Program-made: the position numbers and the translations under genes | The notes under the pieces: model-generated | The model's input: only the letters and a program-made list of their open reading frames with translations | Databases searched by the model: none | Told to the model about the DNA's origin: nothing | In this document: positions 1-33,934 of the stretch, one piece after another | Layout of the letters: each line of letters starts with the position of its first letter | How positions within the stretch are numbered: position 1 is the stretch's first letter | DNA from: a virus | Virus record (IMG/VR): IMGVR_UViG_3300033153_001271 | Span: 1-33,934 of that record | Direction: 5' to 3' (one strand) | DNA length: 33,934 nucleotides

Positions 1-917
1 CCTAACGTAACGTCTGACTGAACCGTACCAGTAAACAGAATGTTTGCACCTGCACCATCAATGATTGCTTGACGTGTAGAAAGGTTTAAACGATTTGAAC
101 CTGCCACTTGGATAGTTTCACCCGCTTTTACAACTAAGTTAGCTTGGAAAGCTGTTACCGCTAAGGTTTGGGTCATTGTGTCTTTAGCGCCAACGTATGT
201 TGCTGTTGGTGCCGCTGTTAATGTACCCGCTCTGTCTGCTCCGGCTGCGATAGTATAGCTATCTAAAGTCGTTGCCTTCATAACCTTCATACCAGCAAAA
301 TCTTCTGTGATAATAGCTTTACGATGCGCTGCTGAGAAATCACCTGTTGGAATGTTACCCAAACCACGATCAACACCTGCTAGAGTTGTTTGTGTATATG
401 GGTTAACCGTATAACACCAGTCATTATCCATTGGTACACCTGAGCTTTCCATCATTGCGCCCGCTTCTGCGATGTGCGCCCATGTTGAAACTGCTGTTCC
501 GGGCGCTCCAACTGAAAGGTTGCCGTTTTTCATCATATAAGATGCGAAATCAACCTCTAAGTCAGTCTTGATGCGTGTTGCCATTGGTGCAATCAACTGC
601 TCTAGCTGACCCAAGTGGATAGCTTCTTCGACACGAGTAAACTCAACATCAACAGTGAACATATCTTGAACTGTGCCTGTTGCTTTACCTGTTACGATGT
701 CAGAGCGAGTGCCGCCTGAAATGTCGCCATCAGATGTACGTTTTGAAACGTAATCAGTAGGACGTTTGAAATCAACGGTTGCGCCGCTGTCTGGATTGAA
801 TCGACCCGCTAAAAGCTGGGTATCAACATTTTTTGATAACACTCGACTTGACTCAAAAGAGTCTGTAAAGACCTTCGCAAGCTGTCGGGTGACGTTACTT
901 TCTAAATTATTAGCCAT
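1..917 (-). CDS. Major coat protein, N-terminal 305 codons (P22 gp5-like; runs off the left edge)
   Basis: The frame opens at an ATG (917-915) after a weak AGGATAT ribosome site and stays open to base 1. The product begins MANNLESNVTRQLAKVFTDS and includes the block FNPDSGATVDFKRPTDYVSK. It has the length, early position after the scaffold gene and Gly/Ala/Thr-rich later part of a P22-type HK97-fold coat protein. The C-terminal 108 codons lie at the other end of the window (33607-33934), and one codon (GGT) is formed by bases 2, 1 and 33934. The joined protein is 414 aa; P22 gp5 is 430 aa. The role is inferred from gene order and overall resemblance. The frame across the junction is seen directly. 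Confidence 0.8.
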   Translation of the reverse strand, partial: MANNLESNVTRQLAKVFTDSFESSRVLSKNVDTQLLAGRFNPDSGATVDFKRPTDYVSKRTSDGDISGGTRSDIVTGKATGTVQDMFTVDVEFTRVEEAIHLGQLEQLIAPMATRIKTDLEVDFASYMMKNGNLSVGAPGTAVSTWAHIAEAGAMMESSGVPMDNDWCYTVNPYTQTTLAGVDRGLGNIPTGDFSAAHRKAIITEDFAGMKVMKATTLDSYTIAAGADRAGTLTAAPTATYVGAKDTMTQTLAVTAFQANLVVKAGETIQVAGSNRLNLSTRQAIIDGAGANILFTGTVQSDVTL

Positions 918-930
918 GATATTTTATATC

Positions 931-1734
931 CTATGAGAACACTGTTCCTTTTTCGCCTTGTGCTTGAGAGGTCGAAACCCCACCTTCAACAACGGTTTCT
1001 GGGTCAAGTGCGTTTTGAGTTTTTGGTCTAATCGACAAACTATTGCCAATTTCAACCGCCTTCACAAGGGCTTTTACAGGGTTTACCTTAACCAATTCTA
1101 CAAGTTCAGCAGCTTTTGCCGGATTTTAGCCATGATAACTTTAGATAAGTCATTACCTAAAACATCAATAGCTTTATCCTCAAGCTCTTCGTAATTCTTC
1201 ATCTTTAGAGAGTTTGCGCGATCATAATGTTCGCCTATGCTCTCCTCCAATTTAGCATCTTGATTGACTTGAGTAGTTTGAGTTTGACTTTGTTTTACGA
1301 GTTGCGCGACCTGCTCTTGAGCAGCCTTTGTAATTCGTTCGCCGTCATACTTATCTAGTGCTACCGTGTACTCTGCCGTTGTTTCAAAGTCATCTTCGTC
1401 TGGTCGAGACACAAGGGAGTCAGCTTGGGCTTGTTGTAGCCTCAAAAGCTTGTTTTCTTCCTCTAGCATCTCGGCTCGACGGGTTGCTTCGTCAGCGTGT
1501 GTGTTGGCAGCATCTACTTTGCCGTTTAACTTGTCTATTCGTTTTTTAAACCCGTTTGGTCTTTGTGATTTAGAGGCTGGATTTAGAGGCTGGCTTTTCC
1601 TCCCCTTCAACGATAATTTCTACCTCTTCCTCAACATCTTCGGCCGGAACAACTATTGTTTCCCCGTCCATTTCTTCCGATGTTAATTCTGTAGTAATAA
1701 TTTCGTTTTCGGTTTCTATCGCCTGTTCGCTCAT
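931..1734 (-). pseudogene. Scaffolding protein gene with its reading frame broken twice
   Basis: The ATG at 1734 has a GAGGAACC ribosome site and opens an acidic N-terminus (MSEQAIETENEIITTEL...). The frame stops at 1570 because of a 13-bp tandem duplication (1568-1593). Removing one copy joins it in frame to the next open stretch, which is rich in charged coiled-coil sequence (EEENKLLRLQQAQADSL). That stretch stops at 1098. One extra A in the A4 run at 1124-1127 would switch it to a third frame (NPAKAAELVELVKVNPVKAL...) that ends at a TAG at 931-933, 13 nt before the coat ATG. The repaired product is about 263 aa; P22 gp8 is 303 aa. Position between portal and coat, acidity and coiled coil all fit a scaffold. 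The breaks may be real mutations or sequence errors. Confidence 0.7.
1568..1593. repeat. 13-bp perfect tandem duplication inside the scaffold gene
   Basis: The unit atttagaggctgg occurs twice back to back (1568-1580 and 1581-1593). Because 13 is not a multiple of 3, it shifts the scaffold frame. On the coding strand each copy reads CCAGCCTCTAAAT, and deleting one copy gives a seamless ...EEKPASKSQRPNGF... frame. Confidence 0.9.
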
Positions 1735-1809
1735 GTTGGTTCCTCATCATGGTATTGAGTATTTTACCGTGGATAACGCCACGTTCGTATTAGGCAAGCT
1801 ATGCCTGAA

Positions 1810-3846
1810 TTATTGTAGAGTCCGTACATCTGATGGCCCTACTGGTATTTCAGAGAATCGTTTTAATATCTGTTCAGATCTCTTTATACCGATGTCTGTT
1901 ACTATTTCTGCTGTTTCAGCTTTAGTCTTCTCGGCTGCTGCTAAATCTTTTTGTGCTGATGCAATCTTGCCAACACTTGCGGCTTCTAAATTCTTAGCCT
2001 CTGCTAATTGTTGAGCGGTTGCAGCTTCGACCAGTTTATCATTCGGATCTGTTTGCCCTTGTGCTTGCGCTACAATTTGCTCCTCTTCTGGAGTTTCAGG
2101 TTTAATTGTACCACTCTGTAACATTAATTTCCTATTTAAGTCCTTAACGCCTTCAAGCCCCGTGCCTTCAATATTTTCTATCCATGCACCAACTAGAGCA
2201 GGTTGTAGTGAGCTGTTCTCTCCGACCCTCTCAATAACTCTTTCAAGTGATCCAATCGTTGCCGCTTTCTGTGATTCATATTGTGGGCCTAACTCAATAT
2301 CAACGCTAAAACGTCCTTTTGAAACATCATTAATTGTTATTGGGTTTCCAGTTTGAGGGTCTAACGAGTTCATGTTTATTTGTTCATGCCTTATCGTGCC
2401 GTTAAGCCCTAGGACTTTCTTCATTTGGCTACGGGTATAAATGTCTCCGCTGATAGACTCCCAGACTTTTCCAGAATGTTTAATTGATTGATGGATGTTG
2501 TCTGTAATTATTTGAGTGTTTAAATCTTCACGACTCTTTAGAGCGTCGATTGCTTTGCCTGATGCGTCTGGATTAATAGCGTCTTGAGGTGCGTTGCCTG
2601 TTTCTCTCTGAACGAAGTTAGACACTATATCCACTACGCCTAAAGTGTTTGGGTCTACCTGATTAGCTGGTAATGTTGGGATGCCAGCAAAAGGCATGGG
2701 CCTGCCATCAGCGTCTAATTGTGGGTCAATATATAAAAATGCTTTATCGCTCTTATTAGCCCATGCATTCTTAACGTCATTGCTCTTGATTTGGTCGCGA
2801 GTAAAGATAGGCAGCGAGCTACCTGAAACACTAGAGTCCTCGGTCATTCTTGAAACGCTAGTATTTAACACACGATTAGCGTCTTTTAACTTACGAACAA
2901 GCCCTCTGAAATTCTCGACATTAGAAACGTAAGTTCTTACGCCGTACATCGGGATAATAGGTAGCCACTTACCGGGGATACGCTTAGGTTTTTCTAAGAA
3001 ATCATCTCCATTAAAAATAGACTTCCATACTGTACGCCGCTTCATTGTTCTTTTACGGACAAACTCCCAACCTAAAGCTTCTAGCTCAGGCTTGAGTGTT
3101 CCCATTTCTTTTTCAGGATACGCTTTGATTTGATTAGCTTCGACATTCTGCCAAACCTGTACCTTTTCTTTAATAACTTTTATTTCGTATCTTTCTGCAA
3201 CATAAATAACTTCACGAGTAGACCAATTAAAACTAAGCGAGCTTTCTGGAGCATATGCGCTAACAGGTTTTGCGTCTGGCCATTGGTCTTTAAATGATTC
3301 TGGGCTGTGGCCAGTTAGAACCGTGACCCGTTTAGCGTCTGCTTTATCTGCTCTCGTTGCTGTTTCATCAAACATAACGTGGTCATAAGCATTAATGATT
3401 GGAGTCCATACCGTTTCTTGGTCTTCGTTTTCTGGATCTTCTTCATCTACAAACCGAGTGGATATTTTAAACGCACCCATACCACAAACAGCCGTTTCAT
3501 AGATTGAGTTGTCTTGTGATATTTGCCCGTCATTGTCTTTGAAGTCAGACCGATAAATACCATTTAATAAGTTAGCGTCATCTGGACTTGTATTTGCATC
3601 ATCGGGAGTAAATACAACATTGGCGCGGTTTAAGTTCCGCTCTCCTATGTATCTCATTACATAAGGGCTTGTTATGTCAAATTCTAGCTTAACCCTGTTA
3701 TCAGAGTAGGAATCACTCAGGAAGTCTTCCCACATTCCTCCATCAACCCCAATAAAGCGCATGTCTTCATTAGCGGCTAATCGGGTATATCGAATTGCAT
3801 CATAGTCTTTCGACACATCATTTTTGTATTTGTCTAAATCACTCAT
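1810..3846 (-). CDS. Portal protein (P22 gp1-like)
   Basis: The 678-aa product should form the dodecameric ring at the packaging vertex, through which DNA enters and leaves the head. It starts MSDLDKYKNDVSKDYDAIRY and carries the EDFLSDSYSDNRVKLEFDI and VMRYIGERNLNRANVVFTPD region of P22-type portals. Its size is close to P22 gp1 (725 aa). The last 150 residues form a long charged, Ala/Glu/Lys-rich helix (QLAEAKNLEAASVGKIASAQ...), as in the C-terminal barrel of long portals, though shorter. Its ATG overlaps the TGA of the large terminase gene (ATGA), so translation is probably coupled. The position between terminase and scaffold is the standard order. Confidence 0.88.
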   Translation of the reverse strand: MSDLDKYKNDVSKDYDAIRYTRLAANEDMRFIGVDGGMWEDFLSDSYSDNRVKLEFDITSPYVMRYIGERNLNRANVVFTPDDANTSPDDANLLNGIYRSDFKDNDGQISQDNSIYETAVCGMGAFKISTRFVDEEDPENEDQETVWTPIINAYDHVMFDETATRADKADAKRVTVLTGHSPESFKDQWPDAKPVSAYAPESSLSFNWSTREVIYVAERYEIKVIKEKVQVWQNVEANQIKAYPEKEMGTLKPELEALGWEFVRKRTMKRRTVWKSIFNGDDFLEKPKRIPGKWLPIIPMYGVRTYVSNVENFRGLVRKLKDANRVLNTSVSRMTEDSSVSGSSLPIFTRDQIKSNDVKNAWANKSDKAFLYIDPQLDADGRPMPFAGIPTLPANQVDPNTLGVVDIVSNFVQRETGNAPQDAINPDASGKAIDALKSREDLNTQIITDNIHQSIKHSGKVWESISGDIYTRSQMKKVLGLNGTIRHEQINMNSLDPQTGNPITINDVSKGRFSVDIELGPQYESQKAATIGSLERVIERVGENSSLQPALVGAWIENIEGTGLEGVKDLNRKLMLQSGTIKPETPEEEQIVAQAQGQTDPNDKLVEAATAQQLAEAKNLEAASVGKIASAQKDLAAAEKTKAETAEIVTDIGIKRSEQILKRFSEIPVGPSDVRTLQ

Positions 3847-5183
3847 CTAAAACCTACTCGTTGAGGTATGATAATTTCTTCATAGTTTTGAACGGGTCTA
3901 GCGATACCGGGGAATAGCTCTGTGAAAGCCCATACAAACCAATCCAATCTATTCGGAGATCGTGCGCCGGTGTAACCTGTAGTGGTACACGCCAATAACT
4001 CATCTTCTAGGTCGCTGAAATCGCCTATTAGTTTAATCTTACCGGTTTCATGTAGTGCGCTGATAGGTTCTGCTCTCACTGTTTTGCCTCTTGATGCGCT
4101 TACAGACTTATATGATACATTAGGATTGGCTGTTTTAACAACAAATTCGACCATTGCGCCGCCGTAGTTCGTTTCTGCAACAATTCTATCTGCGTTATGT
4201 CTCTCGTATGCGCTTGCAGCAATAGCACCCCATTTAGCAGGGCCAGCCTTTACGGTTAAGTCTTCAAAGACGTAACCAATACCATCTGAACCAATCCCCG
4301 CCACACCGATACCAATAGCGTCGTTGTTCGCGTTTTCGTCATCACTTGCGCCAGATGGATCAACAGCAACCACAACACGAACCATTGTTACGCCATTAGG
4401 TAGTCCGTCAACACGAGAGCCTTCGATAATATCTGTTGTCCATAAAGCATTTTCAGTATTATCCCCAAACTTGCCATCGTAAAATCTGTCTCTTTGTCGT
4501 TTTGGTAGGTCTTGTAATTTTTGAAGGTATGATTCTGATAAATTCTCAGCGTTATCCTTTGGATTCATTAGCATACAAGCGTAAGCGTCTGGATTCTTTA
4601 GTGGTCTATTTGTATCGGGGTCTTTTTTGTCAATGAATAACTTATATGTCCAATGACCTTTGCTTGGTGGGTTTTCATCAAAGTACATCTTCTGTCTTAA
4701 TTCGTGCGTTTGCCCATTTCGTTCATAAGTACAGACTTGAGCTAATCGAGTGATTAATATTAGATAGCCCTGATACGCTATTTGTGAACACTCGTTAAGG
4801 AATATTGATGCGTACTCATTGCCGAGTATCTTTTCTACTCGGTCTTTATCATCTAATCCACCAAACCATACTTGAGATCCATTATCGAACCGAATAAACC
4901 AATCCGTCTTATCTAGGTGATAAGTTATATCAGGAAAGCATAAGGACATCATTTTGGGGAAGGTGTCGTGTATTACTGAGGTTTTAACGTGATTAAATCT
5001 AAATCTTAGGACAACGTGGCGTGATTTCTCTACCGCTAACGCTCTCCATGCAATCGTTCTTAAGGTTGTGAATGTCTTTGTTGAGCGCGAACCGCCGTAC
5101 AATAATAAATAATCAGCATCAGAACCAAGCATTTTAATAGCTTCGTTTTGCTTGTCGGTTAATTTAAAGGGTGTTTGCGTCAT
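3843..5183 (-). CDS. Terminase large subunit
   Basis: This ATP-driven packaging motor and nuclease has 446 aa. A Walker A-type loop GGSRSTKT lies at residues 30-37, and a Walker B-like SIFLNE at 126-131 ends in the catalytic Glu. The C-terminal RNase H-like nuclease half begins at VVAVDPSG (Asp 275) and has a second acidic block VAETNYGG near 335-342. The order ATPase then nuclease, and the length, fit TerL. The start lies 20 bp inside the end of the small-subunit gene, and the stop overlaps the portal start. The deviant P-loop (GGSRSTKT) is usual for this terminase family. Confidence 0.93.
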   Translation of the reverse strand: MTQTPFKLTDKQNEAIKMLGSDADYLLLYGGSRSTKTFTTLRTIAWRALAVEKSRHVVLRFRFNHVKTSVIHDTFPKMMSLCFPDITYHLDKTDWFIRFDNGSQVWFGGLDDKDRVEKILGNEYASIFLNECSQIAYQGYLILITRLAQVCTYERNGQTHELRQKMYFDENPPSKGHWTYKLFIDKKDPDTNRPLKNPDAYACMLMNPKDNAENLSESYLQKLQDLPKRQRDRFYDGKFGDNTENALWTTDIIEGSRVDGLPNGVTMVRVVVAVDPSGASDDENANNDAIGIGVAGIGSDGIGYVFEDLTVKAGPAKWGAIAASAYERHNADRIVAETNYGGAMVEFVVKTANPNVSYKSVSASRGKTVRAEPISALHETGKIKLIGDFSDLEDELLACTTTGYTGARSPNRLDWFVWAFTELFPGIARPVQNYEEIIIPQRVGFR

Positions 5184-5595
5184 CGTCTGGCATTTGAATG
5201 GTAACGTGGGAGGTGGTGTCTACTTCTGTCTTGTCTTTCCATTTAAAGTTGTTCTTTAAGCTAAAGATTGAGCCTGTTACCGCCGTTCCGGCCAGTCTTT
5301 GCTCTAACGACATCTCCACTCTTTGCTTCGCGGTCTTTACAGTCGCAAGAAATTCGCCTTTCTGCTCGTAATTTCTAAATGCTTCTGTAGACATGCTTAA
5401 TGTATAAGCAAGCCCCGATATAGAGGGAACAACATCTTCAATGTTTTTTATGATTGCTAAGTCGTCTTCTAGTAGGTCTTCTAGTAATGAATCGTCATCC
5501 GTTCTTTGTATGCGGCAAGCGAGAAAATATAAGTCAATAATGCGCTGCATCTCTTTTGGGCTTGAGTACTTAGGGGGTCGTCCTACCGCTACCAT
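5164..5595 (-). CDS. Terminase small subunit (P22 gp3-like)
   Basis: The product is 143 aa. It opens with GRPPKYSSPKEMQRIIDLYF, followed by SISGLAYTLSMSTEAFRNYE. This is the helix-turn-helix pattern of small terminases that recognise the packaging site (GRP.KY...GLA..L..S...). A charged helix (TAKQRVEMSLEQRLAG) that would build the oligomeric core follows, then FSLKNNFKWKDKTEVD, which is typical of the family tail. The ATG overlaps the TGG-TAG end of the upstream gene. The tail overlaps the large-subunit start by 20 bp. The specificity site (pac) is not identified here. Confidence 0.87.
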   Translation of the reverse strand: MVAVGRPPKYSSPKEMQRIIDLYFLACRIQRTDDDSLLEDLLEDDLAIIKNIEDVVPSISGLAYTLSMSTEAFRNYEQKGEFLATVKTAKQRVEMSLEQRLAGTAVTGSIFSLKNNFKWKDKTEVDTTSHVTIQMPDDDANTL

Positions 5596-5876
5596 TTCTT
5601 GCTCACATAAAATCGTTTAGTTTTAACGTCTTTTTCGTCTGTTGATGCTTTTACTAGGTTTGCAGTTAGTGTGTACTGACTTACTAATAAATCTTCTGTT
5701 TCGTCATTAGTGAGGAATCCTGTCCACTTATCATCTATTGCTGTAACGGTTCGATTAATTGAAGTGGTGTCATCGGGGTATCGCTTTAAGTTTAACGTAC
5801 ACACCCAGCCGGATGTTGATTCGCCATCGAGGTCGAATACAAAAGGGAGTGATTCGCCTTGTTTAATTATTAGCAT
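5589..5876 (-). CDS. Small beta-rich virion-associated protein, unknown
   Basis: The 95-aa protein begins MLIIKQGESLPFVFDLDGES and continues with alternating beta-type segments ending in KTKRFYVSKKW. The pattern 'i.qG....f.fdldg.....W.c.l..kr' recalls the N-terminal beta-sandwich of phage tail and baseplate accessory proteins, but I cannot name a family. It overlaps the gene upstream by 7 bp and the small terminase downstream by 7 bp, so it belongs to the same late transcript. Confidence 0.6.
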   Translation of the reverse strand: MLIIKQGESLPFVFDLDGESTSGWVCTLNLKRYPDDTTSINRTVTAIDDKWTGFLTNDETEDLLVSQYTLTANLVKASTDEKDVKTKRFYVSKKW

Positions 5877-6238
5877 ACTGCGTCCACGTCAAACTCGACA
5901 CATAAACCTATAATTACTTTATTAGGGCTTGCGCCTGTATCGGTATAAGTTCCGTAAGCCTTCCAAGGATTCGAGTTTGCTCTGCTGCCTGATTGGTCTA
6001 AAAAGGCTGGCTCTATATCGTAAATTAGATACTCATTAGCAAGGGCTGTGATAGGTGAGCCATCTGGATCGTCAAAAGTCACACCAACACCACCTAAAGC
6101 AACTTCTGAGGCTGTTTGGGTTTTAGTTATCTCTGTGCCATCAGGCTTAATAAAAGTAATTTCTAGCTCTGTGTTTGTGGACATATCCACAGACATATTA
6201 GCGTAAAACTTTTTTCCAGACTCGCCAATTACAAACAT
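5870..6238 (-). CDS. Hypothetical beta-rich protein of the late operon
   Basis: I choose the ATG at 6238 (protein MFVIGESGKKFYANMSVDMS..., 122 aa) because AGGAGATTG sits 7 nt upstream. A TTG two codons earlier has no separate site. The sequence contains TELEITFIKPDGTEITKTQT, a beta-sandwich pattern seen in phage structural proteins, and no catalytic motif. It comes right after an HNH gene and overlaps the next small gene by 7 bp. It is probably a minor virion or assembly protein. The function is not known. Confidence 0.6.
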   Translation of the reverse strand: MFVIGESGKKFYANMSVDMSTNTELEITFIKPDGTEITKTQTASEVALGGVGVTFDDPDGSPITALANEYLIYDIEPAFLDQSGSRANSNPWKAYGTYTDTGASPNKVIIGLCVEFDVDAVC

Positions 6239-6248
6239 AAACAATCTC

Positions 6249-6701
6249 CTAAATATGTTTCCATGTTACCCGATTTATTATACTGAAAATAGCCGACTCT
6301 GAAACAGAATGTATTTCGCCTAGCTTTTTATGGGTAGCTTTGGTGTATCTATATATCGCACGAATGTTAACCACGTCAACCTCGCGCAGCCTCACCCGCC
6401 CATTTTTCTCTCCGGCGGTATCTGGTGTTTTTCCTCGCCCTTTAGCCTTCTTGTCGGCCATATTGTCTTGATGCGCCCCCAAGAATAAATGATTAGGGTT
6501 TACGCAGGCGGGGTTATCGCAATTATGGCAAACAAGCAGATTTTTAGGGATCTTTCCATGTGTTGCGGCGTATGATGTTCTATGAGCTAACCTATTTTCT
6601 TTACCTCTAAAGACTCCATAGCCAGCAGGATTCTTACAAGCCCCCCACTCCCAGCATTCTTCTGGGCCTTTAATGTCTACCTTATCCCAAAACCTTTTCA
6701 T
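6249..6701 (-). CDS. HNH homing-type endonuclease with C-terminal DNA-binding helices
   Basis: The 150-aa product has the zinc-finger HNH block CHNCDNPACVNPNHLFLG at residues 58-75, preceded by RLAHRTSYAATHGKI. This is the HNH_3-type core of phage free-standing homing nucleases, which cut an intron-less or gene-less allele and are copied in during repair. The C-terminal third (VVNIRAIYRYTKATHKKLGE...SESAIFSIIN) looks like a helix-turn-helix targeting module. The start follows the stop of the Gly-rich gene by one base, with AAGGAATAAT as ribosome site. It resembles the HNH protein at 14406-14948 (both share CDNP.C.NP.HLFLG), so the two may descend from one invader. Confidence 0.9.
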   Translation of the reverse strand: MKRFWDKVDIKGPEECWEWGACKNPAGYGVFRGKENRLAHRTSYAATHGKIPKNLLVCHNCDNPACVNPNHLFLGAHQDNMADKKAKGRGKTPDTAGEKNGRVRLREVDVVNIRAIYRYTKATHKKLGEIHSVSESAIFSIINRVTWKHI

Positions 6702-6702
6702 A

Positions 6703-6999
6703 TTATTCCTTGGAGCTTATGCCGCCGCCGCTTGTGTTGGCTTCTGAGTCTACGCCGCCGCCTAAAATATCGGAAAGACTGTAAACGCCTCTTGCTAGAT
6801 ACATTTTACTGCTTATCCCGCCGCCTGTCGAATTTGAAAGGCTATTTATTCCGCCGCCGTCTATATTTGCGGTTGATAATATTCCTCTACCTATTCCTGC
6901 TATTGCCTCTGCTAATTCCTTAGCAACAAAACCAAGATAAGACTGGTTAGGGAAACCAGTAGCGCCTAATCCCGTTATTTGATTACCGGAGAGGGCCAT
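6703..6999 (-). CDS. Glycine-rich repeat protein between two HNH genes
   Basis: The 98-aa protein has three GGGI/GGGV-S blocks (DGGGINSLSNSTGGGISSK, LGGGVDSEANTSGGGISSK). These give degenerate Gly-Ser-Asn repeats in the C-terminal half. The N-terminus (MALSGNQITGLGATGFPNQSY) resembles the short attachment segments of phage tail or fibre-linked proteins. It starts in a TAATG overlap with the HNH-AP2 gene upstream and ends one base before the next HNH start. The function is unknown. It may be a fibre segment or surface decoration. Confidence 0.55.
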   Translation of the reverse strand: MALSGNQITGLGATGFPNQSYLGFVAKELAEAIAGIGRGILSTANIDGGGINSLSNSTGGGISSKMYLARGVYSLSDILGGGVDSEANTSGGGISSKE

Positions 7000-7487
7000 T
7001 ATTTCATACCGTGATTTTCATGGAATCCATATCTGTTTTCTGCTGACTTCCTCAAGCAGGCCGCCTCAAAGATAGCGCTTCTAACCCCGAGATATATTTG
7101 CTTTTTGTTAACGTTTATTACAGAGAGCCATTTAGTCATATCTTTTCGCCAAGTCACCCCTGTAATTCCAGATTTATTATTCAAATACATTGTTTGATTC
7201 TTGCTATTTAGCTGAGGATCGGAGTTTCTCAGGTTTAAAAACTTATTGTCATCTCGAATATGGTTTATGTGATCAATCTCGCAGGGGTGGTCTCCAGTCA
7301 TATATAGCCATGCCAGCCTATGCGCCTTATATGGTTTCCCGTCTGCGTATATTACAGTATAGCCCTCGTCATTAATTGATCCGGCAACACTACCTTTTTT
7401 TCTTCCCCCCCGATCAAATATTCTAATAAATACACCTGTTAGTGGATTGTAGTCGTATAGCTCTTTCAGTCTTTCTTGGATTATCAT
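6999..7487 (-). CDS. HNH endonuclease with C-terminal AP2 DNA-binding domain
   Basis: In this 162-aa protein the HNH core is around residues 54-90 (HRLAWLYMTGDHPCEIDHIN, then DDNKFLNLR). An AP2-like domain follows at about 105-155 (NKSGITGVTWRKDMTKW ... FEAACLRKSAENRYG). This two-domain form is typical of free-standing phage homing endonucleases. The start overlaps the stop of the upstream gene (ATGA) and its own stop overlaps the next start (TAATG). It is therefore cleanly inserted at a gene boundary. The protein at 21203-21697 has the same architecture. Confidence 0.92.
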   Translation of the reverse strand: MIIQERLKELYDYNPLTGVFIRIFDRGGRKKGSVAGSINDEGYTVIYADGKPYKAHRLAWLYMTGDHPCEIDHINHIRDDNKFLNLRNSDPQLNSKNQTMYLNNKSGITGVTWRKDMTKWLSVINVNKKQIYLGVRSAIFEAACLRKSAENRYGFHENHGMK

Positions 7488-8332
7488 TTCATGTTGGCTC
7501 CGTGACTTGAGGTTACCGCCGTAGTAACCGCTGTGATTGTCGCTGTTTTCGTTGACCCATCGTAGTCAGTTATATCGGTTGCCTGCTGATTAAGTGTTCC
7601 AGCGTTAAATATTAGTATTCGACCGTTATAAACGTCATTAGTTGAGCTTGCGGCTGAACCGTCAACATTACCTAAGATAGCTGTAGTGGTTGTGCCGCCC
7701 GTAAACGTGCAAGGGAGGCCATCTGCTGAGTTGCTGACAATATAGGCTAATTCGGCTGCTGTGGGCGTTCTCGCTTCCATTTCGGTGTTGGTTGGCCCGT
7801 CGTAATCAGATAAAGCCGTATCACACTCTGTGTTCACCTGTGCGGCGCTCAAATCATTTAACGCATTAATTAATGCGGGAATATCAGTGGTTGTGTCTGC
7901 TGCGACAATATCCAAAATTAAATCTAATCGACCACCATTAGCCCAGTCTGTTTGCAGCTCATTAGTGTCTGCTACTATTGCTGCCGTTGTAGCAACAACA
8001 GTGTCCGTCTTAGTTTCTATATCAACAGTGTTTGCTAATGTGGAGGCAACGTCTGTGCGAATATCATCATAAACTAATGTAACTGCACCACCTGAGTTAT
8101 CAGTAATCTTCCAAGCACCCTGCACATTAATTGTTCCGCCTGTGCAACTTGCGGCGATGACTAATACACCCATTCCGCTGATAGTCATGGTATCCGTACC
8201 CGTATTATTGAAGTTTCTAACCTCAATACCATTACGGAAATCACTTACACTTAATTCGTGGCCGACTGCTGCTGTCGTTCCGAAATCAAATATCATCGGA
8301 GTATCAACCAGCAAAGATCGGCAATTAACCAT
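7484..8332 (-). CDS. Fibre- or surface-type virion protein, low complexity
   Basis: The 282-aa protein is rich in Thr, Ala, Asp and Ile. The first 85 residues (SLLVDTPMIFDFGTTAAVGH ... INVQGAWKITDNSGGAVTLV) look like a beta-helical edge. A coiled-coil-like stretch follows (VDIETKTDTVVATTAAIVAD), and the C-terminal beta domain starts near LPCTFTGGTTTTAIL. Sequences of this composition occur in phage tail-fibre and neck proteins. There is no enzyme motif. It starts 2 nt after the stop of the 388-aa gene and ends in an ATGA overlap with the HNH-AP2 gene. Confidence 0.6.
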   Translation of the reverse strand: MVNCRSLLVDTPMIFDFGTTAAVGHELSVSDFRNGIEVRNFNNTGTDTMTISGMGVLVIAASCTGGTINVQGAWKITDNSGGAVTLVYDDIRTDVASTLANTVDIETKTDTVVATTAAIVADTNELQTDWANGGRLDLILDIVAADTTTDIPALINALNDLSAAQVNTECDTALSDYDGPTNTEMEARTPTAAELAYIVSNSADGLPCTFTGGTTTTAILGNVDGSAASSTNDVYNGRILIFNAGTLNQQATDITDYDGSTKTATITAVTTAVTSSHGANMK

Positions 8333-8334
8333 TC

Positions 8335-9501
8335 TTATAGTAGAGTAACCGCGCCGACAATAGAATCTAATATATCAACATGCTCTGTTGCTGAGAGAAT
8401 TATTCCAGTTAAAGGGCTTGCATGGTAGATATGAGTGCCTGAATAATCATGGCCTCCCATATTAGCTGTGTAACCAACACCATAAACATTGTAATCATTA
8501 AAATCTCCCGTAGGTGCAAAGGTAGAATCTGATGAGACATTAATATTATGCAGAGGTATTGTGCTTTCCATCGTAATAATATCAGCAAGAGAGTCAGATG
8601 GTTTATCTGCTGTACCATTTACATATACTTCTGTGCCTGCTGTGCCTTCTGCTGTGTCTAGCCAAAACATACCGTTAGCATAACCCACTGTTTGAGATAC
8701 TACAGCGTAACTGGTAAAGATTTGATCCATATACAATGTGGATGTAGTTAATCCACTAGCAGCGTAGAATCTTACTCTTACCTTACCTAGATTAACCCCT
8801 GTGCCTGTGTGTCTTGTTAGTAAAGATCGAGATCTTTGTACGTTTGTAGTAGACCCTTGACCATCAAAAGATCCTATTGCATCCCATTGAGTATTTCCCC
8901 AATCATAGGCATACATCACTAAATCATCATTAGCGGAGTTTATTCGTCCAAAAGTTTCTACTTCTGTAGCTACGCCAGCTCCGCCAACATCAAACTGATA
9001 ATACAACTCCATTGCACCACCAGTATCGGTATGTTGATGAGATGTGCCGTCACGGGTTTCTGTGTCTGACACTGTGCCGCTAGATTGTGTTCCTGTTGTC
9101 AAAGTGTAGCTTTCTGCTTGTACGGATATAGCGGCAGAGCCTACCGCTAATTGGCCAACTTGGTCGGATGTTGCTAAAGCGGTCAAAGTAAACGAACCAA
9201 CAAAACCTGTCGGGTTCTGTGAATCTACTGCTAACGTACAAAACACACCATAAACTCCTGCGCTTGCAAAACCATTTGCGGCTGTTGCTGCTACTGCGAT
9301 TTCGTGCGCTCCTGCGGGGTAATTAGCGTGAGTTAATAAATCAGGTGTACCGCTTAAAACGGGGGCTGCTGATGCTGTTGCACCGCCTAGCCTAACGTCG
9401 AATAAAGGGGTTGCACCATCCCCGCCTGAGCCTGATGTGTCGTTAGCTGCGAAGTATAAGTAAGCCGTGTCTTCTAGGGCTAAGTTTTGATGTCCGCTCA
9501 T
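8335..9501 (-). CDS. Large surface or fibre-like virion protein
   Basis: The 388-aa product is Gly/Ser/Thr-rich and predicted to be beta-rich. N-terminal sequence such as MSGHQNLALEDTAYLYFAAN precedes a jelly-roll-like middle (QHTDTGGAMELYYQFDVGGA, TEVETFGRINSANDDLVMYA). The C-terminus (YSGTHIYHASPLTGIILSAT) looks beta-helical. Its DNA neighbours, in an ATGA-coupled chain with 9498-10340, suggest a multi-subunit virion appendage. No receptor-binding fold can be named from the sequence. A role as adhesin or fibre is inferred from context and composition. Confidence 0.6.
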   Translation of the reverse strand: MSGHQNLALEDTAYLYFAANDTSGSGGDGATPLFDVRLGGATASAAPVLSGTPDLLTHANYPAGAHEIAVAATAANGFASAGVYGVFCTLAVDSQNPTGFVGSFTLTALATSDQVGQLAVGSAAISVQAESYTLTTGTQSSGTVSDTETRDGTSHQHTDTGGAMELYYQFDVGGAGVATEVETFGRINSANDDLVMYAYDWGNTQWDAIGSFDGQGSTTNVQRSRSLLTRHTGTGVNLGKVRVRFYAASGLTTSTLYMDQIFTSYAVVSQTVGYANGMFWLDTAEGTAGTEVYVNGTADKPSDSLADIITMESTIPLHNINVSSDSTFAPTGDFNDYNVYGVGYTANMGGHDYSGTHIYHASPLTGIILSATEHVDILDSIVGAVTLL

Positions 9502-10340
9502 TGAAGTGCTCCGTTAAATAAATCTGCGCCCATGTTTGAGCCTTGTAATTGGTTAATTATTCCGCCTGATGGTGCTGCGACAGCTGTTAAATCTATGTAT
9601 TGTGTTCTTGGTTGAAATAAAGAGCAAGGGTTTTTAGCTAGGCTCTTAAGCTCTGCTAACGAGGGGGTGTAAGAGTCGCTAACAACTAATTGCTCAAAAG
9701 ACGCGGGCAGTTCTGCGTTGTAGCCTGTGCCTAGCCACAAGCTAGTGGATGCTGTAGCACCTAATGCGCCGCCAGCATAAGTTTCCCACACCCCTTTTGA
9801 TGACGCGTAGAAATCATGGGTGTTTGCTCCATCAAAACAATATATTATAAACTGCTTCTTACCAACTGTGACGGGAATATCTGTAAATCTATAGCCATTC
9901 CTCGCGTATAACCGTAAATTAGACGCGTCTTGAGCACCAAGAAATATGTTAGGCGTTCCATCTCGCGCCACATCAGCAACTTGAAAAATACCTTTAGATG
10001 CCGCTGTTGGTGCTGCAAGCACAGTAAAAGATAGGAACACAAAAAGAGGGTTTGTGTTTGACGTTCCTTGGAAGGTTGAGCTTTTGTAGCAAATCCCCGC
10101 TTCGTCTATGTCTTGACGCGCAAATTGCATCGACCCATCTACAGGCTGGTATTGATAAGGTGTTGAGCCGTTTGTTGTGTCAGCCGTCCAACTTGCTTTC
10201 TCAGCATCGTCGTAAGGTTCTGCACCTCTATTCGTTAAAGATAATAAAGAGGTGGCGTTACTTACAATAGGATTACTAAAATCCCATTTAGGCTGATTAG
10301 GTTTCTTAGTCCAAGGTATTCTACGAGGGAATAAAGACAT
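9498..10340 (-). CDS. LamG-like beta-sandwich virion protein
   Basis: The 280-aa protein contains a concanavalin/LamG-type pattern. Signatures include PLFVFLSFTVLAAPTAASKG, FIIYCFDGANTHDFYASSKG and LWLGTGYNAELPASFEQLVV, with the closing element YTPSLAELKSLAKNPCSLFQ. Similar tails (S.AEI..L..NPW.LF.P) occur in phage surface proteins that carry a LamG domain and may bind glycans. It begins in a TAATG overlap with 10340-10819 and ends in an ATGA overlap with the 388-aa gene. Binding to a carbohydrate receptor is inference. Confidence 0.65.
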   Translation of the reverse strand: MSLFPRRIPWTKKPNQPKWDFSNPIVSNATSLLSLTNRGAEPYDDAEKASWTADTTNGSTPYQYQPVDGSMQFARQDIDEAGICYKSSTFQGTSNTNPLFVFLSFTVLAAPTAASKGIFQVADVARDGTPNIFLGAQDASNLRLYARNGYRFTDIPVTVGKKQFIIYCFDGANTHDFYASSKGVWETYAGGALGATASTSLWLGTGYNAELPASFEQLVVSDSYTPSLAELKSLAKNPCSLFQPRTQYIDLTAVAAPSGGIINQLQGSNMGADLFNGALQ

Positions 10341-10819
10341 TATGCGCTTGTGAAATTAATGCCAGTGTATTTAGCTTCGTGATTACCTGCTGTAGCGTTA
10401 AGCGCAACATTAGATTGATTGTGTACGACTAAACCCCAATCTTCCGGCAATACACCACCAAATACCGCAGCTAATGAAGGACAATGCCATTCATACTGAT
10501 GGTTTGATGTTGTGTCGTTTGTGATTGAAGCTACAAAGAATAAATTGCCTTCTTCGCCAGTATCAGGCGAATCTCCATCTGTACCCGCCATACCTGCTGT
10601 GAATGTAGTGCCACCATCCCATGTGCCGTAAGCGTAAATATCAATAGTCCCTGCTGTTGGTGAAGTCCCTGCCGTGATAAACCCACCTACTGCAACATCC
10701 ATATATAAAGTGACCGCATTAGTAACTGAGGCCGAGCCATCATAAGACCCATCAGCTAATGATGCGGGTGTCCATGTTACTGTTCCTGCTGTTGCGTATG
10801 CTATGCTTGAAGTTGCCAT
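10340..10819 (-). CDS. Beta-rich virion protein, unknown
   Basis: The 159-aa protein has many Thr, Gly and aromatic residues and no motif that I recognise as catalytic. Segments such as AVTLYMDVAVGGFITAGTSP and IDIYAYGTWDGGTTFTAGM alternate as in a single beta-sandwich, with YEWHCPSLAAVFGGVLPEDW near the end. The start overlaps the stop of the upstream gene (TAATG). It belongs to the fibre-like block of the late operon and could be a head decoration or fibre-base protein. Confidence 0.6.
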   Translation of the reverse strand: MATSSIAYATAGTVTWTPASLADGSYDGSASVTNAVTLYMDVAVGGFITAGTSPTAGTIDIYAYGTWDGGTTFTAGMAGTDGDSPDTGEEGNLFFVASITNDTTSNHQYEWHCPSLAAVFGGVLPEDWGLVVHNQSNVALNATAGNHEAKYTGINFTSA

Positions 10820-11205
10820 TATAATCTTGCTCCTATTACATGACCTTCTCTAACGTGGCCAATACCAATTTCTTGCGCTCTTGAGATTAGTGATTTTCTA
10901 GCATTTACTAGATTTGTTCGTGTTGCTGTACCTGCACCGAATAACTCAACTTCTCTTGCTTTCGCAATACCACTAGAAGTATCAATAGAATTAATAGCAC
11001 ATAAAGCATCCCACTTAATCTTGTCTGTCTCAGGCAATGCAGCATACTCTATATCATCGGTAGCATTAAAAATGTCACTACCTGATAAGAACCGAGCAAC
11101 AAGCTCTTTGTCTTTTACATTTAATAAGTCAGCCACCTGTTTATCTGTCAGGCTGTCATATGTAGCAGGGTTAGCCGCTAGTTCATCTTTAATTGCTTGT
11201 ATCAT
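10819..11205 (-). CDS. First gene of the late operon, phage protein of unknown function
   Basis: The 128-aa protein begins MIQAIKDELAANPATYDSLT with a helical N-terminus (DKQVADLLNVKDKELVARFL). It ends in ARKSLISRAQEIGIGHVREG, a pattern I associate with small helical phage structural or assembly proteins (SRAEELG.G.V..GHV). It is the first gene after the late promoter at 11234-11262, with a weak ribosome site. It is probably virion-associated. The exact role is unknown. Confidence 0.62.
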   Translation of the reverse strand: MIQAIKDELAANPATYDSLTDKQVADLLNVKDKELVARFLSGSDIFNATDDIEYAALPETDKIKWDALCAINSIDTSSGIAKAREVELFGAGTATRTNLVNARKSLISRAQEIGIGHVREGHVIGARL

Positions 11206-11233
11206 AAATCACCATTAAAAAGTATATAGCAGA

Positions 11234-11262
11234 ATTATAACACAGGTTTGGGGGAGTGTTAA
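11234..11262 (-). promoter_or_regulatory. Sigma70-type promoter for the late (virion) operon
   Basis: On the minus strand the -35 box TTAACA (11262-11257) and the -10 box TATAAT (11239-11234) are separated by exactly 17 nt. The start would be near 11227, about 22 nt before the first late gene (start 11205). The -35 overlaps the stop codon of the upstream zinc-ribbon gene. It matches the consensus at 11 of 12 positions. It carries no copy of the palindrome seen at the early promoters, as expected for a separate late class. Confidence 0.65.
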
Positions 11263-11408
11263 TCTATACGGTTATTAGCCGCTTCTAATATTCTAGCTTG
11301 GCAATTCTTACAGGCTGTGCGAGTGCTTTTGCCTACCTTGTAATCGAAACCTCGGAGACTATCCTTTTTCTCCTTGAGGCATTTACCGCATCGAAAACTA
11401 CCTACCAT
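11259..11408 (-). CDS. Small zinc-ribbon protein, 49 aa
   Basis: The ATG at 11408 overlaps the TAG of the preceding gene (ATGGTAG). The protein MVGSFRCGKCLKEKK... has two CxxC knuckles (CGKC at residues 7-10, CKNC at 36-39), as in small phage treble-clef or zinc-ribbon proteins that bind nucleic acid. The spacing of about 25 residues between the knuckles is right for a single zinc site. It is the last gene before the late promoter. A regulatory or RNA/DNA-binding role is inference. Confidence 0.62.
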   Translation of the reverse strand: MVGSFRCGKCLKEKKDSLRGFDYKVGKSTRTACKNCQARILEAANNRID

Positions 11409-11569
11409 GCGTTAAACCAAAGCCCTGTGCCATGTATAATCCCCACAGGAAACACAAAAGCCCCTACGACTAACAAAACATACGCTCCCGTTTTTAAACA
11501 AAAGAATATATGCGTGAACCACGCCACTACTGCCCAAACAATTAAACCTGATCCAATTAAATCACTCAT
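11402..11569 (-). CDS. Small two-helix membrane protein, 55 aa
   Basis: The ATG at 11569 has a clear AGGAGA ribosome site. The product has two hydrophobic stretches, LIGSGLIVWAVVAWFTHIFF (residues 4-23) and AYVLLVVGAFVFPVGIIHGT (29-48), joined by CLKTG. It is therefore probably an inner-membrane hairpin. Its end overlaps the next start. The function is unknown. Small membrane proteins in this part of a phage genome often act in host takeover or superinfection exclusion, but nothing in the sequence proves that. Confidence 0.6.
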   Translation of the reverse strand: MSDLIGSGLIVWAVVAWFTHIFFCLKTGAYVLLVVGAFVFPVGIIHGTGLWFNAW

Positions 11570-11578
11570 TTCATTCTC

Positions 11579-11881
11579 CTATGGTTTATCTTCTTCGTGA
11601 GGCCATATTACCGATACGCCCAACTTCTCGGCTGTATGCCTGTTTAATACTTCATAAACTTCTGATATTTGCTTAGTATCTAAATCTTTTGTGCTTTCTA
11701 CATCAAACATTGCTTTAGCTATTGGCTTAAACATTAGCATTTTAATGCTTTCTAATGTCCAAGGAATCTCAATTTCTGGCTTTAACACCATTCGCATGTC
11801 TTGCCCTGAATCATTTAATGACTCTGCCAACATAGTAAAATACTTATGGAGGCTGCGATTCTGTTGAATTGTTCTATTCAC
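11579..11881 (-). CDS. Conserved phage protein of the recombination/nin-like region, unknown function
   Basis: The 100-aa protein MNRTIQQNRSLHKYFTMLAE... carries a pattern I recognise from many phages: 'QN.alH.yF..la..ln..g.dm...lk.ei.ipWt.e..K...F.P......dveST..L' and a C-terminal 'vyevlnrh..eklg'. It is usually found next to recombination genes, and no biochemical role is assigned. The start overlaps the end of the preceding gene by 4 nt (ATGA). It ends 10 nt before the membrane-protein start. Confidence 0.65.
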   Translation of the reverse strand: MNRTIQQNRSLHKYFTMLAESLNDSGQDMRMVLKPEIEIPWTLESIKMLMFKPIAKAMFDVESTKDLDTKQISEVYEVLNRHTAEKLGVSVIWPHEEDKP

Positions 11882-12063
11882 TTCTCTGTATGGCTCAATC
11901 TAGCGGCTAATGCTTTGCCTATATCGTCATCGCTTTTTAACCAAGAATCCAAATGAAGCTGTAGATATTCCAGATCATCGTCATACCCTTCGGCCTCGGA
12001 TCTCCTAACTAATTCTTTGTCTTGTTGGTCGGTCAAAATTATTATGTATTCTCTAATTTTCAT
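11878..12063 (-). CDS. Small acidic protein, unknown
   Basis: I take the ATG at 12063, one base after the upstream TAA (GGC TAA T ATG) with AGGG in front. This gives a 61-aa protein, MKIREYIIILTDQQDKELVR.... It is acidic (AEGYDDDLEYLQLHLDSWLK) and mostly helical, and no family is recognised. It ends in an ATGA overlap with the next gene and probably acts in the same early/middle operon. Confidence 0.55.
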   Translation of the reverse strand: MKIREYIIILTDQQDKELVRRSEAEGYDDDLEYLQLHLDSWLKSDDDIGKALAARLSHTEK

Positions 12064-12064
12064 A

Positions 12065-12487
12065 TTAGCCCTGTAACGCAATAACGGTTTTCATATGGTT
12101 GCTAACCTGTTTTTGCATATGCTTTGGCACTCTCTCGAATCTTGCTAGCTGCTCATTCTTGGTTTTCCCTGCTTCTGTCCAAGCCTGATATTCTCCAAGA
12201 CTGTATTTGTTTTTAGTTAGCGATAATTCGTTGATAGTTTTATTTGTCACGCCACATTTTCTTGTGCCAACCTCAAATATTTCATCAGTATCCTTTAAAT
12301 TCGTGCAGCATCTTGAAATAGACGTGTACTCAATCTCTCCGTATTTACCGCGATATATTTTAAGTATCTCTTGACGTGAAAACGTACCACCGACTGACAT
12401 TATGCTTTTTACTCTGTCCTCTTGAGACGATATATGACCTAACTCTTTTTCTTCGCGGAATGATGCCTTAGATGTTGAGCGAACCAT
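12065..12487 (-). CDS. Putative winged-helix DNA-binding protein
   Basis: The ATG at 12487 gives a 140-aa protein and stands 2 nt after the upstream stop, with AGGTG as a weak ribosome site. Residues around SIMSVGGTFSRQEILKIYRG and YTSISRCCTNLKDTDEIFEV fit a winged helix. The following TRKCGVTNKTINELSL recalls small phage proteins that bind DNA through such a fold. The basic C-terminus (RVPKHMQKQVSNHMKT) could help. It is a candidate transcription factor for the late promoter, which is inference. Confidence 0.55.
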   Translation of the reverse strand: MVRSTSKASFREEKELGHISSQEDRVKSIMSVGGTFSRQEILKIYRGKYGEIEYTSISRCCTNLKDTDEIFEVGTRKCGVTNKTINELSLTKNKYSLGEYQAWTEAGKTKNEQLARFERVPKHMQKQVSNHMKTVIALQG

Positions 12488-12489
12488 AA

Positions 12490-12672
12490 TTACACCTGAA
12501 TCGTTAAAGGACACATACGGTAAGATTGAATAGTTATCGTGTAACTGCTGCCTAAATAATCATAAACACACTGCTTTGTCATACCTGTCTCGCGCTCGTA
12601 TTGGAAAAAAGCCGTTCCCGCGCTGGCTGTCATTGATATAGTCAGTAATAATACCGTGATTAATGTTTTCAT
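12490..12672 (-). CDS. Small exported protein with signal peptide
   Basis: The true start is the ATG at 12672, after AACGAGGGGAATAAA. The 60-aa product MKTLITVLLLTISMTASAGT... has a Lys, a hydrophobic core and an ASA|G cleavage-like site near residue 18-19. The mature part of about 41 residues has two Cys (QCVYDY and YRMCPL) that could form a disulphide in the periplasm. It shares the GAGGGGA start-site leader with five other early genes. A periplasmic or envelope role during infection is inferred, and the target is unknown. Confidence 0.6.
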   Translation of the reverse strand: MKTLITVLLLTISMTASAGTAFFQYERETGMTKQCVYDYLGSSYTITIQSYRMCPLTIQV

Positions 12673-12686
12673 TTTATTCCCCTCGT

Positions 12687-13094
12687 TTATATTAAATGCG
12701 GTGCGTTTTCTATACACCAACCTTGTAAATCCTTAAACGCTTCCTCGTAATCTGGTTTTTGCATGTTGTGCTTATTCTCACTACACCATTCCCAAATATC
12801 AGGATATTTCTTTTGGACAAACTCAGCAAAAGCTAAGGGTGCGCCATGAGCTGACATTTTATTGTCGAATACATGATGCTTTGAACATAATAAAATACCG
12901 TTTTCAGGATTATGTCTTGTTATCTTATTCGCCCTACCTATTAGGTGATGAGCGTCTAAATTCCCCTTGCAATCATTATTTACAGCGCATGACTGCCATT
13001 TTTCCCTAATAATCTTTTTCCACAACTCATCGGCTTTTGTTTGCCAATATTTAGAGCGCGGGTTGTCCTTTTTCTTTTGTAGCTTGCTTTTCAT
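12687..13094 (-). CDS. HNH nuclease of the recombination region (NinG-like position)
   Basis: The 135-aa protein has an HNH core: NDCKGNLDAHHLIGRANKI, then PENGILLCSKHHVFDNKMSA. It gives the DAHHL.GR ... N...LC..HH pattern, with Cys residues (CAVNNDC before, C in LLCSKHH) that may hold zinc. A basic N-terminus (MKSKLQKKKDNPRSKYWQTK) precedes it. Its place between recombination genes resembles NinG/Rap, a RecA-independent Holliday-junction nuclease in lambdoid phages, but the sequence match is only to HNH in general. The start overlaps the previous stop (ATGA). Confidence 0.7.
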   Translation of the reverse strand: MKSKLQKKKDNPRSKYWQTKADELWKKIIREKWQSCAVNNDCKGNLDAHHLIGRANKITRHNPENGILLCSKHHVFDNKMSAHGAPLAFAEFVQKKYPDIWEWCSENKHNMQKPDYEEAFKDLQGWCIENAPHLI

Positions 13095-13480
13095 GCCGCC
13101 TTCTTTACATAAACAGAGTAGCGATAATTAATCAATGACTCAGACACATGAAGTTGAGCGGCTATTTTTCTAGTCGCTAATTTGTTTCTCTCTTTCATCT
13201 GGATTTCAATTAACGCCTCGCCTGATTTCATCTTATTCTTTAGGTCGCGTCTTTTATTTATATCCTCTTCTTTGTTGGCAGCTTTTTTAATTCTCCTAAC
13301 CTCTGCTCTATTCCAGTTTATCTTGTTAGTGAGAGCTAACTTAAAGCTGAATATTTCCATCATTTCGTTATTCTTTTCTAATGCTGTCATTTTCCTCACC
13401 ACTAAAACCGTTGGAGTGCCGCCCTTGTTACAGGCGGCTAGTATCCGTTGTTGTTTCTCCGTTACAGACATGCCGTACAT
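13091..13480 (-). CDS. HTH-bearing protein of the recombination operon, unknown
   Basis: The first ATG (13480) overlaps the stop of the SSB-like gene (TAATG), giving 129 aa. A second ATG three codons later is possible. The middle is a highly charged helix (NRAEVRRIKKAANKEEDINK). The C-terminus KIAAQLHVSESLINYRYSVY reads as a helix-turn-helix. It could be a small DNA-binding regulator in the position where lambdoid phages carry nin-region or Q-type regulators. No family is recognised. Confidence 0.55.
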   Translation of the reverse strand: MYGMSVTEKQQRILAACNKGGTPTVLVVRKMTALEKNNEMMEIFSFKLALTNKINWNRAEVRRIKKAANKEEDINKRRDLKNKMKSGEALIEIQMKERNKLATRKIAAQLHVSESLINYRYSVYVKKAA

Positions 13481-13788
13481 TAGAAGTTTGGAATGTCGTT
13501 ATTAAACTCATCAGTCTGATTAGCTTGTGACATATCAGCCGCTTTCTGTGGTGCGTTTTGCTTTGGCTCGTCTGCAAAGATTGAAGCAATAACAGAATCA
13601 GAGCCATTTTTAGCAATGCCGTTAATTTGCTGCTTTAAAAGCAAGCCCGCCATATTGATAGATGGGTCTAAAAGAATAAACTCACCGTTATCATTTGAAA
13701 GAATTACTCCTACTTTCACATATTCGCCCTTTTCCTCTCCTTGTGCGTTTGTGTATTTTCCTGTTTTTACCACGATTCTTTTAGCCAT
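13480..13788 (-). CDS. Phage single-strand DNA-binding-like protein
   Basis: The 102-aa protein starts MAKRIVVKTGKYTNAQGEEK and has an OB-fold-type strand pattern (YVKVGVILSNDNGEFILLDP). A disordered Gln/Ala/Asn linker follows, with the acidic tip DEFNNDIPNF. That tip copies the C-terminal SSB tail (DDDIPF), which recruits partner proteins. With the ERF annealing protein and the YqaJ exonuclease in the same operon, this makes a compact recombination set. It is smaller than the usual SSB (about 150-180 aa), as in other phage SSB-like proteins. Confidence 0.72.
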   Translation of the reverse strand: MAKRIVVKTGKYTNAQGEEKGEYVKVGVILSNDNGEFILLDPSINMAGLLLKQQINGIAKNGSDSVIASIFADEPKQNAPQKAADMSQANQTDEFNNDIPNF

Positions 13789-13791
13789 TTC

Positions 13792-14409
13792 TTATGATTC
13801 CTTTAATAGTTTAATAATATTGTCGCGCTCAACAATGACCGCTTTTAATTGTGACTCTAAAATCTTGTGAAAATCTAAATCCGCATCAACTCTAATAATT
13901 AATTCTGGTAAATCAGGATTAAAGAACATTATCTCAGCGTAATCATATCCGCTCACAAAAAGCTGCATCTGGATTTGACTAATATAATCTGTTGGTGCTT
14001 TGTTATTTTTCTTATGGTACATAATTGCTTTTATGTGGTTTGTTGGCTTTAAGCATTTTATCTCTAATATGCTATTGCCGTTCACAATCCCGTCAGGCGA
14101 TGCAATATATAAATCATTATCATCAACCATCATCCCAACCTCTTTTACTTCGCAGTCTTTTACCATTTCATAAAGGGATCTAGCGGAATCTTCTAGCTCT
14201 GTCCCTCTTTCCGTCCACGCGTTCCCATCGAAGGAATCTAAAGACTTCTCGGCAAATAAATCGCCAGCCAACGCGATAGCATACTCAGCCATTGATTTTG
14301 ATTCTTTTCCTTGGCTTGTAACTAGCTTTTTAGCGTTTGACGCTGATGGCTTACCGTTTCTTGCTGCCCACCATTCGTCGCTATATTGATCGCATGTTAT
14401 TATTTTCAT
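13792..14409 (-). CDS. YqaJ-type phage recombination exonuclease
   Basis: The 205-aa protein has the full PD-(D/E)xK core of lambda-exonuclease/YqaJ nucleases. In order: WWAARNGKPSASNAKKL (residues 13-29), RGTELEDSAR (68-77), ASPDG with the catalytic Asp (103-107), LEIKC with Glu and Lys (115-119) and YISQIQMQL (142-150). It would resect dsDNA 5'-3' to give single strands for the ERF protein. The ATG at 14409 follows an ACGAGGGGA leader. It overlaps the upstream HNH stop (ATGA). Confidence 0.9.
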   Translation of the reverse strand: MKIITCDQYSDEWWAARNGKPSASNAKKLVTSQGKESKSMAEYAIALAGDLFAEKSLDSFDGNAWTERGTELEDSARSLYEMVKDCEVKEVGMMVDDNDLYIASPDGIVNGNSILEIKCLKPTNHIKAIMYHKKNNKAPTDYISQIQMQLFVSGYDYAEIMFFNPDLPELIIRVDADLDFHKILESQLKAVIVERDNIIKLLKES

Positions 14410-14948
14410 TTTAAAGTCCCCTCGTTAAGATGTTTCCAGCCTCTATTCCACACGTCACTTATCGTCCCAGATTTCACATTAAACTTATTAGCTAAAAAGT
14501 CTTTTAGGTGTTTATTGTTTAATCTTGTATTTTCAGGCTTTAAAGATTTTATCTCTATTGCTTGATCGTTTGTTAGTTTTGATGTTCCGTGATTCTCGCC
14601 TTTGCTTTGCCTATTTTTTTTAACCCTGTCTCTATCATTATCTAGAGGCGTTCCTAAAAATAAATGGCTTGGATTGCAGCAAGGAGGGTTATCACATTTA
14701 TGACAAACAACAAGCCCTTCCTCTATTTTTCCGTGAGTGAGCATCCACGCAACTCGATTCGATGGTTGATGCCTCCTATTCAGCCAAAATGCGCCATAAC
14801 CTTCGTCTTTTCTTCTTGGCGCAGCCGTCCACGGCCAACACTCGTCATCGCCTTTAATGCTTACTTTTGACCAAAACCTCTCTAGAAGTGGTGGCTGCTT
14901 GGCTAGTTTTGCCGCTCTTGCTATTTTTATGGCTTCCGTTCTTGTCAT
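14406..14948 (-). CDS. HNH homing-type endonuclease
   Basis: I use the ATG at 14948, which has TTGGAGAA 7-9 nt upstream, giving 180 aa. A TTG five codons earlier would give 185. The core VCHKCDNPPCCNPSHLFLGT sits near residues 81-100, with DDECWPWTAA upstream and a basic linker KKNRQSKGENHGTSKLT after it. The C-terminal part resembles a small HTH/NUMOD module (NKFNVKSGTISDVWNRGWKH). It shares its core with the HNH at 6249-6701. It lies between ERF and exonuclease genes, interrupting what would otherwise be a compact recombination block. Confidence 0.9.
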   Translation of the reverse strand: MTRTEAIKIARAAKLAKQPPLLERFWSKVSIKGDDECWPWTAAPRRKDEGYGAFWLNRRHQPSNRVAWMLTHGKIEEGLVVCHKCDNPPCCNPSHLFLGTPLDNDRDRVKKNRQSKGENHGTSKLTNDQAIEIKSLKPENTRLNNKHLKDFLANKFNVKSGTISDVWNRGWKHLNEGTLK

Positions 14949-15048
14949 AACGCAATTCTCCAATCAAGGAATTATCAATCAAAGGATTTGCAGCAAGCGG
15001 CTGATTGAATTCCGCGTTTCGGCCTCGATAGCCTAGCTGCGAAACCAT
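14854..15048 (-). CDS. Possible small ORF ahead of the HNH gene, doubtful
   Basis: The ATG at 15048 has an AAGGTATA ribosome site right after the ERF stop (15055) and opens 64 codons. The first 33 codons (MVSQLGYRGRNAEFNQPLAA...) lie before the HNH start. The rest overlaps the HNH gene in another frame and is probably a shadow. It may be the remaining start of a gene the HNH invaded, or a leader that couples HNH translation. No family is recognised. Confidence 0.25.
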   Translation of the reverse strand: MVSQLGYRGRNAEFNQPLAANPLIDNSLIGELRYDKNGSHKNSKSGKTSQAATTSREVLVKSKH

Positions 15049-15054
15049 TATACC

Positions 15055-15774
15055 TTATTTTTTAGCCTTTGCGCGAATAGCTGAGTTAATACGAGCATCA
15101 ACAGTTTTATATGCTTGCATTGATACACCTTCGATAGAGTTGACTTTTAAATCACGCTTAAGCCAAGAATTAAACTTTTCGCGGTCAATTTCATTCTCTT
15201 CTATTTTCGCGTCGAGAATATTAGCCATTTCTTCTGTGATTAATTCAACAGGTTTTCCGCCGTCATTATCTTCATCGCCAGAAGACAAGCCAAGGATGGC
15301 GAAAAACGTGTACCTTTTTAAATATTCAACAGCCGATCCGATAGCCTGAATGGAGTTTTTACTTCCGCTCGTTTCTGGGTCAGACGTTAATGCTGTGCTT
15401 TCACAGTGGCCGCCGATGTGAGTAACAATACATGTTACGGTAATTTTATTCTCTGTCTGCTCTGTTTTCCATGAGTGGGATAATCCGCATGAAGAAAGTA
15501 AGCTTTTTAGCTGGTCTACTGTCTCGGCTAATCCAGCAAACTTTGAGTTATGCCCTTGCTTTGTTTTTACGATTGACGGGCAATCCGATCTGAATTTGCT
15601 CATAGCCGAAATATAAGCCTTCTTAGCCTCTGTTGCGTCTTGGCGTTCTTTTAAATCCATAAACTTTTCGATGGTCGCTAAATCTGCGCCCTTTTCGATT
15701 GCCATAGCAACATAGTCGATTTTTACAATATTTGACTCTGGTGCGTTAATTCTGATTATTTCGTTCTTATCCAT
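15055..15774 (-). CDS. erf: ERF-family single-strand annealing protein
   Basis: The 239-aa protein promotes annealing of complementary single strands in phage recombination and genome circularisation. The ERF core is visible. SKFAGLAETVDQLKSLLSSC and LSHSWKTEQ are followed by VTCIVTHIGGHCESTALTSD, then the signature SIQAIGSAVEYLKRYTFFAI and LGLSSGDEDNDGG. The C-terminal basic helix (MQAYKTVDARINSAIRAKAK) is usual. The ATG follows an AACGAGGGGAAATATA leader. It lies upstream of HNH, exonuclease and SSB-like genes on one transcript. P22 Erf is about 204 aa. Confidence 0.92.
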   Translation of the reverse strand: MDKNEIIRINAPESNIVKIDYVAMAIEKGADLATIEKFMDLKERQDATEAKKAYISAMSKFRSDCPSIVKTKQGHNSKFAGLAETVDQLKSLLSSCGLSHSWKTEQTENKITVTCIVTHIGGHCESTALTSDPETSGSKNSIQAIGSAVEYLKRYTFFAILGLSSGDEDNDGGKPVELITEEMANILDAKIEENEIDREKFNSWLKRDLKVNSIEGVSMQAYKTVDARINSAIRAKAKK

Positions 15775-15789
15775 TATATTTCCCCTCGT

Positions 15790-15981
15790 TTAATAATCTT
15801 CATCTCGCATATCCCAATCATCATCCTGCTTTTTCTTGCATCCTTGATATTGTGGATATTCAGCATCTAGCTCGCGGCGTTTTTCGTTGTTCGCTCTACG
15901 CTCTGCGGTTTGTTCTTTTGACTCACCCATTAGATTATTAATTATCTCTGTTGGGTCTAACTTTTTGTTTAAATCAATCAT
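15790..15981 (-). CDS. Small charged protein, first gene after an operator-bearing promoter
   Basis: The 63-aa protein MIDLNKKLDPTEIINNLMGE... is very polar, with a charged core (EQTAERRANNEKRRELDAEY) and an acidic end (DDDWDMRDEDY). No family is recognised. It starts at 15981 after a CTGAGGGGAATAAA leader. It is the first gene downstream of the promoter at 16007-16038, so it heads the ERF-exonuclease-SSB operon. Confidence 0.6.
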   Translation of the reverse strand: MIDLNKKLDPTEIINNLMGESKEQTAERRANNEKRRELDAEYPQYQGCKKKQDDDWDMRDEDY

Positions 15982-16006
15982 TTTATTCCCCTCATTCAGT
16001 GAAATA

Positions 16007-16038
16007 ACTATAGCAAATAGTATTACCTAATGCAATAC
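16007..16038 (-). promoter_or_regulatory. Early promoter with palindromic operator, internal to the leftward arm
   Basis: On the minus strand the -35 is TTGCAT (16035-16030), the spacer is 17 nt and the -10 is TATAGT (16012-16007). The operator GTATTGC-ATTAG-GTAATAC lies at 16038-16020 and embeds the -35 box in its left half-site. Two other promoters (18480-18511 and 19473-19504) share this arrangement. It sits directly after the methyltransferase stop and drives the recombination operon beginning at 15981. Confidence 0.7.
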
Positions 16039-16039
16039 A

Positions 16040-16681
16040 TTATTTGATTAATTTCTCGTTTTCTACTTCCATAATCGCTCGGCCTATTAACTCAGGTATT
16101 TGCGGGACTACTGCGTTTCCTAATCTTTTAAATCTGTCCACTCCGGGGGAAAGCCCATCAGCCACTCGACCCATTCCGGGTTGATCCATTGCCCTGCTAA
16201 TTCTGGATATTCTCTCGCGCCCCACTCCTCTAAGTTTGCGTGATAATCCTCCCTCAAAAACCACTTGTTCCACATTGTCATTCTTGGGGTAGGCGATAAT
16301 CCAGACGCGATCCCTGTTTTGAGGTCTACCAACGTATGAAGCCGGAATACTATGCCATTCTGCATCGTACCCGACCTCGGCCAAGTCATAGAGAAATTTT
16401 GCAAACCATCTTCCTTGTTCTCCACTAAGCAACCCTGCGACATTCTCAAAAATTGCATATCTTGGTCTACACTCGCCAATAATTCTAACTGCTGTCCCTC
16501 TGTATTTTTTACCATCTAGCAACCTCACATCTTCATGCATTGGAATGTCTGGCCAGTGCTTTTTCAACACTCTCTGGGCATGTTTATCAAACTCACAAAA
16601 AGCTATTGTTTCCATTCCCGCTCTTTCTAGGCCAAGAGAGAATCCGCCTATTCCGCTGAATAAATCGAGAACCTTTAACAA
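16040..16681 (-). CDS. Cytosine-C5 DNA methyltransferase lacking the catalytic motif IV (likely inactive)
   Basis: The frame runs from a TTG at 16681, coupled to the previous stop (TGTTAAAGG), to 16040 and gives 213 aa. Recognisable Dcm motifs are I (LDLFSGIGGFSLGLERAG, residues 5-22), VI (FENV, 78-81), VIII (QNRDRVWI, 121-128) and X (RLGNAVVPQIPELIGRAIM, 186-204). Full-length relatives have about 35 residues with PCQ and a Ser-rich block between 'RGT' and 'IIGE.RPRYAI'. Here the join is GTAVRIIGECRPRYAI, so the catalytic Cys is gone. The target-recognition part is short as well. An alternative frame (16120-16515) overlaps it. Confidence 0.75.
   Translation of the reverse strand: MLKVLDLFSGIGGFSLGLERAGMETIAFCEFDKHAQRVLKKHWPDIPMHEDVRLLDGKKYRGTAVRIIGECRPRYAIFENVAGLLSGEQGRWFAKFLYDLAEVGYDAEWHSIPASYVGRPQNRDRVWIIAYPKNDNVEQVVFEGGLSRKLRGVGRERISRISRAMDQPGMGRVADGLSPGVDRFKRLGNAVVPQIPELIGRAIMEVENEKLIK
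16120..16515 (-). CDS. Overlapping-frame methyltransferase-tail-like ORF inside the dcm gene
   Basis: An ATG at 16515 opens a second frame on the same strand, entirely inside the methyltransferase gene. Its 131-aa product contains SMTWPRSGTMQNGIVFRLHT, GIASGLSPTPRMTMWNKW and the end WINPEWVEWLMGFPPEWTDL. I know these motifs ('TWPRSGTMRNG', 'NP.FVEWLMGFP.GWTDL') from the C-terminal part of phage DNA methylase-type proteins. In this genome they arise by reading the dcm DNA one frame over, so both frames look conserved. No ribosome site is clear. A frameshift could join it to the main frame. Confidence 0.4.
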   Translation of the reverse strand: MVKNTEGQQLELLASVDQDMQFLRMSQGCLVENKEDGLQNFSMTWPRSGTMQNGIVFRLHTLVDLKTGIASGLSPTPRMTMWNKWFLREDYHANLEEWGAREYPELAGQWINPEWVEWLMGFPPEWTDLKD

Positions 16682-16875
16682 CTTCCCAACCCATCAGCAT
16701 CTTCCTTTGGGTCATAATCATCTAAGTCCCCCGTGACCAATCTGGCCATAGCTGCGACCTTTGCTAGTTCGTGACATCTCAACTCTTCCTCTTCGTCACA
16801 CATTTCATGGAGCTTTATTATCTTATGCGCCATTTCACGGCTTATATTCATTATTTCTATTGGTGTGTGCTTCAT
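16675..16875 (-). CDS. Small acidic protein upstream of dcm
   Basis: The 66-aa protein MKHTPIEIMNISREMAHKII... starts at an ATG after AGGAGAATAT. Charged helices (IIKLHEMCDEEEELRCHELA) are followed by an acidic end (GDLDDYDPKEDADGLGSC). Its stop overlaps the TTG start of the methyltransferase. The function is unknown. The coupling suggests co-expression with dcm. Confidence 0.55.
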   Translation of the reverse strand: MKHTPIEIMNISREMAHKIIKLHEMCDEEEELRCHELAKVAAMARLVTGDLDDYDPKEDADGLGSC

Positions 16876-16884
16876 ATTATTCTC

Positions 16885-17082
16885 CTAATCTATTTGTTTT
16901 TTTAGATTGTTAGGCAAATCGCCCAATTCAATATCTTCTGGTATGCGCTTTATTAAATCCACGCTATAAGATGCTAAACAAGATAACCCGCCCACAATAT
17001 AGAAAGGAGTGAATAGTAATCCCATCATTAGGAAAAGGAATCCGTTCAATAATAGTAGATGTTCGATTTCTAACGTAATCAT
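16885..17082 (-). CDS. Small membrane protein, unknown
   Basis: The 65-aa protein starts in an ATGA overlap with the gene before it. The hydrophobic stretch LLLLNGFLFLMMGLLFTPFY (residues 9-28) continues into IVGGLSCLASYSVDL, so one or two transmembrane helices are likely. The C-terminus (IKRIPEDIELGDLPNNLKKQ) is polar and would be cytoplasmic. No family is recognised. It is part of the chain of short overlapping early genes. Confidence 0.55.
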   Translation of the reverse strand: MITLEIEHLLLLNGFLFLMMGLLFTPFYIVGGLSCLASYSVDLIKRIPEDIELGDLPNNLKKQID

Positions 17083-17336
17083 TTGACTACCGCCTTAGAT
17101 GGATTCCAGTTTGTTATCTCTTGTATTTCTTCCCATGTTGTTTTTTCTTCTGGGGGCTTCTTTTTTCTTAGCGCGGACTCACTCCATCCTCGTTTCTGAA
17201 TGGTACATCTGTAACCAACCCCGTTACTGCTAGTGCCGCTATGAAAAACGCCAAGTATCTCTGTTTCTGTTCCGTTATATTCAGGGAAGTCTACCGAACA
17301 AATAATCGCAATCTCACCCACTTTAAATTTGCTCAT
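17079..17336 (-). CDS. Small SH3/KOW-like early protein
   Basis: The 85-aa protein begins MSKFKVGEIAIICSVDFPEY with NGTETEILGVFHSGTS. This is the pattern of a small beta-barrel such as SH3-like or KOW domains (KVGE.A.I.........G.E.EI). A basic patch RGWSESALRKKKPPEE follows and a Trp-rich end closes it. The start and stop both overlap neighbours by ATGA, so it is translated as part of a coupled string. Role unknown. Confidence 0.55.
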   Translation of the reverse strand: MSKFKVGEIAIICSVDFPEYNGTETEILGVFHSGTSSNGVGYRCTIQKRGWSESALRKKKPPEEKTTWEEIQEITNWNPSKAVVK

Positions 17337-17572
17337 TTCACTTCCCTTTGCAAATATCTATCAACCAACACATCAAACACGCCATAAAATAATTCTTCGT
17401 TATTACATCTTACGGCTCTCGTTAGAATCTTCGCGTCTATTTCGTCGAGCATCCCGATAACTACTTTTAAATCTTCAATGGTAAAATTCTTTCTTCTGCA
17501 ATTTACTTTATCTGCGAGCTTCTTAATATCAGAGTTAGTCATCTTCTGTGGTATTAGTCTTGGAATTTCCAT
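17333..17572 (-). CDS. Small early protein, unknown
   Basis: The 79-aa protein MEIPRLIPQKMTNSDIKKLA... is helical and charged, with CRRKNFTIEDLKVVIGMLDE and AVRCNNEELFYGVFDVLVDR. It begins after AAGGAGTTCTAA, a good ribosome site that overlaps the end of the 31-aa ORF. It ends in an ATGA overlap with the SH3-like gene. No family is recognised. Confidence 0.55.
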   Translation of the reverse strand: MEIPRLIPQKMTNSDIKKLADKVNCRRKNFTIEDLKVVIGMLDEIDAKILTRAVRCNNEELFYGVFDVLVDRYLQREVK

Positions 17573-17668
17573 TTAGAACTCCTTGTGGGGTAAAGTCATA
17601 AAATCCCAGAATTGTTTAATTAACGTCTTTCTCGTTAGGCGTTTTACATCTCGCATAAATAATCTCAT
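17573..17668 (-). CDS. Very small basic ORF, 31 aa
   Basis: An ATG at 17668 (start one base after the stop of the 54-aa gene) with GGAG upstream opens MRLFMRDVKRLTRKTLIKQF... and ends at 17573, right at the next start. The product is very basic and might bind nucleic acid. It could instead be a translational bridge. Its ends are snug in the operon, which favours a real gene. Confidence 0.4.
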   Translation of the reverse strand: MRLFMRDVKRLTRKTLIKQFWDFMTLPHKEF

Positions 17669-17669
17669 T

Positions 17670-17834
17670 TTAACATTCTCCAAGTAAAAACTTAATCCGA
17701 GTCGCGTCTGCTTCACTCAACACTAGATCACCGTTTTCGTCTGTTTGACCTTTCTCAAAACATTCGCTTATTGATTCCATTGTTGAATGAATATGAGATA
17801 TTTCTTTTTCAAGTTGTTCTCGTTTATTAGACAT
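17670..17834 (-). CDS. Small charged early protein, 54 aa
   Basis: The ATG at 17834 has AAGGAATAATAAAA upstream and opens MSNKREQLEKEISHIHSTME..., ending at 17670. It is a single charged helix in its first 25 residues, followed by an Asp/Glu-rich stretch (GQTDENGDLVLSEADATRIK). It lies directly after the pentapeptide gene and is probably translated with it. No family is recognised. Confidence 0.55.
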   Translation of the reverse strand: MSNKREQLEKEISHIHSTMESISECFEKGQTDENGDLVLSEADATRIKFLLGEC

Positions 17835-17839
17835 TTTTA

Positions 17840-18457
17840 TTATTCCTTTAGTCCGCGCTTATCGCCGTGAGCGATTGCAATTAACCCACCTTTATTTGCT
17901 CTCCAAAACTTCAAGGCTGTTTTACCGTCCATTTCAATTATTCTATTATCATCATAGCCTAGCCAATCTTTAATAAGATGTAATTCACAACCTATCTTCA
18001 TATGCTCGTCGAGAATAGTTATATCCCAATTTAAGCCATAGATAAATAAAGGCTGTCTTTCAATGGTTATTTCGTCGGTGTATTTTGTCTCGCGCAAGTC
18101 AGTAGAGCTCAAGTCAGCAGAGCGCAAGTTAGCAGAGCGCAAGTCAGCAGAGCGCAAGTTAGCAGAGCGCAAGTCAGCAGAGCGCAAGTCAGCAGAGCTC
18201 AAGTTAGCAGAGCGCAAGTCAGCAAAGCGCAAGTCAGCAAAGCGCAAGTCAGCAAAGCGCAAGTTAGCAGAGCTCAAGTCAGCAGAGCGCAAGTTAGCAG
18301 AGCGCAAGTTAGTAAAGCGCAAGTCAGCATCTTTTTTAATCGCAATCTTTACCGCCAAACCTAATTTAAAACCATAACTCTCGTTTTCGTATTCAGCATC
18401 TAATTCACATTCAAATTGAACATCGCCCGTAATTCTATTTTTAATCTCGAATTTCAT
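17840..18457 (-). CDS. Pentapeptide-repeat protein, first gene of the leftward early arm
   Basis: I start it at the ATG at 18457 (205 aa, [16 protein letters not shown]...), because ACGAGGGGAAATATT stands directly in front. An upstream in-frame start would lie before the promoter. Residues about 40-120 are A(D/N)LRSA-type pentapeptides ([20 protein letters not shown] ...) that fold into a right-handed four-sided helix. Such proteins can mimic DNA and protect or inhibit gyrase (Qnr, MfpA). The C-terminal part ([20 protein letters not shown]) is a separate domain. First place under an operator-bearing promoter suggests a host-takeover or anti-defence role, which is inference. Confidence 0.8.
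18096..18329. repeat. 15-nt direct-repeat array (15 full units and a partial) within the pentapeptide gene
   Basis: Units such as aagtcagcagagcgc and aagttagcagagcgc start every 15 nt from 18096 to 18306, with a partial one at 18321. They differ mostly at two or three positions (c/t, g/a). Each unit codes one pentapeptide on the minus strand. DNA-level near-identity suggests recent expansion by slippage or recombination and allows the repeat number to vary. Confidence 0.85.
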
Positions 18458-18479
18458 AATATTTCCCCTCGTTTTCAAT

Positions 18480-18511
18480 ACTATTGCATACCGTATCACA
18501 GATAGCAATAC
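18480..18511 (-). promoter_or_regulatory. Leftward early promoter (PL-like) with operator
   Basis: Minus strand: -35 TTGCTA (18508-18503), 17-nt spacer, -10 AATAGT (18485-18480). The operator GTATTGC-TATCT-GTGATAC spans 18511-18493 and overlaps the -35. One base of the right half-site differs from the other two copies. It drives the pentapeptide gene (ATG 18457) and the leftward early genes. Confidence 0.65.
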
Positions 18512-18554
18512 ATATATTCATTATCTTCATTCTTATATATACGAAACAATCAGG

Positions 18555-18854
18555 CAAAAGAAAGCCACAATTAAGTGGCTTGTTATGCGATATTATCCGT
18601 TATGCCTCGGTCTGGATTTCTGCCCACACCTCCCAGAAGATGTTATGTGAACCTTTGCGAGAGGTACGGGCACTGCTATCTGTCTATACTTCGTACATCA
18701 GAATATTAAGGCTCGCTCCCACTGAAAGGAGTTTCGTAGTCTTATACCTAAAGATATAAGTCAAGCCTTATTAATTTGCTCATCTCTTACCAAATCGCTT
18801 AGACCTATTCAAGGTGGACGCTTACGCCCTTTCGGGTGAGCTATATATAAGCGC
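18555..18854 (-). ncRNA. Candidate structured ncRNA of about 300 nt in the control region
   Basis: No open frame of note is seen. An extended -10 (18861-18869) would start RNA near 18854, and the terminator at 18562-18581 would end it. Between them are a bulged hairpin at 18820-18841 (GCTTAC-g-CCC / GGG-TGAGC) and a three-way junction closed by TAAGGCT/AGCCTTA (18707-18713 with 18764-18770). The junction holds two hairpins with 8-nt loops, CTCC/GGAG (18716-18731) and CTTATA/TATAAG (18741-18760). Smaller hairpins lie at 18651-18665 (ACCT/AGGT) and 18611-18637 (TCTGG/CCAGA). I do not recognise the family. Confidence 0.45.
18562..18581 (-). terminator. Intrinsic terminator of the leftward RNA
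   Basis: A 7-bp perfect stem AAGCCAC/GTGGCTT with a 6-nt loop is followed on the minus strand by TCTTTTGCC. The U-rich tail lies on the minus side only, so it ends leftward transcription. It stands upstream of the leftward early promoter (18480-18511), so it insulates the RNA above from the pentapeptide operon. Confidence 0.6.
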
Positions 18855-18860
18855 GCTTCT

Positions 18861-18869
18861 ATTATAGCA
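18861..18869 (-). promoter_or_regulatory. Extended -10 promoter for the leftward RNA
   Basis: The minus strand reads TGCTATAAT (18869-18861), an ideal extended -10 (TGnTATAAT). No -35 is evident 17 nt upstream, which an extended -10 can tolerate. Transcription would start near 18854 and lead into the structured stretch. Confidence 0.5.
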
Positions 18870-19222
18870 CACTGTGTTGTATGAGGGGTTATTCAGGGGG
18901 TTCTATTTATTCCAGACAAGCCCGTCCCCCGTACTTCACCACCATAGGGAGGTTACAAGTAAGTCACCGCTGTATCACATGCTGTCTTTTATCGGAGACC
19001 AGCCGCTTCACTCTTGATCGATCCAATTGGCTCAAGACGCCTTTTAACTTCCTGTGATTCGTTGCATGTTTATGACCGTTCTTGTGACAGAATTGGGTCG
19101 GGTCGGGGTTGGCCCCAGCGTTACTATTATTCTACTTTTATGCGCTACGTTATATGGAACCAGCTACAAACCGTACCAATCTTAGTTTTTATATGTGTTT
19201 AATATAAACGGACGCTTATATA
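18870..19222. other. Non-coding remainder of the control region
   Basis: No convincing gene is present in these 350 bases. A GGGGG/CCCCC pairing (near 18896-18929), a CCAATTGG palindrome framed by CTTGA/TCAAG (19013-19048) and a G-rich tract GGGTCGGGTCGGGG (19095-19108) with a GGGG-TTGG-CCCC hairpin are seen. It may hold the replication origin or more structured RNA. I see no decisive signal. Confidence 0.4.
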
Positions 19223-19252
19223 TTGACGTTGCATTACATCCCTCGCTATAAT
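19223..19252 (+). promoter_or_regulatory. Sigma70 promoter of the rightward small RNA
   Basis: The -35 is TTGACG (19223-19228), the spacer 18 nt and the -10 is TATAAT (19247-19252). It is close to perfect consensus. RNA would begin near 19259. There is no shared palindrome here, so it should be constitutive. The first good ORF downstream is only at 19533, after a hairpin terminator. Confidence 0.7.
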
Positions 19253-19258
19253 GCACAC

Positions 19259-19400
19259 ATATATTTTCTGTTGATGCTTGTAGTTTAACGATTAAGCACC
19301 GTTAGCGCAAGTCAGGAATATGCCTTCGCCCTATGCTGCGAAGTTTCAACCAAAGCATCTGAATCCGCCCTCCGTCCCCTCGGTTTGGCGGATTCTTCAA
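19259..19400 (+). ncRNA. Candidate small RNA of about 140 nt
   Basis: Between the promoter at 19223-19252 and the hairpin at 19361-19395 there is no ORF. The core 19273-19359 is closed by a perfect 7-bp stem (GATGCTT/AAGCATC). Inside are a small hairpin GTTTAA-cga-TTAAGC and a perfect hairpin CTTCGC/GCGAAG (19324-19329 with 19338-19343). The size (87 nt closed by 7 bp) recalls a tRNA, but a T-arm and CCA end cannot be placed, so I call it an unclassified sRNA. Confidence 0.5.
19361..19395 (+). terminator. Hairpin at the end of the small RNA
   Basis: A perfect 9-bp stem GAATCCGCC/GGCGGATTC encloses a 17-nt loop and is followed by TTCAATTCTG. The tail is only mildly U-rich, so termination may be partial. 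It could instead be a processing or stabilising stem. Confidence 0.45.
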
Positions 19401-19430
19401 TTCTGCCTATATATAAAGTATGTAGAATTT

Positions 19431-19458
19431 CTAAAAGTACGTCTAATATCTAAAAGTA
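19431..19458 (+). repeat. Short direct repeats upstream of the rightward early promoter
   Basis: The 9-mer ctaaaagta occurs at 19431-19439 and 19450-19458, 19 nt apart, within AT-rich DNA that also has two ataaagta copies (19412 and 19459 regions). The spacing of about two helical turns would suit a protein binding one face of the DNA. They could be activator sites or weak origin iterons. Confidence 0.3.
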
Positions 19459-19472
19459 TAAAGTATAAATAT

Positions 19473-19504
19473 GTATTGCGTTAAGTAATACGTTGGGCTA
19501 TACT
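19473..19504 (+). promoter_or_regulatory. Rightward early promoter (PR-like) with operator
   Basis: The -35 is TTGCGT (19476-19481), the spacer 17 nt and the -10 is TATACT (19499-19504). The operator GTATTGC-GTTAA-GTAATAC spans 19473-19491 and includes the -35. It drives the rightward arm from 19533. Same design as 16007-16038 and 18480-18511, as expected of sites read by one repressor. Confidence 0.7.
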
Positions 19505-19532
19505 TGGGTTTTAATTAACTGAGGGGAATGTT

Positions 19533-19874
19533 ATGAGTAAGCTGACTAAATTTTACATTGAGTCGTTAGTGGCTAGAAAAACTGATTTAGAGTTATCGGA
19601 TTTTAGATTGATTGAAAAAGAAAACCTTTTAACGGTTACGCCTGAAATGGTCGCAGAATTATTTGGGTTTATGACATCAAAAGAGCAGGCGCAATTTTTT
19701 AATCATGTCGATGAGGTTTGTACGTCATGGCACGGCGGCATAGGTGCGTTATCTATTCAGGCTCAATATATAACCGATGAGGATGATTTAAGTCTTTCAG
19801 GCCGTAGAGTCATGCAGAAAATAGGTGAGTATTCTCACTGGGGTTTAGTCCCACAAGCCTCTAGCTATGAATAA
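19533..19874 (+). CDS. First rightward early protein, unknown
   Basis: The 113-aa protein MSKLTKFYIESLVARKTDLE... starts at an ATG after CTGAGGGGAATGTT. No DNA-binding motif is evident. The sequence has a conserved-looking core with TSKEQAQFFNHVDEVCTSWH and GIGALSIQAQYITDEDD. It is the first gene from the rightward promoter, so it acts very early. The function is unknown. Confidence 0.6.
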   Translation: MSKLTKFYIESLVARKTDLELSDFRLIEKENLLTVTPEMVAELFGFMTSKEQAQFFNHVDEVCTSWHGGIGALSIQAQYITDEDDLSLSGRRVMQKIGEYSHWGLVPQASSYE

Positions 19875-19917
19875 AGAAGATCAAATAATATCCCTACTCA
19901 CAGAGATAAAATTATGA
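19867..19917 (+). CDS. 16-codon linking mini-ORF
   Basis: ATG at 19867 overlaps the end of the previous gene (ATGAATAA). The frame MNKEDQIISLLTEIKL ends in an ATGA overlap with the next start (19914). Both junctions are the kind used for re-initiation, so it may act as a translational bridge. The peptide itself has no known role. Confidence 0.3.
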   Translation: MNKEDQIISLLTEIKL

Positions 19918-20279
19918 ATTATTCAGAAGAGTTCGAAGCGTTATGGAATTTATACCCCAAGCGCGCAGGAGGAAATCCTAAGCGCAAAGCTCACATGGCA
20001 TTACAGGCTAGAATCAAACAAGGGTACGACTACGGCGATATTATGGAAGGGGTTAAGCGTTACGCTACTTATTGCAAGGTAATGGCTCTAATCGGATCTC
20101 CTTTCGTGCAACAAACAGCGACTTTTCTAGGATTGAATGAAGCATGGGAAGAAGATTGGGATATTCCACAGAAAGAAGTTAAGGAAACAATCGACCAGAA
20201 AGGCAAGCGGCTAAATATGCCTGCTCGAATCGGGGAATCTATGGATGATTGGCAAAAACGGATTGCTCAGGCTAGATAG
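19914..20279 (+). CDS. Replication-associated protein (helicase-loader/organiser C-domain-like)
   Basis: The 121-aa protein has the block FEALWNLYPKRAGGNPKRKA near residues 7-26 and then IMEGVKRYATYCKVM and GSPFVQQTATFLG. I know this 'F...W..YP+R.G...A...W' pattern from the C-terminal domains of phage replication-initiation proteins that recruit the host helicase. It lacks the N-terminal DNA-binding part of such proteins, so it is either a separate subunit or only a remnant. It overlaps the mini-ORF stop by ATGA. Confidence 0.55.
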   Translation: MNYSEEFEALWNLYPKRAGGNPKRKAHMALQARIKQGYDYGDIMEGVKRYATYCKVMALIGSPFVQQTATFLGLNEAWEEDWDIPQKEVKETIDQKGKRLNMPARIGESMDDWQKRIAQAR

Positions 20280-20319
20280 GGCTTATAGATATAACTTAAA
20301 GGGTTTAGAGGAGAAGAGG

Positions 20320-20949
20320 ATGACTGTAAATTTATTGCACATGGATTGCATGGAATATATGAAAACCTGCAAGGATAATGAGTTTGATTTGGCTATTGTT
20401 GATCCGCCTTATGGGATAGATGCTGCAAACATGACAATGGGCAAAGGTAGCGCAAACGATACAGGGAAACACGTGAAACGTGATTGGGATAAAAAAATAC
20501 CACCTGCAGATTATTTTACTGCAGTTAAGCGAGTTAGCAAGAATCAAATTATATGGGGCGGTAATTATTTCTTAGATTACCTTGGAAATACTCGCTGTAT
20601 GATTATGTGGGACAAAAAAGATTATAACTCTGATTTTGCTGATGGCGAATTGGCTTGGACTAGCTTTAACAAAAATACAAAGATATTCCAAAGAGCTAGG
20701 TCGGCGCAAGGAGATAGCAACGGTAAAATCCACCCAACACAAAAACCAATAAAATTATATGAATGGCTGCTAAGTAATTACGCAGAAAAAGGCCAGAAGA
20801 TACTTGACACCCATCTAGGCTCAGGCTCAAGCGCAATAGCCGCGCATTATTTCGGTTGTGATTTCACAGGGATTGAAATAGACGAAGATTATTATATTGC
20901 AGCATGTAAAAGATATATGGATGAAACGGCACAAGAGGCGTTATTTTAA
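20320..20949 (+). CDS. DNA methyltransferase of the N6-adenine/N4-cytosine type
   Basis: The start is the ATG at 20320, after an AGAGGAGAAGAGG ribosome site, giving 209 aa. A longer form from 20245 lacks a site. Motif IV DPPYGI is at residues 28-33, then HPTQKP at 138-143, LDTHLGSGSS at 162-171 (the AdoMet loop, usually DPFxGSG) and GIEID at 184-188. The order (IV before I) fits the beta class. It could protect phage DNA from host restriction. The target sequence is not predictable. The DTHLGSGS spelling occurs in phage members. Confidence 0.88.
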   Translation: MTVNLLHMDCMEYMKTCKDNEFDLAIVDPPYGIDAANMTMGKGSANDTGKHVKRDWDKKIPPADYFTAVKRVSKNQIIWGGNYFLDYLGNTRCMIMWDKKDYNSDFADGELAWTSFNKNTKIFQRARSAQGDSNGKIHPTQKPIKLYEWLLSNYAEKGQKILDTHLGSGSSAIAAHYFGCDFTGIEIDEDYYIAACKRYMDETAQEALF

Positions 20950-21051
20950 ACGGGTAATTAATTTAGCCAATGAAGCTGAAATTATCTCTTTCTTTTCGAC
21001 GCCGTTCTGTGCTGCAAACGCGTTTAGTTGGGCTACTGAATTAATCATCAT
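20941..21051 (-). CDS. 36-residue leaderless gene, candidate small regulator
   Basis: It reads opposite to its neighbours. The ATG at 21051 is 7 nt past the -10 of the promoter at 21058-21086, so the transcript would begin at the A of the ATG. The peptide MMINSVAQLNAFAAQNGVEK... ends with EIISASLAKLITRLK, an amphipathic helix pair, with no clear HTH. It overlaps the methyltransferase stop. A palindrome inside its promoter implies control, perhaps by itself. The function is not known. Confidence 0.4.
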   Translation of the reverse strand: MMINSVAQLNAFAAQNGVEKKEIISASLAKLITRLK

Positions 21052-21057
21052 GTCGTT

Positions 21058-21086
21058 ATTGTAGTGCATAATGCACGATTTGTCAC
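21058..21086 (-). promoter_or_regulatory. Promoter with a perfect 13-nt palindrome in the spacer
   Basis: Minus strand: -35 GTGACA (21086-21081), 17-nt spacer, -10 TACAAT (21063-21058). The palindrome GTGCAT-A-ATGCAC (21064-21076) fills most of the spacer, an ideal place for a repressor to block polymerase. It drives the 36-residue gene. Confidence 0.5.
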
Positions 21087-21202
21087 GATCTCCGTGGTTT
21101 GTTACAATTAATTTGCGTCTAGACTTAGCGGTCGAAAGGAGGGATTCGTTACCCCTCTGGCGCAAATTCAGTAACGATAATTCTTAAACGGAGAATTGCA
21201 TC

Positions 21203-21697
21203 ATGGTTACGCAAGAAGAACTCAAAGACCGATTAAGGTATGAGCCTGAGACGGGCGACTTCATAGCAATTAAAAAAACATCTAAGAAAACAATTGTAGG
21301 CAGTGTCGCGGGGTGCGAAAACAATTACGGGTATATTCAAATATACATAAACTATAAGCCATATAGAGCGCACCAGCTTGCGTTTTTATATATGACGGGG
21401 GAAGTCCCGCCTGAAATAGACCATATAAACAGAATTAGATCCGACAACAGATGGATAAATATTCGCTCAGTTACACGCGAGCAAAACACACAAAATAGGA
21501 CTTTAAGCAAAAATAATTCATCCGGATACAACGGCGTAAGCTTTCTTAAAGACAGAGGAAAATGGCAGGCGATGATTTGCATAAAAGGGCGGCAAAAAAG
21601 CGTTGGTAATTTCAAAACCATGAAAGAAGCGATACGAGCAAGAAAGCTCGCAGAAAAACAATATTGGGATCCAGTACCAAGAACTGCAAAACACTAA
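21203..21697 (+). CDS. HNH endonuclease with C-terminal AP2 domain
   Basis: The 164-aa protein has a core in AHQLAFLYMTGEVPPEIDHI (residues 56-75) and NRIRSDNRWINIR, then an AP2-like domain from about residue 104 (NNSSGYNGVSFLKDRGKW ... MKEAIRARKLAEKQYW). Same layout as 6999-7487, with a shared core (LYMTG..PPEIDHIN), but on the opposite arm. A ribosome site GGAG stands upstream. It is the only large gene between the 36-residue gene and the promoter at 21735. Confidence 0.92.
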   Translation: MVTQEELKDRLRYEPETGDFIAIKKTSKKTIVGSVAGCENNYGYIQIYINYKPYRAHQLAFLYMTGEVPPEIDHINRIRSDNRWINIRSVTREQNTQNRTLSKNNSSGYNGVSFLKDRGKWQAMICIKGRQKSVGNFKTMKEAIRARKLAEKQYWDPVPRTAKH

Positions 21698-21734
21698 TAT
21701 TCTGCGATTACCAATACATTAGCGATATTTATTG

Positions 21735-21763
21735 TTGTTTTAAGTATTGTTGGGGGCTATACT
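21735..21763 (+). promoter_or_regulatory. Rightward promoter, degenerate relative of the operator class
   Basis: The -35 is TTGTTT (21735-21740), the spacer 17 nt and the -10 is TATACT (21758-21763). The stretch TTAAGTATTGTTGGGGGCTATACT matches the 19473-19504 promoter at most positions (TTAAGTA, TGGGCTATACT), but the palindrome is decayed. It should drive 21797 onward. Confidence 0.5.
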
Positions 21764-21796
21764 AGAGATATATTATATAATTATTTGGAGTTAAAA

Positions 21797-21877
21797 ATGA
21801 AGAAAAATGAACTATTTAAACTGATACCTGTTAGCTACCGCTTTGATAAAGCACCGAGAATTAAAGTCGGTGAGTAA
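21797..21877 (+). CDS. 26-codon N-terminal fragment of a gene split by an HNH insertion (candidate)
   Basis: A promoter at 21735 and a strong TTGGAG ribosome site lead to the ATG at 21797, so this start was built for expression. Yet the frame (MKKNELFKLIPVSYRFDKAP...) ends after 26 codons, overlapping the HNH-like gene that begins in the next frame. The HNH-like protein carries a foreign C-terminal tail. I infer that this is the remaining head of that host gene. Confidence 0.45.
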   Translation: MKKNELFKLIPVSYRFDKAPRIKVGE

Positions 21878-22472
21878 TTTCGATGAGTGGTATGCGTTAC
21901 CAGCAAGCAAAAAGCCAGAATATAAAATCTGGGGGCTAATGAAGCAAAGATGCTTTAACCCTAACAATAAGGATTATAAGGGTTACGGCGCGAGAGGAAT
22001 ATTAATGTGCGCCGAATGGGAGGAGTCGTTTTATTCTTTTATAGATGATATGGGAAAAAGGCCATCGACTGACTACTCTATTGAAAGGATAAATAATGAT
22101 GACGGCTATCACCCAGAAAACTGTAAATGGATTTTAAAGTCTGAGCAATATAAAAATAGGCGGGGAACTCGCTTTATTACATTCAATGGGGAAACTTTAA
22201 ACCACACGGAATGGAGTAGAAAACTAGGCTTGGCGGATAATGTTGTCGCTCACAGAATAAAGTCTGGATGGAGCGAGAAGCTTGCGGTTACAACAAAAAA
22301 CTCAAGCAGCAAGGTAAATGTTGCTGCGACGGATAAGGCGTACAAGCGTGGATTTAACGCCGCAATAGATGAGGCCGTGAAGGTTGCTGACAGAGAGGCA
22401 GGGCAAAGATTGTCTGATGTTGAGCTATCAGCTAACGATATAGCGGCTGAAATCAAAGAGCTAAAACAATAG
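21843..22472 (+). CDS. HNH-type homing protein fused to a phage protein C-terminus
   Basis: The 209-aa frame may start at the TTG (21843) or a GTG at 21870. Neither has a strong ribosome site. Residues about 25-115 follow the pattern 'I.W..mk.RC.NP....Y..YG.RGI..C..W' and 'YSIERINNDDGYHPENCKWI', known from free-standing phage HNH/VSR-type homing nucleases. From about residue 160 (VNVAATDKAYKRGFNAAIDE ... LSANDIAAEIKELKQ) the sequence changes to a helical tail typical of unrelated phage proteins. The overlap with the 26-codon fragment supports an insertion with fusion. Confidence 0.6.
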   Translation: MIKHRELKSVSNFDEWYALPASKKPEYKIWGLMKQRCFNPNNKDYKGYGARGILMCAEWEESFYSFIDDMGKRPSTDYSIERINNDDGYHPENCKWILKSEQYKNRRGTRFITFNGETLNHTEWSRKLGLADNVVAHRIKSGWSEKLAVTTKNSSSKVNVAATDKAYKRGFNAAIDEAVKVADREAGQRLSDVELSANDIAAEIKELKQ

Positions 22473-22486
22473 GGGGTGGTAAGGAT

Positions 22487-22756
22487 ATGGGTGATTTTAT
22501 GCCGATAAGATACAGGGAAAAAACTTGTGATGAAAAATTAAAGCAATCCCAAGCCGCAGTATTTGGTATGCAAACAGAAATAACCACTCTAACCGCAGAG
22601 CTTGAGGGTTGTAGAGAGGTTGTGGAGAAAAGCAAACGATTCCATGAAGCGGTAGATGCTTATTCAGACGGATCAATAGGTAGGGCTATGTTCATTGATG
22701 AATTTTATACTTTTGGTGGGATTCTCGCAAAACAACATTTAGGTAAGGGGGAATAA
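22487..22756 (+). CDS. Coiled-coil early protein, unknown
   Basis: The 89-aa protein MGDFMPIRYREKTCDEKLKQ... has a heptad-like helix (SQAAVFGMQTEITTLTAELE) and ends SIGRAMFIDEFYTFGGILAK. A GGGGGTGGTAAGGAT ribosome site stands upstream. It ends directly at the next start. No family is recognised. Confidence 0.5.
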   Translation: MGDFMPIRYREKTCDEKLKQSQAAVFGMQTEITTLTAELEGCREVVEKSKRFHEAVDAYSDGSIGRAMFIDEFYTFGGILAKQHLGKGE

Positions 22757-22959
22757 TGCTAAGAGTAAATTTACATGAGCTACATAGAGTAATTGGATAT
22801 ATTGACGAGATAAATCAGGAAGACTTAGATGATATTGAGTTTATATTCGATGGTGAAGAAGTTTCACCGCCTGAGTTTTCGGTCAACAATTGGAAGATTG
22901 TCGGCCTTAATAATCTTGATTTTATTAAAGCATACATGCCATTAAGAGAATCAGAATAA
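22756..22959 (+). CDS. Small acidic early protein
   Basis: The 67-aa protein MLRVNLHELHRVIGYIDEIN... begins at an ATG (22756) after GGGGGAATA, overlapping the preceding stop. It is rich in Asp and Glu (QEDLDDIEFIFDGEEVSPPE). The function is unknown. Confidence 0.5.
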   Translation: MLRVNLHELHRVIGYIDEINQEDLDDIEFIFDGEEVSPPEFSVNNWKIVGLNNLDFIKAYMPLRESE

Positions 22960-22980
22960 TTTACTACAGGACTATAAGAT

Positions 22981-23250
22981 ATGAAAAGATTTACAGCATA
23001 TAGAAAAGATATGGACGAGAGAGAAACACATACTGATTTACAGAAAAACCCAGAAGCAGAGCCTCAATATGAGGGGGTTATTTGGAGTGACGGTACTGTG
23101 ACAATTCGGTGGCTAACCCCGCTTAGGTCTCATTCAGTATGGAGTTGTTTAAGTGACTTGCTTGGCGTTCATGGTCACCCAGAATACGGAACGGAGATTT
23201 TGTGGCACGACTGCGAGCCACCTAAAGAGTGGTTGGATTTGATTAAATGA
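22981..23250 (+). CDS. Conserved phage protein, unknown
   Basis: The 89-aa protein MKRFTAYRKDMDERETHTDL... contains YEGVIWSDGTVTIRWLTPLR, SHSVWSCLSDLLGVHGHPEY and GTEILWHDCEPP. This 'EGV.fsDGTv.iRWlt..rS.s.W......vHGHPeYGT' pattern is known to me from small uncharacterised phage proteins. It overlaps the next small gene by ATGA. Confidence 0.55.
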   Translation: MKRFTAYRKDMDERETHTDLQKNPEAEPQYEGVIWSDGTVTIRWLTPLRSHSVWSCLSDLLGVHGHPEYGTEILWHDCEPPKEWLDLIK

Positions 23251-23336
23251 CCCCACACGAATACATATTTTATGCCGCTTTAGTTTTAGCGGTTAGGTGG
23301 GGCTATATGATTAGAGTATGGAGGGAGAAGAAATGA
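23247..23336 (+). CDS. 29-residue membrane peptide
   Basis: The ATG overlaps the stop of the previous gene (ATGA). The peptide MTPHEYIFYAALVLAVRWGY... has one hydrophobic helix at residues 6-20 and a basic tail (MIRVWREKK). It ends in an ATGA overlap with the next gene, with GGAGGGAGAAG in front. It could be a small toxin-like or accessory membrane peptide. Confidence 0.45.
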   Translation: MTPHEYIFYAALVLAVRWGYMIRVWREKK

Positions 23337-23497
23337 AGTGGCTATTTTCTTTTGTGTGGCGAAAAAGATTAGAACGCAACGGCGAACAATTAAGAGTGGT
23401 AAAAGTTAGAGGATGGCGAACCGCTTTAGTTGAATCAAATATGACATCGAGGCAAACCATCCAATTTATGTTTAAGTTTTTCAGGTGGCATATTTAG
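23333..23497 (+). CDS. Last rightward gene, small basic protein
   Basis: The 54-aa protein MKWLFSFVWRKRLERNGEQL... has a hydrophobic N-terminus and many Arg/Lys. It has a strong ribosome site (GGAGGGAGAAGAA) inside the previous gene. Its stop at 23497 abuts the convergent holin stop at 23498, which marks where the two arms meet. No family is recognised. Confidence 0.5.
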   Translation: MKWLFSFVWRKRLERNGEQLRVVKVRGWRTALVESNMTSRQTIQFMFKFFRWHI

Positions 23498-23875
23498 CTA
23501 CCACTCTTCCTCTTCTTTCTCTTTTTTCTTGCTTTGGTGTCTGGATACGCCCCACGCAGGGAAAGCCCCGTACAGAATCGCTTGCACACCGTCTGAGAGG
23601 TCGATAGCGTTGAGCTCACAGTACATGGCGAAGACTAACATTCCCGCTGAGGCAATCGGTCTAAACAAGCCTTTAATGATTTGCTCTGAGGCATAAGCTA
23701 ACTTAACAAGGGCATCGACCCACGGATAGGTCTTAGCGTTAATCAGTTGCTCCATTTGCTTGAAGGCCATCTCTTGCACTTTAAAGGCAAATTCTGATTT
23801 CTTTGTCTCATCGACTATCATTTTATCGCCAATCTTAAATAGCGAAGGTAGGATGCTTGCAAATAATGCCATCAT
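23498..23875 (-). CDS. Holin with three transmembrane segments (GTA/3-TM type)
   Basis: I use the ATG at 23875, which overlaps the stop of the gene before it (TAATG). A second ATG follows directly. The 125-aa product has a charged amphipathic middle and hydrophobic stretches: MALFASILPSLFKIG, LFRPIASAGMLVFAMYCELN and ILYGAFPAWGVSRH. This matches holins 'of 3 TMs' found in phages and gene-transfer agents (KG..RP..s.gml.f). The C-terminus is charged (SKKKEKEEEEW), as is common. It would permeabilise the inner membrane at lysis. Confidence 0.72.
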   Translation of the reverse strand: MMALFASILPSLFKIGDKMIVDETKKSEFAFKVQEMAFKQMEQLINAKTYPWVDALVKLAYASEQIIKGLFRPIASAGMLVFAMYCELNAIDLSDGVQAILYGAFPAWGVSRHQSKKKEKEEEEW

Positions 23876-24156
23876 TAGTGAAATTCCTCTTTTAGTTTCC
23901 TGATTTCTCTTAAACACTGATTACAGTTACTTTTAACGATAATCTTTTTTGGCTCTGTTTCTGACATAACGCTTTGAAATGCTGCTGCTACTTCGTGTAC
24001 TGCGGTTATCTTTTCCTGTTCTAAATCTTGGTTTGCCACTAATTGAGTGGCATTTGTTACCAAAGAACCAAGGCCAGTAAAGCAAATAACAACAATAAAT
24101 TTATTATCCTTAACCACATCAGAAATTACCTTTAATTTATCCCATCCGTCCTTCAT
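23875..24156 (-). CDS. Small membrane protein of the lysis cassette
   Basis: The 93-aa protein has one membrane helix (KFIVVICFTGLGSLVTNATQ, residues 19-38), then a charged helix (LEQEKITAVHEVAAAFQSVM) and a C-terminal CNQCLREIRKLKEE with a CxxC pair. It could be an antiholin, an inner-membrane spanin or a holin partner. The sequence does not decide between these. It overlaps the neighbouring genes at both ends. Confidence 0.5.
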   Translation of the reverse strand: MKDGWDKLKVISDVVKDNKFIVVICFTGLGSLVTNATQLVANQDLEQEKITAVHEVAAAFQSVMSETEPKKIIVKSNCNQCLREIRKLKEEFH

Positions 24157-24497
24157 TAGAAGATCCAGTTTACAGCCGCGCCAACTCCAAACTTATTCCC
24201 TTCTTTGGATATTGAGCCGTTAATTAACGTCTTTTTATATTTCTTTGCTAAACCAAATGAAAAAGCTTCTTTACCGTCAAACATACCGACTGCTGCGCTA
24301 CCTTGAAGGCTGGATTTACCCCAATAATAATTGTGCTGTGCTGCCGCTAGACCTAAAGCTACGCCATTACCCATCTGATTATTGATAATAGTCGTATTAT
24401 TGGCCGACTCGCGATGATGGTATTCGCTACCATGAGAATCAGCTAACGCTAGAAAGAATATGACCGCGAACGCGCAGAATATGTAGATAAATTTCAT
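24156..24497 (-). CDS. Exported protein with a YadA-anchor-like end, in the lysis cassette
   Basis: The 113-aa protein starts with a signal peptide (MKFIYIFCAFAVIFFLALAD). The rest (AAVGMFDGKEAFSFGLAKKY and TLINGSISKEGNKFGVGAAV, ending NWIF) has alternating small and aromatic residues and ends in Phe. Terminal Phe and 'G.GA.V.W.F' are the features of outer-membrane beta-strands, as in trimeric autotransporter (YadA) anchors. It may insert in the outer membrane to help lysis or change the surface. Confidence 0.55.
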   Translation of the reverse strand: MKFIYIFCAFAVIFFLALADSHGSEYHHRESANNTTIINNQMGNGVALGLAAAQHNYYWGKSSLQGSAAVGMFDGKEAFSFGLAKKYKKTLINGSISKEGNKFGVGAAVNWIF

Positions 24498-24844
24498 TTG
24501 TGTCTCCGGTTATTATCCATGTGTCTTTCGAAGGTCTTGAACTTTGGGGTTCTTGTCTTCTGCTCGCCAAATATATATATCTGTCTCCTCTCAAACGCTT
24601 CTTGTTTTTTTGCTTGAGCAAGTAATAGAGCGTTTCGATGTTGGCCGCTACCTAATACTTTCTGTAGGGTAATATTAATCTTATTAAGGGTTTTATTAGT
24701 TTCCCTTATCTCGCTAACGGCTTCTTTGTTTGCGTTGATCTGTATTTGCATGGCAATAATCGAAGCTGCCGAAGTTAAGGCTAAGCCGCCAATAAACCAA
24801 ATTACCTTTCTTAGAAAAGCGTCGTCCTCTCGCTTGCCAGTCAT
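24494..24844 (-). CDS. Membrane-anchored coiled-coil protein of the lysis cassette
   Basis: The 116-aa protein has a transmembrane helix (KVIWFIGGLALTSAASIIAM, residues 13-32), then a long charged helix (NKEAVSEIRETNKTLNKINI) and a basic C-terminal tail (NNRRHK). This is the shape of an inner-membrane spanin (i-spanin) or of a holin regulator. No catalytic motif is visible. It overlaps the next start by 4 nt (ATGA). Confidence 0.5.
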   Translation of the reverse strand: MTGKREDDAFLRKVIWFIGGLALTSAASIIAMQIQINANKEAVSEIRETNKTLNKINITLQKVLGSGQHRNALLLAQAKKQEAFERRQIYIFGEQKTRTPKFKTFERHMDNNRRHK

Positions 24845-24860
24845 AGCCTATCCTTTTTTA

Positions 24861-25277
24861 TTATAAGTAATCTGCGTTTTCAATCGTTAATTCATGTATC
24901 TCATGTGGCGAAACAATGTTGTAAAAATCAATAATTGACTGTTTCGAGTTCATAATCATATTAGCCGCTTGGTTGTAATTATCACCTAAACAAACGCATC
25001 CAACAACATCGCTCGGATAGTTGCCGACATGAAGTAAGCAAGCATATCGCTCGAAATCTTCATCTTTATAATGGCTTACCGTACCACCCACTATCGCTAA
25101 AACGTCACCGTATTTTTTAGAGTTATGCGGCACAAGAGAGTATTCGCCTTCTGGGATGCAAGACTTAAAAGGCTCGTTATCTTTCCACGGTTTTTCAGCC
25201 GTAAAAAAAACATTTCCACCGACCTCGATCGTACCGAAAGTTCCAACAGAGTCAGATCTGAATCGTCTGAGTATCAC
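24861..25277 (-). CDS. DUF5675-family protein, best endolysin candidate in the cassette
   Basis: The 138-aa protein (GTG at 25277 overlapping the previous TGA; a TTG two codons earlier is possible) has the DUF5675 pattern: RF.SD..GTFG.I...G...FTAEKPW.DN, then SCIPEGEYSLVPHNSKKYGD. It ends in LLHVGNYPSDVVGCVCLGD. The spaced His...Gly-Cys (H followed by GCV) resembles the active-site layout of L,D-transpeptidase-type enzymes. No other murein hydrolase is seen in the genome, so I infer it may cut or remodel peptidoglycan. Confidence 0.6.
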   Translation of the reverse strand: MILRRFRSDSVGTFGTIEVGGNVFFTAEKPWKDNEPFKSCIPEGEYSLVPHNSKKYGDVLAIVGGTVSHYKDEDFERYACLLHVGNYPSDVVGCVCLGDNYNQAANMIMNSKQSIIDFYNIVSPHEIHELTIENADYL

Positions 25278-25612
25278 AAACAATGGCCAGAATCGAATGG
25301 TTTTAAGTATCGATTACATAATCTGTACGCTAACTTTTTACGCCATCCATCGGCTTTCTGATGTCTGATAATTCTGCCTGATAACGTCCACTCTCTCGGT
25401 AATTCTAAGAAACGGATTGAGCCATAAGTAAAGTTGAGTAAAATATCTATTAAATACCCAAACAAGAAGTGAGGCATTAAAGAATAGTAGTCAAACTTAT
25501 TCGCTTTGATATGGGCTAGGTTCTTTTTCATCGACATGAATGAAATATAGTAGACCCATGTTAGGTAGAATAAGAGCCAGATTGCAGCAATCCCGAATAA
25601 TACATCAATCAT
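25274..25612 (-). CDS. Membrane protein of the lysis/fibre end, unknown
   Basis: The 112-aa protein has a hydrophobic N-terminus (LFGIAAIWLLFYLTWVYYIS, residues 5-24) and a second helix (MPHFLFGYLIDILLNFTYGS). The tail has RLCNRYLKPFDSGHC. The 'W.......GWR..la..lC...L.P.D..GHC' ending is familiar from many phage genes of unknown role near the lysis cassette. It overlaps both neighbours by ATGA-type junctions. Confidence 0.6.
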   Translation of the reverse strand: MIDVLFGIAAIWLLFYLTWVYYISFMSMKKNLAHIKANKFDYYSLMPHFLFGYLIDILLNFTYGSIRFLELPREWTLSGRIIRHQKADGWRKKLAYRLCNRYLKPFDSGHCL

Positions 25613-25884
25613 AATTTAGCCTTAACAGCGGTTTTAAGTTGTTGAATCGTTCTTTCTGGTAGACCTGCGTTTACACGTAAGCTGTTAATCTCCGACAAAA
25701 CAACTAAAGCAAATGCTTTTAGAGTAGAGTCAAACCTAACTTCAATATCTGCCTCTATCGTTAGAACTGCATCAATCTCTTGCTCTGTTGGGGGCTGGCT
25801 ATTTATGTCCCATTCAGACTGAACTAAGACCTCCTCTTCTGCGCTTAACGTGATTTCTTGGCCATTTACCTTTTTAGTCATCAT
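25609..25884 (-). CDS. Small protein after the tailspike, unknown
   Basis: The 91-aa protein MMTKKVNGQEITLSAEEEVL... begins right at the end of the tailspike gene (ATGA) and has a mostly helical body, with a basic end (TIQQLKTAVKAKL). Similar short proteins with KVNG.EI.LT..EE.. occur downstream of fibre genes and may help in fibre assembly, which is inference. Confidence 0.5.
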   Translation of the reverse strand: MMTKKVNGQEITLSAEEEVLVQSEWDINSQPPTEQEIDAVLTIEADIEVRFDSTLKAFALVVLSEINSLRVNAGLPERTIQQLKTAVKAKL

Positions 25885-27431
25885 GATCTCTTCATCCCAT
25901 ATAAGTAAAACTCACCAGATGTGATATTTCCTGTGGACATTGTAAACTCAATTGCATCAATATCGCTTGCTGCGGTTGTATGTACAGCAAAAACCTCTTG
26001 TTTTGACACGTTTCCAGATGGGTTTGTCCATGTAGCGAAACTCTCAAACTTCTTTCTTGCCGTTATACTGCTTAAACTAAACATATCAATATGCCCAGCA
26101 ATGGCGTTATTAGCTGTGTTATTAGAATCATAAGCGAGAATAATACTTGTTGTTGCTGCTGCTCCACTCAAAGCCCCTGTAGTGATGTATTTTTGACTGT
26201 AGCTAAGATAGTTAGACGTGTCATAACTTGATCCATTATCTGTACTTGTTCTCATTCTAAAGTCGGCGGTAGATGTTGCGGCCACAACGTCGAGAAAAAC
26301 AAGCCTAAACCAATCATACGTTGAAGACAGCCCTGTAAAGGTAACGCTAGAACTACCGCTGGCCGACCCGCTACCAACAAGTACTGTGCTTGCGCCGTCT
26401 GAGGCCGCATGGGTTACAGTAGGGTTTGTTATAGGAAGACCTGATGCTTTAGAAAAACTAACACACCTCCAGTCACCAGAAGCGTACTCATAAAACACCG
26501 CGGTATCTCCCGCTGCTGTAGTAATATTTGCAGCGCCGGGAAGAATTAAATCTGTGGCATGATGGGTTAGGGTTAAAATACCATCAAACTGTAGCGTGAC
26601 GTGAGTCCCCACACCTACCGTAGCAATGGAGGTTATTGTGGTTGTTCCAGTTACATCAAAACTGTTGCCGTCTGTGCCTAAAGTTAAGGCAGATGCCGAC
26701 ACTATGTCTGCGCCTTTTGAAAGCTTAACTATCTCACTAAATGACGCTATATCTGTAACTGTTAATGGGTTAGATATATTAACTGGCCCAGTTAATGCTG
26801 TCGTGCCGCTAAAAGTCTTATTTCCAGCAATCGTTTGATTTGTCGCTACGTCAACAGGCTCTAAAGCGGAGTTAGTCATTAACTCAAACACTTCATCCGT
26901 TGAATTCCAGATTAAAGCTACAGCTTGATCTGCCTCAACATCCCCTGCCACCATTGCTTTATCGTGCTGCTTTTTAATGGGGTAGGTAGTTATTAGGTCG
27001 ATAGTGAGCGTCATTGCGCCAGTATTCGTATTAGCTGCCGTAAAAATATAAACCTGATTCGAGACTAACGATGTAATAGTAGGGCTACCGTCTGCGGTAA
27101 TCGCATCTGTGCCTTGAATATTAGTTAATACAGTATTGCTTGTTACTTCGTCTATCCCTAAAGATAAGTCGTTTAGCTTCTGCACGTTTGCAGAGTCTTC
27201 GACTTTCATCGAATATTTACCAGATACCCAAATCTTATTTAATGCTCGCCCATCTGGCCCGATTCTTTGCGGATTTGCTAAAGATACTGTTAAATCTCGA
27301 TCGGAATAAATCGAGGCTGGATTAATCTTAGCGTCTAGCCCGTCTGATCCGATGTAGATATAGCCGTTATTTAGCAATTCACCTGTTGATTCGTCGGTGT
27401 ATTGGGTGGTCTCGTTGATTTGTGCTGCCAT
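25881..27431 (-). CDS. Tailspike/tail fibre with P22-type head-binding domain
   Basis: The 516-aa protein has an N-terminal domain (about residues 1-95) like the P22 tailspike head-binding region: GELLNNGYIYIGSDGLDAKI, IYSDRDLTVSLANPQRIGPD, NKIWVSGKYSMKVED. A beta-rich middle follows (LTGPVNISNPLTVTDIASFS, DGNSFDVTGTTTITSIATVG). The C-terminal domain (FTGLSSTYDWFRLVFLDVVA ... ITSGEFYLYGMKRS) resembles receptor-binding ends that recur among phage fibres. It would recognise the host surface. No endorhamnosidase-type catalytic residues can be assigned. Confidence 0.8.
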   Translation of the reverse strand: MAAQINETTQYTDESTGELLNNGYIYIGSDGLDAKINPASIYSDRDLTVSLANPQRIGPDGRALNKIWVSGKYSMKVEDSANVQKLNDLSLGIDEVTSNTVLTNIQGTDAITADGSPTITSLVSNQVYIFTAANTNTGAMTLTIDLITTYPIKKQHDKAMVAGDVEADQAVALIWNSTDEVFELMTNSALEPVDVATNQTIAGNKTFSGTTALTGPVNISNPLTVTDIASFSEIVKLSKGADIVSASALTLGTDGNSFDVTGTTTITSIATVGVGTHVTLQFDGILTLTHHATDLILPGAANITTAAGDTAVFYEYASGDWRCVSFSKASGLPITNPTVTHAASDGASTVLVGSGSASGSSSVTFTGLSSTYDWFRLVFLDVVAATSTADFRMRTSTDNGSSYDTSNYLSYSQKYITTGALSGAAATTSIILAYDSNNTANNAIAGHIDMFSLSSITARKKFESFATWTNPSGNVSKQEVFAVHTTAASDIDAIEFTMSTGNITSGEFYLYGMKRS

Positions 27432-27437
27432 GATGTT

Positions 27438-27539
27438 TTACCAGAATTTAGTAATAAAATGAAATGCAATATAAGTTGGGATAGCGAAAAGCCCAACACT
27501 TAGCGATAGCTGGAAAAATCCAATTATTCTTGTTTTCAT
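27438..27539 (-). CDS. 33-residue membrane peptide between ejection and tailspike genes
   Basis: ATG at 27539 overlaps the stop of the ejection gene (ATGA). The peptide MKTRIIGFFQLSLSVGLFAI... is one hydrophobic helix (residues 7-30, PTYIAFHFITKFW end) with a basic start. AGAGAGG serves as ribosome site. It could be a small membrane effector. No family is recognised. Confidence 0.5.
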   Translation of the reverse strand: MKTRIIGFFQLSLSVGLFAIPTYIAFHFITKFW

Positions 27540-29344
27540 TGCGCCTCTCTCTTTAATAATTCGTTAATTGCCTTAAATGCGCTCTCTTCGTTAATGCCTC
27601 TTATCTTTTCGATTCCTGCCGCGCCTAAATCTAACGCTGTACTAACCGCTGTTCTTTGTCCTGTTACTGCCTCCGCGCCTTTTTTAACGCCTTTACCCAT
27701 TTCTCCAGCCAATGAGGTTCTAGCTGTTGGGCCGAATACCGTATCTAGCTCATCAACAAATAGCATCTGGGCGGAAATATCATCCGTAAACTTTCCGCCG
27801 TATTTCTTAGAAATTGAATCAAGATTATCCACAGCATCGACTAGGTTCACGCGGGATTGTGCGTTGCTCATCATTCTACGCAACAAAGTGCCTGTTGCCT
27901 TATCAGCGTTAGGGCCAAACAAGTCCATCTTTTTACCGGCAACATCTTGTAAGGCATCTAAAGCGCCTACTGTGTCTGCATAAATGGTGTTGGCCTTATT
28001 GTAATCTGGAAAATTATTATCTAACGCGTTATCTAAGTCGCGTCTTAGCGTTTTTAGTATTCTTTCAGTTTTTCCTTTGAGTCCTTCGCCTTCTTTGCCG
28101 TAGGTAACGATCTCATCAATATATCGTTTCATTCTGTGCATTTCATAAGCGTCAGGCATAACGCCTTTTTTACCGCTTGATAGTCGATTAACGATGTTCT
28201 TTATGGCTGCTTCTGGGCCTGTTAAGCCTTCAACATCAGAACCTTTGAACATGGGCTTTAGGTTTTTACTTATTCTTACCCCCATCTCATCCAGATTATC
28301 CATGAAGTTATTAATAGGAGCGTCAAAATCAGCGGTTTGGCCTTTCAATGCTTTCGCGGCAGTATCAACCTGCTTACCTGATACGCGGTTAACCTTTTTA
28401 ATATGATTAACCCGAGCTAATAGGGAGTTACCAGCTACATCACTAGGTCGGTTTTTCATAGCGAAGATAGCATTTTCTTTGCCTTTCTTCATAATACCAA
28501 CCATTTCGACCATCTTTGTTTTATCAATAACAGATGATCCTTTTACCGCAGCAATAACACTTTGATCGAATCCTTGTTTAATTGCTTCTTTTGCTAAAGT
28601 ATCGCCTTTTACTTTGCCTGAACCATCGACAATATACTTTGCTAATGTTCTTTGTGGTGCGCCTTGCTCTACGCTTTGCGTAATCTTATTAGCTAACTTT
28701 TCATTCAGTATGCTTCGCTTTTTCATCATACCTTTAATTGGGAGAATCGAACCAACGATTGCAGGGGTAGACTCAGCGACAGCAGCAAACAGAGGGTTAT
28801 CTGTAACTTCCATTGCTCTTTGCCCTGCCGTTTTACCTACACCCACGTCTTGTATGCTTTGGACAGTTTTGGCTGCTTGCTCTACGTCTTGACCAGATAT
28901 TAATTCCGCTAATCCAGCTAATCCAGATATAGGGAAGTTTACTAAATCAACGCCTTTCTGCATTAAATCACCAACAGTTTGTAGTGCTTCTTGGCCTCTT
29001 TGGGTTTCTGGTGCGCCAAATTCCGAGGCGGCTTCTTGGACATCAGTTAAAACATCTTCCGCAGCTTCCGCTCCTATAAATGGCGCTGCAACAGCGGCAG
29101 AAAAACCGCCAACTATATCGCCGGCTAGACCGCTTGCAATAGCTTTGACAGGCTCGGCAACAACGTCTAACGCTGACCCTTCTGGCAACACTTCTTGTTG
29201 TGGCGTGACTTCTTTAGTCTCTACTGATTCCTGTTGAGATATAAAAGTTTGCATTTGCTCTTGTGCTTGCTCAGGCGTAGTTCCTTCTGGCACTTCAAAG
29301 CGAGCAATCTTTCCGTCTGGCATTTCAAATCTGGCTATAGGCAT
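27536..29344 (-). CDS. Ejection protein / internal virion protein, 602 aa
   Basis: The N-terminus has two copies of a 'P.ARFEMPDGKIARFEVPEG' element followed by TTPEQAQEQMQTFISQQ, as in P22/podovirus ejection proteins. A Gly/Ala-rich hydrophobic stretch (SGLAGDIVGGFSAAVAAPFI) may cross a membrane when the protein leaves the head with the DNA. The rest is helical and basic (MPDAYEMHRMKRYIDEIVTY). The place before the tailspike and after two other ejection genes fits P22 gp16/gp20-type roles. The assignment is by position and composition. Confidence 0.65.
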   Translation of the reverse strand: MPIARFEMPDGKIARFEVPEGTTPEQAQEQMQTFISQQESVETKEVTPQQEVLPEGSALDVVAEPVKAIASGLAGDIVGGFSAAVAAPFIGAEAAEDVLTDVQEAASEFGAPETQRGQEALQTVGDLMQKGVDLVNFPISGLAGLAELISGQDVEQAAKTVQSIQDVGVGKTAGQRAMEVTDNPLFAAVAESTPAIVGSILPIKGMMKKRSILNEKLANKITQSVEQGAPQRTLAKYIVDGSGKVKGDTLAKEAIKQGFDQSVIAAVKGSSVIDKTKMVEMVGIMKKGKENAIFAMKNRPSDVAGNSLLARVNHIKKVNRVSGKQVDTAAKALKGQTADFDAPINNFMDNLDEMGVRISKNLKPMFKGSDVEGLTGPEAAIKNIVNRLSSGKKGVMPDAYEMHRMKRYIDEIVTYGKEGEGLKGKTERILKTLRRDLDNALDNNFPDYNKANTIYADTVGALDALQDVAGKKMDLFGPNADKATGTLLRRMMSNAQSRVNLVDAVDNLDSISKKYGGKFTDDISAQMLFVDELDTVFGPTARTSLAGEMGKGVKKGAEAVTGQRTAVSTALDLGAAGIEKIRGINEESAFKAINELLKREAQ

Positions 29345-30507
29345 TATTTTTCAAACCCTAGGAATTTAATTTTAGGCTGCGGCTGTCCTGCGACAACATC
29401 CTCCTCTTTAGGCTGAAACTGTTGTTTTTTGTTTTGCAAGAATCCAGACATAGTGTTTCCCGGAGTGCCCATGAAAATAGCGGCCTCCGTTATATAATCA
29501 GAAAGTTTTCTTTGAGCGTCCCGCTTTCTTGTTAGCCAATCTCTTAGGGCTGGGCCTTTAAGTTTTTTGGGTAAGGCTGCGCTAAGAGCAAACGCTAACT
29601 CTGACTCGGAAAGAGCGCCGAATGTAGTGCTTCCAATAACATCGAGGCCCATCTGGGATTGAATATTATCTAATTCAATTGAAGCTTGTCTTATTGATGG
29701 CATTTTTGATTGAATCACGCCCGTTTTTGCGCCTTCATCAACCAGCGTAATAGCTCTTTCAATATTTCTGATAGATTTCTGGATGGGCGCTAATTTTTTA
29801 AATGCACCAACAGCAAGTTTTTGAGATTCAGCAGCAGCTCCACGCTCACCCGCTCTTAGTCCTTGTAATTCTGCACCTCTTTTTTCTGCATCTTTAACCA
29901 ATACTTGCTCAGCTTCTTTGGCTGGGATAACTTCTGTTGTTCCGTCTTTACGGACAATTTGAACTAATCCGCCGGGTAGAATCTTAGATGATTGGACTTC
30001 TGAGACTCCGCCAGCCTTAGCTCTAGCCGCTACGCGAGGGTCTTTAATAACTTTTCCAGTTCGCACGTTACGTTGAGCAATAATATTTCCTTGCTCGTCA
30101 GTAACGACCTCGAATTCTTCTTGCTGCTTTAATCCTTGATCAATAAGCTTCCCAGCATTAGCTGCTCTTGTTGCTGTTCGAGTTAAAGCAAGATTAAATT
30201 CGTCTTGATTCTGAATGTTTAATAAATCAGTGAATGGCTGCGCGTCTTCTCCACGCTCGATAGCTTTTTGAGCAAGAATAGCCACTTGTTTTCTTTGGGT
30301 AGAAAAATCTTTAATGCCACGTACATTTAATGCTTGAGCGCCCGCTGTTTGGGCTGCTTGTTTAATCTTAATCGCTTTCTCTTTTTGGGCTGTCTGTGCG
30401 TCTTGACGCTGCTGGTTTCGCTTAGACTGCATTGCTTGGCCTATCTTGGCTGCAACACCCGATAAGTCTGGTACTAATTGGTAGCCCTTGGAAGTAACTA
30501 GAGGCAT
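29344..30507 (-). CDS. Ejection / internal virion protein, 387 aa
   Basis: The protein is basic and coiled-coil-rich: QSKRNQQRQDAQTAQKEKAI and AIKIKQAAQTAGAQALNVRG. Later it has KAKGPALRDWLTRK-type and GTPGNTMSGFLQNKKQQFQP segments. It starts 10 bp inside the preceding gene (TAG overlap) and ends with the stop exactly at the start of the next (shared base 29344). Gene order and content suit a P22-type DNA-ejection protein. The exact gp number is not determined. Confidence 0.62.
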   Translation of the reverse strand: MPLVTSKGYQLVPDLSGVAAKIGQAMQSKRNQQRQDAQTAQKEKAIKIKQAAQTAGAQALNVRGIKDFSTQRKQVAILAQKAIERGEDAQPFTDLLNIQNQDEFNLALTRTATRAANAGKLIDQGLKQQEEFEVVTDEQGNIIAQRNVRTGKVIKDPRVAARAKAGGVSEVQSSKILPGGLVQIVRKDGTTEVIPAKEAEQVLVKDAEKRGAELQGLRAGERGAAAESQKLAVGAFKKLAPIQKSIRNIERAITLVDEGAKTGVIQSKMPSIRQASIELDNIQSQMGLDVIGSTTFGALSESELAFALSAALPKKLKGPALRDWLTRKRDAQRKLSDYITEAAIFMGTPGNTMSGFLQNKKQQFQPKEEDVVAGQPQPKIKFLGFEK

Positions 30508-31469
30508 GTTAGCAACTCCTTATTAAGGGATTTGTAATCAACAGTGTCATATCCACCAAACTCTCCCACAAACTGAGGGAAAAACTCTTTAACCTGAGTC
30601 GATAAATAACCCATCGTAGGGAAAGACTTAACAAATGAATCGCCTAACCCATCAATCCATTCCCACTCGACTAGATTCAATGGACCTATTTCGCCTATTT
30701 TCTTAATGTTCTTCTTGAGCCTTGGGTCTGAAAACAACGAAGCCGCCATTCCTAGAATATTCTGCTTGCCTTGCGCTTGAGCTTGGTTAGCACCATAAAT
30801 TCCAGATGCAATTGCTTCGGCTGAACGTGTTAATCCTGCTCCGCGTGTCGCACCTATACCGCCTAGTTGGTTTGCTATTTGAGTCGTAAGGCTACCACCT
30901 TGGCCGCTGCTTGTTCCTGCTGCACTTAAACCTGTGCCAACAAGGTTTTGTAGTCCTTGTATTCTCGCTATTTCGTCCGATTGGCCTCGACCAAACATCA
31001 TATTTTCTATTTCAAGCGCTAAATCTGTTGGGATAGCCGCCGCTTCTTCTAATGCTCGGCCTGAGCGTGTTAACCCGCCAGCCGCAAGCTGACCTTCAAC
31101 GCCTCTGCGTCTTTCATCAATTAAACCGCCGAAAGTATCGCCGCCCATAATCTCATTGAGGATTTCGTCTAATCCGCCGAGGGTTGAGCCTCTTTGTGGT
31201 TGGAAGCCTTCTTGTAATTCAGGTAAAGCGCCAACGCCAGCCGTAAGGAAAGGAGCAAATTGCTCTCTTGTGATTCCAAGCTGTTCAAGAGTGGCTTGTA
31301 GTCCGCGCTCTTGGCCTTTAGCTTGAAGTAATGACGCTTCTCTGGATGCGTCCGCCTGTAGTTGGGCCGCTGTTAATGCCGCTCTTTGTGCGCCTCGGCC
31401 TGCGAAATCTCCGGGGTCATTAAAATCATCCCAAAAGCTTCTAGTTTGAATGTCATCTGTAAAAGCCAT
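30498..31469 (-). CDS. Ejection protein (gp7-like) with C-terminal S74-type chaperone-like segment
   Basis: The 323-aa protein is Gly/Ala-rich and helical (GLQATLEQLGITREQFAPFL, LAAGGLTRSGRALEEAAAIP). From about residue 247 it has FSDPRLKKNIKKIGEIGPLN then LVEWEWIDGLGDSF and MGYLSTQVKEFFPQFVGEF. This is the pattern of the intramolecular chaperone (peptidase S74) module at the end of tail fibres. The segment is short and ends YDTVDYKSLNKELL, so it may be a truncated module. The start has an AGGAGAATAAA ribosome site. Confidence 0.62.
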   Translation of the reverse strand: MAFTDDIQTRSFWDDFNDPGDFAGRGAQRAALTAAQLQADASREASLLQAKGQERGLQATLEQLGITREQFAPFLTAGVGALPELQEGFQPQRGSTLGGLDEILNEIMGGDTFGGLIDERRRGVEGQLAAGGLTRSGRALEEAAAIPTDLALEIENMMFGRGQSDEIARIQGLQNLVGTGLSAAGTSSGQGGSLTTQIANQLGGIGATRGAGLTRSAEAIASGIYGANQAQAQGKQNILGMAASLFSDPRLKKNIKKIGEIGPLNLVEWEWIDGLGDSFVKSFPTMGYLSTQVKEFFPQFVGEFGGYDTVDYKSLNKELLTCL

Positions 31470-31478
31470 TTTATTCTC

Positions 31479-31730
31479 CTAAACTGCAACCCAGCCAGTA
31501 TTATCTGAGCCAGTCATTTTTCTATATTCTATTGTACCAGCACCGCCGGCAGTGTCTAAATAAACTTGATAAGGCAAGGCAGTTAATACACCTTCTGGCG
31601 AGCCTGTTCCCGTTAAAGGGGTATTGAGATTAACCGCTAACTCTAAAGACTCTAATAAAGACTGGAATTGAGCGGTAGGGATACCTTGCTCTGTGATCTT
31701 ATCGCCTGATTGTGGTGTGTCAGCTATCAT
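31479..31730 (-). CDS. Small virion-associated protein, unknown
   Basis: The 83-aa protein MIADTPQSGDKITEQGIPTA... starts in an ATGA overlap with the gp10-like gene. A helical first half (QFQSLLESLELAVNLN) is followed by a beta-type end (YQVYLDTAGGAGTIEYRKMT). It is a likely structural or assembly partner in the neck operon. No family is recognised. Confidence 0.55.
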   Translation of the reverse strand: MIADTPQSGDKITEQGIPTAQFQSLLESLELAVNLNTPLTGTGSPEGVLTALPYQVYLDTAGGAGTIEYRKMTGSDNTGWVAV

Positions 31731-33085
31731 CTTTGGTTTACCATAATTCTTGTGGCTGAAAAATCAATATCTTCAACTGTTGTTAGGTTATACGCAAATA
31801 AACCATCGTAAAAACCTAAGCCTCCGGGGTAATTCCACTCTAGTTTATCAGAATACTTACCTATGTCAGCAGTGTTTTGATGAAACGGAGGGCCGAATAA
31901 AACATTGTCATCAGATACCTGTAAAGTAACCGACCCGTCTGAGCTATTATACCCCTGTGAGAGTCGATATTCTAATCTTTGGATAGAGAAAGAGCCTTCA
32001 CTTTCAAACACGCCATTAATGCGGCGCTCGAAAGGCAAGTTATAGTCTTTGTTAACTGATTCAAACACGCCGATATTATCAGATGAAAAACTGTAGTACT
32101 TTAAATTAAACTCAACAATATAACCTGCTTGCCACGGACGGTTAATACCATCAACCCTTACGTCAAGCTCAAACCAATTCCCACCCATAAACCCCCACGA
32201 ATGACGCGCAAGAGTAAAGGTGGCAATATCAAAACCATTCCACTTTATTCGTCCAGATATGCAATCGCTTAATTCATCAACAGTGTATGTTGAAAGGATA
32301 GTATCTATATATTCATTGGAAATCTTAGGCGCTAACCCTTGGCCGATAGAGTAAATACCTACGTTTTGGTTCTTCTCTCTACCTATAAATAGGAATGTAT
32401 TATTAAACTCTAGTATTCCACCAATATAACCGTTATCAATTCGCGCGTTTAATCTTTGGAATGGGACTGTTGGGTTTCCTAAGTCTCTAAAGAACTCAAG
32501 AGAATCTGTGCCGCCGATAATAAGTTGATTTTTGAAGTTAAAACAGACTTTATTTAAATCTGGCAATTCCTCAGCATCAAAGAAAGATGATGATTGAATT
32601 GTGCTTGCCGCTCCAACATCAGAGAAGAAAGCTGGATCACCATTTGTGGGGACATAAACAAACCGCCCGTTAATATGACAAACTGAATCAGAGGCAACGT
32701 AATCTAGATCTGTTATTTGCGCAATAACATCAGACTTATCTAACGTATATCCGTTACCGCCCTTAACAACGATAGCAGCGGTATTAAATCCGATAGCTGT
32801 GCTTATTGATGCCGTACCCGCGATTGTGCCGATAACAGTATGTGAACCGTCTGTATTGACTTTTAAGAGGCTAGTTGACGCAACCTCATAAAGGCTGCCA
32901 TTCCACTCAAAAGCGCCCCTAGCTACTTTTCCATTCTCACCAATGCCAGTTATACCGGGTCTTTGGATGATTGGACCACCAGCATTAAAACAATTCTTTA
33001 AGATGCGCCTTGAATTGGGAAGCCCTTCTGTACCTTCTAGACCTATTGGGAAATCAATCTCAGCCAATTTCCTCACCCTTATCAA
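31727..33085 (-). CDS. Packaged-DNA stabilisation protein (P22 gp10-like)
   Basis: The 452-aa protein (gp10 of P22 is 472 aa) is a beta-propeller-type tail hub protein that caps the portal after packaging. Key pieces are FPIGLEGTEGLPNSRRILKN and CFNAGGPIIQRPGITGIGEN near the start, the family's usual opening. Repeating beta blades follow, such as VCHINGRFVYVPTNGDPAFF and LIIGGTDSLEFFRDLGNPTV. The first codon is uncertain: TTG at 33085 or GTG at 33076, both inside the gp4-like gene. The order gp4-gp10 is conserved. Confidence 0.82.
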   Translation of the reverse strand: MIRVRKLAEIDFPIGLEGTEGLPNSRRILKNCFNAGGPIIQRPGITGIGENGKVARGAFEWNGSLYEVASTSLLKVNTDGSHTVIGTIAGTASISTAIGFNTAAIVVKGGNGYTLDKSDVIAQITDLDYVASDSVCHINGRFVYVPTNGDPAFFSDVGAASTIQSSSFFDAEELPDLNKVCFNFKNQLIIGGTDSLEFFRDLGNPTVPFQRLNARIDNGYIGGILEFNNTFLFIGREKNQNVGIYSIGQGLAPKISNEYIDTILSTYTVDELSDCISGRIKWNGFDIATFTLARHSWGFMGGNWFELDVRVDGINRPWQAGYIVEFNLKYYSFSSDNIGVFESVNKDYNLPFERRINGVFESEGSFSIQRLEYRLSQGYNSSDGSVTLQVSDDNVLFGPPFHQNTADIGKYSDKLEWNYPGGLGFYDGLFAYNLTTVEDIDFSATRIMVNQR

Positions 33086-33410
33086 AATAAGTGTTTGACC
33101 AATAACGGTTATGCTGGTTGCCTTGGCCTTTTGGTAAGGTTTCTCTACCTGTGCCGGGGAACTGCGGCTGCAATAAGAGAGCCAAGTTGTCCATGATAGT
33201 ATTCGTTAAGCCCATAGGCTCTGAAAATTCATCACCAACAGCCTCAAGAGGCATAGCGCCAAATTCTATACTGTCATCTTGCCAACTAGAATACATAGAG
33301 TTAAGCGTGTCTTTGCCTACGTCTATCGCTTCTGGGCCGGCCGGCTTTAATGGTGAATGAGCGCCTAACCGAGATAACGCGCCTTGAACTAATTTTGTGC
33401 CAGTAGACAT
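33060..33410 (-). CDS. Tail accessory factor, gp4-like (head-tail adaptor)
   Basis: The 116-aa protein begins MSTGTKLVQGALSRLGAHSP and continues TLNSMYSSWQDDSIEFGAMP and TIMDNLALLLQPQFPGTGRE. This fits the helical adaptor that binds under the portal in P22 (gp4, 166 aa), here shorter. It is followed by a 26-bp overlap with the gp10-like gene. An extra enzymatic role of some gp4 proteins (muramidase) cannot be judged. Confidence 0.75.
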   Translation of the reverse strand: MSTGTKLVQGALSRLGAHSPLKPAGPEAIDVGKDTLNSMYSSWQDDSIEFGAMPLEAVGDEFSEPMGLTNTIMDNLALLLQPQFPGTGRETLPKGQGNQHNRYWSNTYFDKGEEIG

Positions 33411-33411
33411 T

Positions 33412-33558
33412 TTACTTAGCCTTTTTAGGTGCTTCTTTCTTTACTGCTTTCTTAGCTTCTGTTTTTGGTTTCCATCCAAGCTTTCGAGCCGCTTCAATGT
33501 TTCCCTTTTGATCGTTTAATTCTAACTCTATGCCGTTTGGCTTAATCCAAATAGTCAT
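33412..33558 (-). CDS. Small basic protein between coat and neck genes, 48 aa
   Basis: ATG at 33558 has a clear AAGGAG site. MTIWIKPNGIELELNDQKGN... then AARKLGWKPK and a Lys/Ala tail (EAKKAVKKEAPKKAK). The pattern 'iwI.pnG.E.e.ND....iaaa..lGWk.k' recurs in small proteins near coat genes of podoviruses. It lies after the coat terminator, so it starts a new or read-through unit. The function is unknown. Confidence 0.6.
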   Translation of the reverse strand: MTIWIKPNGIELELNDQKGNIEAARKLGWKPKTEAKKAVKKEAPKKAK

Positions 33559-33580
33559 ATTAATCTCCTTAATTAAAAAG

Positions 33581-33600
33581 GAGGGGCTTTTACACCCCTC
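33581..33600 (-). terminator. Intrinsic terminator after the coat gene
   Basis: The 6-bp stem GAGGGG/CCCCTC with an 8-nt loop is followed on the minus strand by CTTTTTAATT. It lies 7 nt after the coat stop and would reduce transcription into the neck genes, giving more coat than adaptor. Confidence 0.7.
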
Positions 33601-33606
33601 GATTAT

Positions 33607-33934
33607 TTAGCCGTGACCTTGGCCAGCAAAGAACGGGTTAAGCGTTGCATAAGCTGGGTGTAAGTCGAAACGTACAATCTGCTTATTCGCGTCACCATCT
33701 GAGTATTTACTCACTCGGATTTGTAACCCATCTTCAGTTGTTGCCAACGTATCTGTTGAGAACAGCTTAGGGATAGGAACAGAACCGATTGAGAACGCTT
33801 GCTTGTGCCAGAATAGATTAGGCTGAACAATGTCACCCGCTGAACCTAATAGAGTCACAACCGCGCCGTTAGCTAAAGCAGCATCGATAGTATTGTATGC
33901 GCCTGTTGCCTCATAAATACCTGCGCCAGCAATA
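33607..33934 (-). CDS. Major coat protein, C-terminal 108 codons (continues from base 1)
   Basis: The frame from the right edge reads IAGAGIYEATGAYNTIDAAL... to NPFFAGQGHG and stops at 33607-33609. It contains WHKQAFSIGSVPIPKLFSTD and is in the frame expected from the left-edge part, joined by one codon spanning the ends. This is the usual C-terminal region of P22-type coats, with the last strand close to the stop. Confidence 0.8.
   Translation of the reverse strand, partial: IAGAGIYEATGAYNTIDAALANGAVVTLLGSAGDIVQPNLFWHKQAFSIGSVPIPKLFSTDTLATTEDGLQIRVSKYSDGDANKQIVRFDLHPAYATLNPFFAGQGHG

Follow-up and report, generated by a model that had tools for sequence, protein, structure and literature searches.

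M.EcoHK31I (YGGCCR) is a cytosine-5 (C5) methyltransferase composed of two polypeptides, to which M.EaeI is similar, and both are host restriction-modification enzymes of demonstrated activity. Lee, Kam and Shaw are said to have reported in 1995 that the large open reading frame (ORF) of M.EcoHK31I encloses the small one, which is read in a different frame. The large polypeptide of this enzyme contains motifs I-VIII and X, the small one motif IX only (PMC3404938); M.AquI also consists of two polypeptides, with motifs IX and X both placed on the small one (PMC3404938). The current study deals with a phage locus in which a Dcm-type ORF (alpha) encloses a second long ORF in the +1 frame (beta). 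It is located in a viral record (IMG/VR IMGVR_UViG_3300033153_001271, positions 1 to 33,934), and the whole stretch of 33,934 nucleotides analysed is referred to as the window. The window locus shares with M.EcoHK31I the placement of motif IX in a separate small ORF and of motif X in the large ORF, and it shares the nesting of the small ORF within the large one in another frame, as reportedly in M.EcoHK31I. It differs from M.EcoHK31I in that alpha lacks motif IV, from the M.EcoHK31I and M.EaeI restriction-modification systems in that no restriction partner was identified, and from both these enzymes in being a phage gene known from sequence alone. Given the common motif division, together with the reported nesting, the most plausible reading of the locus is as a phage member of the M.EcoHK31I kind. 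Neither this precedent nor the supply of the missing motif IX by the alternate frame had been recognized in a preliminary description of the window DNA. M.EcoHK31I itself was not identified in a search of E. coli DNA, in which prophage relatives were found. The motif division of M.AquI is shared by several of the homologous loci (designated L; L223, L232, L250, L305-L308, L310-L314), whereas the small polypeptide of the window has motif IX only and is wholly nested.

Both ORFs and their motifs exist where the preliminary description had placed them (Table 1), and its view that both frames are methylase-like is borne out by matches of the Dcm frame to PF00145 (E=3e-32) and of the alternate frame to the phage protein family phrog_1008, 'DNA methyltransferase' (E=1.4e-13). 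The alternate frame gave no match in Pfam or NCBIfam. The alpha chain of the window has motifs I, VI, VIII and X in order, lacks the PCQ of motif IV with the catalytic Cys, and has no canonical motif IX, which is found in the +1 frame instead; beta stops short of motif X. TWPRSGTMQNG, SGLSPTP and INPEWVEWLMGFPPEWTDL of the beta frame overlap LAEVGYDAEWHSI, IIAYP and MDQPGMGRVADGLSPGVDRF of the Dcm frame. The neighbourhood comprises P22-portal phage genes with YqaJ, ERF, HNH and N6/N4 methylase genes. Elsewhere in the window, a pentapeptide-repeat protein (17840-18508, minus strand) has repeats that hold a long antisense ORF open (18063-18377, plus strand), likely as a repeat effect only.

Table 1. 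Features of the two overlapping frames at the window locus.
Feature	Position	Strand	Evidence
Alpha frame: Dcm-type C5 methyltransferase ORF, 213 aa, TTG start	16040..16681	-	PF00145 E=3.2e-32
Beta frame: nested +1-frame ORF, 131 aa, ATG start, putative motif-IX polypeptide, phrog_1008 family	16120..16515	-	144.7 bits vs shuffle maximum 96
Shine-Dalgarno-like GAGG, 7 nt 5' of beta ATG	16523..16526	-	GTGAGG..ATG aligned in L103, L106, L108
Alpha motif I DLFSGIGG, beyond the overlap	16643..16666	-	sequence
Alpha motif VI ENV	16439..16447	-	sequence
Alpha motif VIII region QNRDRVWIIAYP; beta reads SGLSPTP from identical DNA	16286..16321	-	sequence
Beta TWPRSGTMQNG; alpha reads LAEVGYDAEW from identical DNA	16354..16386	-	GGG Gly constraint in homologues
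Beta motif IX INPEWVEWLMGFPPEWT; alpha reads DQPGMGRVADGLSPGVD from identical DNA	16135..16185	-	profile-profile alignment to canonical motif IX
Alpha motif X RLGNAVVPQI	16097..16126	-	sequence
Junction of in-frame deletion, ~33 codons (motif IV GGFPCQ..)	16486..16493	-	vs L103, L104, L106, L108

That the two frames hold more than chance would provide, as had been proposed, is supported by the window on its own. Among 20,000 synonymous recodings, a +1 run of 131 codons had a P of 0.002-0.003. For scoring, an alternate-frame profile was built without the window and without L097-L109, a set of loci retrieved by the Dcm protein of the window and holding the closest relatives of the window. Against this profile the native alternate frame scored 144.7 bits, compared to a mean of 54 and a maximum of 96 bits in 1000 synonymous shuffles of the window. 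Recoding with the window's own codon usage gave a mean of 37 and a maximum of 80 bits with the alternate-frame profile, and the third frame scored -1.8 bits. The shuffle average of 54 bits implies that part of the alternate-frame resemblance echoes Dcm conservation; most of it does not.

A phage database search (tblastn) with the alternate-frame protein returned 49 phage records. Loci were fetched from these, and there the match fell within a dcm gene that had retained its Dcm frame, the alternate frame also being open over a long distance. Because this set had been selected by the alternate frame, dcm homologues were gathered anew with Dcm-frame queries and reduced to 151 phage sequences of <80% identity (GC 38 to 70%), nearly all of them obtained via the Dcm frame alone; the window is in this set, as are about a dozen phage loci from the first search. 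The +1 frame was open in 151/151 homologues (110-380 codons, median 221); for most of them its run-length q, from within-gene synonymous shuffling, reached or approached the floor of the test, and the third frame gave no exceptional run. Observed +1 stops, compared to expectation, were 356 vs 323 in the N-terminal part and 28 vs 118 in the motif IV region, falling to 4 vs 358 expected from synonymous shuffles over motifs VI-VIII (overlap core 1) and to 0 vs 161, expected likewise, in the TRD (the second shared core); they were 77 vs 125 in the motif IX region, where the +1 frame usually terminates, and 239 vs 164 at the C-terminus. The shared stretch is thus almost free of alternate-frame stops in close and distant homologues alike. 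The TRD is hypervariable, with many in-frame length changes, yet has no stop, which argues for protein coding and against an RNA element.

Excess synonymous constraint, proposed earlier as a check on dual coding, is strong in the overlap of both frames and confined to it, the ratio of observed to expected codon identity being 1.5-1.8 over motifs VI-VIII and 2.0-2.4 ahead of motif X, compared to ~1.0-1.1 over motif I and 3' of motif X. For the Gly of 'GY' in alpha, 143/149 homologues use GGG (33 expected), as required by the Gly of the alternate frame, and for the Gly of 'ADG' 137/142 do so. Between homologues of 60-80% identity, the ratio of changes at codon position 3 to those at position 1 of alpha drops from 2.34 to 0.70 in the last block, and this shift from position 3 to position 1 makes the alternate frame the stronger one there. 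As a control, 23 canonical dcm genes had 419 +1 stops vs 403 expected and none reached q<=0.01; the subfamily studied here is therefore distinguished by its nested frame. As to an independent protein family, phrog_1008 matches the alternate frame in 97/97 members tested, and every match examined was inside a dcm gene; no beta gene was found outside dcm, 80/80 bacterial and prophage loci from the beta query also having the Dcm frame. The comparison of homologues shows both frames to be under protein-level selection, and the dual coding (overprinting) suggested from the window alone is favoured by constraint, stop and independent-family tests in common. Judged by these sequence signatures, the nested +1 frame within the Dcm gene is a protein-coding gene. 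An arrangement on record for a few bacterial enzymes turns out to be ancient, and very common among phages.

The division of motifs between the frames suggests what beta may contribute. Its motif IX has the consensus NPxWVEWLMGFPxGWT, and the Dcm frame has motifs I-VIII and X without motif IX; the canonical C5 enzymes of the same genomes have LTPRECARLMGF or LTVREAARLQTFP as motif IX. The canonical IX-X HMM matched single beta proteins weakly (best 8.9 bits; 65 matches vs 9-11 decoys), and profile-profile alignment was used for that reason. In a short alignment of 17-18 columns with the full canonical C5 profile, the beta C-terminus picked motif IX (E=0.012), and with the canonical IX-X segment it gave E=7e-4 (reversed control, 0.3-0.4). 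Motif IX being carried by beta is well supported by these alignments. Searches of PDB, Pfam and NCBIfam returned no relative of beta, nor of its N-terminal part taken separately (SWKTSQ..TWPRSGMMRNG, WPTP repeats). The AlphaFold model of beta alone is of low confidence (pLDDT 64, pTM 0.33), its best-modelled stretch being the C-terminal motif-IX part. In some beta proteins (e.g., L161 and L232) several tandem 'WPTPxASD' modules, differing in count between phages, are present where beta overlaps the recognition region of alpha.

Regarding its expression, beta is likely to be translated by internal initiation, as suggested by the enrichment of Shine-Dalgarno plus start ahead of the overlap together with the GAGG-7 nt-ATG of the window. 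In the +1 frame, such a combination is present in the interval ahead of the overlap in 76 homologues vs 34 expected (n=151); the third frame has 4 vs 7 expected in this interval, and elsewhere counts are at expectation. L103, L106 and L108 have the same distance from GTGAGG to ATG as the window. Since an in-frame TAG directly precedes the beta ATG of the window (16515), this ATG is the most upstream one possible in the ORF.

Natural rearrangements of the overlap are informative. Motif X is in the alpha frame in 231/254 classified loci. In about a dozen loci (L223, L232, L250/L303, L305-L312, L314), the alpha frame is stop-filled 3' of motif VIII, and beta is open with motif IX followed by X. 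L163 has motifs I-VIII, NPDWVEWLMGYPLGWT and X all in one frame, with LNPDWVEWLMGYPLGWT between recognition region and motif X, and matches PF00145 end to end (1-323, E=3.5e-57), compared to window-type alphas which match over motifs I-VIII. In L365 and L376, motifs VIII and IX are continuous in a single frame. An indel or an assembly error could account for each of L163, L365 and L376. In L279, the alpha frame has motifs I-VIII and X, and the nested +1 frame itself passes the PF00145 cut-off (positions 175-297) with an unmistakable motif IX, VRRMLPSEYERLQGFPKNWT. Motif IX of the alternate frame thus joins other methylase motifs in one chain in several relatives, and the earlier idea that one family arose by frameshifting of the other is apt in so far as single-frame, split and fused versions do exist. 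L279 represents a second lineage of nested alpha/beta methylase, in a Verrucomicrobiales MAG, and is adjoined by a gene resembling Vsr endonuclease. In two MAG contigs (L256, L268), the dcm portion encoding motif I is in the beta frame. The frame switches at DGKPW in both, a place at which translation of alpha could resume from an ATG; the switch may be either real or a sequencing error. In Mycobacterium phage Llama and relatives (L270), dcm is split by a frameshift between motifs VI and VIII that disrupts both frames, and the split gene was deposited as two 'DNA methylase' genes.

The window copy is itself altered, in a way that the preliminary description had missed. Compared with L103, L104, L106 and L108, it lacks ~33 codons between KYRG and RIIGEC (window 16484-16493), a deletion that takes GGFPCQ from alpha and a SPAKTS-like segment from beta while keeping both frames; its junction was absent from the other viral contigs searched. 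The catalytic Cys is gone with motif IV, so that the window copy is probably inactive, the alpha/beta pair probably being catalytically dead or in decay, and methylation activity in the window phage appears unlikely. We consider it somewhat probable that the window locus is a decaying pseudogene pair whose ancestral dual coding is out of use. The in-frame loss of PCQ and SPAKTS from a locus whose relatives retain both, and the uniqueness of the junction, are consistent with decay; against it, both frames are still open with motifs and start signal intact, and the deletion, seen in a single metagenomic assembly, could be an artefact.

Considering the evidence as a whole, the locus very probably represents a phage two-polypeptide C5 methyltransferase with the small-subunit gene inside the large-subunit gene. 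Alpha would supply the SAM-binding and catalytic domain (motifs I-VIII and X), and beta, started internally in the +1 frame, probably from its own Shine-Dalgarno and ATG, would supply motif IX and, probably, some of the target-recognition face. Both chains would associate into one enzyme, as reported for M.EcoHK31I. We infer beta expression, alpha-beta assembly and methylation, and for the intact relatives a two-subunit methylase is strongly suggested by analogy. Selection on the Dcm frame alone, with conserved Dcm residues and codon bias mimicking an open and conserved alternate frame, is extremely improbable. It would agree with the ~54 bits retained by synonymous shuffles and with the habit of gene callers to annotate one frame only, but the native score far exceeds the shuffle maximum, +1 stops are depleted and GGG enforced, and loci with a stop-filled Dcm frame retain an open, conserved alternate frame. 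A pure echo of Dcm conservation is ruled out by the shuffles, the stops and the null results of the third-frame and canonical-gene controls.

A fused alpha-beta chain in place of a separate subunit, made by ribosomal frameshifting out of the alpha frame, seems very unlikely despite the joining of motif VIII to IX in L365 and L376, the single-frame L163, and the shared switch at DGKPW in L256 and L268: a second shift would be needed to reach motif X, most often alpha-frame, and internal starts are enriched, with that of the window placed just behind an in-frame stop. Beta might also be a true nested gene with a role other than completing the methylase, e.g., in anti-restriction or host regulation. 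The orphan N-terminal part and the persistence of the window beta despite the loss of alpha motif IV would fit such a role, which we nonetheless regard as improbable considering that beta carries motif IX, that about a dozen loci have beta joined to motif X, that motif IX lies between VIII and X in the single-frame L163, and that the Dcm frame accompanies beta at every bacterial and prophage locus from the beta query. Extending the two-polypeptide reading, a phage-wide class might split catalysis and target recognition over two frames, the window pair having outlived its catalytic motif to become a non-methylating DNA-binding pair; we offer this as an unlikely but conceivable scenario. With catalysis and recognition in shared DNA, the recognition region of one subunit would change only with the other.

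Earlier annotation has touched on the locus in parts. The library entry of phrog_1008, the same phage protein family as the alternate frame, is named methyltransferase and makes no mention of nesting within alpha. The deposited annotation of Paenibacillus larvae phage Lily gives both frames (gp62/gp63), the nested one as 'g62 internal gene', and other P. larvae phages list two methyltransferase CDS at such a locus; the two papers on P. larvae phages that were searched contain no analysis of the overlap. For L004, L005 and L013 the deposited annotation is the beta frame with alpha omitted, one being named 'DNA-cytosine methyltransferase'. A literature search for an overlapping gene in phage cytosine methylases found no paper. 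The literature found does not cover the breadth of the arrangement, nor the variants in which the overlap is undone, either with both IX and X on beta or, in one gene, with a single frame.

Lastly, cellular and phage genomes seldom encode two long conserved proteins in the same DNA. The present family, which spans phages and prophages of many bacterial phyla, allows such dual coding to be measured with large statistics. The locus provides its own natural controls, with the overlap intact, with the overlap resolved and beta carrying motif X, and as a single-frame enzyme. Annotation is corrected for public records that usually give one frame and in some cases only beta, as 'methyltransferase' or 'hypothetical protein', and phrog_1008 gains a concrete, testable role as putative motif IX subunit. 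The family is a large one in which to study how overlapping genes arise and separate.

Follow-up and report, generated by a model that had tools for sequence, protein, structure and literature searches.

What does a gene-free stretch in the middle of a phage genome encode, and what might its product do? We analysed a viral DNA record 33,934 bases long (the window), in which end repeats were not found and which carries phage genes for a portal, a large terminase, an ERF annealing protein, a DnaD-like replication protein and a YqaJ exonuclease. Leftward and rightward genes diverge at about 18.5-19.5 kb, where the sign of the GC skew switches and about 1 kb has no plausible gene. The original prediction had described this region as a gene-free control region, which agrees with our gene map, and had placed in it an unrecognised, leftward structured RNA gene. 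This RNA, here called RNA-A, is flanked by rightward replication genes (DnaD-like) on one side and by a leftward operon with ERF and YqaJ on the other. The features of the region are listed in Table 1.

To describe RNA-A in the window, we searched for promoter and terminator elements and folded the RNA and its parts. The extended -10 element, the further hairpins and the terminator with its T-rich tail had all been predicted, and all were present, the hairpins including a long one. Transcription is expected to start near 18854. A good -35 element was not found upstream, and the sigma-70 scan omitted the 18861-18869 site. The three-way junction was also found, with a closing helix at 18763-18769/18708-18714 and hairpins at 18741-18760 and 18716-18731, and the minimum-energy and centroid folds of this segment of about 80 nt agreed. 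However, the two 8-nt hairpin loops ascribed to it were not: one loop has 4 nt (UUUA), and the size of the other depends on its stem, 8 nt if the stem has 4 bp and 6 nt if it has 5 bp. The 5' module was not significant against shuffles (z -0.9), had no Rfam match and could not be aligned to relatives.

Table 1. Features in and around the gene-free region of the window
Feature	Position	Strand	Basis
RNA-A, non-coding, about 300 nt	18553-18860	-	Better fold than shuffles; RNA genes at the corresponding site of relatives G001 and G003
Extended -10 of RNA-A, TGCTATAAT	18861-18869	-	Read directly from the sequence
5' module of RNA-A: junction with GCUCA/UGAGC closing, hairpins 18816-18829 and 18803-18815	18778-18841	-	Centroid fold
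Central three-way-junction module of RNA-A	18698-18777	-	Common to G001; 26-nt identical block at 18709-18734
Long hairpin of RNA-A	18621-18672	-	Folding; unalignable to relatives
Terminator-like hairpin of RNA-A, T-rich tail reaching about 18553	18562-18581	-	Terminator search
Conserved promoter-like block (TGTATTGC...) ahead of the leftward operon, past the RNA-A terminator	18462-18513	-	77% identity to L005 (G001)
RNA-B, second likely RNA gene	19223-19394	+	TTGACG-18-TATAAT promoter, hairpin, relatives

RNA-A folded better than dinucleotide-shuffled sequences (z -3.4, with 0 of 100 shuffles equal; z -2.6 with 60 shuffles). However, 120-nt scan windows across it were just mildly below shuffles (z about -0.5 to -2.0), so folding energy alone is insufficient for the case. 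The conserved block past its terminator is probably the promoter of the leftward operon.

The original prediction had reported no open frame, and we likewise found no convincing gene over RNA-A. The longest overlapping frame has 91 codons, starts with TTG and lies on the opposite strand. When the small frames of RNA-A were compared with relative phages, the best E values were 5e-5 and 0.003, both on the conserved RNA block. A coding role was rejected: no frame was conserved, and the longest alignable conserved block showed 1 difference in about 37 positions. As 1 change in about 37 would be unlike coding DNA at such divergence, we judged RNA-A to be non-coding.

We searched for related phages through the ERF protein. 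The first relative (G001, ERF 54% identical to that of the window) carries an RNA gene of the same orientation at the corresponding position, with a start (TATAATAGAA) identical to that of the window, a TTTACA-16-TATAAT promoter and a terminator hairpin (L005:8687-8708) similar to that of the window. The central junction showed 80% identity over 80 nt between the window and G001. Its 26-nt identical block is the second longest exact block between the two records, after one of 29 nt inside a protein gene, so the central RNA block is conserved to much the same degree as the best conserved genes of the pair. It is not the best conserved overall, because seven other window/G001 segments score higher. 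Drift as neutral DNA, which had been named as an outcome that would count against the RNA, was therefore not seen, the central module being among the best conserved DNA common to the two phages. A long hairpin after the junction was also seen by eye in G001, and alignment support for it was not found.

In the second relative (G003, locus L009, ERF 56% identical), the RNA gene carries GCGCTATAATA and ends in a terminator. Two of its blocks recur in G001, one of 26 nt and a 3' module of 86 nt. This 3' module is absent in the window, and BLAST found no common block between the RNAs of the window and G003. The element GCTATAATA also lies upstream of the RNA genes in both relatives. Judged by these blocks, the three RNAs are mosaics, with the central module common to the window and G001, and the 26-nt block and 3' module common to G001 and G003. 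This pattern supports the view that RNA-A modules are kept or replaced independently among phages.

Covariation, proposed with the original prediction as a check, was found in part. In a hand alignment of junction hairpin 1, which compares two sequences (window and G001), two pairs were changed on both sides, one pair was broken in G001 and one was present in G001 only. In the 3' module of G001 and G003, 5 of 23 pairs were changed on both sides and 46/46 cells paired, with the structure drawn from the same two rows used for its test. Column shuffles reached the observed pairing in 16 of 500 trials with these two rows, and slid versions dropped to 26-44% paired. A pseudoknot between the hairpin loop of this module and the strand after the hairpin showed compensation in 4 of its 5 pairs. 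The compensated pairs are few, yet their counts point one way.

RNA-B, the divergent neighbour of RNA-A, had no Rfam match. Its CUUCG/CGAAG hairpin pairs 19324-19328 with 19339-19343, and the loop at 19334-19337 can pair with 19354-19357. Both pairings were kept in G001 and G003 through compensating changes. For the pseudoknot-like pairing, 4 of 9 pairs were doubly changed across the three phages, a result reached by 13 of 500 shuffles.

Several other elements were observed around the two RNAs. About 270 bp between them (window 18870-19140) have no gene and no match in relatives. Copies of a CTTATATATA motif, possibly operators, lie at 18841-18857 (the start of RNA-A), at 19209-19224 (before the RNA-B promoter) and at 18530-18545 (before the leftward operon). 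The leftward operon begins with a gene for a pentapeptide-repeat protein, encoded by tandem 20-nt-like repeats at window 18090-18330 on the minus strand, and G001 has a different gene at this position. An int-alpA RNA (RF02996) at window 21112-21177 on the plus strand scored 39.7 bits, which exceeds the gathering score of that family. In G001, a tRNA-Pro gene adjoins RNA-B, and the DNA from RNA-B to RNA-A (L005:6800-8113) holds two small genes, putative GIY-YIG and HNH endonucleases judged by eye, together with gene-free DNA. A 55-nt block near RNA-B, identical in opposite orientation between L005:6698-6752 and L009:1-55, starts at the extreme end of the G003 contig, and no longer exact block was found between locus L009 and the G001 record.

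Further searches left RNA-A in three phages (the window, G001 and G003). Among 50 ERF loci, RNA-A and RNA-B were found in two, G001 and G003, within the flanking DNA covered. Searches through the DnaD-like protein gave no relative the first time and G001 alone the second, and 25 loci with relatives of a conserved 102-aa protein gave no new RNA beyond that of G001. RNA-A was not found in annotated phage and plasmid records, where stray matches covered 5-8% of the query and one of them was the terminator hairpin. Two pattern scans of viral contigs with window-like patterns were empty. These do not imply absence, since one of them missed the G001 record despite the pattern being present in it. 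Another viral-contig scan matched G001 and G003 alone. Of the genome pattern scans, one was empty and one gave four matches that we judged to be chance. Models R1 and R2, run over 56 and 25 sources, recovered nothing beyond their own input sequences (in overlapping loci) and, for R2, chance-level matches. Phage RNA genes are easily overlooked because annotation targets proteins.

We then compared RNA-A with known RNA families. No fitting Rfam family was found for the window RNA at E up to 10 (18440-19540 and 18760-18860), which bears out its description as unrecognised. Group I intron, RNase P RNA and hammerhead gave no match in the same two segments at the same threshold, as the original prediction had also reported, and no split gene was seen that would suit a group I intron. 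ARAGORN and Rfam gave no tRNA or tmRNA match for the window RNA, and none of the Rfam CRISPR models matched it at the gathering score.

In contrast to the window RNA, the first module of G001 (8335-8397) resembled DUF3800-IX RNA (RF02968) over the full model length, with 32 bits and E 1.1e-6 (record), a score below the curated cut-off of 36.8 bits, so the module is not filed as a member of the family. The window and G003 gave no match to RF02968 at E up to 10. Over 18 phage records, one record besides G001 had matches at E up to 10, both of chance level (E 0.24, 2). RF02968 was present in 2 of 398 Pseudomonadota genomes. One of the bacterial copies adjoins a DUF3800 gene (Pfam E 2e-18), and the other occupies an intergenic region bordered by an Abi_2 gene (E 1e-8). 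When the G001 module was aligned with these two copies, GAA, CACCG and ATGGTGT were invariant. The copy by the Abi_2 gene is L068:1501-1568, and a DUF3800 gene is found on another contig of that genome.

Neither protein was matched in the phages: DUF3800 (PF12686) in 0 of 5 phage records, G001 included, and Abi_2 (PF07751) in 0 of 3 (window, G001 and G003), all records that may be fragments. G001 therefore appears to possess the RNA module but not the protein. The central module of the window had no match in the 398 bacterial genomes under strict filters. Sequence profiles over 60 DUF3800/Abi_2 loci gave a best E of 4.7 for the central module and of 1 for the 3' module. A joint 5'-module alignment of the window, G001, G003 and the two host DUF3800-IX RNAs was also tried, and gave no convincing common pattern for the window or G003.

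That RNA-A is a real RNA gene is well supported by its sequence: it has its own -10 and terminator, and two relatives have an RNA gene at the corresponding site. The leftward structured RNA gene of the original prediction is upheld to this extent, and the roles suggested with it (immunity, replication priming or host functions) stand as proposals. That the region is intergenic DNA without an RNA gene, in which hairpins arose by chance beside a terminator, is very improbable. The scan windows only mildly better than shuffles and the unalignable 5' module and long hairpin would fit such DNA, but the 26-nt identical block, the matching position, the -10 with the terminator and the compensatory changes would not. 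A replication RNA, whether a primer or an RNA associated with a phage origin in the control region, also seems improbable. The GC skew changes sign here and a DnaD-like replication gene lies on the divergent side in both the window and G001. However, a skew change is also expected from divergent genes, the repeats found were all short, and G003 has RNA-A and RNA-B yet no match to the DnaD-like gene. Nor would a primer need to end in a terminator or to have exchangeable modules.

Chief among the rivals is that RNA-A acts in cis, as a leader or antiterminator: it would form the 5' untranslated part of the leftward early operon and work by antitermination past its own terminator or by attenuation. 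RNA-A does lie just before this operon, in the same direction, in the window and both relatives, it ends in a terminator, and its conserved structures would suit contact with RNA polymerase. Against this speaks the separate promoter-like block between terminator and operon, and some 300-430 nt of several swapped modules would exceed what such an element needs. The DUF3800-IX-like module of G001 would also be left unaccounted for, and on balance we consider the leader rather unlikely. The same module is unexplained if RNA-A is a trans regulatory RNA of the phage itself, antisense or protein-binding, that serves early genes or the lysis-lysogeny choice with no link to defence. Such an RNA would fit the divergent control region and the nearby divergent RNA-B of the window and G001, but no long complementarity was found within the 1.1 kb region save for terminal arms of 10 to 20 nt. 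We regard this role as unlikely.

Our preferred reading, held tentatively, is that RNA-A is a trans-acting phage RNA built of exchangeable modules that may serve as decoys for host RNA-binding defence proteins. RNA-A would be made leftward from its own promoter, ended by its own terminator, and would act in trans early in infection. Its decoy domains would follow one another along the molecule, and each would mimic a host ncRNA bound by an RNA-binding protein of the host (such as a DUF3800 or Abi_2 protein) that is normally held by its own RNA. Each decoy domain would keep the host protein in a harmless, RNA-bound state, and modules would be exchanged as hosts and defences change. The 5' module of the window would, we infer, be the functional counterpart of the DUF3800-IX-like module of G001.

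The decoy role is suggested by the -10 and terminator of the window and the strong promoter and terminator of G001, by the mosaic modules and compensatory changes, by the DUF3800-IX-like module of G001 together with the bacterial copies beside DUF3800 and Abi_2, and by the lack of a match to either protein in the phage records searched. By analogy, RCd22 (PMC12373285), pseudo-ToxI (PMC3475682) and the Racrs (PMC10651486), as these reports describe them, serve as precedents. On the other hand, the G001 module scores under the cut-off, the window modules have no host RNA match, and the RNA is found in only three phages. A more specific and doubtful version is a polyvalent counter-defence RNA, one transcript with interchangeable domains that mimic different host RNAs controlling RNA-binding toxins or nucleases, the targets being DUF3800, Abi_2 and partners yet to be found. 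If this version is true, the orphan modules (the central junction and the 3' pseudoknot) could be used as probes for undiscovered RNA-controlled defence systems. The work also suggests that one phage transcript may counter several RNA-controlled proteins. The orphan DUF3800-type module of the relative, with the conserved modular phage RNA, offers a testable handle on the role of DUF3800-associated RNA.

Among known phage RNAs, the put RNAs of HK022 are short, cis-acting and structured, lie just after the early promoter and bring about antitermination. RNA-A differs from these in being an independent gene that ends in a terminator of its own and is followed by a further promoter-like block. Imitation of host defence RNAs by phage RNAs is already known, and RNA-A is a phage RNA family for which we found no name. 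The literature searched, which included few subscription papers, held no report on phage copies of DUF3800-type RNA or on multi-module decoy RNAs. Racrs are described as solitary phage RNAs that imitate a host defence RNA, namely CRISPR repeats (PMC10651486). RNA-A is similar as a solitary phage RNA, and it was compared with CRISPR repeats through the Rfam models. The pseudo-ToxI of phage PhiTE is a phage ncRNA proposed to imitate a host antitoxin RNA (PMC3475682). It consists of repeats of one antitoxin sequence and its function is shown, whereas RNA-A joins different modules in one RNA and has a proposed function.

DUF3800 RNAs, putative ncRNAs, are described as associated with DUF3800 genes, whose protein has an RNase H-like fold by prediction (PMC10910872). 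The centroid fold of the 5' module of the window has a junction comparable to that of DUF3800-IX RNA. However, the phage RNAs are longer and multi-module, and a DUF3800 gene was not found in the phage records. In Clostridioides difficile, an Abi_2 toxin is reported to be neutralised by its ncRNA in cis and in trans (PMC12373285). This AbiF-associated RNA, RCd22, differs from RNA-A in that its gene adjoins that of its toxin, and its motif (RF03085) is not listed for the window RNA. In the same report, RCd22 has its own promoter and terminator, carries two copies of a structured motif and acts in trans on the Abi_2 protein, an arrangement that the decoy reading would assign in similar form to RNA-A.
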